From Giesbergeria sp. (lineage in GTDB: Bacteria; Pseudomonadota; Gammaproteobacteria; Burkholderiales; Burkholderiaceae_C): a DNA stretch of 64,000 bases. The first letter of the stretch is position 1. Each line of letters begins with the position of its first letter. The notes under the pieces are model-generated. The model did not search any database. It was not told where the DNA came from and saw only the letters and a program-made list of their open reading frames with translations. Below, piece by piece: positions 1 through 64,000 of the stretch. The position numbers and the translations under genes are program-made. Location of the stretch: assembly GCF_028686475.1 (NCBI RefSeq), contig NZ_JAQUCA010000008.1:62001-126000 (forward strand), read 5' to 3'.

Positions 1-40
1 TGGCCTGTATGCTTAGCCTTTTTCTGACCGGAGAACGACT

Positions 41-403
41 ATGCCCCATACCCTCAGCGCCAGCCAACTCGAAGAACTCAAAGCCCTGCTGCTAAGCCAC
101 CGCAGCGAACTGTTGGTACAAATTGCCCAAAAGCGCGAAAATTTGGCCCCTCCCACCGCCGATGAAGGCGGCATAGTGCAGCGCAATGTCGCGCGCGAAG
201 TGGAGCAAGCCCTGACCGACATCGAGGCCGCCGACCTGCAACGCATTGACTATGCCCTCAAAACGATGGAAGACGGCAGCTATGGCCAGTGTGGCGAATG
301 CGGCTGCCAAATTCCGTTCGAGCGCCTCAAAATTGAGCCACAAACCCAACACTGCGTGGCTTGTAAATCACGCTGGGAACAACAACACCACAAGGCCCAT
401 TAA
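41..403 (+). CDS. DksA/TraR-family C4 zinc-finger protein
   Basis: This 120-residue protein belongs to the DksA/TraR family, whose members insert into the RNA polymerase secondary channel and modulate initiation, often together with ppGpp. The C-terminal part shows the C4 zinc finger (CGECG at about residues 88-92 and CVAC about 18 residues later). The N-terminal half is a helical, Glu/Arg-rich stretch as expected for the coiled coil. It is shorter than E. coli DksA (about 150 residues), so it may be a paralogue rather than the main DksA. A GGAG sequence about 7 bases before the ATG supports this start. A DUF1566 gene follows on the same strand after 28 bases. Family assignment is firm; the precise regulatory role is inferred. 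Confidence 0.9.
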   Translation: MPHTLSASQLEELKALLLSHRSELLVQIAQKRENLAPPTADEGGIVQRNVAREVEQALTDIEAADLQRIDYALKTMEDGSYGQCGECGCQIPFERLKIEPQTQHCVACKSRWEQQHHKAH

Positions 404-431
404 TCGCCACGGCCCGCCTACGGAGGCCCCC

Positions 432-1094
432 ATGTCCAGCAATTTGCTTGCGTTCTTGCGCGCTGCCACTGCGCTGCTGCCTTGGATGTTGGCTATCGGT
501 ACCGCCACCCCCAGTGCCGCGCAAACCCCGGCCCCTGGCGGTGTGCGCGTGACCATCACGCCCGCCCAGCCCGAAGCGACTACGACCAACACGACAGCGC
601 CACCGGCGCATTTGGTGGTTTCAGACGATGGGGCCTATGTGCTGGACTTGCGCGCCCGGCTGATTTGGCCGCGCTGCGCCGAGGGGATGCGCTGGACGGG
701 CAGCACCTGCCTTGGCCTGCCGATGCAGTTTGTCTATGCCGATGCCGTCGAGCTGGCGCACGCACGCAGCCAATCGGGTGGCATCCATTGGCGTGTGCCG
801 CGCCTGACCGAGTTGCGCCATCTGGTAGAAAAATACAGCAAACCACCCGGTTTGCATCCAGCGCTGTTTCCGCAAGCCCCTGCTGGTTTGTATTGGACTT
901 CCACACCCACCATTCGCCATAGCCAAGGCAATCAGTACGATTATTCCAACATCTCGCAAAACCGTACCGGCCAAGGCGGCAGCACCTTGTTGCCCCTGCT
1001 GGGCTGGGCGGTAGATTTACAAACTGGCGATGCCACGAGCGATTTACCCAAAACCACCCCACTGAATGTACGCCTAGTGGGTTCTCTGGATTAA
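432..1094 (+). CDS. exported DUF1566 (Lcl C-terminal domain) protein
   Basis: The ORF track opens at 246, but the ATG at 432 is preceded by GGAGG and yields a 220-residue protein with a convincing signal peptide ending near SAAQ (about residue 31), so this start is preferred. The mature part holds a DUF1566/Lcl-type domain: '[17 protein letters not shown]' resembles the usual 'VTDxxTGLxWxRC' opening, followed by a '[13 protein letters not shown]' segment and 'GLYWTST'. Such domains are small C-type-lectin-like modules of exported proteins with no assigned enzymatic activity. The stop codon overlaps the start of hemH (TAATG), suggesting translational coupling, although no functional link to haem synthesis is known. 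The specific role is unknown. Confidence 0.75.
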
Positions 1095-2209
1095 TGCCGA
1101 TGTCTTTTCGCCCCGAACCTGCTTACACCCACGGCCAAGCGCCACGCACCGCTATTTTGCTGTGCAACTTGGGCACCCCCGATGCCCCCACCGCTTCGGC
1201 CTTGCGCCGCTATTTGGGGCAATTTTTGTCCGACCCGCGCGTGGTCGAAATTCCTAAGCCGCTGTGGTGGCTGATTTTGCATGGCATCATCTTACGCACC
1301 CGACCAGGCAAATCGGCCGCCAAATATGCCAGTATCTGGACCCCCGAAGGCTCGCCCTTGGCGGTATGGACAGCCAAACAAGCCGCTTTGTTGCGCGATA
1401 CCTTGGACGATGCTGGCCAGCAGGTGCTGGTGCGCCACGCTATGCGCTACGGCAACCCGTCCATTGCCAGCCAACTCGATACCCTCAAGGCCGAAGGGGC
1501 CACGCGCATCCTGATTTTGCCGCTCTATCCGCAGTATTGCAGCGCCACCACGGGCAGCGTGTGCGATGCGGTCTATGCTTGGGCCGCGCGCACGCGCAAC
1601 ATCCCCGAACTGCGCTTTGTCCAGCGCTACCACGACGAAGCCCTCTACATCGACGCTTTGGCCGCCAGCATCAAAAACCACTGGAAACGCCACGGCCCGC
1701 CCGATAAACTGGTGATGAGCTTTCATGGCGTGCCCGAGCGCACCCTGCATCTGGGTGACCCCTACCACTGCGAAAGCCACAAAACCGCCCGCCTGTTGGC
1801 CGAGCGCATGGGCTTGCAAAAGGACGACTACCAAGTCACCTTCCAATCGCGCTTTGGCAAGGCCAAATGGCTGCAACCCTACACCGAACCCACTTTGGTA
1901 CAACTGGCCCAAGCGGGCACCGGGCGCGTCGATGTCATCTGCCCCGGTTTTACCAGCGATTGCCTAGAAACGCTGGAAGAAATCAACCAAGAAGCGCGTG
2001 AAGCCTTTTTGCACGCTGGCGGCAAAGAGTTCCACTACATCCCCTGCCTGAACGACAGCCCGCAGTGGATTCACGCCCTGAGCCAGATTGCACGCCAGCA
2101 TCTATCCGGCTGGCCCACCCAAGCCCCTGACCGGGCCGCCTTGGCACAAGCACAGGCCGTGGCTTTGGCCGGTGGTGCGCCACAAGGCCGCTGCCCGATG
2201 GCCAACTAA
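1094..2209 (+). CDS. hemH: ferrochelatase
   Basis: Ferrochelatase inserts Fe2+ into protoporphyrin IX, the last step of protohaem synthesis, at the cytoplasmic face of the membrane. The 371-residue product has the N-terminal '[11 protein letters not shown]' motif, the catalytic histidine in 'MSFHGVPER' (about residue 211), and the C-terminal '[15 protein letters not shown]' signature with the conserved Glu. Length fits bacterial HemH with a short C-terminal extension rich in Ala/Gln. The ATG overlaps the stop of the DUF1566 gene by one base. A T-rich tract separates it from the downstream Lon-like gene. Confidence 0.96.
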
Positions 2210-2221
2210 CGTCGCCCCCCT

Positions 2222-2262
2222 CTTTTTTGTATTTTTTCGCATTTTTTGCATTTTTTTGGAGA
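2222..2262 (+). promoter_or_regulatory. phased T-tract leader before the Lon-like gene
   Basis: Four runs of 6-7 T occur at 2223, 2232, 2242 and 2251, spaced 9-10 bases apart, i.e. about one helical turn, directly before a GGAG and the ATG at 2275. In DNA this would bend the helix; in RNA it would be a U-rich leader able to bind ribosomal protein S1. No strong hairpin precedes it, so it does not look like a standard terminator of hemH. Function is inferred only. Confidence 0.4.
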
Positions 2263-2274
2263 CCAAACGCCGTT

Positions 2275-4716
2275 ATGCCCGCTACGTCCCTTGCGCCCGC
2301 GCAACTGCGCCTTTGCCTTGACCCTGCCCGCTTGGGTTTTGCCAGCACCGCAGAGTTACAGGGCTTGCCCGTGCCTTGGATAGGCCAAGAACGGGCGCAA
2401 GCCGCTGCCGAGTTTGGTCTGGGCTTGCAGCAACCCGACTACCACCTGTTTGTCTTGGGCGAAGTCGGCAGTGGCCGCACCTCTTTGCTGCGCCAAGCCA
2501 TGCAGGCCGCCGCCCAAACGCGCCCCGTGCCGCCCGATGTGTGCTACCTACACGACTTTGACACCCCCGAGCGTCCACGCGCCCTGCGCCTGCCCGCCGG
2601 TCAAGGCCGGGCCTTGCGCCAAGGCATGGAGCAGTTCACGCGCAGCCTGCAAACTGAACTGCCCAAACGGCTAGAAGGGGCCGATTTTCGCGCCGAGGCC
2701 GAACGCATCGAGAAGAACTACCAAACCGAAGAAAGCGCCGCTTTCGCTGCCTTAGATGCCTTGGCGGAAGGCTTGCACTTTCGCCTCACGCGCGACAACG
2801 GCCACATGGTTTTTACCCTGCTCGGGGCCAAAGGCCACCCGCTGACAGAAAAAGAAGCCCAAGCCCTGCCACGCGAACGCCGCGCCGAGATTGATGCCGC
2901 AGAACAACAATTGCGCCAAGCGATTGCCCAGTTCTTAGAAGCCACCCGGCCACTAGAGCGCACCCGCGACCAAGCCTTAGAGCAATTACGCCGCCACACC
3001 GCCCAGCCTTTGCTGGCGCAAAGCTTGCAAACCCTGCGCGACAGCCTACAAACGGCCACCGAACCCGACCAGCTACGGTTGGCACAGTGGTGGCAACAGC
3101 TAGAAAAACAGGTGCTAGACCATTTGGCCCTGTTCAGTCCCGCTGGCGATGCAAGCAACGAGAGCGCCGAAGACGAGCGCAAAGACGAGCTAGAGCAACT
3201 ACTGGCCCGCTGCCATATCAATTTGGTGGTGGACAATGCGGGCCTCAGCTGCGCCCCAGTCATTATCGAAGACAACCCCCAAGCACGCAGCTTGTTGGGC
3301 AGCATCGAATACCAAGCGCAAGATGACATGCTGCTGGCCGATTTTTCCTGCATCCATGCCGGTAGCCTGTTGCGTGCCCACGGTGGCTTTTTGCTGCTGC
3401 ACCTGCGCGACCTGCTCGAAGATGAAGGCTTATGGGAACGCCTGCGCCGCTTTTTGCGTTGCAACCGCCTGCAAATTGAAGAGCCTGCCGCCAGCGCACA
3501 CGGCCCGCTGGCGACGGTAGCGTTACAACCCGAAGCGCTGCCCATAGAAGTCAAAATCGTGCTGATTGGCTCGGTGGACGAATACTACGCCCTGCAAGAG
3601 GCCGACCCCGAAGTAGCGCGGCGCTTTCGGGTGAAGGTAGATTTTGCCGAATCCTTCCGTGCCACTGAACAAACGCGGCACAACACCGCCGTATTTGTCG
3701 CACACACGGTGCGTAAACGTGGTTTGCCGCATTTTTCTGCTGCCGCCGTGGCCCGCCTGTTAGAGCAAAGCCACCGCGAGGCCGATGACCAAACGCGCCA
3801 AAGCGCCCTGTTCGCGCAAACCGAAGCCTTGGTGATAGAAAGCGCCGCGCAGTGCAGCGCCCGCCAAGCCGATCTGGTCGAGCCGTGTGACATCGAGGCG
3901 GCGCTGCAAGCGCGCAAGCTGCGCCACAACTACCCCGAACAGCGCCTGCACGAATCGATTGCCGATGGCGAGCGCCTGCTCAGTGTCAGTGGCAGCCATA
4001 TCGGCCAAATCAACGCCCTGACGCAAATTGACTTGGGCGACTACCGCTTTGGTTTTCCGGTGCGCATCACCGCGCGGGTGTTTGCAGGTCACGAAGGCTT
4101 GCTCAACATCGAGCGCGAAGTGGAAATGTCTGGCCCCATCCACGACAAAGGGGTGCTGATTTTGCACAGCTACCTGATGGCCCTGTTCGGCCACATTGCC
4201 CCGCTGGCGCTGAATGCCTCGATTGTGTTCGAGCAAGAATACAGTGGTGTGGAAGGCGATTCGGCCTCTTGCGCCGAACTGTACACCCTGCTCTCCGCCT
4301 TGTCCGGCCTGCCCTTGGCCCAAGGGATTGCTGTCACCGGCGCACTGAACCAACATGGCGAAGTGCTGCCCGTTGGGGGCATCAACGAAAAAATTGAAGG
4401 CTGGTTTTATACCTGCCAAGCTGCCGGTCTGGATGGGCAACAAGGCGTGTTGATTCCGGCACGCAACCGCCACCACCTGATGTTAGAACCCCAGGTAGTG
4501 CAGGCCGTGACCGAAGGGCGCTTTCACATCTACACCGCCAACCATGTGCGCGATGGCATCGCCCTGCTGACTGGCCAAGCCCCCGGCATTGAGGCGGGCG
4601 AAACCGCCAGCGCAGCGCCCGGCAGTGTGATAGCTTTGGCCGAACAAACCCTGCGCCGCTTCCGCCGCGCCTGCCAAAGTGCGGCACGGGTACGCCCAAC
4701 CCGCCAACGCCCCTGA
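2275..4716 (+). CDS. Lon-like (LonB-type) AAA+ protease
   Basis: This is an ATP-dependent protease-like protein of about 813 residues in which an N-terminal AAA-like region is joined to a C-terminal Lon proteolytic domain (COG1067 type). A Walker A-like motif 'GEVGSGRTS' lies near residue 62, a coiled-coil-rich insert follows at about 130-280, and 'ADFSCIHAGSLLRAHGGFLLLHLRDLLED' resembles the Walker B/sensor region. The Lon Ser-Lys dyad is visible: Ser in 'EGDSAS' (about residue 662) and Lys in 'GGINEKIEG' (about 705). The ORF track starts upstream at 2227, but the ATG at 2275 follows a GGAG and begins the homologous region. Substrates are unknown. It differs from classical Lon in lacking the N-terminal LAN domain. 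Confidence 0.88.
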   Translation: MPATSLAPAQLRLCLDPARLGFASTAELQGLPVPWIGQERAQAAAEFGLGLQQPDYHLFVLGEVGSGRTSLLRQAMQAAAQTRPVPPDVCYLHDFDTPERPRALRLPAGQGRALRQGMEQFTRSLQTELPKRLEGADFRAEAERIEKNYQTEESAAFAALDALAEGLHFRLTRDNGHMVFTLLGAKGHPLTEKEAQALPRERRAEIDAAEQQLRQAIAQFLEATRPLERTRDQALEQLRRHTAQPLLAQSLQTLRDSLQTATEPDQLRLAQWWQQLEKQVLDHLALFSPAGDASNESAEDERKDELEQLLARCHINLVVDNAGLSCAPVIIEDNPQARSLLGSIEYQAQDDMLLADFSCIHAGSLLRAHGGFLLLHLRDLLEDEGLWERLRRFLRCNRLQIEEPAASAHGPLATVALQPEALPIEVKIVLIGSVDEYYALQEADPEVARRFRVKVDFAESFRATEQTRHNTAVFVAHTVRKRGLPHFSAAAVARLLEQSHREADDQTRQSALFAQTEALVIESAAQCSARQADLVEPCDIEAALQARKLRHNYPEQRLHESIADGERLLSVSGSHIGQINALTQIDLGDYRFGFPVRITARVFAGHEGLLNIEREVEMSGPIHDKGVLILHSYLMALFGHIAPLALNASIVFEQEYSGVEGDSASCAELYTLLSALSGLPLAQGIAVTGALNQHGEVLPVGGINEKIEGWFYTCQAAGLDGQQGVLIPARNRHHLMLEPQVVQAVTEGRFHIYTANHVRDGIALLTGQAPGIEAGETASAAPGSVIALAEQTLRRFRRACQSAARVRPTRQRP

Positions 4717-4773
4717 TTTTGTTGCAGGTGTTTTGCCCGTGAGGGCCTTGTTTGTTTCTAGGAGGATGCCGCC

Positions 4774-6603
4774 ATGAGCGCTGCCAGCCCTTCCCCCACC
4801 ATGATGCTGATTGCCCTGCTGGGTGGCATCGGTTTATTTTTGCTGGGCATGACCATGCTCACCGATGGTCTCAAGCTGGCCGCTGGCCGGGCGCTAGAGC
4901 GCATTTTGGCTGCTTGGACGCGCACGCCCTTGCATGGCCTGATTACCGGCATTGCTTTAACCGCCTTGGTGCAATCGTCCACCGCCATGACGGTGGCTGC
5001 CATTGGCTTTGTCAACGCCGGGCTGCTCACCTTTTCCTCGGCCCTGTGGGTGGTGTTTGGCTCTAATCTAGGCTCGTCTGTCACGGGTTGGTTGGTAGCG
5101 GCGATTGGCTTCAAAATGAAGATTGATGCCTTCGCCCTGCCCTTCATTGGCGTGGGCATGGCCCTCAAACTCACTGGAGCGGGCACCAAACGGGCAGGCT
5201 TGGGCACAGCGCTGGCCGGTTTTGGTGTCCTGTTCTTGGGCATCGACATGCTCAAAAACGGCTTTGCCGCCCTAGGGCCAGAAGCACTGCCGCAACTGGG
5301 CAACGACTGGCAAGGTTTGGGCTTGGCGGTGTTGATTGGCTTAGCCCTGACCATTGTGCTGCAAGCCTCCTCGGCCACCCTGACGCTGGTGCTAACCGCC
5401 GTGGCCGGTGGCATGATGTCGATTGAAGTGGGCGCAGCGGTAGTGATTGGGGCCAACGTCGGCACCACCCTGACCGGCATTTTGGCCGCGATTGGAGCCA
5501 CGGCCAACGCCAAACGGCTGGCCGCCGCGCATGTGCTGTTCAACGTGGTCACGGCGGTGGTGGCGATTGTTTTGCTCTCGCCCTTGCTGTGGCTGATTCA
5601 AAATATCAGTGTAGAGCTGGTCGGCAGTGGCGATGTGGTCACGCAATTGGTGGTGTTTCATACCGCGTTTAATGCGCTGGGTGTGCTGCTGATGTGGCCG
5701 TTGTCGCGTTGGTTAGCGCGCTTTTTGCTGGCCCGTTTTACCAGTGCAAACGAGGATTTGGCGCGTCCGATTTACCTCGACCGCAACGTGACAGCGGTTC
5801 CGGTGTTGGCCTTGCAAGCGCTACGGCGCGAGTTGGCGCGCATGGGCCATTTGTCTGTGCAATTGGCGCGTCATGCAGTGCAACTCAATCCCTGCAAGCT
5901 GCCTTTGGCCCCAGCGCCCGCCCATGCCGACCAACAATTGGCGCGCGAGCTAGAAACCGTGGGCCACCTGCAACGCGCTATCGGCCAGTTTGTGGGTGAA
6001 CTCAGCCGCCAACCAATGGCCTTGGATGTATCGAGCCAACTGCCCGAATTGCTCCGCATTGCCACCCATTTTGATACCCTGGCCCGTGTGATGCACCATG
6101 TAGGGCTACAAGGCTGGCACACGCCCCGGCCCGAACCTGCACCCGCAGCAGCCAGCACCTCTTTATTGATTTTGCCCGATGCCTTGCAGCATATTTTGAT
6201 TCCCGGTGCGGCCGCGCCAGCGCCCCCGGCCGAGCCTGTCCATACACCCGACAGCGACCTCATCGCCTGTGTGGTGCCGGTATTTTGTGCAGCCCAAGCA
6301 TTTTTTGCCGCCGCCGACCCCGAAGGCGAACAACCCGGCCCCGGCAACACCTGGTTATTGACCGAAGCGCGTGAGCAATTTGAAGACAACTACCAAGCCG
6401 CCAAAGCGGCGCTGTTGCACGCGGGCGCAGGCGGTGGGGTGGATGTGGGGGCGGTCTATGACTGGCTGGCGCGCCTGAGTGATTTGCGCCGCGCGGTAGA
6501 ACAAGGCTATAAAGCGGCGCAACGGCTGGCCCATTTATCGGGCTTATCACCAGTGCCACCCGAAGATGCCAGCATCGACAGCACCGATGAAAAAGCCAGC
6601 TAG
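4774..6603 (+). CDS. Na/Pi cotransporter family protein (NptA/PhoU-like C-terminus)
   Basis: The protein is a Na+/phosphate symporter-family membrane protein of 609 residues. About residues 10-310 contain multiple hydrophobic helices and the duplicated 'QSSTAMT' and 'QASSATLT' signatures typical of PF02690, at about residues 68 and 191. The rest is a soluble helical region with Glu/Gln/Leu-rich segments that resembles the PhoU-like tail of this family. It probably imports phosphate at the inner membrane with sodium. A strong GGAGG lies 8 bases before the ATG. It converges with the TauE-type gene, leaving only four bases between stop codons, with no visible terminator hairpin. Confidence 0.88.
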   Translation: MSAASPSPTMMLIALLGGIGLFLLGMTMLTDGLKLAAGRALERILAAWTRTPLHGLITGIALTALVQSSTAMTVAAIGFVNAGLLTFSSALWVVFGSNLGSSVTGWLVAAIGFKMKIDAFALPFIGVGMALKLTGAGTKRAGLGTALAGFGVLFLGIDMLKNGFAALGPEALPQLGNDWQGLGLAVLIGLALTIVLQASSATLTLVLTAVAGGMMSIEVGAAVVIGANVGTTLTGILAAIGATANAKRLAAAHVLFNVVTAVVAIVLLSPLLWLIQNISVELVGSGDVVTQLVVFHTAFNALGVLLMWPLSRWLARFLLARFTSANEDLARPIYLDRNVTAVPVLALQALRRELARMGHLSVQLARHAVQLNPCKLPLAPAPAHADQQLARELETVGHLQRAIGQFVGELSRQPMALDVSSQLPELLRIATHFDTLARVMHHVGLQGWHTPRPEPAPAAASTSLLILPDALQHILIPGAAAPAPPAEPVHTPDSDLIACVVPVFCAAQAFFAAADPEGEQPGPGNTWLLTEAREQFEDNYQAAKAALLHAGAGGGVDVGAVYDWLARLSDLRRAVEQGYKAAQRLAHLSGLSPVPPEDASIDSTDEKAS

Positions 6604-6607
6604 GCCA

Positions 6608-7423
6608 TCATACGGCGGTCAGTCCTTTCCAGAACATATACAGCGCCAGCAACAGCAAAAGGCTGGCAAAAATGCGCTTGAGCGGTGCCACGGGCAGGCT
6701 GTGGGCCGCACGCGCCCCCAACGGGGCGGTCAGGACGCTGCAACTGGCGCAGATGGCCAAACCCGGCAGCCAGACATAGCCCAAAGAATAGGCGGGCAAC
6801 CCCGCCACCGACCAGCCCCCCAACACATAACCGGCCACATTGAACACCGCGATGGGAAAGCCCAAGGCCGCACTGGTGGCCACGGCATTGTGGATGGGCA
6901 CATTGCACCATGTCATAAAGGGCACGCTGATAAAGCCGCCCCCGGCACCAACCAAGCCCGCCAAAAAACCGATGCCACTGCCAGCGGCCACTTGTCCCGC
7001 CGTGCCGGGCATTTGCCGCGCCGGGGTGGGCTTGCGGTTGCTGAACATTTGCAAAGACGAAAAGCCGACAAACACGCCAAAAAACAAGGCCAAAAACGAG
7101 CCTTTGAGCAACGCAAACACCCCCAAGCTGGCCGCTATACCGCCCAAGGCAATGCCGGGGGCCAAGCCTTGCACCAAATCCCAGCGCACGGCACCGCGCC
7201 GATGGTGGGCGCGCACGCTAGAAATCGAGGTGAACAAAATCGTGCCCATTGCGGAGGCAATTGCCATCTTGACGGCCAAATCGGGCGAAATGGCGCGCTG
7301 GGTTAAAAAATAGGTAAAAAATGGCACCAGCATCATGCCGCCACCCACCCCCAACAAACCGGCAAAAAAGCCACTACACAAGCCCAACAGGGCCAATTCA
7401 ACAATCAGCAGGGTGTCTAACAT
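6608..7423 (-). CDS. TauE/SafE-family sulfite/organosulfur exporter-like permease
   Basis: This 271-residue integral membrane protein has 7-8 hydrophobic segments and the duplicated glycine-rich motif of the TauE/SafE family: 'FFAGLLGVGGGMMLVP' near the N-terminus and 'FLAGLVGAGGGFISVP' in the second half. Members export sulfite, sulfoacetate or related anions and are often annotated UPF0721. No transported substrate can be deduced here; the organosulfur genes are 15 kb away. The gene lies downstream of 6S RNA and zapA on the same strand. The large plus-strand ORF opposite it (6566-7306) is a shadow. Confidence 0.88.
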   Translation of the reverse strand: MLDTLLIVELALLGLCSGFFAGLLGVGGGMMLVPFFTYFLTQRAISPDLAVKMAIASAMGTILFTSISSVRAHHRRGAVRWDLVQGLAPGIALGGIAASLGVFALLKGSFLALFFGVFVGFSSLQMFSNRKPTPARQMPGTAGQVAAGSGIGFLAGLVGAGGGFISVPFMTWCNVPIHNAVATSAALGFPIAVFNVAGYVLGGWSVAGLPAYSLGYVWLPGLAICASCSVLTAPLGARAAHSLPVAPLKRIFASLLLLLALYMFWKGLTAV

Positions 7424-7464
7424 AAGCAGGGGAAAAAGCTGGCGCAGCCCGACAAGGTCAGCGC

Positions 7465-7637
7465 GGTGCTGTGGCAGTCGGTGGCAAAGAGGAGGAAGGT
7501 GTCTGCAAGTGCCACCGAACCGGCATCCTGAACCGGGGGTTCAGGGGGGCAAGGGCAGCCAGGCATTGGGTTCATCTGACGCGAGACGATCACGCTTGCC
7601 GGGCAATGTACCAAGCCCAGGCTCAATGAGCATTGGT
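7465..7637 (-). ncRNA. ssrS: 6S RNA (ssrS)
   Basis: 6S RNA mimics an open promoter and sequesters sigma-70 RNA polymerase. The gene is called on three grounds. First, it lies immediately downstream of zapA, the usual proteobacterial position. Second, the minus strand carries the hairpin 'CCCCTGAACCCCCGGTTCAG', matching the CCUUGAACC...GGUUCAAGG element of known 6S RNAs. Third, 'TGCCCGGCA' in the 5' half can pair with 'TGCCGG' in the 3' half to form part of the long closing stem. A TATATT -10-like box lies just upstream at about 7643-7648. Ends are approximate, and a covariance-model search was not possible. Confidence 0.75.
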
Positions 7638-7696
7638 TCAAGGAAATATAAAGCCCAGCAGCACCGCAGACGCGGCCATTGTAGCCGGGTTGGCTT

Positions 7697-8089
7697 TTAG
7701 GTGGCGCTTTTACCCGTTTGCAAGGCACTGTCTAAGCGCTCCAGCAAGGCTTGGCATTTGGCTTGCAACTCGGGGCCGCCGACGGCTTGGGCCAATTGCT
7801 TGGCTTGTTCAGCTTGCGCCAAAGCGTTGGCGGTGGTGGCCTCGGCGCGTTCGGCGCGCTCTAGGGCTTCTTTTTGTGCCACCGCCGTTTTAACCATCTC
7901 AAAAGCCAAATTGATAGCTGCTTGCACGGCAATTTGTTCGCGCAGGCGCACTTTGCCACCATCGCGGATTTGCGTCATGGCCCGGTCAACCCGTGCGCTG
8001 GCCTCGCGCAGGTAGTCTTCGCCCCCTTCTGGGCAACTGAGCAGCAGGCTTTGCTGCATGATTTGCACCTCGATTTTTTTCATGCTCAT
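7697..8089 (-). CDS. zapA: cell division protein ZapA
   Basis: ZapA binds FtsZ and promotes bundling of protofilaments at the Z-ring. The 130-residue product opens with 'MKKIEVQIMQQSLLLSCPEGGEDYLREAS', the typical ZapA N-terminal sheet, continues with 'IQ...VQAAINLAFEM', and ends in a long Ala/Glu/Gln-rich coiled coil used for dimerisation. It overlaps the upstream coiled-coil gene by four bases (ATGA), so the two are translationally coupled. 6S RNA follows directly downstream. Confidence 0.92.
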   Translation of the reverse strand: MSMKKIEVQIMQQSLLLSCPEGGEDYLREASARVDRAMTQIRDGGKVRLREQIAVQAAINLAFEMVKTAVAQKEALERAERAEATTANALAQAEQAKQLAQAVGGPELQAKCQALLERLDSALQTGKSAT

Positions 8090-8796
8090 AGCGCGCCCCC
8101 TGCTTGCTCGGCGGGGCTGATGGGCAGGGTTTCCATCAGGGCATCCATGCGCGAGCGGGCGGTTTGCAGGCGCGCTTTGAGGGTTTCATGCTCGTGCGTG
8201 AGGCTATGAATTTTTTCCAGTTGCGCTTGGCTGCTCTGTAGCAAAGCATCGCGTTCTTGGGTGAGTGCCGTAATTTGCGTGCTTTGCACTTGGGCTTGTT
8301 GCTTGAGGGTCTCGCATTGTTGCGCCAAAGTATCTACTTGCGCCAGCTGCGCGGTGCTGCTTTGTTGCAAAGCGGTGTGGGCGTTTTTCAGGTGGGTATG
8401 TTCTTGCTGCAAGGCGGCCAGCTTATCGGCATGGGGCGCGGTGCTGCGTTGCAGCTCTTCGTGTTGGCGCGTTAGGCTGACGAGTTGCTCGGTTTGTGCC
8501 GCATGGACTTTCTGCAAGGCATCGCGCTCTTGCTCTAGGTGCAGGGCCTTGGCTTCTTGGCGCAGGCCGTCTTCTTGCAAGCTGGTGTGCGCTTGCACCA
8601 GCATGTCATGCTCTTCAAGCAGGCGCACAATTTGCTGCGCTTGCTGTTCGCGAATTTTTTCTAATGCCTGTCTCTCTCGACCCAACTCAGCGAGCTGCTG
8701 CGCCTGCTGCTCCTGGGTTTGTTGCGACTGGGCTAGGCGTTGGAGCAGATGCTCCACGCGCACGGTGATGAGGTCGAGGGTTTGCAAGGGGGCCAT
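8086..8796 (-). CDS. coiled-coil protein coupled to ZapA (possible ZapB-like role)
   Basis: The 236-residue product is almost entirely heptad-patterned coiled coil rich in Gln, Leu, Glu and His, from about residue 10 to 215, with no catalytic motif. Many betaproteobacteria place a short ZapB-like coiled-coil gene before zapA; this one is several times longer than E. coli ZapB (81 residues). Coupling to zapA by an ATGA overlap makes a divisome-scaffold role plausible, but this is inference. The internal ATG at 8796 is preferred over the track start at 8826 because a TACAAT -10 box ends 7 bases before it, which would place the transcription start at or beside the ATG. Confidence 0.7.
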   Translation of the reverse strand: MAPLQTLDLITVRVEHLLQRLAQSQQTQEQQAQQLAELGRERQALEKIREQQAQQIVRLLEEHDMLVQAHTSLQEDGLRQEAKALHLEQERDALQKVHAAQTEQLVSLTRQHEELQRSTAPHADKLAALQQEHTHLKNAHTALQQSSTAQLAQVDTLAQQCETLKQQAQVQSTQITALTQERDALLQSSQAQLEKIHSLTHEHETLKARLQTARSRMDALMETLPISPAEQAGGAL

Positions 8797-8803
8797 GTCT
8801 GCA

Positions 8804-8809
8804 ATTGTA
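8804..8809 (-). promoter_or_regulatory. -10 box giving a leaderless or near-leaderless start
   Basis: Minus-strand TACAAT is followed after 7 bases by the ATG of the coiled-coil gene. With usual -10 to start spacing, transcription would begin at or within a base or two of the start codon, leaving no room for a Shine-Dalgarno sequence. The -35 region is weak (a TTGG-rich stretch), so this is a tentative promoter call. Confidence 0.4.
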
Positions 8810-8844
8810 GGGTTGCCAAAGACCAAAGCACCGTAGAATTGCTA

Positions 8845-9068
8845 CCGTTGGTGCTCGCGGTGTGGTTCACATGCCGCAGTTCAACGGGAAGCAGGGAGGA
8901 AATGGCCTATCCAAGCCACTACCAAACCTGCGCTGCCCCCGCAACGGTCAGCGGACGAGTCATTTTTTGTCTCTCTCTTTAGCTATACGCCACTGGATGC
9001 CTTGAACAAGCACTGGGAAGGCGCTAAGGGGTGTTCCGCCAGCCCGGATACCGGCCAACACCGTGGTT
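8845..9068 (+). promoter_or_regulatory. cobalamin riboswitch (AdoCbl class)
   Basis: The leader of btuB contains the conserved series of the cobalamin aptamer in order: 'CGGGAAGCAGGG', the core 'GCTGCCCCCGCAACGGT', then 'CGCCACTGGATG', 'CACTGGGAAGGCG', and the B12-box-like 'CCGCCAGCCCGGATACCGGC'. GTTGG near 8847 can pair with CCAAC near 9055 to close the structure. When cobalamin is bound it would lower expression of the downstream operon. The element ends about 85 bases before the btuB ATG, leaving space for an expression platform. Exact ends are approximate. Confidence 0.93.
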
Positions 9069-9153
9069 ATGCACAGCCTCTGCGCTGTGGCCTAGCTGTA
9101 TCACCCAATGCTGGCGGGGAGGCTGGCACGGGTTGCTTTTTTCTTTGTTCTCC

Positions 9154-11079
9154 ATGAAGTCTGTTGTTTTTCCAGCCCACGCTAACGCTTTGCTGGGTTT
9201 GCGTCCTGTCGCCACGGCCTGTGGCCTGTGGTTGTTGGCCCTAGCGGCCCAAGCCGAAACTGCCACCCCAGCGCCGTCTTGGCTGGTGGTGCAAAATCTA
9301 CGCGCGCCATCGTTGGATGAGGTGGTAGTCACCGCTACACGCACGCCCCAGCCCTTGGCCGATTTGGTGGCCGATGTGTCGATTGTGGACCGCGAAACCA
9401 TCGAGGCCAGCGGTGCCACGGCCTTGCCGGATGTGTTGGCGCGCCTGCCGGGCATCGAAATCTCACGCAATGGCGGGCTGGGCAGCAGTGCCAGCGTGTT
9501 TGTGCGCGGTGCTGAATCGCGCTTTACCGCTGTGTATATTGATGGCGTGCGGGTTGATTCCCAATCCACCGGCGGCACCCAATGGGAGCAAATTCCGCTG
9601 GCACAAATTGAGCGCATTGAAGTGTTGCGCGGCCCCGCTGCGGCAGTGTATGGCTCGGATGCGATTGCTGGGGTGATTCAACTGTTTACACGCCAAGGCC
9701 AAGGGCCAGCACAGCCGATGGTGGGTGTGGGCATCGGCAGCCAAGGCACGCGCCACATCGAAGCCGCTATCAGCGGCAGCACCGGCACCGAGGGCGCTTT
9801 CGACTACGCTTTGGGCTTGAGCCGCACCCTCAGCGATGGCTTTGACACCAAAAACAGCGGCAGCCACGACACCGACCGCGATGGCTATCGCAGCACTTCG
9901 GGCTATGCACGCTTGGGATTGCGTATCAATGCCCAACACCGGCTAGAGGGTAACTTGCTGGCGCAGCGCATGAACTCGGGTTACGATGATTTCAGTTATA
10001 GCCCAGCCCATCCAAGCGATGACCGCAATTTGCACCGCCTACGCACGGCGGGCCTGAGCTGGCAAGCGCAATGGAGCGAGGCTTACCGCACACGCCTGTC
10101 CATCACCGAGGCAGTGAGCCGTTACGAAACCACCCCATCGCCCTACCTGACCGAAACCACCCTGCACGGCTACCTGTGGCAGCACGATTACCAAGCGGGC
10201 GCACACCGCTTTAGCGCCACTTTGGAGCGCCGCGAAGACCAACTGTACAACCCAGCCTTGGATGCGTGGGGCGTAACGCTCGACGGCGAACGTAGCCAAG
10301 ACGGTCTGGCACTTGGTTACAGCTACAGCGCCCACGGCCACACGCTGCAAATCAATGCCCGCCACGACGACGATAGCGAATTTGGCGGCCAAAACACCGG
10401 CAGCCTCGCCTATGGCTATGCCATCACGCCGCAATGGCGCGCCACGGCCTCGGTGGGTACAGCGTTTCGCGCACCTACGCTCTACCATCGCTTTAGTGAA
10501 TACGGTGTCGCCACCCTGCAACCCGAAAAAAGCCACAATGCCGAAATCGGTCTGCGCTGGGCCGAGAAAAGCAGCACCTTCTCCATCGTGGCCTACCGCA
10601 ACCGGGTACGTAACCTGATTAGCTTTGCGGGCGCTGGCAGTTGTGCCTCCGATTTTGGTTGTTATGCCAACACCGCGCGCGCCCAATACGAAGGCATCAC
10701 GCTGGCAGGCTCTTACCGACTGGCCGGAGTGCAATGGCGGGGTTCGGTGGATTGGCTAAATCCACGCGATTTAGACACCGGCAAGCAATTGGCACGCCGC
10801 GCCAAACGCCATGCCACGCTGGGGGCTGAAACGCTGCTGTCTGGCTGGAATGTGGGGGCAGAAATGCAAGCCTCGGGCCAGCGCTTTGACAACGCCGCCA
10901 ATACCAACCGCTTGGGCGGCTATGCCTTGTGGAACCTGTATGCCAACAAGCGCTTGGCGCGCGACTTTACGCTGCTGGCACGCATCGACAATCTGGCCGA
11001 TAAAGATTACCAGTTGGCGCGCACCTATGCCACGGCTGGGCGTAGCCTCTATCTGGGCCTGAAGTGGACACCCCAATGA
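9154..11079 (+). CDS. btuB: TonB-dependent vitamin B12 receptor
   Basis: Outer-membrane receptor of the BtuB type that takes up cobalamin or cobinamide with TonB energy. The 641-residue product from the ATG at 9154 has a signal peptide ending near 'LAAQAE', a TonB-box-like 'DEVVVTATRTP' near residue 55, a plug domain with 'GSSASVFVRGAESRFTAVY' and 'RIEVLRGPAAAVYGSDAIAG', and a beta-barrel ending in a C-terminal 'YLGLKWTPQ' strand. The track start at 9031 lies inside the riboswitch, so the later start is chosen. It is the first gene of the B12 operon and its stop overlaps the cobB ATG. Confidence 0.92.
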   Translation: MKSVVFPAHANALLGLRPVATACGLWLLALAAQAETATPAPSWLVVQNLRAPSLDEVVVTATRTPQPLADLVADVSIVDRETIEASGATALPDVLARLPGIEISRNGGLGSSASVFVRGAESRFTAVYIDGVRVDSQSTGGTQWEQIPLAQIERIEVLRGPAAAVYGSDAIAGVIQLFTRQGQGPAQPMVGVGIGSQGTRHIEAAISGSTGTEGAFDYALGLSRTLSDGFDTKNSGSHDTDRDGYRSTSGYARLGLRINAQHRLEGNLLAQRMNSGYDDFSYSPAHPSDDRNLHRLRTAGLSWQAQWSEAYRTRLSITEAVSRYETTPSPYLTETTLHGYLWQHDYQAGAHRFSATLERREDQLYNPALDAWGVTLDGERSQDGLALGYSYSAHGHTLQINARHDDDSEFGGQNTGSLAYGYAITPQWRATASVGTAFRAPTLYHRFSEYGVATLQPEKSHNAEIGLRWAEKSSTFSIVAYRNRVRNLISFAGAGSCASDFGCYANTARAQYEGITLAGSYRLAGVQWRGSVDWLNPRDLDTGKQLARRAKRHATLGAETLLSGWNVGAEMQASGQRFDNAANTNRLGGYALWNLYANKRLARDFTLLARIDNLADKDYQLARTYATAGRSLYLGLKWTPQ

Positions 11080-12431
11080 GCAGCGCCCGTTGCCCCACCT
11101 TGCTGATTGCGGCCCCGGCTTCGGGGCAGGGCAAAACCACCGTCACGGCGGCCTTGGCGCGCTGGCACAGCCGCCAAGGGCGCAAGGTGCGCGTGTTCAA
11201 GTGCGGCCCCGATTTTTTAGACCCGCATTGGCATGAACTGGCCAGCGCCGCGCCGGTGCATTCCTTAGACGGTTGGATGACTGGCCCCGAGGATATGGCC
11301 GCCCGGCTGCACGCTGCGGCGCAAGAAGCTGATGTGATTCTGATAGAAGGCGTAATGGGCCTGTTTGATGGCAGCCCCAGTGCGGCTGAATTGGCGCAGC
11401 GCTTCAACATTCCGGTGCTGGCGGTAGTGGATGCTGGAGCCATGTCCACCACCTTTGGCGCAGTGGTCTATGGCTTGGTGCATTACCAACCCGGTTTGCG
11501 CTGGGCAGGGGTGTTGGCCAACCGGGTTGCCACGGAACACCACGCCCAACTGTTGCAAGCGGGTTTGCGCGACCCGGCCCTGTGGCAAGGAGCGCTACCC
11601 AAGGTTATCCCGGTGGGAGACACCTCGTTGCTGCCAGAACGCCATTTGGGTTTGGTCGCCGCGCATGAGTTGGGCGATGCGCTGCAACGGCTGGATGCAG
11701 TGGCCGATGCACTGGAGCAGACCCCCTTGGGCCAGCGCAGTTGGCAGCAATGGCAAGACTGGGCGGTGGATTTTGCCGCCCCTGCGGCCAAGCCCGCCGC
11801 CGAAGCTATTCACCCTTGGCTACAAGGCCGTACCGTGGCTGTGGCGCGGGATGCGGCCTTTAGCTTTATCTACCCGGCCAATCTGGATTGCTTGCAAGCC
11901 ATGGGGGCCAAACTGGTGTTTTTCTCGCCACTGGCAGGCGAGGGCTTACCCCCCTGCGAGGCCGTCTGGTTGCCCGGTGGCTACCCAGAATTGCACGCCC
12001 CCGCACTGATGGCGAATCAAGCGGTGCAAAACGGTTTACGCGCCCATTGGGCTGCTGGTAAACCCATTTGGGCTGAGTGTGGTGGCATGGTGGCGCTGTG
12101 TGAAGGCATCACTGGCCACGATGGCCAGTTTGCCCCCTTGTGGGGTCTGCTGCCGGGCCGGGCAGTGCTGCAAAAGCGGCTGGCTGGCTTGGGTATGCAG
12201 CAATTGGCGACCGACACTGGGCTGTTGCGCGGCCACACCTTCCACTACTCGCGGCTGGAAAGCCCGGTGCCTGTGTTGGCGCGCAGCAGCCGCCCCGGCC
12301 AAGCGCCCGAGGCGGACAAAGGCGAAGCCCTGTACCAGCACGGCAGCCTGCACGCCAGCTATTTCCATGCTTGGTTTGCCTCTAGCCCGCGCACCATTGC
12401 CCGCTGGTTGGGCGCAGAGGTGAGCGCATGA
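11076..12431 (+). CDS. cobB: cobyrinate a,c-diamide synthase (CobB/CbiA)
   Basis: This glutamine-dependent amidotransferase amidates the a and c side chains of (hydrogeno)cobyrinic acid. The 451-residue protein has the N-terminal P-loop 'APASGQGKTTVT' (about residues 10-21), 'FKCGPDFLDP', 'IEGVMGLFDG', and a C-terminal class I glutaminase-like domain with 'WLPGGYPELH' and the nucleophile Cys in 'WAECGGM'. The start ATG at 11076 overlaps btuB's TGA; the track's GTG at 11064 is four codons upstream and less likely. It acts early in corrin assembly, which is notable next to mainly salvage genes. Confidence 0.93.
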   Translation: MSSARCPTLLIAAPASGQGKTTVTAALARWHSRQGRKVRVFKCGPDFLDPHWHELASAAPVHSLDGWMTGPEDMAARLHAAAQEADVILIEGVMGLFDGSPSAAELAQRFNIPVLAVVDAGAMSTTFGAVVYGLVHYQPGLRWAGVLANRVATEHHAQLLQAGLRDPALWQGALPKVIPVGDTSLLPERHLGLVAAHELGDALQRLDAVADALEQTPLGQRSWQQWQDWAVDFAAPAAKPAAEAIHPWLQGRTVAVARDAAFSFIYPANLDCLQAMGAKLVFFSPLAGEGLPPCEAVWLPGGYPELHAPALMANQAVQNGLRAHWAAGKPIWAECGGMVALCEGITGHDGQFAPLWGLLPGRAVLQKRLAGLGMQQLATDTGLLRGHTFHYSRLESPVPVLARSSRPGQAPEADKGEALYQHGSLHASYFHAWFASSPRTIARWLGAEVSA

Positions 12432-13042
12432 ACCTGTCGATGGCGCGCACCGAGCTGATTTTGGGCGGACAAAAAAGCGGCAAATCACGCCGGGCGGAGC
12501 TGTTAGCGCGCGATTGGCTGGCGCAATCGCCCGAACACCGTGCCCTGATGCTGGCGACAGCCCAAGCTTGGGACGAAGAAATGCAGCAACGTATCCAACG
12601 CCACCAGCAAGACCGGGCGCAGCGTGTGCCCGGCATGGCGACGCTCGAGGAACCGCGCTACTTGGCGCAGGCGCTGCAACAGCACAGCCGACCAAACACC
12701 CTGATCGTGGTGGATTGCCTGACCTTGTGGCTGACCCATTGGCTGATGCCTGCCGATGCCGCCACGACCTTGCCAACGGCACAAGACTGGCCCGCACAAG
12801 CCAGCGCCTTTTGTGCCGCACTGGCACAAGCCCCTGGCCCGGTGGTGCTGGTGGGCAATGAAATCGGTTTGGGCGTGATTCCGCTCGGGCGCGAGGTACG
12901 CGCTTTTGTCGATGCCCTCGGTCAGCTGAACCAACAGGTAGCCCAAACCTGCCAGCGCGTCACGCTGATGGCTGCTGGTTTGCCCTTGACCTTGAAAGAC
13001 AGTGTGAAAGACGCTCCATGCCACGGCTTGCACGCAGTTTGA
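12428..13042 (+). CDS. cobU: adenosylcobinamide kinase / guanylyltransferase
   Basis: CobU (CobP) phosphorylates adenosylcobinamide and transfers GMP to give adenosylcobinamide-GDP in nucleotide-loop assembly. The 204-residue protein shows the P-loop 'LGGQKSGKSRRAE' (about residues 12-24), the conserved 'TAQAWDEEM' with the downstream 'RIQRHQQDR' histidine region, 'VVDCLTLWLTHWL' and 'VGNEIGLGVIP'. It overlaps cobB by ATGA, and its 3' end overlaps the btuF reading frame by 25 bases, a tight arrangement. Confidence 0.94.
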   Translation: MNLSMARTELILGGQKSGKSRRAELLARDWLAQSPEHRALMLATAQAWDEEMQQRIQRHQQDRAQRVPGMATLEEPRYLAQALQQHSRPNTLIVVDCLTLWLTHWLMPADAATTLPTAQDWPAQASAFCAALAQAPGPVVLVGNEIGLGVIPLGREVRAFVDALGQLNQQVAQTCQRVTLMAAGLPLTLKDSVKDAPCHGLHAV

Positions 13043-13905
13043 CCCGGCTAGCTACCGTGTTGCTAGGGGCTGCCGCCAGCTTCGTGGCGCAGGCCCAACC
13101 TATCCAACTGACGGATGACCGGGGCCAAGCCGTGCGCTTGCCACGGCCCCCACAACGCATCGTCAGTTTGTTGCCCTCGCTCACCGAAACCGTGTGTGCT
13201 TTAGAGCAATGCCAACGCTTGGTGGGCGTGGACCGCTATTCCAACTGGCCCGCCAGCGTAGAGAAGCTGCCCAAGGTGGGCGGTGGTTTGGATCCGAACA
13301 TTGAAGCGATTGTGGCTTTGCGCCCCGATGTGGTGCTGATGGCCACCTCCTCGCGCGGCGCGGCCCGGCTTGAATCTTTGGGCATACCGGTGCTGGCACT
13401 GGAACCTAAAAGCCATGCCGATGTACAGCGCGTGTTGGGCAAAATCGGCCAAGTGCTGGCGGTGCCCGATGCCCAACGCGTTTGGCGTTTGATCGATGCG
13501 GGCGTGCAAGCGGCGGCACAGTCGGTGCCTGCCAACGCCCGCCAAGCACGGGTTTATTTTGAAGTGAACCGAGGGCCGTATGGGGCGGGCAGTTCCTCGT
13601 TTATTGGTGAAACCTTGACCCGTTTGGGCGCACGCAATATCTTGCCTGCTACGCTGGGGCCGTTCCCTAAGCTCAACCCCGAGTTTGTCGTGCGTGCCAA
13701 CCCCGATCTGATCATGGTGGGCGCACGCAGCGTGGAGGGCCTGAGCGAGCGCCCCGGTTGGCAATCTATGCCCGCCCTACGCCAACAAAGTCTCTGCATC
13801 TTTACGCCAACAGAGTTTGACATACTGATTCGCCCCGGCCCGCGCATGGCCGAAGGGGCACGTTTGATGGCGCGCTGCCTGACCGAAAAGGCTGCTGTCC
13901 GATGA
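13018..13905 (+). CDS. btuF: cobalamin ABC transporter substrate-binding protein
   Basis: Periplasmic binding protein of the BtuF/helical-backbone family that hands corrinoids to BtuCD. The 295-residue product has a signal peptide ending near 'FVAQAQ' (about residue 24), followed by 'RIVSLLPSLTETVCAL', 'VGVDRYSNWP', and 'IEAIVALRPDVVLMA', all typical of the N-lobe. The C-lobe has 'YFEVNRGPYGAGSSSFIGETL' (written here as the family-typical segment). The start overlaps the end of cobU by 25 bases; a later start would remove the signal peptide. btuC follows with an ATGA overlap. Confidence 0.9.
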   Translation: MPRLARSLTRLATVLLGAAASFVAQAQPIQLTDDRGQAVRLPRPPQRIVSLLPSLTETVCALEQCQRLVGVDRYSNWPASVEKLPKVGGGLDPNIEAIVALRPDVVLMATSSRGAARLESLGIPVLALEPKSHADVQRVLGKIGQVLAVPDAQRVWRLIDAGVQAAAQSVPANARQARVYFEVNRGPYGAGSSSFIGETLTRLGARNILPATLGPFPKLNPEFVVRANPDLIMVGARSVEGLSERPGWQSMPALRQQSLCIFTPTEFDILIRPGPRMAEGARLMARCLTEKAAVR

Positions 13906-14975
13906 GTAGCCCTTGCGCGCGCGCACGTTGGCTGGCGCTGGTGCTGCTGTGTTCTAGTCTATTGTTGCTGCCGCTGGGCACAGCAGTGGGCAGTGCGGGC
14001 TTAGAAAACCTGTGGCCCACCCTTTGGGGGGGCGAGGCAGAGGAGTCTAGCCGCGCTATGGCGTGGCAAATTGTCTGGGAGATTCGCCTGCCGCGCACCT
14101 TGGGCGCTTGGTGTGCCGGGGCTTTGCTCGGCTTGGCGGGGGCGGTGGCACAGGGCTTGTTTCGCAACCCGCTGGCCGATCCCTACCTGCTTGGCAGTGC
14201 TTCCGGGGCTTCGCTGGGGGTAGCGTTGGCGCTGGCCTTGATGGGTTCAGGCATTGGCTTGGCTGGCGCGGGCAGCGGTATGGGCAGCGCGGGCGTGTCG
14301 GTGTTTTCTGGGCATTGGTTAGTGCGCTTGGGCCTGACTGGGGCTGCGTTTGCTGGCGCGGTGCTGGCGGTACTGCTCACCTTGCTGTTGGCACGCGGGG
14401 TACAGCACACGCTGCGGCTGTTGCTGGCCGGTGTGATTGTGGGCGTGGTGCTGGGGGCTTTTACCTCGCTGATTTTGTTGCTCTCACCCGACTCTATGCA
14501 GGCCATGCAGGCTTTTATGTTGGGCTCGACCGGCTTTGTCGGCTGGACAGCCTGTTGGCTCATGGCCGGTGTGTGGGGGCTGTGCTTGTTGGCGGCTTGG
14601 GCCTTGTCGCGCGTGTTAGATGGCTTGGCCTTGGGCGAGGCCACGGCGCACAGTTTGGGCTTGCCCTTGGCCCCCTTGCGCGCCGCCTTGGTCGGTGTGC
14701 TGGCGCTGGCTACCGGCACAGCGGTAGCCCAAACCGGGTTGATTGCCTTTGTCGGTTTGGCGGCTCCGCATTTGGTGCGCGCCGTGGCCCCGGTGCCGCA
14801 CCGCCGCTTGATGCTGTTGGCCAGCGTGATGGGTGCGGTGTTGTTGGCCGGGGCTGATTTGCTGGCGCGTGGCCTGTTGGCCCCGCAAGAACTGCCTGTG
14901 GGGGTGCTCACGGCGGTGTTGGGCGGCGGTTATTTGCTTTGGCTGATGCACCGGCGCACCGGGGGGCTGGCATGA
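13902..14975 (+). CDS. btuC: cobalamin ABC transporter permease
   Basis: FecCD/BtuC-type inner-membrane permease of 357 residues with about ten predicted hydrophobic helices. Recognisable segments are 'WEIRLPRTLGAWCAGALLGLAG' near residue 55, 'NPLADPYLLGSASGASLG', and the C-terminal 'GLIAFVGLAAPHLVR' region that contacts the ATPase. It sits between btuF and btuD, overlapping both by four bases, so it completes a B12 importer. Confidence 0.94.
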   Translation: MSSPCARARWLALVLLCSSLLLLPLGTAVGSAGLENLWPTLWGGEAEESSRAMAWQIVWEIRLPRTLGAWCAGALLGLAGAVAQGLFRNPLADPYLLGSASGASLGVALALALMGSGIGLAGAGSGMGSAGVSVFSGHWLVRLGLTGAAFAGAVLAVLLTLLLARGVQHTLRLLLAGVIVGVVLGAFTSLILLLSPDSMQAMQAFMLGSTGFVGWTACWLMAGVWGLCLLAAWALSRVLDGLALGEATAHSLGLPLAPLRAALVGVLALATGTAVAQTGLIAFVGLAAPHLVRAVAPVPHRRLMLLASVMGAVLLAGADLLARGLLAPQELPVGVLTAVLGGGYLLWLMHRRTGGLA

Positions 14976-15784
14976 ATCCCTTGCCCCCATCCCTTGCCCT
15001 GCAAGCCGAAGGCATCCGTGTACAGATAGGGCAGCGCACCATCTTGCACGATGTCCATTTATCCATCCCGGCCGGGCGTTGGACCAGCATGGTTGGGCCG
15101 AATGGTGCGGGTAAATCGACCCTGTTGCGCGCTTTGGCGGGCTTGCAGCACTGCACTGGCCAAGTGCAGTTGCAGGGCCGCAGTTTGCACGATTGGCCCC
15201 GGCGCGAACGCGCCCGCACCTTGTCTTGGTTAGGCCAAAACGAAGCCACCGCCGATGACTTGAGCGTGTATGACGTAGCCATGCTGGGCCGTTTGCCACA
15301 CCAAGCTTGGCTGGCTGTCCCCAGTGCTGCTGACCACGCCGCCGTAGAGCAAGCCCTGCGTGCCACCCAAGCTTGGGATTGGCGACGGCGCAGCTTGGGC
15401 CAACTCTCGGGTGGCGAGCGCCAGCGGGTTTTGCTGGCGCGCGCCTTGGCCGTGCAAGCCCCGGTGCTGTTGATGGATGAGCCACTGGCCAATTTAGACC
15501 CACCGCACCAAGCCGATTGGCTGCTGTTGGTACGCGCCTTGGTGGCGCAAGGCCATACCGTGGTCAGTGTGCTGCATGAAGTGTCTTTGGCTTTGCAAGC
15601 CGACGACATCGCGATTTTGGCCGAGGGCCGCCTACAACACCACGGCTGCGCCAGCGACAGCACTACCCACCGCGCCCTAGAACAGGTGTTTGACCAACGT
15701 ATCCACATCCAGCAAGCCGCTGGCATGTGGGTGGCCTTGCCTTGCCTCACGCCACACCCAGCAGCTTTTCATCCATCCCATTGA
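14972..15784 (+). CDS. btuD: cobalamin ABC transporter ATP-binding protein
   Basis: ATPase of the B12 importer. The 270-residue protein from the ATG at 14972 has Walker A 'GPNGAGKST' (about residues 39-47), signature 'LSGGERQRV', Walker B 'VLLMDEPLANLD' and the switch His in 'VLHEVSLA'. The track's earlier start (14939) lies inside btuC; the ATGA overlap with btuC favours 14972. Confidence 0.93.
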   Translation: MNPLPPSLALQAEGIRVQIGQRTILHDVHLSIPAGRWTSMVGPNGAGKSTLLRALAGLQHCTGQVQLQGRSLHDWPRRERARTLSWLGQNEATADDLSVYDVAMLGRLPHQAWLAVPSAADHAAVEQALRATQAWDWRRRSLGQLSGGERQRVLLARALAVQAPVLLMDEPLANLDPPHQADWLLLVRALVAQGHTVVSVLHEVSLALQADDIAILAEGRLQHHGCASDSTTHRALEQVFDQRIHIQQAAGMWVALPCLTPHPAAFHPSH

Positions 15785-15794
15785 ATTTTTGACC

Positions 15795-16364
15795 ATGCAG
15801 ATAGAAACCCCACCGACCGAAAAACGCTACGACAAACCCACGGGCGAGCGCCGTGGCCTGACCATCGTCCATACCGGCGACGGCAAAGGCAAAAGCACGG
15901 CAGCCTTTGGCTTGGCTTTGCGCGCCCACGGCCGGAGCAAGGCCGTCAAGATTTTTCAGTTCATGAAAGTGCCCAGTGCCCGGTTTGGTGAACACCGCAT
16001 GTTTGAGCAAATCGGCCTGCCCATCGAAGGCTTGGGCGATGGTTTCAGCTGGAAAAGCCAAGACTTAGAGCACTCGGCCCAACTGGCGCGTGATGGCTGG
16101 GACAAAGCCCGCGCGGCCATCCTCTCGGGTGATTACTTCATGGTGGTATTGGACGAAATTACCTACCCGCTCATTTATGGTTGGCTGCCCTTGGAGGGGG
16201 TCTTAGATACCCTGCGCCAACGCCCGAAAGAAGTGCATGTGGTGCTCACAGGCCGTCGTTGCCCGCCAGAAATTATCGAGCTGGCCGACACCGTGACCGA
16301 AATGAAGCTGATTAAACACGCCTTTCAGGCCGGCATTCCAGCCCAGCGCGGTATTGAGGACTGA
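15795..16364 (+). CDS. cobO: cob(I)yrinic acid a,c-diamide adenosyltransferase
   Basis: CobO/BtuR/CobA-type ATP:corrinoid adenosyltransferase that attaches the 5'-deoxyadenosyl ligand. The 189-residue product from the ATG at 15795 has an atypical P-loop 'HTGDGKGKSTAAFG' (about residues 26-39), 'VKIFQFMKV', 'VVLDEITYPL' and 'VVLTGRRCPPEIIELADTVTEM', a full match to the family. The ATG lies 10 bases after the btuD stop. bluB follows three bases after its stop. Confidence 0.95.
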   Translation: MQIETPPTEKRYDKPTGERRGLTIVHTGDGKGKSTAAFGLALRAHGRSKAVKIFQFMKVPSARFGEHRMFEQIGLPIEGLGDGFSWKSQDLEHSAQLARDGWDKARAAILSGDYFMVVLDEITYPLIYGWLPLEGVLDTLRQRPKEVHVVLTGRRCPPEIIELADTVTEMKLIKHAFQAGIPAQRGIED

Positions 16365-16367
16365 GCG

Positions 16368-17087
16368 ATGCCGCAGCAGACCAGCACCTACCCACAGGCC
16401 CACGCCCCGGCTTTTACCGAAGCCGAACGCTTGGCCGTGTACCGTGCCATCCATGAGCGGCGCGACATGCGCCACTTTAGCGGTGGCAGCGTCGCCCCCG
16501 AGGTGTTGCTGCGTCTGTTGCAAGCGGCGCACCATGCCCCCAGTGTCGGTTTTATGCAGCCGTGGCGTTTTATCCGTATTACCCAGCCTGCCCTGCGCCC
16601 GGCCCTGCACGCCTTGGTTGAGCAAGAACGGATACGCACCGCCCAAGCTTTGGGGCAGCGCCAAGAAGAATTTATGCGCCTGAAGGTGCAAGGTATTCTG
16701 GAGGCGGCCGAATTGCTGGTAGTGGCACTGGCCGATGGCCGAGAACAACATCTGTTTGGTCGCCGTACCATGCCGCAGATGGATTTGGCCTCGGCCAGTT
16801 GTGCTATCCAAAACCTGTGGTTGGCGGCACGGGCCGAAGGGCTGGGCATGGGCTGGGTTTCTATCTTCGACCCGCTGGCCTTGGGCCAACTACTCGGCCT
16901 GCCTGCGGGCGCTGAACCGATTGCCCTGCTCTGTCTGGGGCCAGTGCAGGAGTTTTACCAACAACCGATGCTGCAAAGCGAACGCTGGGCATCACGTGCG
17001 CCGCTGGCTTCCTTGGTGTTTGACGACCATTGGAACACCCCGTCGGCACTGTTTTCGGCCCGGCTGAAAGAAGATGCCAATGTTTGA
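16368..17087 (+). CDS. bluB: 5,6-dimethylbenzimidazole synthase
   Basis: BluB is a nitroreductase-fold enzyme that cleaves FMNH2 with oxygen to make 5,6-dimethylbenzimidazole, the lower ligand of B12. The 239-residue protein shows 'IHERRDMRHFSGG' (about residues 27-39), 'APSVGFMQPWRFI', 'MPQMDLASASCAIQNLWLAARAEGLGMGWVSIFDP' (only short parts are diagnostic) and a C-terminal 'WASRAPLASLVFDDHW'. These are BluB-type rather than generic nitroreductase features. It shows the cell can make its own lower ligand aerobically. It overlaps cbiB by 14 bases. Confidence 0.92.
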   Translation: MPQQTSTYPQAHAPAFTEAERLAVYRAIHERRDMRHFSGGSVAPEVLLRLLQAAHHAPSVGFMQPWRFIRITQPALRPALHALVEQERIRTAQALGQRQEEFMRLKVQGILEAAELLVVALADGREQHLFGRRTMPQMDLASASCAIQNLWLAARAEGLGMGWVSIFDPLALGQLLGLPAGAEPIALLCLGPVQEFYQQPMLQSERWASRAPLASLVFDDHWNTPSALFSARLKEDANV

Positions 17088-18108
17088 CGCAGCTAGCGGG
17101 TTGTGGGGGCCGTTATGGGCCAACGATGCTGGCGCTAGCATCGCCGTTTTAGCGCTGCTGGTGGCTTTGCTCATCGACCACTGCTGGGGTGAACCGCCGG
17201 TGCGTTGGCATCCGGTGGTGTGGATCGGCCATGCTTTGGCTTGGGCTAGCCAGCGTTGGGCACCTACCCGTGCCAGCACGGGGCCAGATTGGCATTCTTT
17301 TGCGCGCTTTGCCTTGTTTTGGTGTGTGCTGGCGCTGCTGGTCAGTCTGGCGTATGCGGGCTTGCAGACGGCTACGCTGCATTACGCCGCACAGGTGGGC
17401 CAAGCGTGGCTGTCCTCCAGCTTGGCTGCACTGTGTTTGGGGGTGTGGCTCAAGCCCCTGTTCTCGTGGCGCATGTTGCGCTCTGAAGTGCAGGCAGTAG
17501 AAGCCGCACTGGGTCAATCGTTGGAGGCCGGTCGTGCCCGCTTGGCGTGGCTGGTCAGTCGCGATGTCACGACCTTGGATGCCGTGCAGGTGCGCGAATC
17601 CGCCATTGAATCCTTGGCTGAAAACCTCAGTGACTCGGTGATTGCGCCACTGTTTTGGTTTTTGCTGGCAGGTTTGCCCGGTGCCGCGCTCTACCGGCTG
17701 GCCAACACCGCCGATGCCATGTGGGGCTACCCCGGTTGGCGCGGCCACGGGCAGCATGCCCGTTATTGGCAATGGGCAGGCAAATGGGCCGCGCGCGCCG
17801 ATGATGTGCTGTCGTGGTTGCCTGCACGGCTCACGGCCCTGTTATTGGGGTTGGCTGCTGCCGGTGTACCGTGGCGCAGCTTGGCCCAGCAAGCACGGCA
17901 AACCCCATCACCCAACAGCGGTTGGCCGATGGCCGCAATGGCCTTGGCACTGCAAATTCGCTTGGGTAAACCGGGGGTGTACCAACTCCACCCCGCAGGC
18001 TATCTGGCCAGTGCCAGCCACAGCGCCCAAGCTTGCCACTTGGCGGCGCGGGCGGTGGGCTTGGCCTGTCTGCTGGTGCTGTGCTTGGCTTGCCTATGGG
18101 CGTTTTAA
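17074..18108 (+). CDS. cbiB: adenosylcobinamide-phosphate synthase (CbiB/CobD)
   Basis: Inner-membrane enzyme joining the aminopropanol-phosphate arm to adenosylcobyric acid. The 344-residue product has several hydrophobic segments and the family motifs 'LLIDHCWGEPPVRWHPVVWIG' (about residues 30-50, quoted in part), 'RDVTTLDAVQVRESAIESLAENLSD', and 'ALYRLANTADAMWGY'. The start overlaps the end of bluB by 14 bases and encodes the expected N-terminal helix. It acts together with the CobC-type decarboxylase encoded next. Confidence 0.93.
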   Translation: MPMFDAASGLWGPLWANDAGASIAVLALLVALLIDHCWGEPPVRWHPVVWIGHALAWASQRWAPTRASTGPDWHSFARFALFWCVLALLVSLAYAGLQTATLHYAAQVGQAWLSSSLAALCLGVWLKPLFSWRMLRSEVQAVEAALGQSLEAGRARLAWLVSRDVTTLDAVQVRESAIESLAENLSDSVIAPLFWFLLAGLPGAALYRLANTADAMWGYPGWRGHGQHARYWQWAGKWAARADDVLSWLPARLTALLLGLAAAGVPWRSLAQQARQTPSPNSGWPMAAMALALQIRLGKPGVYQLHPAGYLASASHSAQACHLAARAVGLACLLVLCLACLWAF

Positions 18109-18124
18109 CTGCTGAGCTTGGCTT

Positions 18125-19174
18125 GTGAACGCATCTTTACCTTGTTCTCTGCTGGCCGAACCGGCGCACCACGGTGGCCCCGATGCCCGTGGCCCCGCAC
18201 GTTGGGATTTTTCTACCAACAGCAACGCCTGTGGCCCTTGTCCCTATGCCTTAGCGGCGGTGCAGCAAGCCGATGCCAGCCGCTACCCCGACCCCCGCTA
18301 TACCGCTTTACGCACTGCACTGGCGCAATTTCATGGCGTAAGTCCTGAGCGCATCGTGTTGGCCGCCAGCGCCAGCGAATTTATTGGCCGCATCACCCTG
18401 CTGGCCGTTCGCCACGGAGCCAAGGCGGTCTCTTTGCCGTGCCACAGTTATGGTGACTATGCTCAAGCGGCACAGGCATGGGGTCTGCCCCTCTACCGCC
18501 GCCCCCATGCGGCCCCTGCCGATTTACATTGGCTGTGCGAACCCTCTAGCCCCTTGGGCCTGCCCGAACCAGCGCTGGTCCAACCCACCAGCGCAGCCTA
18601 CCACCGCTGGCAGGTACTCGATTGCGCCTATCGGCCCTTGCAACTCGAAGGCCAGCCCAGCACGATTCCGGCCCATGTATGGCAACTCTGGACACCCAAC
18701 AAAGCCTTGGGCCTGACCGGTGTGCGTGCTGCCTACGCTATCGCTCCTTTGCATCCCCATGCAGCAGAAGACGTGGCCCAACTACTGGCTTTAGCGCCTT
18801 CTTGGCCGGTGGGAGCGCATGGCGTAGCGCTGTTACAAGCGTGGCTAGAAGCCAGTAGCCAAACGTGGTTGGCGCACAGTCTGCACACGCTGCGCCAATG
18901 GAAGCAAGCCCAACTGGTCCTGTGTGCCCAATCGGGTTGGTCGGTGCAGGCGGGGAGTTTGGCCAATTACTTGGTCGCCCAACCTCGCACCCCCGACCTC
19001 GCGCACTTGCTGGCGCAACTACGCCAGCAAGACATCCAATTGCGCGACTGCCACTCCTTTGGTTTGCCCGGTTGGGTGCGTATGGGGGTGCTGGCCCCAG
19101 CGGCCCAACAGGCCCTGCAAACGGCCTTGCGGCGCATCGCACCACCCAACCGCTGCCGTGGTAATTGCGACTAA
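18125..19174 (+). CDS. cobC: PLP-dependent threonine-phosphate decarboxylase-like protein (CobC/CobD-type)
   Basis: Aminotransferase class I/II fold protein of 349 residues, in the position where B12 operons encode L-threonine-O-3-phosphate decarboxylase, the source of (R)-1-amino-2-propanol phosphate. It starts with GTG; 'WDFSTNSNACGPCP' corresponds to the usual 'DFSxNxNPxGP' motif, 'RYPDPRYTALRTALA' follows, and the PLP lysine is in 'LWTPNKALGLTGVRAAYA' (about residue 197). Length and context fit, but sequence alone does not separate it from histidinol-phosphate aminotransferase-like relatives. It closes the B12 operon; 72 bases then separate it from hupB. Confidence 0.8.
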   Translation: MNASLPCSLLAEPAHHGGPDARGPARWDFSTNSNACGPCPYALAAVQQADASRYPDPRYTALRTALAQFHGVSPERIVLAASASEFIGRITLLAVRHGAKAVSLPCHSYGDYAQAAQAWGLPLYRRPHAAPADLHWLCEPSSPLGLPEPALVQPTSAAYHRWQVLDCAYRPLQLEGQPSTIPAHVWQLWTPNKALGLTGVRAAYAIAPLHPHAAEDVAQLLALAPSWPVGAHGVALLQAWLEASSQTWLAHSLHTLRQWKQAQLVLCAQSGWSVQAGSLANYLVAQPRTPDLAHLLAQLRQQDIQLRDCHSFGLPGWVRMGVLAPAAQQALQTALRRIAPPNRCRGNCD

Positions 19175-19246
19175 AATCGCGGCCCGTGCCACCTTGCGGC
19201 AGGTGCTACAGGCCATTGCCATCCATCCGCTACCCAGAGGTTTCTT

Positions 19247-19519
19247 GTGAACAAAACCGAACTCATCCAGCATATCGCCACCCACGCCGACATCTCTAAG
19301 GCGGCAGCCGCCCGCGCGCTGCAAGGCACTATGGACGCCATCAAAGACACCCTCAGACAAGGCGGTAGCGTCTCGCTGGTGGGTTTTGGCACCTTCTCTG
19401 TCGGGCGACGTGCCGCGCGCAAAGGGCGCAATCCCCGTACCGGCAGCCCCATTGAAATCAAAGCCGCAAAAATTCCTAAGTTCAAACCTGGAAAAACGCT
19501 CAAAAATGCTGTAAACTAA
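19247..19519 (+). CDS. hupB: HU-family DNA-binding protein
   Basis: Nucleoid protein HU, 90 residues, starting with GTG. 'MNKTELIQHIATHADISKAAA' (N-terminal helices) is followed by 'GFGTFSVGRRAARKGRNPRTG', the beta-arm region with the intercalating 'RNPRTG' proline tip, and 'PKFKPGKTLK'. HU bends DNA and organises the chromosome. The hupB, tRNA-Val, ppiD order is common in Burkholderiales. Confidence 0.95.
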   Translation: MNKTELIQHIATHADISKAAAARALQGTMDAIKDTLRQGGSVSLVGFGTFSVGRRAARKGRNPRTGSPIEIKAAKIPKFKPGKTLKNAVN

Positions 19520-19531
19520 CGTTTTCCGGTG

Positions 19532-19607
19532 GGGTGCTTAGCTCAGTTGGTAGAGCGGCGCCCTTACAAGGCGTAGGTCAGCGGTTCGACCCCGTTAGCA
19601 CCCACCA
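19532..19607 (+). tRNA. tRNA-Val (TAC)
   Basis: Seventy-six bases including encoded CCA. Acceptor GGGTGCT pairs with AGCACCC; D-loop 'AGCTCAGTTGGTAGAGC'; anticodon loop CTTACAA gives anticodon TAC; T-loop 'GGTTCGACCCC'. It starts 12 bases after the hupB stop, so both are probably co-transcribed. Confidence 0.97.
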
Positions 19608-19622
19608 CCACCGAATACAAAG

Positions 19623-19648
19623 GCGAACGCAAGTTCGCTTTTTTTTTG
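19623..19648 (+). terminator. Rho-independent terminator after tRNA-Val
   Basis: Perfect 6-bp hairpin GCGAAC-GCAA-GTTCGC followed by about ten T residues. It ends the hupB/tRNA-Val transcript; ppiD begins 17 bases later and may depend on read-through or its own promoter. Confidence 0.88.
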
Positions 19649-19665
19649 TCACTGAAAGATAGACC

Positions 19666-21594
19666 ATGTTTGAATCCATCCGCAAGCACTCCAAGATTGC
19701 GATGCTCTTGCTGTTCTTGCTGATCGTTCCATCCTTCATTTTGGTAGGTATCGACTCCAGCTATTTTTCAGGCAGCAGTCCGGTGGTGGCCTTGGTCGAT
19801 GGCCAAGAAATCACCCAAAACGATTGGGATAATGCCCATCGGCAAGAATCAGACCGTCTGCGCGCCCAGCAACCGCAGCTCAATGCAGCCTTGCTCGATA
19901 CCCCCGAAGCCCGTTATGCCACGCTAGAGCGTTTGGTGCGCGAGCGCGTCTTGCAAGCCGCGGTCAAAAAATCCCATTTGGTTGCCAGCGATGGCCAGTT
20001 GGCACGCCAACTCAAGGACATTCCACAAATTGCGGCTTTGCGCCGTGCCGATGGCACACTCGATATTGAAGGCTATAAAGCCTTGGTCGCCACGCAGGGC
20101 CTCACCCCCGAAGGCTTTGAAGCTGCCGTGCGCCGTGATTTGGCCATCAACCAGGTCTTGGGCCATTTGGGCAGCACAGCGTTTGGTACCGCCACGCAAA
20201 CCAAAGTCACTTTAGATGCCCTGTTGCAACGCCGTGAAGTGCAATTGGTCGAAGTCAAGCCCGCCAGCTTTATCAGCAAGGTAGAGCAAACCCCTGAACT
20301 GCTGCAACAGTATTACCAAGCCAATACGGCCAAGTTCCAGCAGCCCGAACAAGCCAGCATCGAGTATGCTGTGCTGGATTTGGCCAGCGTTGCTGCCAGC
20401 ATCAACCTGAACGAAGCCGACCTGCGTACCTATTACCAAGAAAATCTGGCCCAATGGGCGGGTAAAGAAGAGCGTCGCGCCAGCCACATTCTCCTCCAGG
20501 CCAGTAAAGACACCCCCGCCGCTGAACGCGACAAGGCCAAAGCGCGCGCCCAAGAATTGCTAGAACAATTGCGTAAAAACCCCAGCAGCTTTGCTGAATT
20601 GGCCAAGAAGCATTCGCAAGATACAGGCTCGGCGGTTCAAGGCGGTGATTTGGGCTTTTTTGCCAAAGGGGCAATGGTCAAACCGTTTGAAGAGGCCGCT
20701 TTTGCCTTGAAGAAAGGCGAGCTGAGCGAAGTGGTCGAGAGCGAATTTGGCTACCACCTGATTCAACTCACCGACATCAAAACCCCGCGCCAGCCCAGTT
20801 TTGAAGAACTGCGCCCACGCCTAGAGGCCGAGTTGCGCCAACAACAAGCACAACGCAAATTTGCCGAAGTGGCTGAAACCTTCACCAACACCGTTTACGA
20901 ACAAGCCGAAAGTTTGCAACCTGTGGCCGAAAAACTGGGCCTGAAGGTGCAAACCGCTACCCAAGTGCAGCGCAAGCCCAGCCCCGGTACGCCAGCTCCT
21001 TTGAACAACGAAAAATTCTTGACCGCGCTGTTCTCTGAAGACTCGATTGCCAACCAGCGCAATACCGAAGCCCTGGAGCTGGGCAACAACCAACTGGTAG
21101 CGGGGCGCATCACGGCGTACCAAGCGGCAGCCACTTTGCCCTTTGACACCGTGCGCGAGCAGGTGCAAAAACTCTATGTGGCAGAAAAATCAGCCGAACT
21201 GGCGCGCAAAGAAGGCGAGGCCCGTTTGGCCGCTTGGCAAATCAAACCCGAAGCTGCTACGGGTTTAGGGGCTGCGTTGGTGGTCTCGCGTGAGCAACGC
21301 CAAAACCAAGCCCCGGCCTTGCTGGATGCGATTTTGTCGGCCAAAACCAATGAGCTGCCTGCTTGGGTCGGGGTTGACTTGGGCAACCAAGGCTATACCT
21401 TGGCACGCATCAACCGCATCGTGCCGCGCGAACCCGGCCCGGCCAATATAGAAGAGCAACGCCAGCAGCAGTACGTGCAGTGGTTGGCCGCTGCTGAAGC
21501 CCAAGCCTACTACGAGTTCTTAAAAACCCGTTTCAAGGTGCAAATCAAGGCCCCGCGTCCTGTTAGCGCCAGTGCGAATGCAGAAAAGAATTAA
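19666..21594 (+). CDS. ppiD: PpiD-like peptidyl-prolyl isomerase, membrane-anchored
   Basis: SurA/PpiD-type periplasmic folding factor of 642 residues. It has a short cytoplasmic N-terminus, one membrane anchor (about residues 12-32, 'IAMLLLFLLIVPSFILVGID'), a SurA_N-like helical region, a parvulin PPIase domain (about 268-365, from 'RRASHILLQ' through 'GDLGFFAKGAMVKPFE' to 'FGYHLIQL'), and a long C-terminal region. It would act on newly exported proteins at the periplasmic side of the inner membrane. tRNA-His follows. Confidence 0.92.
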   Translation: MFESIRKHSKIAMLLLFLLIVPSFILVGIDSSYFSGSSPVVALVDGQEITQNDWDNAHRQESDRLRAQQPQLNAALLDTPEARYATLERLVRERVLQAAVKKSHLVASDGQLARQLKDIPQIAALRRADGTLDIEGYKALVATQGLTPEGFEAAVRRDLAINQVLGHLGSTAFGTATQTKVTLDALLQRREVQLVEVKPASFISKVEQTPELLQQYYQANTAKFQQPEQASIEYAVLDLASVAASINLNEADLRTYYQENLAQWAGKEERRASHILLQASKDTPAAERDKAKARAQELLEQLRKNPSSFAELAKKHSQDTGSAVQGGDLGFFAKGAMVKPFEEAAFALKKGELSEVVESEFGYHLIQLTDIKTPRQPSFEELRPRLEAELRQQQAQRKFAEVAETFTNTVYEQAESLQPVAEKLGLKVQTATQVQRKPSPGTPAPLNNEKFLTALFSEDSIANQRNTEALELGNNQLVAGRITAYQAAATLPFDTVREQVQKLYVAEKSAELARKEGEARLAAWQIKPEAATGLGAALVVSREQRQNQAPALLDAILSAKTNELPAWVGVDLGNQGYTLARINRIVPREPGPANIEEQRQQQYVQWLAAAEAQAYYEFLKTRFKVQIKAPRPVSASANAEKN

Positions 21595-21598
21595 ATTT

Positions 21599-21628
21599 TT
21601 GGCAAACGAGGTTTTTTCTTGCTATAAT
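21599..21628 (+). promoter_or_regulatory. tRNA-His promoter
   Basis: TTGGCA at 21599 and TATAAT at 21623 are separated by 18 bases, a near-consensus sigma-70 promoter. The -10 box ends 10 bases before the mature tRNA-His 5' end. Confidence 0.75.
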
Positions 21629-21638
21629 TTCGCTCTAC

Positions 21639-21715
21639 GGTGGCTGTAGCTCAGTTGGTAGAGTCCAGGATTGTGATTCCTGTTGTCGTGGGTTCGAACC
21701 CCATCAGTCACCCCA
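21639..21715 (+). tRNA. tRNA-His (GTG)
   Basis: Seventy-seven bases including G-1 and encoded CCA. GTGGCTG pairs with CAGTCAC, the discriminator is C73 opposite G-1 as required for histidine tRNA, and the anticodon loop ATTGTGATT gives GTG. The T-arm is 'GGGTTCGAACCCC'-like. Confidence 0.97.
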
Positions 21716-21732
21716 AGTAAATAAACAAAAAA

Positions 21733-21759
21733 GCCGCTCCTAACTGGGGCGGCTTTTTT
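21733..21759 (+). terminator. terminator after tRNA-His
   Basis: GCCGCTCC-TAACT-GGGGCGGC hairpin (one G-T pair) flanked by A6 upstream and T6 downstream, so it could work in both directions. Confidence 0.85.
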
Positions 21760-21857
21760 GTTGGCGCGTAGATTGTAGGCAACTTTGGAAAATCGAGGGC
21801 TTTTTAGCTGCACCTTGACGACGACGTTCAAGTACCAGCGTCCCCGGTTGTCTTGCC

Positions 21858-22181
21858 TCAAGCTGCGGTGGTACACCGATAGACATGCTTCGGCAATACA
21901 TTGAAGAGCAGCAAACGCCCCATGAGGATGCCTACGGCATCCGCGCGCTCTCGATCTCGGGCTAAACCCCAAGGCTTCTCGCGCACTTGGTGATCGTGTT
22001 CTTGCAGCACCAAAAACAACGTCTTGAAATACCCCTGATTGCTCCAGCGGACAAAGCGCTGGTACACCTGTGCCCTAGCGATTAGCGGCTGTAGATTGGC
22101 TGTAAGGTTGCTGCTCTGGCAACAGCAGGGCAACAAAAAAGCATTTTTTTGTTTTTGATATAGGCTTGTTTTAATAAACAA
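21858..22181 (-). pseudogene. degenerate ORF, possible IS5-like transposase remnant
   Basis: The 637 bases between tRNA-His and msuE hold no intact gene. The minus-strand 107-codon ORF contains 'VYQRFVRWSNQGYF', reminiscent of the 'YxRFRRWxxxGvw' N-terminal motif of IS5-family transposases, but the rest is not recognisable and no DDE motif is seen. The segment from about 22140 to 22300 is strikingly AT-rich compared with the rest of the window. I regard it as insertion-sequence debris at a junction of acquired DNA; the family label is weak. Confidence 0.3.
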
Positions 22182-22196
22182 ATAATTATTGTTTAT
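22174..22196. repeat. AT-rich perfect inverted repeat
   Basis: ATAAACAA and TTGTTTAT form an 8-bp perfect inverted repeat around the 7-base spacer ATAATTA, inside the AT-rich stretch upstream of the organosulfur genes. It could be an operator, a terminal repeat of decayed mobile DNA, or chance in AT-rich sequence. Confidence 0.4.
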
Positions 22197-22396
22197 ATGG
22201 AATTTTAAATTAAATGAAAAATTCTTTTAAAAACAACAACTTACACAACAATAGAAATCTTCATAAGCATTAACATTTTTCTAGTAAAGCCCCATTCCTT
22301 TCAGCACCAGAATACGGCCACCAACGCAAGACCGCACTGCGATTTAAACAAATCGAGAGGCGCTCTGATTGTGCAAAAATTTCTGGAGAAAATGAA

Positions 22397-22978
22397 ATGG
22401 GTCAAATTTACAAAGTGGTGGCAGTTTCTGGCAGTGTGCAAAGCCCTTCGCGCACCTTGGCGCTGATAGAGCAACTGGTCAACACCTTGGGCGATGCTGT
22501 ACCGATTGAGGTGCAACACCTTGACGTGGGCGCACTGGCCCCGCTGATTGGCAGCGCCTTGTCACGCACACAACTGCCCGCTGCAGCAGAGGCCAGCATC
22601 CAAGCGATTGAATCTGCCGATGTACTCATCGTGGCCAGCCCAGTCTATCGCGGCTCTTATACCGGCCTGTTCAAACACCTGTTTGATTTTGTTCACCACG
22701 AAGCGCTGATTGATGTGCCGGTGCTGCTGGCAGCTACCGGCGGCAGCGAGCGCCACTCGCTGGTGATTGACCACCAGTTGCGCCCGCTGTTCAGCTTTTT
22801 CCAAGCCCGCACGTTGCCGATTGGCGTTTATGCCACCGAGCAGGACTTTAGCAACTACGAAATCACCAGCGCCCCATTGCTGGAGCGCATCCGTTTGGCA
22901 ATTGAGCGCGCTGTGCCCTTGCTAGACCGCGCCCCACTGCTGAAGGCGCAAGCCGCCCCAACCCCTGTTGCCGCGTAA
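22397..22978 (+). CDS. msuE: NAD(P)H-dependent FMN reductase (MsuE/SsuE-type)
   Basis: Flavodoxin-fold FMN reductase of 193 residues that supplies FMNH2 to the flavin monooxygenases encoded next. 'VVAVSGSVQSPSRTLALIEQL' gives the phosphate-binding loop (about residues 7-18), 'ADVLIVASPVYRGSYTGLFKHLFDFV' the central FMN-contact region, and 'AATGGSERHSLVIDHQLRPLF' the C-terminal conserved stretch. These fit MsuE/SsuE. Its ATG follows 'TGGAGAAAATGAA' as ribosome-binding site. It is the first gene of the organosulfur cluster; its AT-rich upstream region differs from the coding DNA. Confidence 0.87.
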   Translation: MGQIYKVVAVSGSVQSPSRTLALIEQLVNTLGDAVPIEVQHLDVGALAPLIGSALSRTQLPAAAEASIQAIESADVLIVASPVYRGSYTGLFKHLFDFVHHEALIDVPVLLAATGGSERHSLVIDHQLRPLFSFFQARTLPIGVYATEQDFSNYEITSAPLLERIRLAIERAVPLLDRAPLLKAQAAPTPVAA

Positions 22979-23043
22979 TCCGCCTTCATCCATTGCCCGG
23001 CCATCCAGTTTTTGACTTCACCTCTTTTCCACAGGCTTTTCCC

Positions 23044-24468
23044 ATGACCACTTCCAAGAAACGCATCATCCTGAACGCTTTTGACATGACTTGCGTCGGC
23101 CATCAGGCCGCTGGCACTTGGCGGCATCCTTCCAGTCAGGCTTCGCGTTACAACGATTTGGAGTATTGGACGAATCTGGCGATTGAGCTGGAGCGTGGTG
23201 CATTTGATGCGCTGTTCATCGCCGACGTGGTGGGGGTTTATGACGTGTACCGAGGCTCGGCTGAGGGCGCTTTGCAAGACGCAGCACAGGTTCCAGTGAA
23301 TGACCCCTTTGGTGCCATCTCTGCTATGGCTGCCGTAACCCGCAATGTAGGCTTTGGTGTCACAGCTGCGGTCACGTTTGAGCATCCGTACTTGCTGGCA
23401 CGCCGCCTGTCCACCTTAGACCACCTGACCAAGGGTCGGGTGGCTTGGAACGTGGTGTCGTCCTATCTGGATTCAGCCGCCCGCAACATTGGTTTAGACA
23501 AACAGCTTCCACATGACGAGCGTTATGACTTGGCCGAAGAGTACATGGAGGTCATGTACAAGCTCTGGGAAGGCAGTTGGGAAGAAGGGGCCGTTTTGCG
23601 CGACAAGGAGCGCGGCATCTTTACCGACCCGACCAAGGTACACCCTATCAAGCACGAAGGTAAGTATTTCAAGGTTCCGGGCTTTCACCTGACCGAGCCA
23701 TCGCCCCAGCGCACACCCGTGATTTTTCAGGCGGGAGCCTCCGCAGCGGGCCGCGCTTTTGCCGCCCACCATGCCGAGGCCATGTTCATTCTGGCCACTA
23801 GCCCCGAGTCGGCCCGCGTGCTGACCGACAAGATTCGTGCCGAAGTGGCAGCTGCTGGGCGCGAACCCGATGCCTTGAAGATTTTCACCTTGCTCACGGT
23901 GATTACTGGGCCTACCGACGAGGCGGCGCAGCGCAAGCATGAGGAATACCTGTCTTATGCCAGTCCCACCGGGATGATGGCACTCTATGGCGGCTGGACG
24001 GGGTTGGACTTTGCTTCCCTCGACCCGGATACGCCCCTGAAAGCGGTAGAAAACGACAGCCTGCGTACCACCCTTGAATCGCTGGCAGCCGACGGCAAGG
24101 AATGGACAGTGCGCGAGGTGATTCGCCAACGCTCTATTGGTGGTCTTGGCCCCGTCGTGGTGGGCGGGCCGCAAAAGGTGGCGGACGAACTGGAACGCTG
24201 GGTGGATGAAGGCGGTGTGGATGGCTTCAACTTGGCCTATGCCATCACCCCTGCATCGACCACTGACTTCATTGATTTTGTAGTGCCCGAGTTGCGTAAG
24301 CGCGGGCGCGCACAAAGCTCCTATGCGCCGGGCACCCTGCGCGAGAAGCTGCTGGGTGACAAGGACGGCAAGACACGCGACTCGCACCCCGCCACGCACT
24401 GGCGCAAACACTACATCGGCAAAGAGAGTGTGGCCGATGCCAGCGGGCCGGCAGCGTCTTGGGCTTGA
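23044..24468 (+). CDS. NtaA/SnaA/DszA-family FMNH2-dependent monooxygenase
   Basis: Bacterial-luciferase-like (LLM) flavin monooxygenase of 474 residues from the ATG at 23044; the track start at 22993 lies in the leader. 'RIILNAFDMTCVGHQAAGTWRHP' is the characteristic N-terminus of the nitrilotriacetate/dibenzothiophene-sulfone monooxygenase branch; 'YWTNLAIELERGAFDALFIAD', 'RVAWNVVSSYLDSAARN' and 'VIFQAGASAAGRAFAA' follow. The family oxidises amines, sulfones and related compounds with FMNH2 from a partner reductase, here probably the upstream MsuE-type enzyme. Context suggests a sulfone or sulfonate substrate, which sequence alone does not prove. Confidence 0.85.
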   Translation: MTTSKKRIILNAFDMTCVGHQAAGTWRHPSSQASRYNDLEYWTNLAIELERGAFDALFIADVVGVYDVYRGSAEGALQDAAQVPVNDPFGAISAMAAVTRNVGFGVTAAVTFEHPYLLARRLSTLDHLTKGRVAWNVVSSYLDSAARNIGLDKQLPHDERYDLAEEYMEVMYKLWEGSWEEGAVLRDKERGIFTDPTKVHPIKHEGKYFKVPGFHLTEPSPQRTPVIFQAGASAAGRAFAAHHAEAMFILATSPESARVLTDKIRAEVAAAGREPDALKIFTLLTVITGPTDEAAQRKHEEYLSYASPTGMMALYGGWTGLDFASLDPDTPLKAVENDSLRTTLESLAADGKEWTVREVIRQRSIGGLGPVVVGGPQKVADELERWVDEGGVDGFNLAYAITPASTTDFIDFVVPELRKRGRAQSSYAPGTLREKLLGDKDGKTRDSHPATHWRKHYIGKESVADASGPAASWA

Positions 24469-24492
24469 TGGGCTGAAAAGAAGAGGCACACC

Positions 24493-25674
24493 ATGTCCAC
24501 CTTAACCACCCCTCCCTTACCTTACCAACAAATCACCGCCGCCTTGGCGCGCGAGTTTGCCGAAACCGCCGTTGCGCGCGACATCAGCGGCGGCACCCCC
24601 AAGGCCGAGCGCGATGCGCTACGCCGCAGTGGGCTGCTGTCTTTGTCCATCCCGCAAGCATACGGTGGCCAAGGACTGAACTGGAGCCAAATTCTGGACA
24701 CAGTGCGTACCTTGGCCCAAGTGGACAGCTCGATTGCCCATGTCTATGGTTTTCACCATTTGCTGCTGGCTACGGTGCGCCTGTTCTCGCGCCCCGACCA
24801 GTGGGAGCCTTGGTTAGAGCAGACGGCACGCAAAAATTGGTTTTGGGGCAATGCCCTCAACCCACTCGATACGCGCACCGTGGTGCGAAAACTCGATGGC
24901 TGGTATGAGTTTTCGGGCAAAAAGAGCTTTTGCTCTGGCTCGGCAGATTCTGAGATGCTGGTGGCCTCGGGTGTGGACGAGAGCAGCGGCAAATTGTTGA
25001 TTGCGGCGGTGCCCACCTCACGGGCGGGCATCACCCTCAACTACGACTGGAACAACATGGGCCAGCGCCAAACCGATAGCGGCAGCGCGCTGTTTGAAAA
25101 AGTGCGGGTAGAGGCCCATGAGCTGCTGCTCGACCCCGGCCCGCTGTCCACGCCGTTCTCGTCGCTGCGGCCCTTGCTGGCGCAGCTGATTTTTGTCAAC
25201 TTATTTCTGGGCTTGGGTGAAGGTGCTTTGGCACAATCCAGCCACTACACCCTGAACGAGTCACGGCCTTGGTTCCGTTCTGGGATGGAGCAGGCCCACC
25301 AAGACCCGTACACGCTGCTGCACTATGGCGAGTTTTTTGTCGGTTTGGAAAGTGTACGCCTGCTGGCGCGCAACGCCGCCGAGCTGTTTGATGCCGCTTG
25401 GAGCCAAGGTGAGGCGCTGGACGCACAGCAGCGCGGCCAAGTGGCCGTAGCGATTGCGGCGGCCAAGGTGGCCTCCACTCGGGTCGGTTTGGAGGTGTCG
25501 AGCCGCTTTTTTGAGACCACCGGTGCCCGCGCCACCCACGGCGCGCTACGGCTGGATCGCTTTTGGCGCAATCTACGCACCCAAACCCTGCACGACCCGG
25601 TCGATTACAAGCTCAAAGAGCTGGGTGACTGGGCGCTCAATCGCGAGATTCCTGCGCCCTCGTTCTACTCTTGA
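24493..25674 (+). CDS. acyl-CoA dehydrogenase-like flavin monooxygenase (DszC/SfnB-type)
   Basis: The 393-residue protein has the acyl-CoA dehydrogenase fold: an N-terminal helical domain ('RDALRRSGLLSLSIPQAYGGQGL'), a central beta domain ('VRKLDGWYEFSGKKSFCSGSADSEML'), and a C-terminal four-helix domain. It lacks the usual catalytic-Glu surroundings of true dehydrogenases and resembles the DszC/SfnB/MsuC subgroup that uses reduced flavin to oxygenate organosulfur compounds. It sits in the same strand and block as the other monooxygenases and overlaps the next coding region or abuts it ('TTGA' at its stop). A role in sulfone or sulfonate use is inferred from context. Confidence 0.8.
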   Translation: MSTLTTPPLPYQQITAALAREFAETAVARDISGGTPKAERDALRRSGLLSLSIPQAYGGQGLNWSQILDTVRTLAQVDSSIAHVYGFHHLLLATVRLFSRPDQWEPWLEQTARKNWFWGNALNPLDTRTVVRKLDGWYEFSGKKSFCSGSADSEMLVASGVDESSGKLLIAAVPTSRAGITLNYDWNNMGQRQTDSGSALFEKVRVEAHELLLDPGPLSTPFSSLRPLLAQLIFVNLFLGLGEGALAQSSHYTLNESRPWFRSGMEQAHQDPYTLLHYGEFFVGLESVRLLARNAAELFDAAWSQGEALDAQQRGQVAVAIAAAKVASTRVGLEVSSRFFETTGARATHGALRLDRFWRNLRTQTLHDPVDYKLKELGDWALNREIPAPSFYS

Positions 25675-25685
25675 GCGATACCTTG

Positions 25686-26873
25686 ATGGCCGCAACCCTT
25701 CCGATTTGGCCGCCACCGCCGGGGCAAGACAGCAGCGCATTTGACTGGATTTTTGAAGACCCGCGCTCCAAAACCCTGTTGACCGAAGTCGAGCAGGTGG
25801 CTCCCAGCCATGCCAACATCCTGATTACCGGCGAAACGGGTACTGGCAAGGAGCTGATTGCCCGCCACCTGCACGACCGCAGCGCCCGGCGCAATGGCCC
25901 GTTTGTCGTGGTCAGTTGTGGCGCTTTTTCTGAAGCGCTGGTGGATGCCGAACTGTTTGGCCACGAAAACGGCGCTTTTGCCGGTGCCTTTGGTACCCAG
26001 ATAGGCTGGTTTGAGGCCGCGCATGGTGGCACCATTTTTCTCGATGAAATCAACGACCTGCCACTGACAGTACAGAACAAACTGCTGCGCGTACTGCAAG
26101 AGCATGAAATTGTGCGCTTGGGTGGGCGCAAACCGATTCCCATCGACGTGCGTATTGTGGCTGCTGCCACCGCTGATTTAGATGAGATGGTGCAGCAAAA
26201 GCGTTTTCGCAAAGACCTGTACTACCGGCTCAATGTGGTCAGGCTGCACGTACTGACCCTGCGCGAGCGCCCCGGCGACATCGTGCCGCTGGCGCGTTAC
26301 TTTATGGAGTTGTACAGCCGCAAGCTGGGTTATGCCCGGCTGCGCTTAACGCCTCAAGCCGAGCAACTGCTGATGCAGGCCCCGTGGCCGGGCAATGTGC
26401 GTGAATTAGAAAACACCATCCACCGCAGTTTGTTGTTGTGTGATGGGGATGTGCTGGATGCCAGTAGTTTGCGCCTGTTGCACCCCGGCAGCAGCACCGT
26501 AGCAGCGCCCAGTCCGCCTGCACAGCAAGTTCCAGCTCCGGCGCTATCGGTGCAGCCGCCTATACCCCTGCTCCCAACAGTCCACAGCGAAAGTGCGGCA
26601 CACGCAGCTTTGCGCCACGCCATTCGCCAACTGTGCGAGGCCAATGCGGCCGATTTGTACCAAAGCGTAGAAGACACCCTGTTGCGCGAAGTCTTTCGCT
26701 ATTGCCATTACAGCCAAAGCGAAACTGCCCGCCTCTTGGGTGTGAGCCGCAACATTGTGCGCGCCCGCCTGATCCGGCTGGGCGAAGTCAACGGTACGCG
26801 CAAGCACCCTACCGATGCCGACGACACCGACCTCCCCTATCCCCCCACCCCCTCCGACAAGGAAACACCATGA
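25686..26873 (+). CDS. sigma-54-dependent transcriptional activator (SfnR-like)
   Basis: Bacterial enhancer-binding protein of 395 residues without an N-terminal receiver domain, like SfnR. The AAA+ domain (about residues 15-255) has Walker A '[14 protein letters not shown]', Walker B '[13 protein letters not shown]', and '[15 protein letters not shown]'; the C-terminal Fis-type helix-turn-helix is near residues 345-385 ('[20 protein letters not shown]'). The sigma-54 contact loop reads GAFAGA rather than GAFTGA. The ATG at 25686 is preferred; a TTG at 25671 overlapping the previous stop is possible. It probably controls this organosulfur cluster; a linker rich in Pro/Ala joins the two domains. 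The ssuD start overlaps its stop. Confidence 0.87.
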
Positions 26874-28006
26874 GCCTCGATATTTTCTGGTTTCTCCCTA
26901 CCTCTGGCGACACCCGCTATTTGGGCAAGTCCGATTTTGGCCGTGCGCCCAGCAATGCCTATCTGCGCCAAATTGCCGTCACGGCCGAGCATTTGGGCTA
27001 CGATGGTTTGCTCATTCCTACCGGTAGCTCCTGCCTTGACCCGTGGGTGACGGCGGCCAGTTTGGTACCGGTCACGCAGCGCATCAAGTTGTTGGTGGCA
27101 TTGCGTACCTCTTTGGGCAACCCCACGGCCTCGGCACGGCAGGCGGCTACCTTAGACCAAGCCCTCAATGGCCGATTGCTGCTCAATGTGGTGCCCGGCG
27201 GCGATGCCGTTGAGCTGGCGGCTGATGGCATTTTTTACGACCACGACGCGCGCTATGCCGCTGGCGATGAGTTTTTGACCATCTGGCGCAAACTGCTCCA
27301 AGGCGAACGGGTGGATTTTGAGGGCGAACACCTGCGCGTAGAAGGGGCACAAAACTTTTTCCCGCCGGTCAGCAAACCGTATCCACCGCTGTATTTTGGG
27401 GGTTCCTCGCCAGCAGCGCACGAGTTGGCCGCCAAGCATGTCGATGCTTACCTGTCTTGGGGCGAACCGCCCGAGGCGGTAGCCAAAAAGATTGCCGATG
27501 TGCGCGAGCGTGCTGCCAAATATGGCCGTACCGTGCGTTTTGGCATTCGCATCCATGTGATTGTGCGCGAAACCAGTGCCCAAGCCTGGGCCGCCGCCGA
27601 CCGCCTCATCAGCCACTTGAGTGACGAAGAAATTGAACGCGCACAACAAAACTATGCGCGCATGGACTCCGAAGGCCAACGCCGCATGGCGGCGCTGCAC
27701 GGTGGCCGCCGCGACCAGTTGGTGGTGGGGCCGAATTTGTGGGCCGGGGTCGGGTTGGTGCGCGGTGGTGCCGGTACGGCACTGGTGGGCAACCCCGAAG
27801 AAGTGGCTGCCCGCTTACAAGAATATATGGATTTGGGCGTGGACAGCTTTGTGCTCTCGGGCTACCCGCACCTCGAAGAATCCATCCGTTTTGCTGAGTT
27901 GGTGTTCCCGCTGCTGCCGGGCAAAAAGCCGGTGAACCTGCGTGACCAAACCCTGACTGGCGGTGCTTTTGATGCCCGTGCCACCGTCACCACCGAATCG
28001 CGTTAA
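26870..28006 (+). CDS. ssuD: FMNH2-dependent alkanesulfonate monooxygenase
   Basis: SsuD converts alkanesulfonates plus FMNH2 and oxygen to aldehyde and sulfite. The 378-residue product from the ATG at 26870 begins '[19 protein letters not shown]', and has '[19 protein letters not shown]', '[21 protein letters not shown]', '[17 protein letters not shown]' and '[19 protein letters not shown]', all SsuD-typical. The track ORF begins far upstream inside the regulator. The start overlaps the regulator's stop by ATGA. No SsuABC transporter is encoded in the window. Confidence 0.93.
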
Positions 28007-28029
28007 ACCAGCCAGCTATGAGACTACTT

Positions 28030-28743
28030 TGCAAGCACCCCGCAGCGCCAGCGGCCACCGTGTGATTGACATGCGCTGCCGCCCGGCCTATCTGCATGAT
28101 TTTTTGGAGCCACGCCCCCGGCCAGCACCTGCCCAACGACACCATCCACCAAATTGTGCAAGGGCATCCAGAACTGATTGGCATTGGTGCGGTTGACCCA
28201 GCGTTGCAGGGCACCGAGGCCGCACTGGCCGAGGTAGAACGTGCGGTGCATACCTTGGGACTGGCGGGCATTGACCTAGAACCGGGCTTTGGTGCCCCAG
28301 CGCGCCATCCGGATGATCCGGTTTACTTCCCGATTTACGACTTGGCCCAAGACTTGGACATCCCTGTCTTCTTGATGAGTGGCCCCACTACGCCCGATTT
28401 GCGCTACAACGACCCAGCGCCCTTGGCACAGGTGGCGCAAGCCTTTCCGTGTCTGAAATTAGTGGCCTACCACGGCTATTGGCCGAATGTGCAGCAAGCG
28501 ATTGGCGTGGCCTTTCGTTACGAAAATGTCTTCTTGGTGCCGGATATGTACCTGTTCCAACCCGGAACACAGGCTTATGTGGAGGCGGCCAACAGCTTTT
28601 TAGGCGAGCAGTTTTTGTTTGGCTCGTCGTACCCGTTCCGGCCTATCGGCCAAACCATAGAAGACTTTTTGGCCTTGGGTTTTCATGCTGGGGTGGTGGA
28701 AAAGCTGTTGTTCGACAACGCAGCACGCTTGCTCAAGTTGTAG
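28030..28743 (+). pseudogene. amidohydrolase-family gene with internal deletion and frameshift
   Basis: The C-terminal 195 residues (in the ORF 28066-28743) are clear TIM-barrel amidohydrolase: 'PNDTIHQIVQGHPELIGIGAVDP', 'HTLGLAGIDLEPGFGAPARHPDDP', 'FLFGSSYPFRP'. The matching N-terminus, 'RVIDMRCRPAYLHDFLE', is present just upstream but in another reading frame (27963-28196 ORF). The two parts meet at about 28095-28115, and the roughly 60-70 residues normally found between them are missing. The simplest reading is a deletion not divisible by three. The downstream ORF alone would lack the N-terminal metal-site strand, so it is called a pseudogene. It follows ssuD directly. Confidence 0.7.
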
Positions 28744-28744
28744 A

Positions 28745-29119
28745 TTAGGCCAACATCTGCGCCCACTGCTGGGCAGCAAAACCCACCGTAATGCTCAGGC
28801 CATCGCCGCACTGCCACTCGACCACGGGGCGCTTAATAGCGCTGCTGTGTTCTAACAGCAATGCGCTGGCGCTGGCGGCATCGCACACCTTGCTTTGCAA
28901 AGCTGGGTCTAGTTGGCGCCAAGTCGTGCCTTGGCGATTGAGCAGGCGTTCCCAGCCCACAGCGGCCATCCAAGCGGCCAAGCGTTCGGCGGGCACACCT
29001 TGTTTTTTAAAATCGTGAAACTGGTAAGGCAGGCCTTGCGCCGTTAGCCACGCACGGGCTTTTTTCACGCTGTCGCAGTTGGCAATGCCATACACGGTGA
29101 TGTTGGTGGTGATAGTCAT
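28745..29119 (-). CDS. ArsC/Spx-family (YffB-like) protein
   Basis: Thioredoxin-fold protein of 124 residues from the ATG at 29119. 'TVYGIANCDSVKKARAWL' gives the family active-site Cys followed by the Ser-Val-Lys-Lys motif, and 'YQFHDFKKQGVP' plus 'RPVVEW' fit the ArsC/Spx/YffB group. A second resolving Cys typical of arsenate reductase is not seen near the first, so true arsenate reduction is doubtful. Two nearby in-frame ATG codons (29128, and farther upstream in the track ORF) are alternative starts. It is divergent from folC. Confidence 0.82.
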   Translation of the reverse strand: MTITTNITVYGIANCDSVKKARAWLTAQGLPYQFHDFKKQGVPAERLAAWMAAVGWERLLNRQGTTWRQLDPALQSKVCDAASASALLLEHSSAIKRPVVEWQCGDGLSITVGFAAQQWAQMLA

Positions 29120-29139
29120 GCCCGCCATGATGCGCCAGC

Positions 29140-29153
29140 GTCGCCTCGGCGAC
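29140..29153. promoter_or_regulatory. palindrome GTCGCC-TC-GGCGAC between divergent genes
   Basis: A perfect 6-bp inverted repeat with a 2-base spacer lies 14 bases before the folC ATG and overlaps a GACAAT -10-like box (29151-29156). It could be an operator or a small hairpin affecting both the ArsC-like gene and folC. Short and GC-rich, so chance is possible. Confidence 0.3.
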
Positions 29154-29166
29154 AATAGCCCCCTGT

Positions 29167-30492
29167 ATGCACACCAAAATCCACACCCTCAACGGCTGGC
29201 TGGCCCATTGCGAGCGCCTGCACCCCCAAGCTATCGACATGGGCCTAGAGCGCGTGCGCGAAGTCTCGCGTCGCTTGGGCCTGCGCTTTGACTGCCCCGT
29301 GATTACCGTGGCGGGCACCAACGGCAAGGGTTCTACCTGCGCCATGCTAGAGGCCGTGGCCCTGCAAGCGGGCTGGCGCACCGGGGTTTATACCTCGCCG
29401 CATTTGGTACATTTTGAAGAGCGCTGCCGCATCCACGGTGACATCGTGCAAGCCGAAGCGCTAGTGCCGCATTTCGAGGCCGTAGAAGCCGCGCGCACGC
29501 AAAACGGCAACGATGTCTCGCTGAGCTATTTTGAATTTACCACACTGGCTATCTTGCGCCTCATGAGCCATTCTTTACTGGATGTGGCCATCTTAGAAGT
29601 AGGCTTGGGCGGACGGCTCGATGCCACCAACATCATAGATGCCGATTGCGCTGTCATCACCAGCATCGACATTGACCACACCGAATACCTCGGCCCCGAC
29701 CGCGAAAGCATCGGGCGCGAAAAAGCGGGCATCATGCGTACTGGCCGCCCGGTAATCGTCAGTGACCCGATGCCGCCGCAAAGCGTACTGGATTACGCAC
29801 GCGAAATCGGTGCTGACCTGTGGCGCTTTGGCCACGATTTCAATTATTCTGGCGACAAACAACAATGGGCTTGGAGTGGACGCGGGCGGCGCTACGCCGG
29901 GCTGGCCTATCCAGCGCTGCGCGGCGCCAACCAATTGATGAACGCTTCGGGGGCCTTGGCGGCCTTAGAAGCCCTGCGCCAACGCCTGCCTATCACCGCG
30001 CAAGCCGTACGCACGGGCTTGTCGATGGTGGGTTTGCCGGGGCGTTTTCAGATTGTGCCGGGCCAACCTACGCTGGTGTTGGACGTGGCGCACAACCCGC
30101 ACTCCGTGGCTGCGCTCACCGCCAATTTGGATGCGATGGGCTACTTTCCCACCACCCATGCAGTATTTGGTGCGATGGCCGACAAAGACTTAGCCCCGAT
30201 GCTGGCCAAAGTCGGGCCACTGATTGACCGCTGGTATTTCACTGATTTACCCACGCCGCGCGCTGATGCTGCCGCCAACTTGCAGCAAAAATGGAATGCG
30301 CTGCAAATTGTCGCGGGTGGCCGCCGCGAAGTACCCACCAGCACCCATGCCAACCCGCAAGCTGCATTAGAAGCGGCTGTCGCAGTGGCAGACCCGGCTG
30401 ATAGAATCGTCGTCTTTGGCTCCTTCTATACGGTTGGTGCTGTTTTGCAAAATGGCACGCCCCGTTTGCAAGCCAAACATCTGGACACTTAA
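29167..30492 (+). CDS. folC: dihydrofolate/folylpolyglutamate synthase
   Basis: FolC adds glutamate to dihydropteroate and tetrahydrofolates. The 441-residue protein has the ATP loop 'TVAGTNGKGSTCAMLEA' (about residues 46-62), 'VYTSPHLVHFEERCRI', 'EVGLGGRLDATNIID', 'SIDIDHTEYLG' and 'LDVAHNPHSVAAL'. Its start lies only about 10 bases after a possible -10 box. It leads the folC, SPOR, cvpA, purF, metZ block. Confidence 0.95.
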   Translation: MHTKIHTLNGWLAHCERLHPQAIDMGLERVREVSRRLGLRFDCPVITVAGTNGKGSTCAMLEAVALQAGWRTGVYTSPHLVHFEERCRIHGDIVQAEALVPHFEAVEAARTQNGNDVSLSYFEFTTLAILRLMSHSLLDVAILEVGLGGRLDATNIIDADCAVITSIDIDHTEYLGPDRESIGREKAGIMRTGRPVIVSDPMPPQSVLDYAREIGADLWRFGHDFNYSGDKQQWAWSGRGRRYAGLAYPALRGANQLMNASGALAALEALRQRLPITAQAVRTGLSMVGLPGRFQIVPGQPTLVLDVAHNPHSVAALTANLDAMGYFPTTHAVFGAMADKDLAPMLAKVGPLIDRWYFTDLPTPRADAAANLQQKWNALQIVAGGRREVPTSTHANPQAALEAAVAVADPADRIVVFGSFYTVGAVLQNGTPRLQAKHLDT

Positions 30493-30516
30493 CGTCCACC
30501 CCGTGGTTGCTTATAC

Positions 30517-31410
30517 ATGGCATTTTTCAAGTTTCGGTGGCCCACCTCCTCCGCCTCTGCTCCCAATGACACCGCCATGCGGCCCTCGCGCGCGCCTCGG
30601 GCCGAGAGCATCGAGGTCATGCGCCGACGCGCCCGACACCGCCTGATTGGCGCTGCGGTACTGGTATTGTTGGGGGTGATTGGTTTTCCGATGCTGTTTG
30701 ATACCCAGCCTCGGCCCATTCCCGTCGATATTCCGATAGAGATGCCCGACCGCAACAAAGTGGCCCCACTGGTCGTGCCCGCCGATGGCAGCGAAAGCAG
30801 CAGCGTAGCCGCCAACACCGCCGCCAGTTTGGGCGAGGGCGAGCAAATACTGGCACCTAATTCGATGGTACCGGCCTTACCGGGGCTGCCCGGCTTGTCT
30901 GCACCGGCCAAATTGGCCATCAAACCCGAATCTAAACCTGAGCCTAAGCCCGAACCCAAACCGCCCAAGCCCGAGCCAAAACCCGAGCCTAAGCCACCCA
31001 AACCCGAACCCAAACCTGAGCCTAAGCCCGAACCTAAACCGCCCAAGCCAGAACCAAAACCCGAGCCTAAGCCCGAACCCAAACCAGTTCGTGTCGATGA
31101 GGCAGCGCGTGCGCGCGCCTTGCTCGAAGGCCGCAGCGTTGCACCCGCAGCGGCGGCACCAGCGCCTGCTGGCAACGAAAATAAACGCTTTGTCATTCAA
31201 ATTGGCGCTTTTGCTGATAGTGGCAAAGCCTCCGAAGTGCGGCAAAAACTCGAAAGCGCTGGCCTGAAAGCCTACACCCAAGTCATTGACACCAAAGACG
31301 GCAAGCGCACGCGGGTGCGGGTTGGCCCCTTCAATGGCCGCACCGATGCAGACAAAGCGGCCGAGCGCGCCCGGGGGCTGGGATTACCGGCGGTCATTAC
31401 TGGCTCCTAA
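30517..31410 (+). CDS. SPOR-domain membrane protein (DedD-like)
   Basis: The 297-residue protein has a short basic cytoplasmic N-terminus, one membrane segment (about residues 45-62, 'LIGAAVLVLLGVIGFPMLF'), a Pro-rich periplasmic linker with a long KPEP repeat (about 136-190), and a C-terminal SPOR domain (about 225-297, 'RFVIQIGAFADSGKASEVRQ' to 'RVRVGPFNGRTDA'). SPOR domains bind denuded peptidoglycan at the division septum, so a DedD-like division role is likely. It lies between folC and cvpA, the common arrangement. Confidence 0.88.
   Translation: MAFFKFRWPTSSASAPNDTAMRPSRAPRAESIEVMRRRARHRLIGAAVLVLLGVIGFPMLFDTQPRPIPVDIPIEMPDRNKVAPLVVPADGSESSSVAANTAASLGEGEQILAPNSMVPALPGLPGLSAPAKLAIKPESKPEPKPEPKPPKPEPKPEPKPPKPEPKPEPKPEPKPPKPEPKPEPKPEPKPVRVDEAARARALLEGRSVAPAAAAPAPAGNENKRFVIQIGAFADSGKASEVRQKLESAGLKAYTQVIDTKDGKRTRVRVGPFNGRTDADKAAERARGLGLPAVITGS
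30922..31086 (+). repeat. KPEP/KPP coding repeat in the SPOR protein linker
   Basis: About 165 bases encode an irregular tandem of Lys-Pro-Glu-Pro units broken by KPP. Synonymous codons vary between copies (AAA/AAG, CCC/CCT/CCA/CCG, GAA/GAG), so the amino acid pattern rather than the DNA repeat seems to be maintained. It would form an extended charged spacer across the periplasm. Confidence 0.9.
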
Positions 31411-31431
31411 GTTACCCCCTGCCCCCATACC

Positions 31432-31920
31432 ATGACTGTCTTGGATGGCTGTGTCCTTACGCTGCTGCTGGGCTCGATGTTGCTCGGCGCTTGGCGTGGC
31501 TTGGTGTTTGAAGTGCTGTCCTTGCTGGCTTGGGGTGCAGCAGTATTGCTGGCACGCCTCTTTGCCGCCGATGCGGCCTTGCATTTGCCATTGGGGCCTC
31601 TACAAGGGGGCAGCCGCCATGCCGCCAGTTTTGCCGTGGTGTTCATTGCAGCGGCTTTTTTGTGTGGCTGGGTGGCCACCTTGGGCCGTCAACTGGTGCA
31701 GGTGGTGGGTTTGCGCCCCGTAGACCGGGTGCTAGGGGGCTTGTTTGGTGCAGTACGGGCGGCACTGCTACTGCTAGTGGCTACGCTGGTGCTGCAATGG
31801 TTACCGTTACAACAACAGCCTTGGTGGCGAGATTCGTTCAGCGCGCCTTGGCTATCGTTGGCCTTACAGGCTGTGGCACCTGTTTTGCCACTAGAACTGC
31901 TGCAAAACCTATCTTGGTAA
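31432..31920 (+). CDS. cvpA: CvpA-family membrane protein
   Basis: Inner-membrane protein of 162 residues with four hydrophobic segments; 'LDGCVLTLLLGSMLLGAWRGLVFEVLSLLAW' is the typical CvpA start (compare 'G...RGFvrEvlsLl'), and 'RPVDRVLGGLFGAVRAALLL' the third conserved stretch. CvpA is known for its role in colicin V production and its constant position upstream of purF, as here. Molecular function is not established. Confidence 0.9.
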   Translation: MTVLDGCVLTLLLGSMLLGAWRGLVFEVLSLLAWGAAVLLARLFAADAALHLPLGPLQGGSRHAASFAVVFIAAAFLCGWVATLGRQLVQVVGLRPVDRVLGGLFGAVRAALLLLVATLVLQWLPLQQQPWWRDSFSAPWLSLALQAVAPVLPLELLQNLSW

Positions 31921-31933
31921 AAGAAAGTCAACT

Positions 31934-33439
31934 ATGTGTGGAATCGTCGGCGTTATCAGCAACGCCCCAGTCAATCAACTGATTTATGACTCCTTGCTGC
32001 TATTGCAGCACCGGGGCCAAGATGCCGCCGGTATCGTGACACAGCAAGAGCGCAAGTTCTTTATGCACAAGGCCAAGGGCATGGTCAAAGATGTGTTTCG
32101 CACGCGCAATATGCGCGCCTTGCCGGGCAACTGCGGTTTGGGCCAAGTGCGCTATCCCACCGCAGGCAATGCCTTCAGCGAGGAGGAAGCCCAGCCCTTC
32201 TATGTCAATGCACCGTTCGGCTTGGTACTGGTACACAATGGCAATTTAACCAACGCCCAAGCCCTGCGCTCGGAGCTGTTCACCACCGACCACCGCCACA
32301 TCAATACCGAGAGCGACTCCGAAGTCTTGCTCAATGTGCTGGCCGATGAAATCGACAAAGCCACGCGCGGCAAAGCACTGGACGTGCAAGACGTGTTCGC
32401 TGCCGTGGCCGCCGTACACCGGCGCATCCGTGGCTCCTATGCCGTGATTGCCCTGATTGCCGGACATGGTCTGCTGGCTTTCCGTGACCCCTATGGCATT
32501 CGCCCGCTGTGCTTAGGGCGCAACACCGACGGCACCATCATGGTGGCCAGCGAATCCGTGGTTCTCGAAGGCTCCAGCCATGTGCTGGACCGCGATATTG
32601 CCCCCGGCGAAGCGGTATTCATCGACTTAGAAGGCAACATCAGCAGCCAGCAATGCGCGCAAAACCCGCGCCTGCACCCCTGCATTTTTGAATTTGTTTA
32701 TCTGGCGCGCCCTGATTCGGTGCTGGATGGCATCTCGGTCTATCAGGCCCGCCTCAATTTGGGCGAAACCCTGGCCAAGCGCGTAGTGTCTGCCGTACCG
32801 CCTAGCCAAATTGATGTAGTGATTCCGATTCCAGAATCCAGCCGCCCCAGCGCCATGCAGTTGGCCCAGCTGCTCGGCCTGCCTTACCGCGAAGGCTTCG
32901 TCAAAAACCGCTATGTCGGTCGCACCTTCATCATGCCGGGGCAAGGCGTGCGTAAAAAATCGGTGCGCCAAAAGCTCAACGTCATTGGCAGCGAGTTCAA
33001 AGGCCGCAATGTGCTGCTGGTGGATGACTCCATCGTGCGCGGTACCACCAGCCGCGAAATCGTCCAAATGGCGCGTGAGGCGGGGGCCAACAAGGTCTAT
33101 ATGGCCAGCGCTGCGCCGCCCGTGCGCTATCCCAATGTTTATGGCATTGACATGCCCACCAGCAGCGAACTGGTGGCCCACGACCGCACGATTGAACAAA
33201 TACGCGACCTGATTGGCTGTGATGCACTCATCTACCAAGATGTCGATGCCATGAAACAGGCCGTAGGCAACCTGCGCCCCGATTTGGATGGCTTTGACGC
33301 TTCCTGCTTTGATGGCGTGTATGTCACCGGCGACATCACCTTGGCCGATATTGAGCGCATGAACGACGAGCGCCCCAACGCCCAAGAAGATGAAGAAGAC
33401 ACCTCGCGCCTGGCCCTGCCCAATGCCCGGCATGGCTAA
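31934..33439 (+). CDS. purF: amidophosphoribosyltransferase
   Basis: First enzyme of de novo purine synthesis, making phosphoribosylamine from PRPP and glutamine. The 501-residue protein has the N-terminal nucleophile Cys directly after Met ('MCGIVGVI'), the glutaminase motifs 'LLLQHRGQDAAGI' and 'LVHNGNLTNA', and the PRPP loop 'NVLLVDDSIVRGTTS' (about residues 357-371). The ATG is 13 bases after the cvpA stop. Confidence 0.97.
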   Translation: MCGIVGVISNAPVNQLIYDSLLLLQHRGQDAAGIVTQQERKFFMHKAKGMVKDVFRTRNMRALPGNCGLGQVRYPTAGNAFSEEEAQPFYVNAPFGLVLVHNGNLTNAQALRSELFTTDHRHINTESDSEVLLNVLADEIDKATRGKALDVQDVFAAVAAVHRRIRGSYAVIALIAGHGLLAFRDPYGIRPLCLGRNTDGTIMVASESVVLEGSSHVLDRDIAPGEAVFIDLEGNISSQQCAQNPRLHPCIFEFVYLARPDSVLDGISVYQARLNLGETLAKRVVSAVPPSQIDVVIPIPESSRPSAMQLAQLLGLPYREGFVKNRYVGRTFIMPGQGVRKKSVRQKLNVIGSEFKGRNVLLVDDSIVRGTTSREIVQMAREAGANKVYMASAAPPVRYPNVYGIDMPTSSELVAHDRTIEQIRDLIGCDALIYQDVDAMKQAVGNLRPDLDGFDASCFDGVYVTGDITLADIERMNDERPNAQEDEEDTSRLALPNARHG

Positions 33440-33475
33440 GTTGGCCGCTGCATTTTTTGTTTCAAGGCCCCGCCC

Positions 33476-34684
33476 ATGACCCCAGAATTACTAGCCACCC
33501 TCCATCCTGACACCTTGGCGGTGCGCCAAGCCATGCCGCGCAGCGCCTACGGCGAGCATTCCGAAGCCCTGTACCTGACCAGCAGTTTTGTGCAGCCCGA
33601 TGCGGCCACCGCAGCGCGCCGCTTTGCGGGTGAAGAAGACGGCTACACCTACTCGCGCACCTCGAATCCCACCGTCAGCAGCTTCGAGCGCCGTCTGGCC
33701 GCCTTAGAGGGCACCGAAAGCGCGATTGGCACCGCCAGCGGCATGTCGGCCATCTTGCTGATGTGCATGGCGCTGCTCAAAACCGGCGACCATGTGATTT
33801 GCTCGCAATCCATGTTCGGCTCCACCATCAACCTGATTAGCAAAGAGCTGGCCCGGTTTGGCGTGCAATCGAGTTTTGTCGCCCAAACCGATGCCGCTGC
33901 GTGGCAAGCCGCCCTGCGGCCTGAAACCCGGCTGATGTTTGCCGAAACCCCGACCAACCCCCTGACGGATTTGTGCGACATTCGTGCCTTGGCCGATATC
34001 GCCCATGCCGCCGGGGTGCTGTTGGCGGTAGATAACTGCTTTGCCTCACCAGCCTTGCAACAACCGGCCAAGCTGGGGGCGGATTTGGTGATTCACTCCG
34101 GCACCAAATTCTTGGACGGCCAAGGCCGCGTCATGGCCGGTGCGGTTTGTGGCCCACGCGCCTTGATTGATGACAAACTCGCCCCCTTGATTCGCAGTGC
34201 GGGCATGAACTTGTCGCCCTTCAATGCGTGGGTGGTGCTAAAGGGCATGGAAACCCTGTCCTTGCGCGTCAAGGCACAAAGCGCCAATGCGCTGGCGCTG
34301 GCGCAGTGGCTAGAACAGCAGCCCCAAGTGGCGCGGGTTTATTACCCCGGTTTGGCCTCGCACCCGCAGCACGAGTTAGCCATGCGCCAGCAATCGGGTT
34401 TGGGCGGGGCCGTGTTGTCGTTCGATGTACGCGCTACCAGCCCCGAAGAAGGCCGCGCCCGTGCCTTCCATGTCATTGACAGCACCCGAGTGTGCAGCAT
34501 CACTGCCAATTTAGGCGACACCAAAACCACCATCACCCACCCGGCCAGCACCTCGCATGGCCGCCTGACCGAAGCCCAACGCCAAGCCGCCGGTTTGGGC
34601 CAAGGTCTAATCCGCGTGGCGGTGGGTTTAGAACATATTGACGACTTGAAAGCCGACCTCGCGCGCGGCTTGGACACCCTGTAA
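33476..34684 (+). CDS. metZ: O-succinylhomoserine sulfhydrylase
   Basis: Cys/Met-metabolism PLP enzyme of 402 residues that makes homocysteine directly from O-succinylhomoserine and sulfide. It shows '[21 protein letters not shown]', 'ETPTNPLTD', and the PLP lysine in '[17 protein letters not shown]' (about residue 210). The purF-metZ neighbourhood is the standard place of MetZ in betaproteobacteria; MetC or other family members are less likely. Its stop overlaps the gltX ATG by one base (TAATG). Confidence 0.92.
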
Positions 34685-36126
34685 TGACTGAACAAAATCT
34701 ATCTACCCCCGCCCGTCGGGTACGTACCCGCTTTGCGCCCTCGCCCACCGGCTTTATCCATCTGGGCAATATCCGCTCGGCCCTCTACCCTTGGGCTTTT
34801 GCCCGTGCTACGGGTGGTGATTTCATCCTGCGGATTGAAGACACGGATTTAGAGCGCTCTACCCAAGCCGCTGTCGATGTCATCTTAGAAGGCATGGACT
34901 GGCTCGGCATGAACCCCGACGAAGGCCCGTTCTACCAAATGCAGCGCATGGCGCGCTACAAAGAAGTGCTGGCCCAACTGCAAGCCACGGGCCATGTGTA
35001 TCCCTGCTACACCAGCGTGGCCGAACTCGATGCCCTGCGCGAGCGCCAAATGGCGGCCAAAGAAAAGCCGCGTTACAACGGCACTTGGCGACCCGAGCCG
35101 GGCAAGGTATTGCCCCCCGTGCCCGAAGGCGTGCAACCGGTATTGCGCTTCAAAAACCCGCAAGAAGGCATCGTAGCTTGGGACGACAAGGTCAAAGGCC
35201 GCATTGAAATCCGCAACGACGAATTGGACGATTTGGTGATTGCCCGCCCTGATGGCACCCCCACCTACAACTTCTGCGTGGTGGTCGATGACATCGACAT
35301 GGCCATTACCCACGTGATTCGCGGCGATGACCACGTCAACAACACGCCACGCCAAATCAACATCTTCCAAGCCTTGGGCAAAGAGCCACCCGTTTATGCC
35401 CACCTGCCCACCGTGCTGAACGAGCAGGGCGAGAAGATGAGCAAGCGCAACGGGGCCAAGCCCGTGACGCAATACCGTGATGAAGGCTACCTGCCCGAGG
35501 CCATGATTAACTATCTGGCCCGCTTGGGTTGGAGCCACGGCGACGACGAAATTTTTAGCCGCCAACAGTTCCTAGAGTGGTTCGACTTAGACCATTTGGG
35601 CCGCAGTGCCGCCCAGTTTGACGAAGCCAAGCTGCGTTGGGTCAATGCCCAGCACCTCAAAGCCATGAGCGATGAGGCCTTGGCCGCCTTGGTAGCGCCA
35701 CAACTAGAAAAGCGCGGTATCGCTACTGCCGACTTGGCCGATGGCCGCCTGCCGCGCCTTTGCGCCCTGTTCAAAGACCGCTGCGACACCACCGTGGCCT
35801 TGGCCGATTGGGCCTATGTGTTCTATGCCGATAGCGTCAGCCCCAGTGCCGAAGAGCTAGAAAAGCACGTCACCGCCGCCATTGGCCCCGCTTTGGATGC
35901 CTTGGCAGCTGCTTTCGAGACCTGCATTTGGGAAAAAACTGCCATTGCAGCCACTTTCAAGCAAGTTTTGACCGCGCAAGGGCTTAAAATGCCGCAACTG
36001 GCCATGCCGGTGCGTGTGTTGACGGTGGGCACTGCCCACACCCCTTCGGTCGATGCGGTGCTGGAATTGCTAGGAAAAGAAAAAGTTTTGGCAAGATTGC
36101 AAAATCGTTCAAAAATCGTTCTATAA
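34684..36126 (+). CDS. gltX: glutamyl-tRNA synthetase
   Basis: Class I aminoacyl-tRNA synthetase of 480 residues. The HIGH-type motif is in '[13 protein letters not shown]' (about residues 15-27), '[11 protein letters not shown]' follows, and the KMSKS motif is '[10 protein letters not shown]' (about residues 248-257). It charges tRNA-Glu, and two tRNA-Glu genes lie directly downstream. The -10 box of the tRNA promoter overlaps its stop codon. Confidence 0.96.
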
Positions 36127-36127
36127 T
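36097..36127 (+). promoter_or_regulatory. tRNA cassette promoter overlapping gltX stop
   Basis: TTGCAA at 36097 and TATAAT at 36122 are separated by 19 bases. The gltX TAA stop (36124-36126) is inside the -10 hexamer, so the tRNA promoter is embedded in the end of gltX. The first tRNA starts about 55 bases later. Confidence 0.6.
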
Positions 36128-36181
36128 TCAAGTCTCAGTTAAACGCAGCAAACAAATTAAAAAGTGTTTGTTGCAGGTTGT

Positions 36182-36257
<76 letters not shown>

Positions 36258-36288
36258 AGTTTTTCTGCCGGATTAGTTCCAAGGTTTT

Positions 36289-36364
36289 GACCCTATCGTC
36301 TAGAGGCCTAGGACATCACCCTTTCACGGTGAGTACCGGGGTTCGAATCCCCGTAGGGTCGCCA
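36289..36364 (+). tRNA. tRNA-Glu (TTC), copy 1
   Basis: Seventy-six bases with encoded CCA. GACCCTA pairs with TAGGGTC, discriminator G; anticodon loop CCTTTCACG gives TTC. Confidence 0.96.
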
Positions 36365-36412
36365 AGTTTGAAGCGCTTGATGCTACGAAAGTAGCTGCAA
36401 AGCTTCCTGCCA

Positions 36413-36489
36413 GGAGTGGTAGTTCAGTTGGTTAGAATACCGGCCTGTCACGCCGGGGGTCGCGGGTTCGAGCCCCGTCCACTCCGCCA
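36413..36489 (+). tRNA. tRNA-Asp (GTC), copy 1
   Basis: Seventy-seven bases with encoded CCA. GGAGTGG pairs with CCACTCC, discriminator G; anticodon stem-loop CCGGCCTGTCACGCCGG gives GTC. Confidence 0.96.
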
Positions 36490-36497
36490 GTATTTTT

Positions 36498-36573
<76 letters not shown>

Positions 36574-36589
36574 AAGTTTTCTAGGTTTT

Positions 36590-36665
36590 GACCCTATCGT
36601 CTAGAGGCCTAGGACATCACCCTTTCACGGTGAGTACCGGGGTTCGAATCCCCGTAGGGTCGCCA
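36590..36665 (+). tRNA. tRNA-Glu (TTC), copy 2
   Basis: Identical in sequence to the first tRNA-Glu by reading. The spacer to the preceding tRNA-Ala is 16 bases instead of 31. Confidence 0.96.
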
Positions 36666-36715
36666 AGTTATAGCGCTTGGCTTGTAACGCGGTTACAAGT
36701 AAAAGCTATCTACCA

Positions 36716-36792
36716 GGAGTGGTAGTTCAGTTGGTTAGAATACCGGCCTGTCACGCCGGGGGTCGCGGGTTCGAGCCCCGTCCACTCCGCCA
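36716..36792 (+). tRNA. tRNA-Asp (GTC), copy 2
   Basis: Identical in sequence to the first tRNA-Asp by reading. It ends 8 bases before the terminator hairpin. Confidence 0.96.
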
Positions 36793-36800
36793 AAATACCA

Positions 36801-36830
36801 AGCCCTGTCAGTTCGCTGGCAGGGCTTTTT
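36801..36830 (+). terminator. terminator of the tRNA cassette
   Basis: An 11-bp stem AGCCCTGTCAG / CTGGCAGGGCT with a TTCG tetraloop, followed by T5. It ends just before the stop of the convergent SDR gene. Confidence 0.92.
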
Positions 36831-36835
36831 GGTTT

Positions 36836-37597
36836 TTAACGTGGTGGCATACGGATAGCACCATCCAAGCGAATCACCTCGCCATTGAGCATGTCATTGT
36901 CCAAAATGTGGCGCACCAATTTGGCGTAATCTTGCGGTGTACCCAAACGGCTAGGAAACGGTACACCGGCGGCCAAGCTGTCTTGCACCGTTTGGGGCAT
37001 ACCAAAAATCATCGGGGTGCCAAAAATGCCGGGGGCAATCGTCATGTTGCGAATGCCATTGCGTGCCAAATCACGGGCAATCGGCAGGGTCATGCCGACA
37101 ATGCCACCCTTGGAGGCACTGTAAGCCGCTTGGCCCATTTGCCCATCGTAAGCGGCAATGCTGGCGGTAGAAATCAACACACCGCGCTCGCCGGTGCTGG
37201 CCGTTGGTTCATTCTGGCACATGGCTTCGGCAGCCAAGCGCAGCATGTTAAAGGTGCCAATCAGGTTGATTTGGATGGTTCTGTTAAACCCGGCCAAGCT
37301 GTGTGCGCCTTGTTTGCCCACCATTTTTTCTGCTGGGGCCACGCCCGCACAATTGACCAAGCCCGACAAACGCCCCAGTGCCACCGCTTGCGCCACCACG
37401 GCTTGGGCATCGGTTTCTTGGCTCACATCACACTGCACAAAAGTGGCCCCAATTTCTTGCGCCAAGGCTTGGCCTTTGTCGGTTTGCACATCGGCAAGCA
37501 CCACTTTGCCGCCTTGCTCGGCCAACATGCGCGCCGTGCCTTCACCCAGCCCCGAGGCACCGCCCGTGACGATAAAAACGTTGTTTTCGATTTCCAT
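36836..37597 (-). CDS. SDR 3-hydroxyacyl-CoA dehydrogenase-like protein
   Basis: Short-chain dehydrogenase of 253 residues from the ATG at 37597, which follows a strong AAGGAG. '[18 protein letters not shown]' is the NAD-binding loop (about residues 9-26), 'NCAGVAP' the second motif, and '[19 protein letters not shown]' the catalytic YxxxK. The 'GASGLGxGTA' form and the C-terminal '[24 protein letters not shown]' resemble type II 3-hydroxyacyl-CoA dehydrogenase/HSD10-like enzymes acting in fatty-acid or isoleucine breakdown. An operator-like palindrome upstream fits that role. Confidence 0.87.
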
Positions 37598-37619
37598 AGT
37601 TTGTCTCCTTGGTTTAACG

Positions 37620-37635
37620 TTGACGTAAACGTCAA
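37620..37635. promoter_or_regulatory. operator-like palindrome TTGACG-TAAA-CGTCAA
   Basis: Perfect 6-bp inverted repeat with a 4-base spacer, 23 bases upstream of the SDR start codon. It resembles motifs reported for regulators of acyl-CoA and branched-chain amino acid catabolism in proteobacteria (LiuR-type, recalled rather than searched). The regulator is not encoded nearby. Confidence 0.5.
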
Positions 37636-37675
37636 TTATGCCTTGCTGCTGTTGCAGCACCTAGGCGACAGGCGC

Positions 37676-37700
37676 AAAAAAAGCCCGGACGGGCCGGGCT
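37676..37700 (-). terminator. terminator after the iron-binding protein gene
   Basis: Read on the minus strand: AGCCCGG-CCCGT-CCGGGCT followed by T6 or more. It lies 27 bases after the fbpA-type stop. Confidence 0.88.
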
Positions 37701-37726
37701 TGTAATCAACGCTACCGCGCACAGCT

Positions 37727-38776
37727 TCAGGGGAAGCGCACTCGGTCGAGCATTTGCTGCACCTTGGGCAGATTGGCCCCCACCGCGCTGATAGGGATGG
37801 TCTCGCTCTTGAAGGGTGCGCCGCCGGTCATGGCCTTGAGTGCTGGGTTTTCTACCTGTAAATTTTTGACAGCAGGCCACTCGTTGTTGCCGTTGGCAAA
37901 ATAATTTTGCGCCTCTGGGGTGCTGAGATATTCTAAAAATTTAACGGCATTGGCTTGGTTTTTACTGTAGCGCGCTACCGCACCGCCCGCAATATTCAGA
38001 TGCGTACCCCAAGACTGCTGGTTAGGGAACACTGCGCCCACCTTGTTGGCGATGGTCACGTCTTCGGGCTTGCTAGAACGCATCAAACGGGCCAAATAGT
38101 AGCTGTTGGTGACGGCAATATCGCATTCGCCAGCGGCCACGGCCTTGATTTGGTCGGTATCGCCGCCTTTGGGTGAACGCGCCAAATTAGCGACTACGCC
38201 CTTGAGCCAGGTTTCGGTGGCTTGCTCGCCCAGATGCTCTACCACTGCACCAAACAGGCTCAGGTTGTAAGGATGCGAACCTGAACGAATGCAGATTTTT
38301 CCTTTGTTTTTGGGGTCAGCCAAGTCTTCATAGGTATCCACATCGCTTTTTTGCACCTTGACTTTGTTATAAACAATCAAGCGCGCCCGCGTGGACAGGC
38401 CAAACCATGCTGTACCCTCTGCACTGGGCTGGCCGCGCAGGGTGGCCGGAATGCGCTCTTCTAAAGTTTTGGATTGAATCGGCTTGAACAGACCATCAAC
38501 CTCGCCTTTATAGAGGCGTGCGGCATCGACCAGCAAAATCACATCGGCGGGCGAAGCACTGCCTTCAGCTTTCAAGCGGGCCAAAATACCGGCATCGTCG
38601 GCATCAACCCGGTTAATTTTAATGCCGGTGGCTTTGGTAAAACCACTGTACAGCGCTTCGTCGGTGCTGTAATGGCGCGCCGAATACAGATTAACGACCT
38701 GCTCGGTAGCTTGGGCCATGCCACTGACCAGCAAGGCAGAGGCAGCCGTGGCCACGGCAGAAAGAATAAATCGCAT
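37727..38776 (-). CDS. Fe(3+) ABC transporter substrate-binding protein (FbpA/AfuA-type)
   Basis: Periplasmic ferric-iron binding protein of 349 residues with a signal peptide ending near 'GMAQAT' (about residue 23). 'VVNLYSARHYSTDEALYSGFTKATGIKIN' is the family N-terminus, 'CDIAVTNSYYLARLM' contains the paired tyrosines that coordinate iron, and 'NQQSWGTHLNIAGGAVARYSKNQANAVKFLEYL' the C-lobe conserved stretch. The permease and ATPase genes are not adjacent, so the binding protein appears solitary here. A Fur-box-like palindrome lies upstream and a terminator downstream. Confidence 0.9.
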   Translation of the reverse strand: MRFILSAVATAASALLVSGMAQATEQVVNLYSARHYSTDEALYSGFTKATGIKINRVDADDAGILARLKAEGSASPADVILLVDAARLYKGEVDGLFKPIQSKTLEERIPATLRGQPSAEGTAWFGLSTRARLIVYNKVKVQKSDVDTYEDLADPKNKGKICIRSGSHPYNLSLFGAVVEHLGEQATETWLKGVVANLARSPKGGDTDQIKAVAAGECDIAVTNSYYLARLMRSSKPEDVTIANKVGAVFPNQQSWGTHLNIAGGAVARYSKNQANAVKFLEYLSTPEAQNYFANGNNEWPAVKNLQVENPALKAMTGGAPFKSETIPISAVGANLPKVQQMLDRVRFP

Positions 38777-38817
38777 GGTGCTTGTCGATGAGAGGGAGGA
38801 TGCCGCATCATATCGAA

Positions 38818-38836
38818 AACGCGAACTATTCGCAAT
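38818..38836. promoter_or_regulatory. Fur-box-like operator
   Basis: On the minus strand the 19 bases ATTGCGAATAGTTCGCGTT lie about 42 bases upstream of the iron-binding protein start. They form an imperfect inverted repeat around GCGAA/TTCGC and resemble AATGCGAATnATTCGCATT-type Fur sites. Iron-repressed expression is inferred. Confidence 0.45.
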
Positions 38837-38847
38837 AACGAGGCAAC

Positions 38848-38873
38848 AAAAAAAACCCGGCTAAGGTGCCGGG
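38848..38873 (-). terminator. terminator of the phasin transcript
   Basis: On the minus strand, CCCGGC-ACCTTA-GCCGGG followed by T8. It lies about 100 bases after the phasin stop; the bases between (38877-38974) show no other feature. Confidence 0.85.
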
Positions 38874-38974
38874 CTAAAGGAATCCCTGAACCAACGCTCT
38901 AGGGGACCCAAGGAGACAAACAGGGCGCTGGACTTCTTGACCAAGAAGCCTAGCGGAAAGTTTTGCAGCGCTGC

Positions 38975-39526
38975 TTAGCGCTTGCGTGGAGCGGCCGAAG
39001 ACTTGGCGGCATCCAAGGCGGATGCGGTGACAGCGTTAAAGTTGGCTTCGGCGGCCTCGGAGGCTTGCTTGACGGCTTTTTGCACCGATTCGAGGGCGTT
39101 GGTCGCGGCAGAAACAGCGTTTTTCATGACGGCCACGGCAGGCTCGGAGCCAGCGGGAGCGTTTTTGGCAGCGTTGTCCATCAGGCTAACCAAGTTGAGT
39201 TGGGCTTCTGCGGTCTTGGCTTCAAAGGCTTTGCCAAACTCGGCACCAGTGCCCGAGGCAATATCGTAGAGGTGGCGGCTGTAAGCGGCAGCTCTTTCGG
39301 CCAAGGGCTGGAACAAACCTGCTTGCAGGGCCAACAGCTCTTGGGCATCTTTGACGCTGAGCAGGGCTTGCGAATGGTTGGCGGCTTCGTTCAAGGCAGC
39401 GCGCGAGGCGGTGACGTTGAGTTCGACGATTTTTTCTACGCCTTCGAAGGCTTTGCTGGTCAGGCCAAACAGGGTTTCGAGGTTGGCTTTGTGGGCAGCT
39501 ACCAGTTGTTCGTTGGTGAGTGACAT
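38975..39526 (-). CDS. phaP: phasin family protein
   Basis: Polyhydroxyalkanoate-granule coat protein of 183 residues from the ATG at 39526 (GGAG precedes it; the track start at 39562 is upstream of the ribosome-binding site). '[39 protein letters not shown]' (only the pattern matters) is the classical phasin-2 start, and the rest is amphipathic helix rich in Ala. It implies PHA storage, although no PHA synthase is in the window. An operator-like palindrome lies in its leader. Confidence 0.92.
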
Positions 39527-39600
39527 GAGGGTCTCCAAAATTATGGGGGCCAAAAGGCCCAAAATGCAAAAATTGTTTGCACAGGGCGCACCGAAACGCC

Positions 39601-39617
39601 TTGTTGCAGTGCAGCAA
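39601..39617. promoter_or_regulatory. palindrome at the phasin promoter (candidate PhaR site)
   Basis: TTGTTGCA-G-TGCAGCAA is a 17-base inverted repeat with a single mismatch. On the minus strand, TTGCAT-16 bases-TACAAT forms a likely promoter just upstream, placing the palindrome over the expected start of transcription, as expected for a repressor. PhaR is the known phasin repressor; the assignment is inferred. Confidence 0.45.
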
Positions 39618-39702
39618 GGTCAATTGTAGGCAAGCAAGCTGTAAATGCAAGTGCTATTTTGCATGGTGCAAAGCACGGTGATAGCTATTGCCATTGCTGG
39701 CA

Positions 39703-41847
39703 TTAGCGCAGCAGGCGTAATTCGCCGGTGGCCAGTAGGCGGTCGCGCACGCGCCGGGTCATGGATTGGGTACTGCCATCGGCGGCGGTAAATAAAAACA
39801 AGCTGCCGTGGGGATTGGCCCACGTCAGTTGGGTGCGGACGGTTTGTTGTGGGCGGCGCAGTTCTACCCAAGTGCCTAGGGGGATTTCTGGGCTGCTATT
39901 GTTGCTATTGCTGCTATTGCTGCTAGTGGGAGAGGGAGCAGGCGCGGCTGTGTCTGCTGTGCCTGTTTTCAAAGGGGCGCTTTGGGCAGTAGGTGCCGGT
40001 GCAGGTGTCGCAGTAACCGGGCTGGCCAGATTGTCATAGCGCGATTCCATTTCGATTTCAATATCCACTGCTTCGGCCACTTCTGCCGTTGAATGGAAGT
40101 TCAAATCAATATCTGGGCCGCTGGCTGCTGGTAATGGCGGTGGCGGTGGCGGAGGAGCTTGAATGCTCAGGGTATTTTGATGGATGCTTTTGAGCAGCCG
40201 CAGTAATTGTTGGATGTCGGAGGTGGGGTATGCAATATGTTGCAATCCCCGTGTAAGATTTTGTAATAGTTTGGGGATTTCTGGGGCGATTTGTTGTCGC
40301 TCTTCGGCGGGCAGTTGGGGGCGCACGCTCCAAAAGAGCAGCGGCACCAGTGCCAAGTAGCCGTGGGGGTCGGTCTCGGTGCTGTGTGCGCTTTGTTCTA
40401 GTTGCACCCGTGCAATGACCTGCGCCCAAACGCTGGTGGCAAAGTCCATGATGGGGGCAGGCACTTGGCTGCTGTCGGGCAAGCGGCGGATATTTTGGGC
40501 GATGTCGTTGCACAGTGCTTGGTAGCGCTGTTGGGGGTCCACCGTGCGGGCTGTGGGCAGGGGGGCTGGGGCAGGCGTTGGCGCTGGCCTATCCGCAGTG
40601 GCAGCAGTAGCGGTAGCGGCGGGCTTGGCGCGCTCGGTTTGTGCTTGCCAAGCTTTGTGCAGGGCTTGCAAAATTTGGCTAAAACTGGCCGCTTGGGGCT
40701 GCTCTTGCTGCGACAAGCGTTGCACCACTTGGTTGAGCAGGTGCATAAAGGCATGAAAGCCAGGGCTGGCTTCACTGCTGAAGGCCAAACCGCGCTCGGT
40801 AATATCGTCTAACAGGCGGCGGGCGGGGTGGTCGGGGTCGTTAAAAAATTGCGTGTCGTGGATGGCCAACTGGCCAATGGCTGGCTCCATATTGAGCAAG
40901 GCTTGCCGAATCGGTGTCAGCAAGCGTGTATCTTGGGCGATGTTGTCCATCATCTGCGCCACGATGTCAGTCGCTTGTGCCGCTGGGTCTGCCACCATGC
41001 CGCCGTACATGCTTGCATAGGCGCTGGCATAAGGCAAGGCCCCACTTTGTAGCAGCTGGTGCAAGATGCTGGCGGTCAGGACTTCTTCTTCGGCCTGGGC
41101 GGCCTCTTGGGCATAAAAACTCGGGCTGGGGCTGGGGTTCGTCGGCGGCTGTGCTGGCTGTGCTGGCGGCGGTGCTGGCGGTACGGGAGAAAAATGGCTG
41201 GCTGCCAAGCCGTAGTTGGCCGGTCTTACGCCTTGCTGGCGCAAATAGGCCACGGCTTGTTGGTAGCTGAGCAACAAACTTGGCCCCAAGACGGGCAGCA
41301 GGTGCTGCATACACAGCTGTTGCAAGACGGGCGTGGGGGCGATAGGGGCCAGCACCTGTTGCAAAGCGCGCAGGTAGTTGGCGGGGCGCAGGGGGTTGGT
41401 GTCGGCTTGCACATGGTGCAAACCTTGGGCCGCACTGACCAAGGTATTGAGTTCGGACAGCGCGCTATCGGTGGCGTGGCCAAGTTGCTCTTGCGCGCGC
41501 AACAACGCTACTTGGGCATCGTGTTCTGTGGCATCGACCAGCGCCAGCTCTTCACTTTGGAAACTGCTGGCATGGGCGGTGGCGGGCGGCGCTAAAAACT
41601 GTTGCAACAGGGCCGGGCCATAGGCTTGGCACAAGGCCGGGCCATGTTGTTGCAACAGCGCTAAAACACGGCTGGCGGCTGGGTTGGCCAGCGCTGGGGC
41701 TGTCGTTTCAGCCGTTTCAGCTGTGTTCGCGTCTTGTGCCTGTGCGGCTAGGCTTTGGCAGGCCGCAGCCAGCCATTGCGCCAGCAAGCTTGGGCCTTGT
41801 TGGGCCGCTTGGGTGACGCAGGTTTGCAAAATAGACTGGGCAGTCAT
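39703..41847 (-). CDS. DUF1631 family protein
   Basis: Large cytoplasmic protein of 714 residues of unknown function, found mostly in beta- and gammaproteobacteria. The N-terminal region (about 1-150) is Gln/Ala/Leu-rich, '...ALVDATEHDAQVALLRAQE' through 'NPLRPANYLRALQQVLAP' is the typical first DUF1631 block, and 'DIIAQMMDNIAQDTRLLTPIRQALLNMEPAIGQLAIHDTQFFNDPDHPARRLLDDI' type text (here paraphrased) is the conserved core near 290-350. A Pro-rich linker with 'PPPPPPPLP' (about 560) and a C-terminal 'LGTWVELRRPQQTVRTQLTW' segment, resembling a PilZ-like or SH3-like beta fold, follow. No operon partners are evident. Confidence 0.82.
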   Translation of the reverse strand: MTAQSILQTCVTQAAQQGPSLLAQWLAAACQSLAAQAQDANTAETAETTAPALANPAASRVLALLQQHGPALCQAYGPALLQQFLAPPATAHASSFQSEELALVDATEHDAQVALLRAQEQLGHATDSALSELNTLVSAAQGLHHVQADTNPLRPANYLRALQQVLAPIAPTPVLQQLCMQHLLPVLGPSLLLSYQQAVAYLRQQGVRPANYGLAASHFSPVPPAPPPAQPAQPPTNPSPSPSFYAQEAAQAEEEVLTASILHQLLQSGALPYASAYASMYGGMVADPAAQATDIVAQMMDNIAQDTRLLTPIRQALLNMEPAIGQLAIHDTQFFNDPDHPARRLLDDITERGLAFSSEASPGFHAFMHLLNQVVQRLSQQEQPQAASFSQILQALHKAWQAQTERAKPAATATAATADRPAPTPAPAPLPTARTVDPQQRYQALCNDIAQNIRRLPDSSQVPAPIMDFATSVWAQVIARVQLEQSAHSTETDPHGYLALVPLLFWSVRPQLPAEERQQIAPEIPKLLQNLTRGLQHIAYPTSDIQQLLRLLKSIHQNTLSIQAPPPPPPPLPAASGPDIDLNFHSTAEVAEAVDIEIEMESRYDNLASPVTATPAPAPTAQSAPLKTGTADTAAPAPSPTSSNSSNSNNSSPEIPLGTWVELRRPQQTVRTQLTWANPHGSLFLFTAADGSTQSMTRRVRDRLLATGELRLLR

Positions 41848-41891
41848 GGTGCAGGAGGCTGGCCGCCAAGGTTGAAGGAATAGAAACGGCG

Positions 41892-43553
41892 TTACTTGAG
41901 GGCTTTGAAACGCATCCGGTGCGGACGTGCGGCCTCTTCGCCCAAACGCTTCTTCTTGTCGGCTTCGTACTCTTGGTAGTTGCCATCAAAAAACACCCAC
42001 TGGCTATCGCCTTCGGCGGCCAAAATGTGCGTGGCGATACGGTCTAGGAACCAGCGGTCGTGGCTAATCACCAACACGGTACCCGCGTATTCGAGCAACG
42101 CATCCTCTAAGGCGCGCAGGGTTTCGATGTCCAAGTCGTTGGATGGCTCGTCCAGCAGCAGTACATTGCCGCCTTGGATGAGCGTTTTGGCCAAGTGCAG
42201 ACGGCCACGTTCACCGCCCGAGAGCATCCCGACTTTCTTTTGTTGGTCGCCACCGTTGAAGTTAAAGCGGCCACAGTAAGCCCGGCTGGCCATTTGGAAC
42301 TTGCCAATGTTGATCATGTCCAGACCGCCAGAGACATCTTCCCAAACGGTTTTATCGTCGGACAGCGCATCGCGGTGTTGGTCCACAAAGGCCATTTTGA
42401 CGGTGGAACCCACCACCACTTCACCGCTATCGGGCTGCTCTTTACCGGCCAGCAGCTTGAACAGGGTGGATTTACCCGCGCCGTTGGGGCCGATGATGCC
42501 AACGATAGCGCCAGCAGGCACGTTGAAGCTGAGGTTATCAATCAGCAGGCGGTCGCCAAAGGATTTGCTGACATTGTGGAACTCAAACACCTGATTGCCC
42601 AAGCGCTCGGCCACCGGAATGAAAATTTCTTGGGTTTCGTTGCGGCGTTGGTATTCGTAATCACTCAATTCCTCGAAGCGGGCAATACGCGCCTTGCTCT
42701 TGGCTTGGCGACCCTTGGCATTTTGGCGTACCCAATCGAGTTCCTTTTTCAGCGCCTTGGCGCGGGCTTCTTCGCCCTTGTTTTCGGCCTCTAGGCGGTT
42801 TTGCTTTTGCAGCAGCCAGTCAGAGTAGTTGCCCTTGTAGGGGATACCGTGGCCCCGGTCGAGTTCCAAAATCCACTCGGCAGCGTTGTCCAAAAAGTAG
42901 CGGTCGTGGGTAATGGCCACCACGGTGCCCGAGAAGCGTTGCAAAAATTGCTCCAACCAATCCACTGATTCGGCATCCAAGTGGTTGGTAGGCTCATCGA
43001 GCAGCAGCATATCGGGCTTGGACAGCAGCAGGCGGCACAGGGCGATGCGGCGTTTTTCACCGCCCGAGAGTACGCCCACTTTGGCATCCCACGGTGGCAA
43101 GCGCAGCGCATCGGCGGCGATTTCTAATTGGTGTTCAGAATCGGTGCCAGCGGTGGCGATGATGGCCTCTAGGCGCGCTTGTTCGGCGGCCAAGGCATCA
43201 AAATCAGCATCTTCTTCGCCATAGGCGGCATAGACTTCTTCGAGCTTGGCTTTGGCGGCAAAGACTTCGCCCATCGCCTCTTCGACGCTCTCGCGCACCG
43301 TGTGTTCGGGGTTGAGTTGTGGCTCTTGCGGCAGATAGCCAATTTTGAGGCCCGCCATCGGCAGGGCTTCGCCTTCGATTTCTTTGTCCACGCCCGCCAT
43401 GATTTTGAGCAGGGTGGACTTGCCCGAGCCGTTCAGGCCCAGCACACCAATTTTGGCACCGGGGAAGAAGGACAGCGAGATGTCTTTCAAAATTTGCCGT
43501 TTGGGCGGCACAATTTTGCTGACACGGTTCATGGAATAGACGTATTGGGCCAT
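41892..43553 (-). CDS. ettA: energy-dependent translational throttle protein EttA (ABC-F)
   Basis: ABC-F protein of 553 residues with two ATPase domains: 'GLNGSGKST' (about 39-47) with 'LSGGEKRRIALCRLL' and 'DEPTNHLD', then 'GPNGAGKST' (about 358) with 'LSGGERGRLHLAKTL' and 'DEPSNDLD'. The linker 'LRQNAKGRQAKSKARIARFEEL'-type region carries the P-site tRNA-interacting motif. EttA binds the ribosomal E site and couples the first peptide bond to the energy state. Length and motifs favour EttA over Uup or antibiotic-resistance ABC-F members. Confidence 0.92.
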   Translation of the reverse strand: MAQYVYSMNRVSKIVPPKRQILKDISLSFFPGAKIGVLGLNGSGKSTLLKIMAGVDKEIEGEALPMAGLKIGYLPQEPQLNPEHTVRESVEEAMGEVFAAKAKLEEVYAAYGEEDADFDALAAEQARLEAIIATAGTDSEHQLEIAADALRLPPWDAKVGVLSGGEKRRIALCRLLLSKPDMLLLDEPTNHLDAESVDWLEQFLQRFSGTVVAITHDRYFLDNAAEWILELDRGHGIPYKGNYSDWLLQKQNRLEAENKGEEARAKALKKELDWVRQNAKGRQAKSKARIARFEELSDYEYQRRNETQEIFIPVAERLGNQVFEFHNVSKSFGDRLLIDNLSFNVPAGAIVGIIGPNGAGKSTLFKLLAGKEQPDSGEVVVGSTVKMAFVDQHRDALSDDKTVWEDVSGGLDMINIGKFQMASRAYCGRFNFNGGDQQKKVGMLSGGERGRLHLAKTLIQGGNVLLLDEPSNDLDIETLRALEDALLEYAGTVLVISHDRWFLDRIATHILAAEGDSQWVFFDGNYQEYEADKKKRLGEEAARPHRMRFKALK

Positions 43554-43779
43554 CGGGATACTTGTGCAGTCTAAAAAAAGAAAACCCGATTATCGGCCCA
43601 TGCGACAATAGGCACCGTTGCCCACTCCAGTTGTGGGCAATATCAGCACTTTGCTGGGGACGACGCAAGCCATTGCCGGCTCCCACCCTTGAACCTCATT
43701 GGCCTAACACTGGCTCGGCAGCTAATGCGCTGCCACGACAGGTCAATACCCAGCGCCCGGATGGGCGCGTCTGACATCC

Positions 43780-45522
43780 ATGACATTTGACGATTTGAAC
43801 CTGGCCCCGGCCATTCTGAAGGCCGTACACGAGCAAGGCTACGATACCCCCACGCCCATTCAGGCACAGGCTATTCCTGCCGTGCTGGCGGGGCATGACT
43901 TGTTGGCTGGTGCCCAAACCGGCACCGGCAAAACAGCCGCTTTCACGTTACCACTGTTACATCGCCTTTCTCTTTCCAGCGCCCCTAAAAGCAAGTTCGG
44001 TAACAAAGGGTTGCGCGCCTTGGTACTTACCCCCACGCGCGAGCTGGCCGCGCAAGTCGAAGAATCGGTGCGCGAGTATGGCAAGTACCTCGATTTGAAC
44101 TCCACCGTGGTGTTTGGCGGCGTGGGCATGAACCCGCAAATTGACCGCATCAAACGCGGTGTCGATGTGCTGGTGGCCACACCGGGGCGCTTGTTGGATT
44201 TACAACAACAGGGTTTTTTGGATTTATCCACCGTAGAAGTGCTGGTACTAGACGAAGCCGACCGCATGTTGGACATGGGCTTCATCTACGACGTGAAGAA
44301 AATTTTGGCCCTCGTGCCCAAAGAAAAGCAAAGCCTGCTGTTTTCGGCCACCTTCAGCGATGAAATCCGCGAACTGGCCGGCACGCTGCTCAAAAACCCG
44401 CAAAGCATCCAAGTCACGCCGCGCAACACCACCGTGCAGCGCATTGCCCAAGTAATTCACCCGGTAGGTCGGGGCAAGAAAAAGCAAGTGCTGTTGCACA
44501 TCATCCAGCAACACAACTGGAGCCAAGTGCTGGTGTTTACGCGCACCAAGTTTGGCGCCAACAACGTGGCCGAATTTTTGACCAAAAACGGCGTGCAAGC
44601 GATGGCCCTGCATGGCAACAAGAGCCAAAGCGCGCGCACCCAAGCGCTGGAGGGCTTCAAAAGCGGCGCTATCCGCGCCTTGGTGGCCACCGACATTGCC
44701 GCCCGTGGCATTGATATTGACGAGCTGCCGCACGTCGTCAACTACGAAATCCCCAACGTGGCCGAAGACTACGTACACCGCATTGGCCGCACGGGCCGCG
44801 CTGGCAACAACGGCGAGGCGGTCAGCTTGGTCTGTATGGACGAAGAAGGCTTCATGATGGACATTGAGCGCTTCACCAAGCAAACCATTCCGGTGCAAAT
44901 GATTGACGGCTTTGGCCCCGAAGAGGGCGAAAAAGCCGAGCCTATCGCGATGGGCCGCCAAACCATTTGGGGCGGCGCAGGCAAACCGCCCAGCCGTGAC
45001 ATCATGCAGGCGGCAGCCAAAGCCGCACGCGGCGAGATGATGGAACGTATGCGCGCCAGCAAGTCCCCCCAAGGAGAACGCGCTGGCGGCGGCAATGGCG
45101 CTGGCGGTGGTGCCCCCCGTGGTGGCCATGCCGGTGGTGGTGGTGGGCGTGGCAACGCAACGCGCAATGGGCCAGCGGCAGGGCACCAGCCCAATGCGGG
45201 CGGGCGTGGCCCCGCACCGGCCCGTGGGGGCCGTCCAACTGGCAACCGCTTTAACAGCGATGCCCAACCCCCGCGCGAGAACGCCCATTTGGGCACCCAC
45301 GGTGGCCACAGTATGCCCTCTAGCCGGGGTTCTGGCCCCTCGGGCCAGCCTGACCCGATGCGTACCAGTGTCGATAGCATGTTAGAGCGCGGGCGCCGGG
45401 GCGGTGGTTTCCGCAATGGCGGCGGCGGTGGCGGTTATGCTGGCGGCGGTGGCTCGCGTGGTGGCCCACGCAGCGGCGGCGGTACCGGCGGCGGTTCGCG
45501 CGGTGGCTCCTTCAACCGCTAA
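43780..45522 (+). CDS. DEAD-box RNA helicase (RhlE-like) with Gly/Arg-rich tail
   Basis: ATP-dependent RNA helicase of 580 residues. Core motifs are '[14 protein letters not shown]' (Q motif), '[11 protein letters not shown]', 'PTRELAAQ', 'TPGRL', '[11 protein letters not shown]', 'SATFS' and '[10 protein letters not shown]' in order over residues 1-370. From about 430 to the end the protein is low-complexity, rich in Gly, Arg, Pro and Asn with many GG/RG steps, expected to bind RNA non-specifically. RhlE family members act in ribosome assembly and RNA turnover. It is divergent from ettA; the 226 bases between them hold no other gene. Confidence 0.92.
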
Positions 45523-45627
45523 AAAAGCCAAGGAACCCACCAAGGGCGTGCTGCTGGGTTGGCACAACGTGTCATCCAGCAGTAGTAATATCACCACGCC
45601 CTTGGTTCGCTCCACTTTGTACAAACA

Positions 45628-47328
45628 ATGACCTTCCTGCGCGCGCAAACTCTGTTGCTGGCCTCTTTGCTGGCGGGGTGTGCCACCACCCCGCTGCCAC
45701 CGTGGCCCAATCCGTTCAAACCTTCTACGGCCAAAGTGCCGCCCCCGCCCGAGGGCAAGGCAGCAGTGCCACTCGTGGCCTATCCACCGGGGATTTTTCC
45801 AGCAACCAGCGCCAGCGCCCCAGAATCAGCGGCACTGGCACTGCATTTTCCCGAACCCAGCCAGCGTTACCTCACGCCGGGTTTAGCCCCACAACGCCAA
45901 AGTTTTACCAGCAATGCCGAGCTGACCCAGTGGTTGCAAGATTTAAGCAGTGCTACCTTGCCCGGTGCTACGCGCGCCGCTTTGCTCCATGCAGGCGCTT
46001 CGCAGCGCGGCTTGCCCATCCATGCGCTGGTGCTGACCCGCGCTGGCGGCACAGACCCCAACAGCCTCAACACCAGCAAGCGGCCCACAGTGCTGCTTTT
46101 GGCGCAACAACATGGCGACGAGCCAGCCAGCAGCGAAGCCCTGTTGGTGCTGGCGCAAGAACTCGCCCACGGCCAACTGGCCCCTTTACTCGACAAAATC
46201 AATGTAGTGTTGGTGCCGCGTGCCAACCCCGATGGGGCCGAAGCCGGTAGCCGCCTGACGGCCAACGGCCTGGATTTGAACCACGACCACCTGCTGCTAC
46301 AAACCCCCGAGGCGCGCGCCTTGGCGGCCTTGGTGCGCGATTTTCGGCCCACCTTGGTACTAGATGCCCACGAATACAACCCCGCTGGTGGCTACCTGAC
46401 GCAGTTCAACGCTTTGGCTTACAACGATGTGCTGCTGCAATATGCCAATGCCAGCGGCACGCCAGAGTTTTTGAGCAAAGCAGCGCAAGAGTGGTACTAC
46501 CCCGCCCAAGTCAGTGCCTTGCAGGCCCAAGCACTACGCACCGACTGGTACCACACACCATCGGCGCAGACACCAACGCAGGCACAAGAGGCCCAATTGC
46601 TAATGGGCGCAACCACGCCAAACAACAGCCGCAATGCCAACGGCCTGAAACATGCCGTCAGTGGGGTGGTGGTTACGCGCGGCGTTGGCTTGGGTTACAC
46701 CCATGTACAGCGCCGGGTTCATGCCCAAATCACTGCTATCAGCAGCGCTTTGCGTACCACGGCAGACCAAGCCGCTAAGCTAGAACAGGTGCGCTCGTTT
46801 GTGGTGCGCGACAGCATGGCCCAAGCCTGCCGCGATAAGCTCATCCTAGACACCGCCCCGGTGCCAGAACAGCGCGACATCCAACTGCTGGACCCCAGCA
46901 GCGCCAGCGTGCGTAGCCAGCGCGTGCTGTGGCAATCCACCTTGCAAGCGCGTAGCGTACAAACGCGCACACGCCCCTGTGGTTATTGGCTGGCCCCTGC
47001 CGCCACTGAAGTGGTAGAGCGTCTGCGCCTGATGGGCGTACAGGTGCTGCGTGTGGCCGAGCCAGGCGGTGTCGTGGCCGAAACCTTTAGCGCCGCTACC
47101 GATGCAGCACGCCCAGACAAAAATGCAGTCACGTTGCAGCGCAGTGCTTTGGATGTGCCCTCGGGCAGCTATTACATCTCCCTGAGCCAGCCCTTGACCA
47201 ATTTGGTCTCTGCCGCCCTAGAGCCGGACAGCCCACACAGCTACTTTAGCCACCAACTGATTGGCAGCTTGGCCGATGTAGCACGGGTCATGACCCGGCC
47301 TACCTTGGTGTTTGAAGAGGCTGAATAA
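45628..47328 (+). CDS. M14-family zinc carboxypeptidase, lipoprotein
   Basis: The 566-residue product starts with a lipoprotein signal (lipobox 'LLAGC', Cys at about residue 18). 'LLAQQHGDEPASSEALLVLAQEL' (about 152-174) has the HxxE zinc ligands, 'RANPDGAEAGSRLTANGLDLNHDHLL' the substrate-binding Arg-Asn region and 'LVLDAHEYNP' the third zinc-ligand His. The C-terminal 200 residues are an extra region not usual in minimal carboxypeptidases. It would be anchored in the cell envelope and may act on peptidoglycan-derived or imported peptides. The gene follows the helicase after about 105 bases. Confidence 0.84.
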   Translation: MTFLRAQTLLLASLLAGCATTPLPPWPNPFKPSTAKVPPPPEGKAAVPLVAYPPGIFPATSASAPESAALALHFPEPSQRYLTPGLAPQRQSFTSNAELTQWLQDLSSATLPGATRAALLHAGASQRGLPIHALVLTRAGGTDPNSLNTSKRPTVLLLAQQHGDEPASSEALLVLAQELAHGQLAPLLDKINVVLVPRANPDGAEAGSRLTANGLDLNHDHLLLQTPEARALAALVRDFRPTLVLDAHEYNPAGGYLTQFNALAYNDVLLQYANASGTPEFLSKAAQEWYYPAQVSALQAQALRTDWYHTPSAQTPTQAQEAQLLMGATTPNNSRNANGLKHAVSGVVVTRGVGLGYTHVQRRVHAQITAISSALRTTADQAAKLEQVRSFVVRDSMAQACRDKLILDTAPVPEQRDIQLLDPSSASVRSQRVLWQSTLQARSVQTRTRPCGYWLAPAATEVVERLRLMGVQVLRVAEPGGVVAETFSAATDAARPDKNAVTLQRSALDVPSGSYYISLSQPLTNLVSAALEPDSPHSYFSHQLIGSLADVARVMTRPTLVFEEAE

Positions 47329-47347
47329 TAACCAGCGCCAACCGCCC

Positions 47348-47380
47348 CGCCAGCACCTTGGTTCATCCTTGGTGCTGGCG
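47348..47380. terminator. hairpin between convergent genes
   Basis: A perfect 10-bp stem CGCCAGCACC / GGTGCTGGCG with a 13-base loop lies between the stop codons of the M14 peptidase and decarboxylase genes. A T5 run follows only after 9 bases, so it is a weak intrinsic terminator at best. Confidence 0.5.
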
Positions 47381-47391
47381 ATGAAGCCTTT

Positions 47392-49686
47392 TTATGCCTG
47401 CTGCTTGGCCACGCAATCGGCGTAGTAGCGCACCACGCCATCGGCACCTTCCACCTCCACCAAGCCGTGGATGTCGGTTTCAAAGCCGGGGCAAATTTTG
47501 GCAAACTCGCGCGCAAACTTGAGGTAATCGACAATTTTCTTGTTGAACACTTCGCCCGGAATCAACAGCGGAATGCCCGGTGGGTAGGGTGTCACCAAAC
47601 CGACGGTAATGCGCCCTTCCAGCTCATCAATCGCCACGCGCTCGGTGGTGCGGTGGGCAATGTGGGCATAAGCATCCGAGGGTTTCATAGCTGGCTGCAA
47701 GTCGGACAAATACATCTCGGTGGTCAAGCGAGCAATGTCGTACTTGGCGTACATCTCATGCACATGCTGGCACAAATCGCGCAAGCCCATGCGTTCATAG
47801 ACTTTGTGCTGCTGGCAGAACTCCGGCAGGATGCGCCACATCGGTTGGTTCTTTTCGTAATCGTCCTTGAACTGTTGCAAGGCCGTCAGCATGGTGTTCC
47901 AGCGGCCCTTGGTGATGCCGATGGTGAACATAATGAAGAACGAATACAGGCCGGTTTTTTCGACCACCACGCCATGCTCGGCCAAATACTTGGTCACGAT
48001 ACTGGCCGGAATGCCGGTTTTATCAAACTCGCCATCTAAATTGAGGCCGGGTGTCACGATGGTGGACTTGATGGGGTCCAGCATGTTGAAGCCATCGGCC
48101 AGCGGGCCAAAGCCGTGCCATTTGCTATCGTTCTTTTTGCCCTTGCCCTTGACATCGCTGCGAATAATCCAGTTTTCGGCGCGGCCAATGCCTTCTTCGA
48201 CCAGCTTTTCTGGCCCCCAGACTTTGAACCACCAGTCGTCTTTGCCAAACTCGTCTTCAATTTGGCGCATGGCGCGGCGGAAATCCAGCGCTTCTAAAAT
48301 ACTCTCTTCTACCAAAGCGGTGCCGCCGGGCGGCTCCATCATGGCGGCGGCCACATCACAGCTGGCAATGATGCTGTATTGTGGGCTGGTGCTGGTGTGC
48401 ATCAGATAGGCTTCGTTGAACAAATGCCGGTCCAGCGGGGTGGATTGCGAATCTTGCACCAACACATGGCTGGCTTGGCTGATACCCGCCAGCAGCTTAT
48501 GGATGGATTGCGTGGCATAGACTACCGAATGCTGGGGCCGGTCGCGTTTTTTGCCCATTGCATGGTAAGTGCCATAAAACGGGTGAAAGGCAGCGTGCGG
48601 CAGCCAAGCCTCGTCAAAATGCAGGTTGTCCACATAACCATCAAGCATCTTTTTGATGGTCTCGGTGTTGTAAAGCACACCATCGTAGGTGGATTGCGTC
48701 AGCGTGAGGACGCGCGGCTTGACGGTTTTCGCATCTACCCCTTGCAGCAGCGGGTTGGCGCGGATTTTTTCTTGAATGGCCTCGGGTTCAAACTCGCTTT
48801 GCGGAATCGGGCCAATAATGCCAAAGTGGTTGCGCGTGGGCTTGAGGAACACCGGAATCGCACCCGTCATGATGATGCTGTGCAGCACCGACTTATGGCA
48901 ATTGCGGTCCACCACCACCACATCGCCGGGGGCTACGGTGTGGTGCCAAACAATCTTGTTGCTGGTAGATGTACCGTTGGTGACAAAAAAGCAATGGTCG
49001 GCATTGAAAATACGCGCGGCATTGCGCTCCGATTCGCCAATCGCGCCATTGTGGTCGAGCAACTGGCCCAACTCTTCCACCGCGTTGCACACGTCAGCGC
49101 GCAACATGTTTTCGCCATAAAACTGGTGGTACATCTGGCCCACTGGGCTTTTCAAAAACGCCACGCCACCCGAGTGGCCGGGGCAGTGCCAAGAATAAGA
49201 ACCGTCTTCGGCGTAATCGAGCAGCGCCTTAAAAAACGGCGGTTGCACGCCCTCTAGGTAGCTTTTGGCCTCGCGGATGATGTGCTTGGCGACAAACTCG
49301 GGCGTATCCTCAAACATGTGGATAAAGCCGTGCAACTCGCGCAGGATGTCGTTGGGCAGGTGGCGGCTGGTTTTGGTTTCGCCATGCACGTAAATCGGCA
49401 CATCGGCATTTTTGCGCCGGACTTCTTCAATAAAGCTACGCAAGCTCAAGACAATGGGGTCTAAGCCCGAACCCAGCGTGAACTCTTCATCGTCAATCGA
49501 CAAAATAAAAGCACTGGCCCGGCTTTGCTGTTGGGCAAACTGGCTCAAATCGCCATAGCTGGTCACGCCCAGCACTTCAAAACCTTCGGACTCGATGGCT
49601 TGGGCCAGCGCCCGGATGCCCAAACCCGAAGTATTCTCCGAACGATAGTCTTCGTCGATGATGATGATAGGAAAACGGAATTTCAT
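47392..49686 (-). CDS. Orn/Lys/Arg decarboxylase (fold type I PLP)
   Basis: Basic amino acid decarboxylase of 764 residues. Residues 1-130 form the receiver-like wing domain ('FPIIIIDEDYRSENTSGLG'), residues about 140-560 the PLP core with 'HCPGHSGGVAFLKSP' and the PLP lysine in 'VYATQSIHKLLAG' (about residue 393), and the remainder the C-terminal domain with 'GIPLLIPGE'. Betaproteobacterial members are annotated as arginine, lysine or ornithine decarboxylases; substrate cannot be fixed by eye. It may make polyamines or serve acid tolerance. It is divergent from nfeD. Confidence 0.9.
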   Translation of the reverse strand: MKFRFPIIIIDEDYRSENTSGLGIRALAQAIESEGFEVLGVTSYGDLSQFAQQQSRASAFILSIDDEEFTLGSGLDPIVLSLRSFIEEVRRKNADVPIYVHGETKTSRHLPNDILRELHGFIHMFEDTPEFVAKHIIREAKSYLEGVQPPFFKALLDYAEDGSYSWHCPGHSGGVAFLKSPVGQMYHQFYGENMLRADVCNAVEELGQLLDHNGAIGESERNAARIFNADHCFFVTNGTSTSNKIVWHHTVAPGDVVVVDRNCHKSVLHSIIMTGAIPVFLKPTRNHFGIIGPIPQSEFEPEAIQEKIRANPLLQGVDAKTVKPRVLTLTQSTYDGVLYNTETIKKMLDGYVDNLHFDEAWLPHAAFHPFYGTYHAMGKKRDRPQHSVVYATQSIHKLLAGISQASHVLVQDSQSTPLDRHLFNEAYLMHTSTSPQYSIIASCDVAAAMMEPPGGTALVEESILEALDFRRAMRQIEDEFGKDDWWFKVWGPEKLVEEGIGRAENWIIRSDVKGKGKKNDSKWHGFGPLADGFNMLDPIKSTIVTPGLNLDGEFDKTGIPASIVTKYLAEHGVVVEKTGLYSFFIMFTIGITKGRWNTMLTALQQFKDDYEKNQPMWRILPEFCQQHKVYERMGLRDLCQHVHEMYAKYDIARLTTEMYLSDLQPAMKPSDAYAHIAHRTTERVAIDELEGRITVGLVTPYPPGIPLLIPGEVFNKKIVDYLKFAREFAKICPGFETDIHGLVEVEGADGVVRYYADCVAKQQA

Positions 49687-49851
49687 GGGCTACCTCTGAA
49701 TGTAGGGGCTAAGGGGTAAGGGCACAGCGCCCCAAAAAAGCAAACAGGCGCGAAGTGTACGGAATAACTTTGTCCGCGCTATGACGCGCCGTGCTAATGT
49801 CCCAGTATCTGCTGTGGTGCAGACTCATCCGAAAGCGAGGTTGTTGTGACA

Positions 49852-50277
49852 ATGGACCATTCCACCCTCTGGTGGCTGCTGGCGGGGGCCATTGTGGTGG
49901 CCGAATTACTCACCGGCACTTTTTATTTGCTGATGTTGGCATTGGGTGCAGCGGCTGGCGCGCTGGCCGCCCATGCCGGTTTGGGGCAGGTGGCGCAAAT
50001 GGTACTGGCGGCGTTGGTGGGCGGGGGGGCCGTGGTGCTGTGCCACTGGTACCGGCGGCGCCGCCCCGGCGATTTATCGCCGCGCGCAGACCGCAGCGTC
50101 AACCTCGATATTGGCGAAGTAGTGCATATTGAGGGCTGGAACCCCGATGGCACCGCTTTTGTGCGCTACCGGGGCGCACAATGGACAGCCATCCACCGCC
50201 CCGGCACCACCCCACGCACCGGCGCACACCGCGTGGCCGAACTGGTGGGCAGCCGCCTGCTGGTTGACCCCATGTGA
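49852..50277 (+). CDS. NfeD-family membrane protein
   Basis: Short NfeD protein of 141 residues: two to three transmembrane helices (about 5-75, with 'LLTGTFYLLMLALGAAAGALA'), then a small OB-fold domain ('IEGWNPDGTAFVRYRGAQWTAIHRPG'). NfeD-type proteins partner with SPFH proteins in membranes, and the next gene encodes one. ATG at 49852 is preferred over the GTG at 49846 because of GAGG spacing. Confidence 0.88.
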   Translation: MDHSTLWWLLAGAIVVAELLTGTFYLLMLALGAAAGALAAHAGLGQVAQMVLAALVGGGAVVLCHWYRRRRPGDLSPRADRSVNLDIGEVVHIEGWNPDGTAFVRYRGAQWTAIHRPGTTPRTGAHRVAELVGSRLLVDPM

Positions 50278-50319
50278 GCAGCATTGGCATTTTTTTCTCC
50301 CAACCCCGAAAGGCCCATC

Positions 50320-51234
50320 ATGGAAATCGCCCTCATCCTTGTTGTTATTGCCGTGATTTTTATTGCGCGCTCCATCAAAGTGGTGCCCCAGCAAAACGCT
50401 TGGGTCAAAGAGCGCCTGGGCAAGTATGCGGGCACGCTCAGCCCTGGCTTGAACTTTTTGGTGCCGTTTGTCGATAAGGTGGCCTACAAACACAGCCTGA
50501 AAGAAATCCCACTGGATGTGCCCAGCCAAGTGTGTATCACCCGCGACAACACCCAGCTGCAAGTGGATGGCATTTTGTATTTTCAGGTAACCGACCCGAT
50601 GCGTGCCAGCTATGGCTCCAGCAACTACATCATGGCCGTGACGCAGTTGGCACAAACCAGCCTGCGTAGCGTGATTGGCAAGCTCGAATTGGACAAAACC
50701 TTTGAAGAGCGCGACATCATCAACGCCCAAATTGTGCAAGCGATTGACGAGGCGGCCCTCAACTGGGGTGTGAAGGTGCTGCGCTACGAAATCAAAGATT
50801 TGACACCCCCGAAAGAAATTTTGCACGCCATGCAGGCGCAAATCACGGCGGAACGTGAAAAGCGCGCCCTGATTGCCGCCTCCGAGGGGCGGCGCCAAGA
50901 GCAAATTAACATCGCCACCGGCGAGCGCGAAGCCTTTATTGCCCGCTCCGAAGGCGAAAAACAAGCTGCCATCAACAAGGCCCAAGGCGAAGCCACTGCC
51001 ATCATGACGCTGGCCTCGGCCTCGGCGCAAGCCATTGAACGCGTGGCCACCGCCATCCGCCAGCCCGGCGGCGAGCAAGCAGTGCAGCTGAAAGTGGCCG
51101 AAAAAGCGGTAGAAGCCTATGGCAAACTGGCCCAAGATGCCACCACCACCCTGATTGTGCCCAGCAACATGAGCGAAGTCTCAACCCTGATTGCCTCGGC
51201 CATGAAGATGGTGCAGGTTGAGCGCAAATCTTAA
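50320..51234 (+). CDS. qmcA: SPFH/Band 7 paraslipin (QmcA-like)
   Basis: SPFH-domain protein of 304 residues from the ATG at 50320, with an N-terminal membrane anchor ('EIALILVVIAVIFIARS'), then 'VPQQNAWVKERLGKYAGTLSPGLNFLVPFVDKVAY', the paraslipin start, and a long helical C-terminal half with 'ATGEREAFIARSEGEKQAAINKAQGEA'. It forms oligomers at the membrane and is implicated in quality control with FtsH. The nfeD-SPFH pairing is typical. Confidence 0.93.
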   Translation: MEIALILVVIAVIFIARSIKVVPQQNAWVKERLGKYAGTLSPGLNFLVPFVDKVAYKHSLKEIPLDVPSQVCITRDNTQLQVDGILYFQVTDPMRASYGSSNYIMAVTQLAQTSLRSVIGKLELDKTFEERDIINAQIVQAIDEAALNWGVKVLRYEIKDLTPPKEILHAMQAQITAEREKRALIAASEGRRQEQINIATGEREAFIARSEGEKQAAINKAQGEATAIMTLASASAQAIERVATAIRQPGGEQAVQLKVAEKAVEAYGKLAQDATTTLIVPSNMSEVSTLIASAMKMVQVERKS

Positions 51235-52066
51235 ACCTGCTCTAACCCCCCTGTCCTCTGCCTCAGACCATCGCCCGACGAACCACCCCCTGCGACATGA
51301 GTACCTCACGGGCTACACCCTCGATGATGTGTACGGACAAACGCCTGCGGTGCTGTCCTCGGGGCAGCATGACGACCGCTTTTATGCGAACTTGTACCAA
51401 ACCTTGGCCAAGGGGGAAGATTTTCGGGCTACCTTTGTCAACAAGCGGCGCGATGGCTCTATTTTTCATGCCGAGCAAAGCATTTCTCCCATCAGCGACG
51501 AAAAAGGCTGTATTACGCACTACATCAGCGTGAGCAAAGACATCACCACACGGGTCAATAAAGAGCAAGCGCTGGTTTATGCCGCCACCCACGACAAACT
51601 TACCGGTCTTTACAACCGCCGACACGGCGAAAAGCTGCTCAACGAAGCCTATCTTTACGCCCAAGCCCAGCAGGAACCCCTGAGCTTGCTCGTATGTGAC
51701 ATTGACCACTTCAAGCAAATCAATGACCGTTTTGGTCACCCCGCTGGCGACCGGGCTTTGCACAACGTGGCCACGCACTTGCTGCACGGAGTACGCAGTC
51801 GCGACCCGGTCATTCGCTGGGGCGGGGAGGAATTTATCATTGTGCTGAGCCAATGCGCTGCCGCACCTGCCTTTGAGTTGGCCGAACGTCTACGCCATCG
51901 CCTCCAAAACTACCGCGATGCAGAAGTGGGTTCATTGACTTTATCCTTAGGTCTGGCCACCCTCAAAACCAACGAAACGCTAGAGCAGCTGATTGCCCGT
52001 GCCGATGCAGCGGCCTACCAAGCCAAACACCAAGGGCGCAACCGCACCGTGGTGGCCAGCGGATAA
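51218..52066 (+). pseudogene. 5'-truncated PAS-GGDEF diguanylate cyclase
   Basis: The reading frame encodes a late PAS-domain half starting at 'YLTGYTLDDVYGQTP' followed by a PAC-like 'ISPISDEKGCITHYISVSKDIT', and a GGDEF domain with 'HDKLTGLYNRR', 'DIDHFKQINDRFGHPAGD' and the intact active site 'RWGGEEF'. The first half of the PAS domain is absent. The only start in the track is a TTG inside qmcA, and the 282-codon translation contains no other methionine. It is best read as a gene that lost its 5' end, although a GTG start could still give a GGDEF-only protein. Confidence 0.7.
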
Positions 52067-52108
52067 TTATTTCTGCCCTGCTACGCAGATGAAGCTCAAT
52101 TTATCGCC

Positions 52109-52114
52109 TATAAT
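52109..52114 (+). promoter_or_regulatory. -10 box of tRNA-Ser
   Basis: TATAAT lies 12 bases before the mature tRNA-Ser 5' end. No clear -35 hexamer is seen at the right distance. Confidence 0.5.
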
Positions 52115-52126
52115 AATAGGCTACGC

Positions 52127-52216
<90 letters not shown>

Positions 52217-52227
52217 TCAGATAGACC

Positions 52228-52263
52228 AAAGCCAGCCAACTACAGCCAGTTGACTGGCTTTTT
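52228..52263 (+). terminator. terminator after tRNA-Ser (element-side copy)
   Basis: AAAGCCAG...AACT / AGTT...CTGGCTTT stem followed by T residues. Its start resembles the terminator at 56195 ('AGCC-GCCAACTACA' shared), as if the tRNA now has an element-borne terminator and the second one is the original. Confidence 0.75.
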
Positions 52264-52269
52264 CATTGG
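52250..52269 (+). repeat. left direct repeat (candidate attL core)
   Basis: TTGACTGGCTTTTTCATTGG, 34 bases after tRNA-Ser and within its terminator. It matches the right repeat except for a 3-base insertion. Confidence 0.55.
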
Positions 52270-52331
52270 GCAAGTGGGCATGGTATCGGCCAAAGAAGAC
52301 CACCTAGCCCCATAGACAGCCACCACGCAAC

Positions 52332-52382
52332 CGGGGAAAAATTCGGGGAACAGATTCACCCCGTACCCCGGTACCGGGGAAC
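52332..52382 (+). repeat. left CGGGGAA repeat cluster
   Basis: CGGGGAA occurs at 52333, 52345 and 52376. The first two, 12 bases apart, match 18 of 20 bases of a pair near the right end. They resemble arm-type recombinase-binding sites. Confidence 0.6.
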
Positions 52383-52412
52383 ACCACCCCGATACCCCCT
52401 TTGGAGCTGTCC

Positions 52413-52583
52413 ATGCCACTGACCGACGTTGATTGCAAAAACGCCACTTGCCCACCTGAACGAAAACTCATTCACATGGGCCTAGAGGTCAAGTCTTTGG
52501 GCAAGGTAGGCGGCACGGTTAAATGGGCTGTGGGAAGTTGCGACAACGGGGGATATTGTTCACATGAAATCTCCCACAGCTAA
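52413..52583 (+). pseudogene. tyrosine-integrase N-terminal stub
   Basis: The ATG at 52413, preceded by GGAG, opens a 56-codon frame beginning 'MPLTDVDCKNATCP', similar to the start of P4-type tyrosine recombinases ('MPLTDxxCrnAxcP'), with 'GLEVKSLGK' corresponding to their 'GLYLEV' region. The frame then ends at the right end of the IS200/IS605-type element. No catalytic domain is found anywhere in the element, so it is a remnant. Similarity is short, hence moderate confidence. Confidence 0.5.
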
Positions 52584-52602
52584 ACGCAAAGCGTTGTAGC
52601 TG
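52577..52602 (-). ncRNA. right-end hairpin, candidate omega-RNA region of TnpB
   Basis: CAGCTAAACGC-AAA-GCGTTGTAGCTG forms a near-perfect stem. In IS200/IS605 elements the right end downstream of tnpB is both a transposition substrate and the source of the omega (guide) RNA. The hairpin could be part of either; the transcript would extend from inside the tnpB 3' end across this site. Confidence 0.45.
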
Positions 52603-52678
52603 GGGTTTCTCGCTTCATCGACCGGTACGCCAAGATGTTGCCATCTGGACGGTTTACCCATGTCTCTACGAGCGTAAG

Positions 52679-54010
52679 CTAGGTTGCCCCAGCCGGTTTG
52701 GAGCATTCCGCCCCTACCTTTTGTTTTCTGACCCTTGCCCGCTTGACTTTCTTCTTTGCTACACCCTCGCCCAAAATGAGAGCTACCCCGCGTTTGACCA
52801 GCACCTTGGCGGCGTTGGTGTCGGCGTTGTCGGTGCAATGGCAGCTTTGGCAAACAAACGCGGCTTGAGAGCGCCGGTTGTCTGGGTGAGTGAAACCGCA
52901 GTGGCTGCACTCCTGCGAAGAATAGTGTGCGGGCACTTCGATGCACAGTTTGCCTGCGCGCAGGGCTTTGTATTGTGTGTAAGCCTTGATTTGCCCCCAG
53001 CCTGAAGCCAGGATGGCACGGTTCAGTCCGGCTTTTTGCTGGACGTTTTTACCCGGCTTCTCGGTATCGCCTTTGGCACTGGTAGCCATGTTTTTGACTT
53101 TGAGCGCCTCCAATACATACAGCTTGTAGGCTGGGTCTGCTACCAAGGCATGGCTGGTTTGGTGGCAAAAATCGCGGCGCAGGTCAGTAGCGTATTGCTG
53201 GCATTGGGCTACACGCTGCTTGGCTTTTTTCCAGCGTCCTGAACCTTTAACCCGACGCGCTTGGCGGCGTTGCCAGCGCTTTTTGCGCTTTTCTTGCTGG
53301 ACTAAACGCTTTTTTTCTATTGCCCGAAAATCAAACTGCTGTCCATTGCTGGCCGCCAGTGGAATCTGGACACCTCTGTCCAAGCCTAGCGTGACGCTAC
53401 TCAGTTCAGAAGTGCTGAAGCTGCGTAGCCATTGGGTGATTTCCTCAACGCTAGGTTCGGCGATGCCGTCGTCATAGTTAAAGGACACATGCCTGTGTCC
53501 GGCATGGATGCTCAGGTGGATGGAAGCTGGCAGCGCGTAATCACGGTGCGCTGTAAAAGCCAAGCAGCCCAGGGGATGCTTTTTGGTGCCAAGATGCAGC
53601 AGGTGGTGCGTGACTTTTCCGGTCTCATCTTTGATAGGCTCAAAGGAAAACAATTCGCGCGTAAGCCATACCGATTATTTACCATACTTGGCTTGGATAG
53701 TGGGGCGGCCAGCCAAACCGGCAAAGAAACGGCTGTAAGCCTGCATCCATTTGGCGGCACCATTGCGTAACAGCTGGCTAGGCACCTCAGATAGCCACGG
53801 GGTCAGTTCTGGGTGCTTGAACTGGCTGTATTGTTGGTCTATGGCGGCAAACTGTCCGGTGTGTTGGAGGGACTTGCGGGCAAAGGTGCGAAAATAGCGG
53901 TCTTCTTGCACCTTGGCGTTGTAGATAAAACGCTGGCAACCTATCCATTGCAACAGCACTTTTTCTTGTGCTGGAGTGGGGTAACAACGAAAACAGTTGC
54001 CAATTTGCAT
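52679..54010 (-). pseudogene. tnpB: tnpB (IS200/IS605) interrupted by one in-frame stop
   Basis: Two track ORFs, 53675-54010 and 52679-53653, are in the same frame and join across a single TAA at 53675-53677 to a 443-codon TnpB. The N-terminal part 'CFRCYPTPAQEKVLLQWIGCQRFIYN' is the usual helix-turn-helix start. The second part has the RuvC-like residues: Asp in 'LGLDRGVQ', Glu in 'VLEALKVKNM' and the final Asp in 'DNADTNAAK', plus the zinc ribbon 'CSHCGFTHPDNRRSQAAFVCQSC' (shown for its four Cys). Only one nonsense change separates it from an intact RNA-guided nuclease-type gene. Confidence 0.85.
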
Positions 54011-54041
54011 CAGATGATTCTATTCTTTATCCAACAAAAAA

Positions 54042-54058
54042 GGCACTTTGCAAGTGCC
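54042..54058. repeat. left-end hairpin of the IS element
   Basis: GGCACTT-TGC-AAGTGCC, a perfect 7-bp palindrome 32 bases upstream of the tnpB start, followed on the minus strand by T6. It may be the subterminal left-end palindrome of the element or a terminator that insulates tnpB. Confidence 0.5.
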
Positions 54059-54121
54059 GCTCGCTTGACCCACACCCTGCCTAGCGGCTAGGGTGGGGAA
54101 TGCGCTCGCAAGGAGTTCAAA

Positions 54122-54226
54122 GTCCTGAATGTCCTGCAAGTCCTGCTAACAACCCCAAAACCCCCAATTTTGCTGAAAATTTAGGCAAAAACCCCATTCA
54201 TGCGGACATTGGCGGACATGGCGGAC
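54122..54226. repeat. two inverted clusters of short direct repeats (iteron-like)
   Basis: GTCCTG occurs at 54122, 54131 and 54140 (9-base period). GCGGAC, the reverse complement of GTCCGC, occurs at 54202, 54212 and 54221 (10- and 9-base spacing). The clusters face each other around an A+T-richer 55-base centre. They could be replication or regulator-binding iterons, or codon-level repeats in a lost gene. The stretch 54071-54292 has no convincing intact gene. Confidence 0.4.
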
Positions 54227-54292
54227 TTCAAACAACACAATATCCCCCGCTACCCAAGCTGGCGATGATGATGTTATCGAGGTGGCGTTTTG

Positions 54293-54703
54293 ATGGCCGC
54301 CATTACCTACCCTCTGGGCCATAAGAGTAAAAGCACCCCGGCCCCAAGCGCTACCGAAGTGCTGGCGCAGGCCCAAGCCTTGGGCGTGGTGCTGGCCTTA
54401 TCCGATGGCGAACTTCGCGCCCGTGGCAACCAAGCTGGCATTGCCAAATTGGCGCAACATATCCGCAACTGCAAGCCTGAATTGGTAGAGCTACTGGCAC
54501 CGCTTACTGTGGCCCCAGACCCGGCAAAGCCCTTGCCCAAGTTCCACGCGGCCCAGCCGTGGTGCGCCCTAGACCGTGAGTTCCAAGCCCACTATTGGCA
54601 GTGCCCGGCGTGCAAGGCTGGTGGGCGAACCCGTGGCCCGCTATGCCCTACCGGCGAACAACTGCAACAGGCAGTTGACAACGCCATGAGTAAGCGCCGA
54701 TAG
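54293..54703 (+). CDS. TubC N-terminal docking-domain-like protein
   Basis: The 136-residue protein has 'ATEVLAQAQALGVVLALSDGELRARGNQAGIAKLAQHIRNCKPELVELLA' (only the pattern is diagnostic), matching the TubC N-terminal docking fold often found at the start of proteins of integrative elements. A C-terminal 'CPACKAGG...C' suggests a small zinc-binding site. Its usual place is a replication or regulatory gene of the mobile element; the exact role is unknown. A terminator follows. Confidence 0.6.
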   Translation: MAAITYPLGHKSKSTPAPSATEVLAQAQALGVVLALSDGELRARGNQAGIAKLAQHIRNCKPELVELLAPLTVAPDPAKPLPKFHAAQPWCALDREFQAHYWQCPACKAGGRTRGPLCPTGEQLQQAVDNAMSKRR

Positions 54704-54732
54704 CCAGCACCACCACAGAAACCCAGCACTAG

Positions 54733-54754
54733 CCCGCCTAGAGCGGGTTTTTTT
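54733..54754 (+). terminator. terminator after the TubC-like ORF
   Basis: CCCGC-CTAGA-GCGGG hairpin followed by T7. The bases from here to 54953 show no gene. Confidence 0.85.
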
Positions 54755-54953
54755 GCGCCAGTTCATACCGGAAGCGGCTGGCATTAAGCAACCGGCCCAA
54801 GTGGTGCCACTGTTGGTAAAGGCCGCCTAAGCCGCAAGACCCCCAGCGCCAGCAAAGGCAAGCCAGCCCAAACCGTGCCTTTTCTGGTGCTTTTCCCCCC
54901 CCATGCCGCCCAGCCCCTAACCGACGTGGGGATGGTTGCGCGTGGCGTTCCAT

Positions 54954-54973
54954 GTATAGCAAAATGGCTATAC
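54954..54973. promoter_or_regulatory. palindromic operator of the HTH gene
   Basis: GTATAGC-AAAATG-GCTATAC is a perfect 7-bp inverted repeat that ends one base before the ATG of the HTH gene, as expected for an autoregulated antitoxin. Binding would block initiation or translation start. Confidence 0.7.
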
Positions 54974-54974
54974 G

Positions 54975-55253
54975 ATGAAAACATTGCAGCAACTCAAAAG
55001 CCAAATGCTGGCCAGCCCCGAAACCCGTAAGGCATACGACGCTATGGGGGATGAGTTTGGCATGGCCCGTGAACTGATAGCCGCCCGCGCCCGTGCTGGC
55101 CTAAGCCAAGCGGACGTGGCCCAGCGCATGGGCACTACCCAAAGTGCAGTAGCCCGGCTAGAGAGTGGCCAGCGCCCACCATCGTTGCGTAGCGTGCAAC
55201 GCTATGCCCAAGCCATTGGATGCCGTGCTGTGGTGCGATTGGAGTACGCCTAG
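54975..55253 (+). CDS. HTH XRE-family antitoxin-like protein (HigA type)
   Basis: 92-residue protein with a C-terminal helix-turn-helix domain: 'ARELIAARARAGLSQADVAQRMGTTQSAVARLESGQRPPSLRSVQRYAQAIG' (about 29-80; only the pattern is needed). The N-terminal 'SPETRKAYDAMGDEF' matches HigA-type antitoxins encoded after a RelE-like toxin. No toxin gene lies upstream (the 220 bases there are non-coding), so it is an orphan regulator or antitoxin. Confidence 0.85.
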   Translation: MKTLQQLKSQMLASPETRKAYDAMGDEFGMARELIAARARAGLSQADVAQRMGTTQSAVARLESGQRPPSLRSVQRYAQAIGCRAVVRLEYA

Positions 55254-55324
55254 CCTGTTTGGCCGTGGCCTTTTCTGGTGCATCCCTGCCCAAAACCAAC
55301 ACCCTAGCCCCAAAAAGTTAAACT

Positions 55325-55603
55325 GTGTACAACCTTTGGAGCAACACCATTCACACTTCTACCCTTCGCACTGTGGGCGGTTCTATCGCCCTGACCATCC
55401 CGCAAAAGCTGGCGCGTGCCTTGGGCTTGCACGCTGGCGACACGGTCAACCTAGATGCCGAGCATGGCCGCCTTGTTGTTGCACCAGTGGCCCGCCGTAG
55501 CTACACCCTAGAGCAAGTGCTGGCCATGCAAGGGGAGGCACCGCTGGTGATAGATACCGACTGGGACACCATGCCAGCCACAGGCCGGGAGGTAGCACTG
55601 TGA
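55325..55603 (+). CDS. AbrB/MazE-family antitoxin
   Basis: 92-residue protein (GTG start) with a swapped-hairpin AbrB/MazE domain: 'TLRTVGGSIALTIPQKLARALGLHAGDTVNLDAEHGRLVVAP' (about residues 13-54, core 'GGSIALTIPQKLA') and an acidic C-terminal tail that would bind the toxin. It overlaps the downstream MazF-like gene by four bases (GTGA), the usual antitoxin-toxin layout. Confidence 0.83.
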   Translation: MYNLWSNTIHTSTLRTVGGSIALTIPQKLARALGLHAGDTVNLDAEHGRLVVAPVARRSYTLEQVLAMQGEAPLVIDTDWDTMPATGREVAL

Positions 55604-55854
55604 GGGCTTTTGAGCGTGGCGACATCGTGGCCCTGACCTTTGACCCCACTTTAGGCCGGGAGCAGCAAGGCCACCGCCCGGCGCTGGTGCTAACCCCACA
55701 AGCCTTTAACCGCTTGGGCCTGATAGGCGTATGCCCTATTACCCAAGGCGGACAGGGTGCCCGTGCTGTGGGTATGGCGGTATCGCTTACGGGTGCTGGT
55801 GTGCCCTTGCTGCACAGCTACCCGGTATTCGACGGGTTGCCATCCTCTACTTGA
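55600..55854 (+). CDS. MazF/PemK-like toxin, C-terminally shortened
   Basis: The 84-residue GTG-start protein begins 'FERGDIVALTFDPTLGREQQGHRPALVLTP', the N-terminal half of MazF/ChpB-type endoribonucleases including 'GHRPALVL', then 'LGLIGVCPITQG'. Family members are about 110 residues; the last strands and helix, including the conserved 'DxVrtlDw' region, are missing and are not found in other frames downstream. It is therefore probably an inactive or altered toxin. Confidence 0.7.
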   Translation: MRAFERGDIVALTFDPTLGREQQGHRPALVLTPQAFNRLGLIGVCPITQGGQGARAVGMAVSLTGAGVPLLHSYPVFDGLPSST

Positions 55855-56090
55855 GGCGTGCCATTGCTTGCAGGCATTGCCATTGCCTGCCACGCCAGAG
55901 CCACCACGCCCGGCTATCTGCACTGGCGCGCCAGTTGGCAAAGGCAGGCCACTTAGATGGCCGTGCCCGTGGTACTGCTAAACTGCCAACCCCATAACCG
56001 ACAACCATGTTGCATCCATGCCACGCACTCAAAAAAAGCAAGCTATCAAAATCATAGCGCCTAAACATGGGGCAATTGGAATCCCAAACA
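55855..56090. other. no gene seen
   Basis: About 236 bases between the shortened toxin and the right repeat cluster contain only short ORFs without recognisable features. They may include the displaced end of the toxin gene. Confidence 0.5.
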
Positions 56091-56128
56091 CGGGGAACAA
56101 AACCAAAACCGGGGAATAAATCGGGGAA
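56091..56128 (+). repeat. right CGGGGAA repeat cluster
   Basis: CGGGGAA occurs at 56091, 56110 and 56122. The last two repeat the 12-base spacing and flanks of the left pair (CCGGGGAAnnnnnCGGGGAA). Confidence 0.6.
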
Positions 56129-56142
56129 TAAATTCGGGTTTT

Positions 56143-56159
56143 TTGACTGTTTTCATTGG
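56143..56159 (+). repeat. right direct repeat (candidate attR core)
   Basis: TTGACTGTTTTCATTGG, same orientation as the left repeat at 52250. Chromosomal genes resume after it. Confidence 0.55.
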
Positions 56160-56194
56160 TGAATTGGGTTCCCGCCATGCCATTAAATAGAATC

Positions 56195-56234
56195 AAGCCC
56201 GCCAACTACACCTTGTTAGTTTGCGGGCTTTTTT
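56195..56234 (+). terminator. terminator, probably original tRNA-Ser terminator
   Basis: AAGCCCGC...AACTA / TTAGTT...GCGGGCTT stem followed by T6. No gene directly upstream needs it now, which fits displacement from tRNA-Ser by the inserted element. The 168 bases from here to the DUF2788 ATG show no further gene. Confidence 0.8.
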
Positions 56235-56402
56235 ATGCTTGGCCCCCGGCAGCATGGCTATCGGCTTGGGTGCTAAAAAATCCGGTGTGTCATGCAATAG
56301 GTGGCAAAAATGGACGTGCTAGGTACGCCACCAAAGCAAAGGGTGCCATGCACTCTAAGCTCTACCTCCTTGGTGTCTGGCCAAGGCTTCACGCGCAAAT
56401 TG

Positions 56403-56615
56403 ATGATTTTTGGCTTGAGCGAAGAGCAAATCGCCGATTTTTTCCTGACCTACGGCGTAGGGGCGTTCATTTTGCTGATGTTGTTCATCATTGGGCAATT
56501 GGCATGGCAGTCTAAGGCGGGCAAGTTTGGCACCATGATTATGTTTATTGGCTTGGGGCTGGGCATTCTGGGCTTTGTGGCCAAAATCGTGTTGCAATCC
56601 ATACTAGAGCGCTGA
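56403..56615 (+). CDS. DUF2788 small membrane protein
   Basis: 70-residue protein from the ATG at 56403: 'GLSEEQIADFFLTYGVGAF' then two transmembrane helices with 'FIIGQLAWQSKAGKFGT' between them, matching DUF2788. Function unknown. The track ORF from 56301 includes an unlikely 34-codon extension. Confidence 0.82.
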   Translation: MIFGLSEEQIADFFLTYGVGAFILLMLFIIGQLAWQSKAGKFGTMIMFIGLGLGILGFVAKIVLQSILER

Positions 56616-56634
56616 GCAGGCACAGCGCTTACGT

Positions 56635-57972
56635 TCAGGCGCTAGGCGGGTCTAGCACCCCCAAACCTGCGGCGGTGCCACTGCGTACCGCCCCTTCTAG
56701 GGTGGCGGGGTAGGGGCCAGCGATGTAGTCGCCACAAGCCCACAGGCCATTGGCAATTTGGCGTGCTGGCCGCTGCAAACCTGGAGTACAGGCAAAGGTG
56801 GCGCGTTTTTCAATCACGGTTTGCACGGGCAGCAGCCCGGCCAAACCCAACTCGCGCTCGGCTTGCGCCAATACTTGTGCTTCTAGGCTGCTGCGGTCGC
56901 CTTGGCTGGCACTGGCCACAAAGGCCAATAAGCCCGCCGGGCCGCCCAATTGCCCTCGGTCAAAAACAAACTGTGCTGGCCCATGCAAATGGCTACGCAA
57001 AGCCAGCATAGGGGCAGACAACACCGCCCCAGAGGGACGCTCTTCTGGCAGCGGCAACTGGGCATACACGGTGGCAATGGCCTGAAATTGCAGCGCCTGC
57101 GCGCTGGCGGCCCAATCACACAGCGGTATCACCATCGGACGCGGCGCGGTCTGGACGCAATGCGACACCAAACGGGCCGCTTCGGTATTGGAGCAGGCCA
57201 GCACCACGGCATCAAACGGCGTGCCGTTGATAAGCCAGCGTCCACTCTGCGGCATGGCATTGAGGGTGCGCGCGCGCACACCGGTACGCACGATGGAGCC
57301 TTGGCCACGCAACCAACGCGCCGCCGCCTCTGGGAAGACTTCGCCCAAATTAACGCGCGGCAACAACAGATTGGAGCCACCCGGCCCGCTAAATAAACTG
57401 TCTTGCAGCACGCGCAAAAACACTTGGCCGCTGGCCTGCGCTGCCGGGGTATTGAGTGCCGCTACACACAGCGGGTCAATAAACTCGTCGATAAGGCGTT
57501 GCGGCAAGCTGGCGCACAAATCGGCCACCGTGTCCTGTGCATCACAACGAAAGCGCTTGAGCTGCCACTTGAGCGCCGCGCGCAGCAGCGCCAGCCGCTC
57601 TGAGCGTGTCCAGCCGGTGGCACGGGCAATGGCCACCAAGGCATCCCAAGGCGGGGGCAGGCGCGGCCATTGCAGCCCGCTGCCATCGGCAAAACGCAAG
57701 GCCAGTGGCAGGCGCAGCAGCGCGACATCCATGTCCACGCCCACATGGCGCATCAGGCGCAGCGATTCGGTATAGGCACCAATCAGAATATGCTGGCCGT
57801 TGTCTAGCACCAACGGCGCTGCATCGCTGCCGCCGTGGGCCACAATAGCCCGCGCCCGGCCACCAATGACGCGCGCCGCCTCCAGCACCGTGGCCCGATG
57901 TCCGGCCTGCACCACGGCCACCGCAGCCGCCATGCCCGCCCAACCGCCCCCAATAATGGCAATTTTTTTCAC
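56635..57972 (-). CDS. hpnE: hydroxysqualene dehydroxylase HpnE
   Basis: FAD-dependent amine-oxidase-fold enzyme of 445 residues that reduces hydroxysqualene to squalene. 'KIAIIGGGWAGMAAAVAVVQAGHRATVLEAARVIGGRAR' type Rossmann start (about 2-40) and 'LDNGQHILIGAYTESLRLMRHVG' are HpnE-typical, and the C-terminal 'WACGDYIAGPYPATLEGAVRSGTAAG' binds FAD. A GTG at 57972 overlapping the hpnD stop (GTGA) is chosen over the track start at 58008. Final step of squalene formation, a hopanoid precursor. Confidence 0.92.
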   Translation of the reverse strand: MKKIAIIGGGWAGMAAAVAVVQAGHRATVLEAARVIGGRARAIVAHGGSDAAPLVLDNGQHILIGAYTESLRLMRHVGVDMDVALLRLPLALRFADGSGLQWPRLPPPWDALVAIARATGWTRSERLALLRAALKWQLKRFRCDAQDTVADLCASLPQRLIDEFIDPLCVAALNTPAAQASGQVFLRVLQDSLFSGPGGSNLLLPRVNLGEVFPEAAARWLRGQGSIVRTGVRARTLNAMPQSGRWLINGTPFDAVVLACSNTEAARLVSHCVQTAPRPMVIPLCDWAASAQALQFQAIATVYAQLPLPEERPSGAVLSAPMLALRSHLHGPAQFVFDRGQLGGPAGLLAFVASASQGDRSSLEAQVLAQAERELGLAGLLPVQTVIEKRATFACTPGLQRPARQIANGLWACGDYIAGPYPATLEGAVRSGTAAGLGVLDPPSA

Positions 57973-58808
57973 ATCCGCCCCAAGGCTTGGACTTTCCAAG
58001 CCAGCCAAAATTTACGCAGTGGTGTCAGGCTGATGCGCTGGTGCAGCACCTGAAAGTTTTCGTCTTCAATTTCGCGCAGCAGAGTGCGGTAGATGCTGGC
58101 CATCATCAGGCCGGGCTTTTGCGCGCGCCGGTCTGCGGCGGGCAACAGGGCCAAGGCTTCGTCATAGAGGCGATGCGCCCGTTCGGCCTGGAAGCGCATC
58201 AGTGCGGTAAAGCGTTCAGAATATTCGCGCTTGATGATTTCGTGCGCTTTGACATCAAATTGCTGCATATCATTGACTGGCAGATAAATGCGCCCGCGCA
58301 GGGCATCCTCGCCCACATCGCGCAAAATGTTGGTCAATTGCAACGCTTGGCCCAAACGATGGGCATATTGCGTGGTAGCTGGGTCGGTTTGGCCAAAAAT
58401 TTGTGCCGCCACTTCGCCCACAATACCCGCTACCAAATGGCAATAGCGCTGCAAGCCCGCATAGTCTAAATAACGGGTTTGGTCTAAATCCATCAGGCAG
58501 CCCTCAATCACGGCTTGCAAATGGCGCTGCTCCATCTGATAACTGGCCGCGTGGGGCATCAGGGCCTGCATCACGGGGTGGCTGGGCTGGCCTTGAAAGG
58601 CGCGCTGCACCTCGGCTTGCCACCACACCAGCTTGTTGCGCGCCACAGCGGGGTCAGAGACCTCATCGACCACATCATCGACTTCGCGACAAAAGGCATA
58701 AAACGCGGTAATGGCTGCCCGCCGTGCTGGGGGCAGGAACAGAAAAGCGTAATAGAAACTGCTGCCCGAAGCGGCAGCTTTTTGTTGGACGTACTGTTCC
58801 GGATTCAT
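57969..58808 (-). CDS. hpnD: presqualene diphosphate synthase HpnD
   Basis: Trans-isoprenyl diphosphate synthase-fold enzyme of 279 residues from the ATG at 58808. It condenses two farnesyl-PP molecules to presqualene-PP. 'AITAFYAFCREVDDVVDE' holds the first Asp-rich motif (about residues 32-49), 'YCHLVAGIVGEVAAQIFG' the conserved centre and 'LTNILRDVGEDALRGRIYLP' the second Asp-rich motif. It overlaps hpnE by four bases; hpnC is 3.5 kb away beyond two unrelated genes. Confidence 0.93.
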   Translation of the reverse strand: MNPEQYVQQKAAASGSSFYYAFLFLPPARRAAITAFYAFCREVDDVVDEVSDPAVARNKLVWWQAEVQRAFQGQPSHPVMQALMPHAASYQMEQRHLQAVIEGCLMDLDQTRYLDYAGLQRYCHLVAGIVGEVAAQIFGQTDPATTQYAHRLGQALQLTNILRDVGEDALRGRIYLPVNDMQQFDVKAHEIIKREYSERFTALMRFQAERAHRLYDEALALLPAADRRAQKPGLMMASIYRTLLREIEDENFQVLHQRISLTPLRKFWLAWKVQALGRM

Positions 58809-58925
58809 GGGTGGGGATTGTCCCATGATGCGCGTTAGCTGGGATAGGCGCTATCGGGCGCTATCATCGCTGTCCGCTGAGCTTGTTTGTGCCGCCTTGT
58901 ACCGTTTCCTCTTTTTTGTCGCTCC

Positions 58926-60572
58926 ATGTTCAATAACCTGCGTATCACCCAGCGCTTTATTCTCATTTTGTTTGCTTACTGGATTTCATTTTCGGCAGTA
59001 GTTGGTGTCAGCTTGCTGGGTTTGATGTCGGCGCGCGATAGCCTGCGCCTGATTCATGACCAAGCCATGCAGCGCGCCCTGCTGGCCGAAGAGTCGATGA
59101 ATGCCACGGTGCAAAACCGCTTGCAGGTGTTGTTGGCGTTCCAACATGCGCCCGATAACCCCTTGGCAGCGGTGCATGACCATCCTACCAACATCCACTT
59201 GGATGCCATTGCCGACACACGCGTCAAGGCCAATGCCACCAACAAGGCGATGGAAGAGAACATTACCGACCCCGAAGAGCGCAAACTGTACGACAGCACC
59301 AAACCGATTCGTGCGGCGTGGCGTACCAAATTGGATGAAACAACCAGCGCTATTCGCAGTGGCAACTACAGCGCCGAAGTATTAGAGCGTTTTTTAGCGG
59401 CCAGCCGCACCGAGGGCGAGGCCGTAGTGCAGTCAATGGGGGCCTTCCGCGATTACCAAGTCAACAAAGGCAAGCAAGCCTACCAAGAGGCACAAGAACA
59501 CTATGAGCGGGCTTTATGGGTGTTTGGCCTGACCACTGCGCTGGGGGGCATTCCGGCAACATTTTTGGCCCTGACCCTGCTAGGGCGTATGCGTTCAGGC
59601 TTTAGCATGGCGATTGATACCGCCCACGAAATTGCAGGCAACAATTTATCGCGCCCCGTGCCCCATGCGGGCCATGATGAAATTGGCACCCTGCTGGGCC
59701 AAATGGAGACCATGCGTAGCAACCTACACCACATCATCAGCCAAGTGCGCCAAGGGGCCAATGCCATTGCCGGTTCGGCCTCCGAGGTGGCCACGGGCAC
59801 GCACGATTTATCCGAGCGCACCGAATCGCAAGCCAGCTCCTTGCAACAAACCGCCTCGGCCACCGAGCAGCTTTCGGGCACGGTGCAACACAATGCCGAC
59901 AATGCCAGCCAAGCCAATCAATTGGCCTCTGCGGCCACAGGCATCGCGCAACGTGGCGGCACCGTGGTAGCGCAGGTGGTCGATACGATGGAGGCCATCA
60001 ATTCCTCATCGCGCAAAATTGTGGACATCATTGGCGTGATTGATGGCATCGCTTTTCAGACCAATATTTTGGCGCTCAATGCCGCCGTAGAAGCCGCCCG
60101 CGCGGGCGAGCAAGGCCGGGGCTTTGCTGTGGTGGCCGCCGAAGTACGTAATTTGGCCGGACGCAGCGCCCAAGCCGCCAAAGAGGTGCGCGCTCTGATT
60201 ACCGATTCGGTGGACAAGGTGGGCGTGGGCAGCAGCCAAGTGTCGCAAGCCGGGGCCACCATGCAAGAAATCGTCGCGGGCATCCAGCGCGTATCCGACA
60301 TCGTGGGCGAAATCGCCTCGGCCAGTGTGCAACAGTCGTCAGGTTTGGCGCAAATTAACCAAGCGGTAGCGCAACTCGATGGCGTAACCCAGCAAAATGC
60401 TGCTTTGGTCGAGCAAACTTCGGCTGCTTCTAGTGCTTTGCAAGAGCAGGCGCACCAATTGGCCACGCTGGCGGCTTCGTTTACCCTGGAGTCGGGCAGC
60501 AGCAGCCACAGTGCCAGGCCAATGCCATCGCCGGTAGCCCCACGAGCCTCTGTGGCTTTATTGGGGCGCTAA
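58926..60572 (+). CDS. methyl-accepting chemotaxis protein
   Basis: Transmembrane chemoreceptor of 548 residues from the ATG at 58926. It has TM1 (about 10-32), a periplasmic four-helix-bundle-like sensing domain (about 35-190), TM2 ('VFGLTTALGGIPATFLALTLL', about 200-220), HAMP ('IAGNNLSRPVPHAGHDEIGTLLGQM'), and a signalling domain with the hairpin tip 'DGIAFQTNILALNAAVEAARAGEQGRGFAVVAAEVRNLA' (conserved pattern). No CheR-binding pentapeptide is seen at the C-terminus. Ligand unknown. Confidence 0.93.
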   Translation: MFNNLRITQRFILILFAYWISFSAVVGVSLLGLMSARDSLRLIHDQAMQRALLAEESMNATVQNRLQVLLAFQHAPDNPLAAVHDHPTNIHLDAIADTRVKANATNKAMEENITDPEERKLYDSTKPIRAAWRTKLDETTSAIRSGNYSAEVLERFLAASRTEGEAVVQSMGAFRDYQVNKGKQAYQEAQEHYERALWVFGLTTALGGIPATFLALTLLGRMRSGFSMAIDTAHEIAGNNLSRPVPHAGHDEIGTLLGQMETMRSNLHHIISQVRQGANAIAGSASEVATGTHDLSERTESQASSLQQTASATEQLSGTVQHNADNASQANQLASAATGIAQRGGTVVAQVVDTMEAINSSSRKIVDIIGVIDGIAFQTNILALNAAVEAARAGEQGRGFAVVAAEVRNLAGRSAQAAKEVRALITDSVDKVGVGSSQVSQAGATMQEIVAGIQRVSDIVGEIASASVQQSSGLAQINQAVAQLDGVTQQNAALVEQTSAASSALQEQAHQLATLAASFTLESGSSSHSARPMPSPVAPRASVALLGR

Positions 60573-60713
60573 TGTCTTGCCAAGTTGGCAAAAATCATGA
60601 AGCAGCTCTAGCGCCGCTGCCGTCTGGGACGGGGTGCGAGCGGGCTGCGGTCGTGCAGATTATTCATCTTAGCTGCTCATTTTGGGCCATGTGCTGATTC
60701 AGTGGGGAAATCC

Positions 60714-62327
60714 ATGTCTGTTGTTCAAATTCAAGGGCTTTCTTTTGAGGAAGCAGATAACCAAATTTTGCTGGTGGCGCTGCCCACGCCGGGGCGCGAG
60801 CCGATTGATGGCGATACCTTGCAGCACTTGCTAGAGCAAGAAGGCTATGGCGATTGCTCCATCAACCAAAACGCCCTGCACAGTGCCGCTGAGATGTGCA
60901 ATGTGCAAAAGGAGCCTTTTGGCATCGAGGTAGCACGCCGTTTGGATGCCGAGTACCAAGTGTTTGTGTCCTCCGATGGCATGAATGCCACGCTCAACAT
61001 CATTGCGCCGATTGGTGGCAAGGCGGCCAACCCCGAAGATGCTTTGCGCGCCCTGAGCAAGGCCGGTGTTACCTTTGGCATTGACCAAACCGCCATCCAA
61101 GATGCCTGCCAACGCGGCAGTTGTAGCAATGTCATCATCGCCCGTGGTCGTGATGTTTTGCATGGTGCCGATGCCCTGTTTGAAGACCTGATTCCACACA
61201 CCGTCAACCGCGAACCCAAACTCGACGAAAACGGCCTGATTGACTACCGCGAGCGCGGCGAAATCGTGGCCGTACAACCGGGCGCACCTTTGATGCGGCG
61301 CACGCCAGCCACTGCGGGCACCGATGGCCAAACCGTCAAAGGCGTGGTAGTCAAAGCCAAACCGGGCAAAGACAAGCCGTTTGCCACCGGCCTCAAAGGG
61401 GCCGAAGTCTCTGCCGAAGATGCTTGCGTGTTGGTGGCCGCCGTGGGCGGTTTGCCAGTGCGCGTCGATGCCGGAGTGAATGTAGAGCCGGTGCTGCGCT
61501 ACAAAGAAATCAACATGGCCACCGGCAATATCCACTTTGATGGCAGCGTGCATGTGACTGGCGAAGTAGTGCAAGGCATGACGGTACATGCCAGCGGCGA
61601 CATCATCGTCGATGGCATGGTGGACTCGGGCAATTTGCACGCGGGCGGCGATATTCGCATTGCGGGCGGCATTATTGGGCGCTCCAAAATTGAGGCCCAA
61701 GGTTCGGTCATGGCGCGCTTTGCCGAAGGGGTAGAGATTCGCGCTGGCACCGTGATTGCCCTGAAAGACATGGCACTCGAATGTGAACTACACGCTATCA
61801 ACCAAATCACTATCGGCACCGGTTCACGCAAAACCGGGCGTTTGGTGGGCGGCCACGCCACAGCCATGATGGCGATTCGGGTGGTCACTTTAGGCTCGGA
61901 CAAGGGCGGAACCACCAAAATCACGCTGGGGGTCAATCCGGCGCTAGATGCCGAATATGCCGCCTTGCTCAAGCGCATCGAAGAAGAAAAAGAGCAAGAA
62001 ACCCGTTTAGAGCAACTGGTCAAGCAGCTCAAAACCGCAGACCCTAAAGGGCTACTAGAGCGCGCCCGCTCCTCATGGCAACAGGCGGTGCAAGCCTGGG
62101 GCAAATCGCTCAAAGAGCGCGAAACGCTAGAAAAAGAGCTAGAAAAAGCCCGCTTGGCGCGCTTAGAGGTGGCTGTGGGCACCCAAGGCACGGTAGAAAT
62201 CAGCCTGTGCAAGCTGGTAGCGCGTTTGCGTCAAGACTTTGGCAGCGGGGCTTTTTATCTGGACGAGGGCGGCAATTTGATTTTTACCGGCCGCGATGGC
62301 AAGCCAGTGATTTTGGCACTGGGCTAA
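60714..62327 (+). CDS. FapA family protein (DUF342)
   Basis: The 537-residue protein from the ATG at 60714 contains a DUF342/FapA region: 'IPHTVNREPKLDENGLIDYRERGEIVAVQPGAPLMRRTPATAGTDGQTVKGV' (about 165-215, pattern only), 'GNIHFDGSVHVTGEVVQGMTVHASGDIIVDGMVDSGNLHAGGDIRIAGGIIG' repeats typical of a right-handed beta-helix (about 265-320), and a C-terminal coiled coil (about 415-490). FapA-type proteins are polymer-forming or associated with signalling; function here is unknown. It follows the chemoreceptor after 141 bases, which contain no gene. Confidence 0.87.
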   Translation: MSVVQIQGLSFEEADNQILLVALPTPGREPIDGDTLQHLLEQEGYGDCSINQNALHSAAEMCNVQKEPFGIEVARRLDAEYQVFVSSDGMNATLNIIAPIGGKAANPEDALRALSKAGVTFGIDQTAIQDACQRGSCSNVIIARGRDVLHGADALFEDLIPHTVNREPKLDENGLIDYRERGEIVAVQPGAPLMRRTPATAGTDGQTVKGVVVKAKPGKDKPFATGLKGAEVSAEDACVLVAAVGGLPVRVDAGVNVEPVLRYKEINMATGNIHFDGSVHVTGEVVQGMTVHASGDIIVDGMVDSGNLHAGGDIRIAGGIIGRSKIEAQGSVMARFAEGVEIRAGTVIALKDMALECELHAINQITIGTGSRKTGRLVGGHATAMMAIRVVTLGSDKGGTTKITLGVNPALDAEYAALLKRIEEEKEQETRLEQLVKQLKTADPKGLLERARSSWQQAVQAWGKSLKERETLEKELEKARLARLEVAVGTQGTVEISLCKLVARLRQDFGSGAFYLDEGGNLIFTGRDGKPVILALG

Positions 62328-62353
62328 AAACTGCCTCCTCCGCTGCTGGGGGC

Positions 62354-63196
62354 TTACATTTTCAGCGCCCGCGCCAGCATCAGCGGGCCATCCCAAGGCC
62401 GAATGCGGGGGCGCTGCTGCAAGCTGGCCCCGCGCAGGGCCTGCACTTTGTCCAAAATACGCAAACCGCCTTGCACCACGAGGCGCAATTCCCAGCCAAT
62501 GCGCCCCGGTAGCCGGTGTACCAGCGGTGCGCCGCGCAACATCTCGGTGCGCGCCCATTGGGCGCAGTCCAAGACCAAGGCGGCACTGGCTGGGGTGAGC
62601 CGTTGGGCCAATAGGTCGGCTGGTGGCACGCGGTGGCGCGTGCAATCGGCTTGGGGCAGGTAAAAGCGCTGGCGTGGAATATCCACGCTCAAATCTTGCC
62701 AAAAATTAATCAACTGCAAGGCACTGCAAATAGCATCGCTTTGGCGCAAGGCAGCTGCATCTTGCACGCCATACAGGTGCAACAGCAAACGACCCACCGG
62801 GTTGGCCGAGCGGCGGCAGTACTCCAACAATTCAGTCCGGTCGGCATAGCCAGCGCCAGCCTCGGTTTTTTGCACATCCTGCATAAAAGCACTGAGCAAA
62901 TCATCTAGCAGCGCTACCGGCAGGCGGTGGCTTTGCAAGATGGCTGCCAGCGGCGCAAACACCTGCGGCCAGCGTGGGCCAGGTGCAGCGCCCGCAGCAA
63001 TGTGGTGCAGCTCGATGCGGTAGGCCGTTAAATCGGCCAGCCGCTCTGCGGCGCTGGCATCGCCCTCGTCGGCGATGTCGTCTGCGGTGCGCGCAAAGGC
63101 ATAAATGGCGGCAATCGGTGGGCGCAATGCAGGTGGGCACAGCAGCGAGGCCACCGGGAAGTTTTCGTAATGGGTAATAGTTTGGGCTTGGGTCAC
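62354..63196 (-). CDS. hpnC: hydroxysqualene synthase HpnC
   Basis: Squalene/phytoene synthase-fold enzyme of 280 residues that converts presqualene-PP to hydroxysqualene. 'HYENFPVASLLCPPALRPPIAAIYAFARTADDIADEGD' (first Asp-rich motif near residues 36-45) and 'LQLINFWQDLSVDIPRQRFYLP' (second, near 160-180) are HpnC-typical. It shares the strand of hpnD and hpnE but lies beyond the chemoreceptor and DUF342 genes, so a single transcript is unlikely. Confidence 0.92.
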   Translation of the reverse strand: MTQAQTITHYENFPVASLLCPPALRPPIAAIYAFARTADDIADEGDASAAERLADLTAYRIELHHIAAGAAPGPRWPQVFAPLAAILQSHRLPVALLDDLLSAFMQDVQKTEAGAGYADRTELLEYCRRSANPVGRLLLHLYGVQDAAALRQSDAICSALQLINFWQDLSVDIPRQRFYLPQADCTRHRVPPADLLAQRLTPASAALVLDCAQWARTEMLRGAPLVHRLPGRIGWELRLVVQGGLRILDKVQALRGASLQQRPRIRPWDGPLMLARALKM

Positions 63197-63290
63197 GGCA
63201 TAGATTGTCGCTTGCGCCCAAGGTTCTGGTGCTGGCTGAAGGCACGACCCTAGGATTTACAATTGAACACCTCGCAACCTCCGTTTTTTC

Positions 63291-64000
63291 ATGCCCTCCT
63301 CGATTGCACCACCGTCCCGCCGGGGGCTTGTTTGGCTTTGTGCTGCTACGCTGTGCTTGGCGGCCTGCTCTAAGCCTGCCCCAGCACCCGAGCCAGTGCG
63401 TGCCGTCAAGCTGCTGACGGTAGGGGCCAGCGCCTTGCAAGCCGAGCAAGAATATGCGGGCGAGGTACGCGCGCGCACCGAGTCGCGCTTGGGCTTTCGG
63501 GTGGCAGGCAAAATAGTGCAGCGCCCAGCAGAATTGGGCCAACAGGTGCAGTCCGGCCAGTTGCTGGCCCAACTAGACGCGCAAGATTACCAACTGGCTG
63601 CCCAAGCAGCACAGGCCCAAGTAACGGCGGCCCAAACCCAGCAAGCACTGGCCGCTGCCGATTACCAACGCTATGCACGCTTGCAAGCGCAAAACTTTAT
63701 CAGCGCTGCCGAATTGCAGCGCCGCGAGGCCACCCTGCAAGCCGCCCAAGCCACCTTGGCCCAAGCCCAAGCCCAAGCCTCGGTACAAGGCAACCAAACC
63801 GGCTACACCCGTTTGCTGGCCGATGTAGCGGGTGTGATTACCGGCATTGAGGCCGAGCCGGGCCAAGTCGTCGCCGCTGGCACGCCCATCGTGCGTATTG
63901 CCCACCACGGCCCACGCGATGTGGTGTTTGCCGCACCCGAAGACAAAATAACCCTGCTACACCCCGGACAAGCCGTGCAGGTGCGCCTGTGGGCGCAAGC
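63291..64000 (+). CDS. RND efflux periplasmic adaptor subunit (partial)
   Basis: This gene is missing from the ORF track because it runs off the window. The ATG at 63291 opens a lipoprotein signal (lipobox 'LAAC', Cys near residue 25), followed by 'EYAGEVRARTESRLGFRVAGKI', a coiled coil rich in Ala and Gln ('QLAAQAAQAQVTAAQTQQALA'), and the lipoyl/beta-barrel segment 'LADVAGVITGIEAEPGQVVAAGTPIV'. This is the AcrA/MdtA/HlyD arrangement. The RND pump gene would be expected beyond the window. The 94 bases before the ATG separate it from divergent hpnC and contain TACAAT as a possible -10 box. Confidence 0.88.
   Translation, partial: MPSSIAPPSRRGLVWLCAATLCLAACSKPAPAPEPVRAVKLLTVGASALQAEQEYAGEVRARTESRLGFRVAGKIVQRPAELGQQVQSGQLLAQLDAQDYQLAAQAAQAQVTAAQTQQALAAADYQRYARLQAQNFISAAELQRREATLQAAQATLAQAQAQASVQGNQTGYTRLLADVAGVITGIEAEPGQVVAAGTPIVRIAHHGPRDVVFAAPEDKITLLHPGQAVQVRLWAQ

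Follow-up and report, generated by a model that had tools for sequence, protein, structure and literature searches.

Tyrosine recombinases of the P4 cluster, in the IntSXT subgroup (DUF4102/PF13356), insert downstream of tRNA genes (PMC8138268). In the Escherichia coli prophage KplE1, attL overlaps the promoter of the integrase IntS, which is subject to negative autoregulation, and the P'1 arm site overlaps the -10 box (PMC2951348). Within the window (the whole 64,000-nucleotide stretch of DNA that was analyzed), positions 52217 to 56182 appear to be a dead integrative element of ∼4 kb that lies behind tRNA-Ser(GGA) and belongs to the kind with DUF4102 (Arm-DNA-bind_3) tyrosine integrases, and the CGGGGAA repeats near its ends are predicted docking sites of its lost integrase; we give this joint reading a probability of roughly nine in ten. 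A preliminary description of this DNA had proposed a small degraded integrative element, which the integrase stub and the intact homologous elements in relatives bear out. It had also considered the element not obviously of a known class, a view we abandon in favor of assigning it to the Arm-DNA-bind_3/DUF4102 integrase islands that insert downstream of tRNA genes.

The locus behind tRNA-Ser(GGA)

The features are as follows (coordinates, strand, feature, and source).

52127-52216, +: tRNA-Ser(GGA), target gene, intact, attL side (ARAGORN, Rfam tRNA; identical 90 bp in congeners)
52230-52269, +: terminator hairpin (52230-52241 and 52248-52259) with T-run and CATTGG, directly behind the tRNA (sequence)
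52313-52318, +: TAGACA, 19 bp ahead of the arm pair, a candidate for the -35 box of the missing int promoter (left ends of relatives)
52332-52351, +: left (int-proximal) putative arm-site pair, CGGGGAAA-AATT-CGGGGAAC (sequence; homologous pair in L052)
52375-52382, +: third CGGGGAAC copy, between the left pair and the int start (sequence; extra copies here are usual in relatives)
52413-52556, +: what is left of a DUF4102 tyrosine integrase, an N-terminal stub (MPLTDVDCKNATCPPERK...) that is truncated and also eroded internally (tblastn)
52679-54010, -: tnpB of the IS200/IS605 type, broken into ORFs 53675-54010 and 52679-53653 (Pfam HTH_OrfB_IS605, OrfB_IS605, Cas12f1-like_TNB)
54290-54703, +: 137-aa ORF without a confident family (ORF list, family searches)
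54975-55253, +: XRE/HTH_3 regulator (Pfam HTH_3; phrog_1373, transcriptional regulator)
55325-55854, +: MazE antitoxin (55325-55603) and truncated PemK/MazF toxin (55600-55854) (Pfam MazE_antitoxin, PemK_toxin)
56091-56098, +: extra CGGGGAAC copy outside the right pair (sequence; same copy in the C4 remnant)
56110-56129, +: right (int-distal) putative arm-site pair, CGGGGAAT-AAAT-CGGGGAAT (sequence; intact right pairs in relatives are CGGGGAACAAATCGGGGAAC)
56147-56165, +: P' flank just before the core, TTTTCATTGGTGAATT (same string, GTTTTCATTGGTGAATT, in Simplicispira metamorpha L217 before CGACTCCCGCCCTCCCGCCA)
56166-56182, +: putative remnant of the attR core, GGGTTCCCGCCATGCCA, which copies the tRNA-Ser 3' end (GGGTTCGAATCCCGCCCTCTCCGCCA) in eroded form
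56196-56236, +: second terminator hairpin, AAGCCCGCCAACTA...TAGTTTGCGGGCTTTTTT (26 of 32 bases agree with 52214-52245 when counted by hand; self-blastn match of 72% across 58 bp)

The insertion lies at the 3' end of tRNA-Ser(GGA), 52127 to 52216, and leaves the tRNA gene intact; relatives are likewise inserted at intact Ser, Arg, Thr, Pro, Gly, and His tRNA genes and at tmRNA. The congener S. metamorpha (G001; left end L052, right end L217) carries tRNA-Ser(GGA), the terminator with CATTGG, a CGGGGAAC pair, and the integrase gene in the same order as the window, and its element also resembles ours in the arm pairs at both ends and the P' flank. In L052, the pair CGGGGAACATATCGGGGAAC is found at position 2441, 114 bp from the tRNA, versus 115 bp in the window. 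Unlike the window element, that of S. metamorpha has an intact integrase (413 amino acids); its ends lie on separate contigs.

About 45 codons of the window's integrase gene are left, matching residues 2 to 47 of the G001 integrase in a short alignment (42% identity over 48 columns; tblastn, E = 2e-6) that is the only match in the element. Pfam made no call on this stub, which is all that is present of the N-terminal Arm-DNA-bind_3 domain, and the intact G001 homologue matches PF13356 at 9.5e-23. No remnant of the catalytic domain was detected by tblastn of the G001 integrase against 52201 to 56300, which marks the element as dead and nonautonomous rather than as an active member. The window remnant showed no recognizable excisionase gene, and the element is presumably immobile. 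A search of the window's own genome at E < 1e-80 recovered no close member of the integrase subfamily elsewhere, the sole match being the 44% identical integrase of a tRNA-Thr element.

All of the cargo listed earlier (integrase stub, tnpB, HTH, MazEF) was found between the ends. The tnpB gene is inserted where the integrase gene ends and lies in two frames, so that it does not represent an intact TnpB with terminal structures; it is carried by the island as a passenger rather than being its mover. The PemK_toxin match covers positions 1 to 62 of 109.

The att core and the terminators

The same-orientation direct repeat TTGACTG..TTTTCATTGG that had been described at 52250 and 56143 is present, as TTGACTGGCTTTTTCATTGG at 52250 to 52269 and TTGACTGTTTTCATTGG at 56143 to 56159. 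In favor of its earlier interpretation as the att core, 17 bases match between two like-oriented copies close to the two ends, but we regard that interpretation as highly improbable, since the match requires a 3-base gap and the left copy consists of the 3' stem, T-run, and CATTGG belonging to the tRNA terminator, an arm that follows tRNA-Ser genes whether or not an element is present. The right copy overlaps the P' flank (56147 to 56165), outside the true core. Furthermore, the sequence of the left copy in relatives changes along with the terminator stem and has no counterpart at the right end, where copies of the tRNA 3' end do occur.

Judged from these comparisons, what remains of the true core is the stretch from 56166 to 56182, a copy of the tRNA-Ser 3' end. 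This copy is eroded, with 6 bp replaced by 2, and it would be weak on the window sequence alone; a cleaner copy is found in S. metamorpha L217, and tRNA or tmRNA 3'-end copies occupy the attR position in most right ends of relatives. The right pair lies 54 bp from the core in the window and 57 bp in S. metamorpha.

Most homologous left ends show a hairpin-CTTTTTCATTGG layout behind the tRNA or tmRNA gene. The same layout occurs behind a different tRNA-Ser beside serS in G009; this locus (L054) was considered as a displaced attR and rejected, being that different tRNA-Ser. The second hairpin of the window (56196 to 56236) is probably the displaced native terminator of the tRNA. Although tRNA-Ser(GGA) was seen without the window element in G009, G013, and others, the right flank (a DUF2788 gene) is not beside tRNA-Ser in relatives, and the right junction was thus not closed by empty-site comparison. 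In G002, another gene follows tRNA-Ser, and DUF2788 is 34 kb away; a search of the window's genome found the homologue of that gene elsewhere, with no att remnant beside it.

Paired repeats at both ends of related elements

Three CGGGGAA copies lie at each end of the element, all on one strand (52332, 52344, and 52375; 56091, 56110, and 56122), and the stretches 52331 to 52350 and 56109 to 56128 share a 12-base period and 18 of 20 bases, both as first described; the last C of the first unit of the left pair is lost. The total is ordinary, with 7 copies in 64 kb versus 8.25 expected in shuffles, as chance clustering of a G-rich heptamer would have it. We give chance virtually no weight, however, because six of the seven copies form two clusters of ∼50 bp on one strand, a double clustering that is unusual, and because homologues stand at equivalent sites in other genomes. 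Closely spaced arrays occur in the 3.39-Mb genome only in the window element and at C4:35594-35650, which shares 83% identity over 94 bp with window positions 56079 to 56172. The C4 array was rejected as a second copy of the element, its homology being restricted to the right end; it sits within a tRNA-Thr(GGT) element whose own ends bear ACCAACAAAA repeats.

In relatives, CGGGGAA(C) pairs with a 12-bp period lie ∼60 to 170 bp upstream of intact integrase genes, with a second pair on the same strand 4 to 21 kb downstream; same-strand pairs at both ends of 4- to 21-kb elements were found in G011, G222, G112, G033, and G087. Putative arm sites thus flank the core on both sides in the window (52332 to 52351 and 56110 to 56129) as well as in intact homologous elements. 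Among 133 stretches found by the pair pattern, a family integrase starts 54 to 355 bp downstream on the same strand in 29, and only 3 others contain a family integrase anywhere. The pattern matched 13 stretches in viral contigs, one with an adjacent integrase, and a viral-contig search with the G001 integrase returned no relative. A hand-made, consensus-like integrase query across the order yielded mostly 46 to 50% identical integrases without GGGG arm sites. Such sites are also missing from many members of the integrase family that protein similarity recovered in other families of the order, so that the motif is confined to a subfamily. The concern that the repeats might occur widely without integrases is met by the linkage of the extended pair to integrases and to tRNA/tmRNA 3' ends.

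That the pairs are arm-type sites, as first proposed, is supported by their position flanking whole elements in relatives and by their match to the integrase arm-binding domain. As short direct repeats with helical-turn-like spacing upstream of a gene, the arrays could also be read as replication iterons or as operators of an element regulator. This alternative appears improbable to us, given that the arrays stand at both extreme ends, including the end without an adjoining gene, that their sequence tracks the integrase N-terminal domain and not other genes, and that they accompany int beside many different tRNA/tmRNA genes.

TTGACA is matched at all six bases in 18 of 53 homologous left ends and at five of six in 16 (0.6% and 12.8% in shuffles, respectively), and its best position is 19 bp before the pair in 36 of the 53; the window has TAGACA at this distance. 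No clear -10 box was seen in the int promoter region. Since the left pair lies just downstream of the conserved TTGACA, the integrase is likely to have repressed transcription of its own gene.

Arm-site class and the integrase N-terminal domain

The class of the arm sites follows residue 44 and residues 18, 30, and 51 of the N-terminal domain: CGGGGAAC sites are paired with Tyr44 in 36 of 36 cases, GGGGGAAC sites with Arg44 in 14 of 14, and GGGGGTAC sites with Gln30 in 6 of 7. Where the left end has GGGGGAAC or GGGGGTAC, the right end, 4 to 14 kb away, has the same class (G180, G244, G164, G215, G294, G120, G265, and G204); the reversed pattern, used as a control for distal pairs, gave almost no matches. 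On a tree of the catalytic domain, arm class changes at least 16 times and is scattered like shuffled labels, and the residue follows the class in 8 of 9 independent pairs (sign test, P = 0.008).

From this covariation we infer that the N-terminal domain would bind the arm sites, and we consider a recognition code reasonably probable. Tyr44 would read C and Arg44 would read G at base 1 of xGGGG[A/T]AC, and base 6 would be read as A or T by Arg/Glu/Arg versus Gln/Gln/Gln at residues 18/30/51; the arms on both sides and the N-terminal domain would have switched together many times, so that coresident islands keep separate arm specificities. Agreement through common descent only, without recognition, is rather unlikely. 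Integrases adjoin their arm sites and would be coinherited with them, and transfer of the N-terminal domain and left arms as a single unit by recombination could mimic part of the pattern; against this stand the repeated class changes on the catalytic tree with the residue following, and the distal arms kilobases away that match the class too, since such a transfer would leave matching right arms unexplained. The literature searched contained no description of a family-wide paired arm motif or of a residue-base rule. The covariation offers a testable recognition code for Arm-DNA-bind_3, a domain whose choice of DNA sites is otherwise difficult to predict, and possibly a reason why several islands of the same family share a genome without cross talk. 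The 20-base signature is found at the two ends of a large family of Burkholderiales tRNA/tmRNA islands, so that elements can be delimited despite a lost integrase or a broken contig, and a reading of raw sequence was able to detect the arm-type sites of a nearly vanished integrase.

We propose that integration took place by integrase-mediated recombination between a short sequence at the CCA end of tRNA-Ser(GGA) and its identical counterpart in a circular element. A crossover in this common sequence, whose exact point is presumed here, would leave the tRNA whole and provide it with an element-borne terminator. Paired xGGGGAAC sites with a 12-bp period would have served as docking points for the N-terminal domain to either side of the crossover; the left pair, just upstream of int, is ∼115 bp away from the core, and the right pair is ∼55 bp away. 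Later, in the presumed order of decay, int would have been reduced to ∼45 codons at its start, which tnpB directly follows today, and the arm units and attR core would have eroded, leaving a stranded remnant that keeps the regulator and the MazEF-type pair.

As in KplE1, the tRNA gene and int have the same orientation in the window, and the arm sites lie between core and int at the promoter; the KplE1 arm sequence differs from that of the window, for which autoregulation is suggested by the conserved TTGACA only. Sequence homologues of the N-terminal domain were found at E = 1e-15 and 5e-14; in 3jtz, the R of 'KYR' aligns with position 44 of the G001 integrase, and the records searched give no arm-site code. 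With the P4 cluster, the G001 homologue shares the domain order (Arm-DNA-bind_3, central, catalytic) and insertion downstream of a tRNA gene, and the phage P4 integrase is 35% identical to it. The element itself is of a known type; the Burkholderiales subfamily differs from the P4 cluster in its paired xGGGG[A/T]AC arm sites with a 12-bp period, and the arm-site code is the noteworthy part.

Eroded island behind tRNA-Ser(GGA) and its attachment core

The sequences named in the preliminary description were all found at their positions in the window. CGGGGAA is not in excess over the window as a whole (7 copies seen, 8.25 expected); all but one of the 7 occur on a single strand, grouped into two clusters of ∼50 bp with 3.7 kb between them. 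The 20-base arm pairs (two CGGGGAA-type units each) have 18 bases in common, and both have a 12-bp period. The features are as follows.

52127-52216: tRNA-Ser(GGA)
52217-56182: decayed island, ∼4 kb
52250 and 56143: direct repeat starting with TTGACTG
52331: left arm pair (tRNA and integrase side)
52550-54060, minus strand: broken tnpB and hairpin abutting the integrase stub
56109: right arm pair (far end)
56166-56182: attR core, copy of the tRNA 3' end
56300-56406, plus strand: dispersed repeat

The open reading frame (ORF) behind the left cluster is an N-terminal tyrosine integrase stub; its MPLTDVDCKNATCPPERK... aligns with MLTDTDCKNATCPPDRK... of a congener, G001, at 42% identity across 48 columns (E = 2e-6). 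Comparison with the G001 integrase revealed no catalytic-domain remnant in the element. The tnpB gene, whose insertion may have terminated the integrase, is split into two frames and is followed by a 137-amino-acid (aa) ORF, an XRE-type HTH gene, MazE, and a truncated PemK/MazF. A hairpin behind the broken tnpB (CCCAGCTA...TAGCTGTGGG) resembles an IS605-type right end.

In G001, tRNA-Ser(GGA) is followed, as in the window, by a terminator of the same kind (...GGCGGGCTTTTTCATTGG), and the CGGGGAACATATCGGGGAAC pair lies 114 bp from the tRNA, compared with 115 bp in the window. The integrase behind this pair is intact: it has 413 aa and retains the Arm-DNA-bind_3, central, and catalytic domains. 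Only a single left-type and a single right-type pair occur in G001. Beyond the right one (stretch L217) lies GTTTTCATTGGTGAATTCGACTCCCGCCCTCCCGCCA, a copy of the tRNA-Ser 3' end, at a distance of 57 bp; in the window this distance is 54 bp. This right-end layout places the real attR core of the window element at 56166-56182; it also accounts for both copies of the direct repeat previously proposed as the att core, which are neighboring features and not the core. In the core remnant, 6 bases are replaced by 2. The arm units are eroded (CGGGGAAA, CGGGGAAT), and the only integrase in the same genome at E < 1e-80 is 44% identical and belongs to a tRNA-Thr element that lacks GGGG arm sites. Because of this erosion, the damaged core, the lost integrase, and the distance of that single relative, the element is probably immobile. 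It is a dead DUF4102-integrase island, ordinary in kind; a small degraded element had been sensed correctly, its att core had not.

In the window (51218-56615), a PAS-GGDEF gene precedes tRNA-Ser and DUF2788-hpnE follows the element. The order in the relative G002 is unlike this, with tRNA-Ser directly after an SPFH gene and 34 kb from DUF2788. Such a difference from relatives makes it likely that a rearrangement took place at the element or close to it. The tRNA-Ser(GGA) site has been used more than once among these genomes: G002 (L050 1948-2250) has another, distinct eroded integrase stub there, accompanied by GGGGGTA repeats. The dispersed repeat (∼105 nt) is sharply delimited (GGTGGC...CTGATGA) and contains three hairpins that show compensatory changes; it matched no Rfam family. 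It may be a structured RNA or a small mobile repeat ending in hairpins. At least 25 copies were found in the same genome, 7 in G002, 5 in G007, and a few in G010, G009, and G001; another 21 relatives had none.

Arm pairs in related genomes

CGGGGAA-N4-6-CGGGGAA pairs and integrases were searched in the same 250 genomes of the family. Two same-strand pairs bound elements of 9 (G011), 21 (G222), 15 (G112), 6 (G033), and 4 kb (G087); in all five, ∼115 bp separate a tRNA or tmRNA gene from the first pair behind it, and a copy of the gene's 3' end follows ∼55 to 80 bp after the second pair. Both pairs are present in G087, yet no integrase was called beside them. The linked pairs have the spacer ACAWNY, and many further matches in GC-rich genomes are chance. 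A scan with CCGGGGAACAWNYCGGGGAAC over one genome per GTDB species returned at least 120 stretches, mostly from Comamonadaceae and relatives. Among those listed and 13 viral stretches, an integrase of the family began 54 to 355 bp downstream on the same strand in 29 and lay elsewhere within the stretch in only 3; the remaining Burkholderiales stretches listed are mostly right ends carrying tRNA/tmRNA 3'-end copies.

Other remnants were also observed. A tRNA-Thr(GGT) element of ∼9.7 kb in the window's own genome (L008 15178 to L009 8953; G000:C4:35178-44953) has an intact DUF4102 integrase and ACCAACAAAA repeats at both ends; within it, some 400 bp in from its far end, lies the remnant of a right end belonging to the CGGGGAAC family. 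G010 (L338, G010:C431) carries tandem remnants, a GGGGGTAC-type right end directly followed by a CGGGGAAC-type left end with an eroded integrase start, and thus two arm classes at one site.

Arm sequence and the integrase N-terminal domain

Integrases fetched by protein similarity alone have other arm motifs, GGGGGAAC and GGGGGTAC, at the same place. Among 58 integrases with recognizable arms, residue 44 is Tyr when the first arm base is C (36/36; the C motif itself served to retrieve most of these, for which only the residue is informative) and Arg with GGGGGAAC arms (14/14); with GGGGGTAC arms, 6 of 7 have Gln at residue 30, and Gln also predominates at residues 18 and 51. When retrieval was by protein only, the counts were C-Tyr 7/7, G-Arg 14/14, and T-Gln 6/6. 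Column 44 holds all of the first-base information (0.86 of 0.86 bits; shuffles, 0.02). On a quick tree of the catalytic part, with many open forks, the classes are as scattered as shuffled labels, with 16 first-base changes. The residue tracks the first base in 8 of 9 independent pairs and goes in the opposite direction in none (P = 0.008); for base 6, residues follow in 5 to 6 of 6. Exceptions are L284 (T with Glu), L099 (Ser at 44), and one A-class integrase (Tyr).

The distal arms agree. Both pairs are GGGGGAAC on one strand, 4.6 to 14 kb apart, in six Arg44 genomes (G180, G244, G164, G215, G294, and G120), and in two of the Gln class (G265 and G204) GGGGGTAC forms the distal pair, which lies ∼4 kb downstream. 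In a control over 22 genomes, the reversed pattern gave 2 matches versus 26. Recognition by the integrase would be the simplest reason for this agreement of both ends with the protein. No earlier description of the arm-site signature or its covariation with the N-terminal domain was found in the literature searched, which covered few subscription papers and not the HPI/HAI7 arm-domain paper; both merit following up.

Proposed crossover point and left-end layout

Right-end tRNA/tmRNA copies match as far as CCA, with small gaps a few bases ahead of it. In about ten independent right ends, tmRNA CCAGC[T]CCACCA has become CCAGC-CCACCA; copies of tRNA-Gly, tRNA-Pro, and tRNA-Ser(GGA) are each one base short at a similar place, and those of tRNA-Arg diverge more. 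The simplest explanation for the gaps is that the element supplied the sequence before them, which would place the crossover within the last ∼6 to 7 bases up to CCA. Such a position fits the 3'-end class of tRNA integration sites reportedly described by Williams in 2002. P4-cluster integrases insert downstream of tRNA genes (PMC8138268), in agreement with a crossover near CCA.

The consensus of 53 left ends reads tRNA/tmRNA CCA, hairpin, cctTTTTcaTTgG, ..., TTGACAGCC (about 19 bp ahead of the pair), and then cGGGGAACAtaccGGGGAACaAa. TTGACA is matched at 6/6 bases in 18 of them and at 5/6 in 16 (shuffles, 0.6% and 12.8%), and the window has TAGACA at exactly the same distance before the pair. 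In Escherichia coli, the promoter of KplE1 IntS is repressed by IntS itself via arm sites in attL (PMC2951348), and the arm sites of the family described here lie beside a candidate int promoter. By analogy with this arrangement, integrase autoregulation is likely in this family as well.
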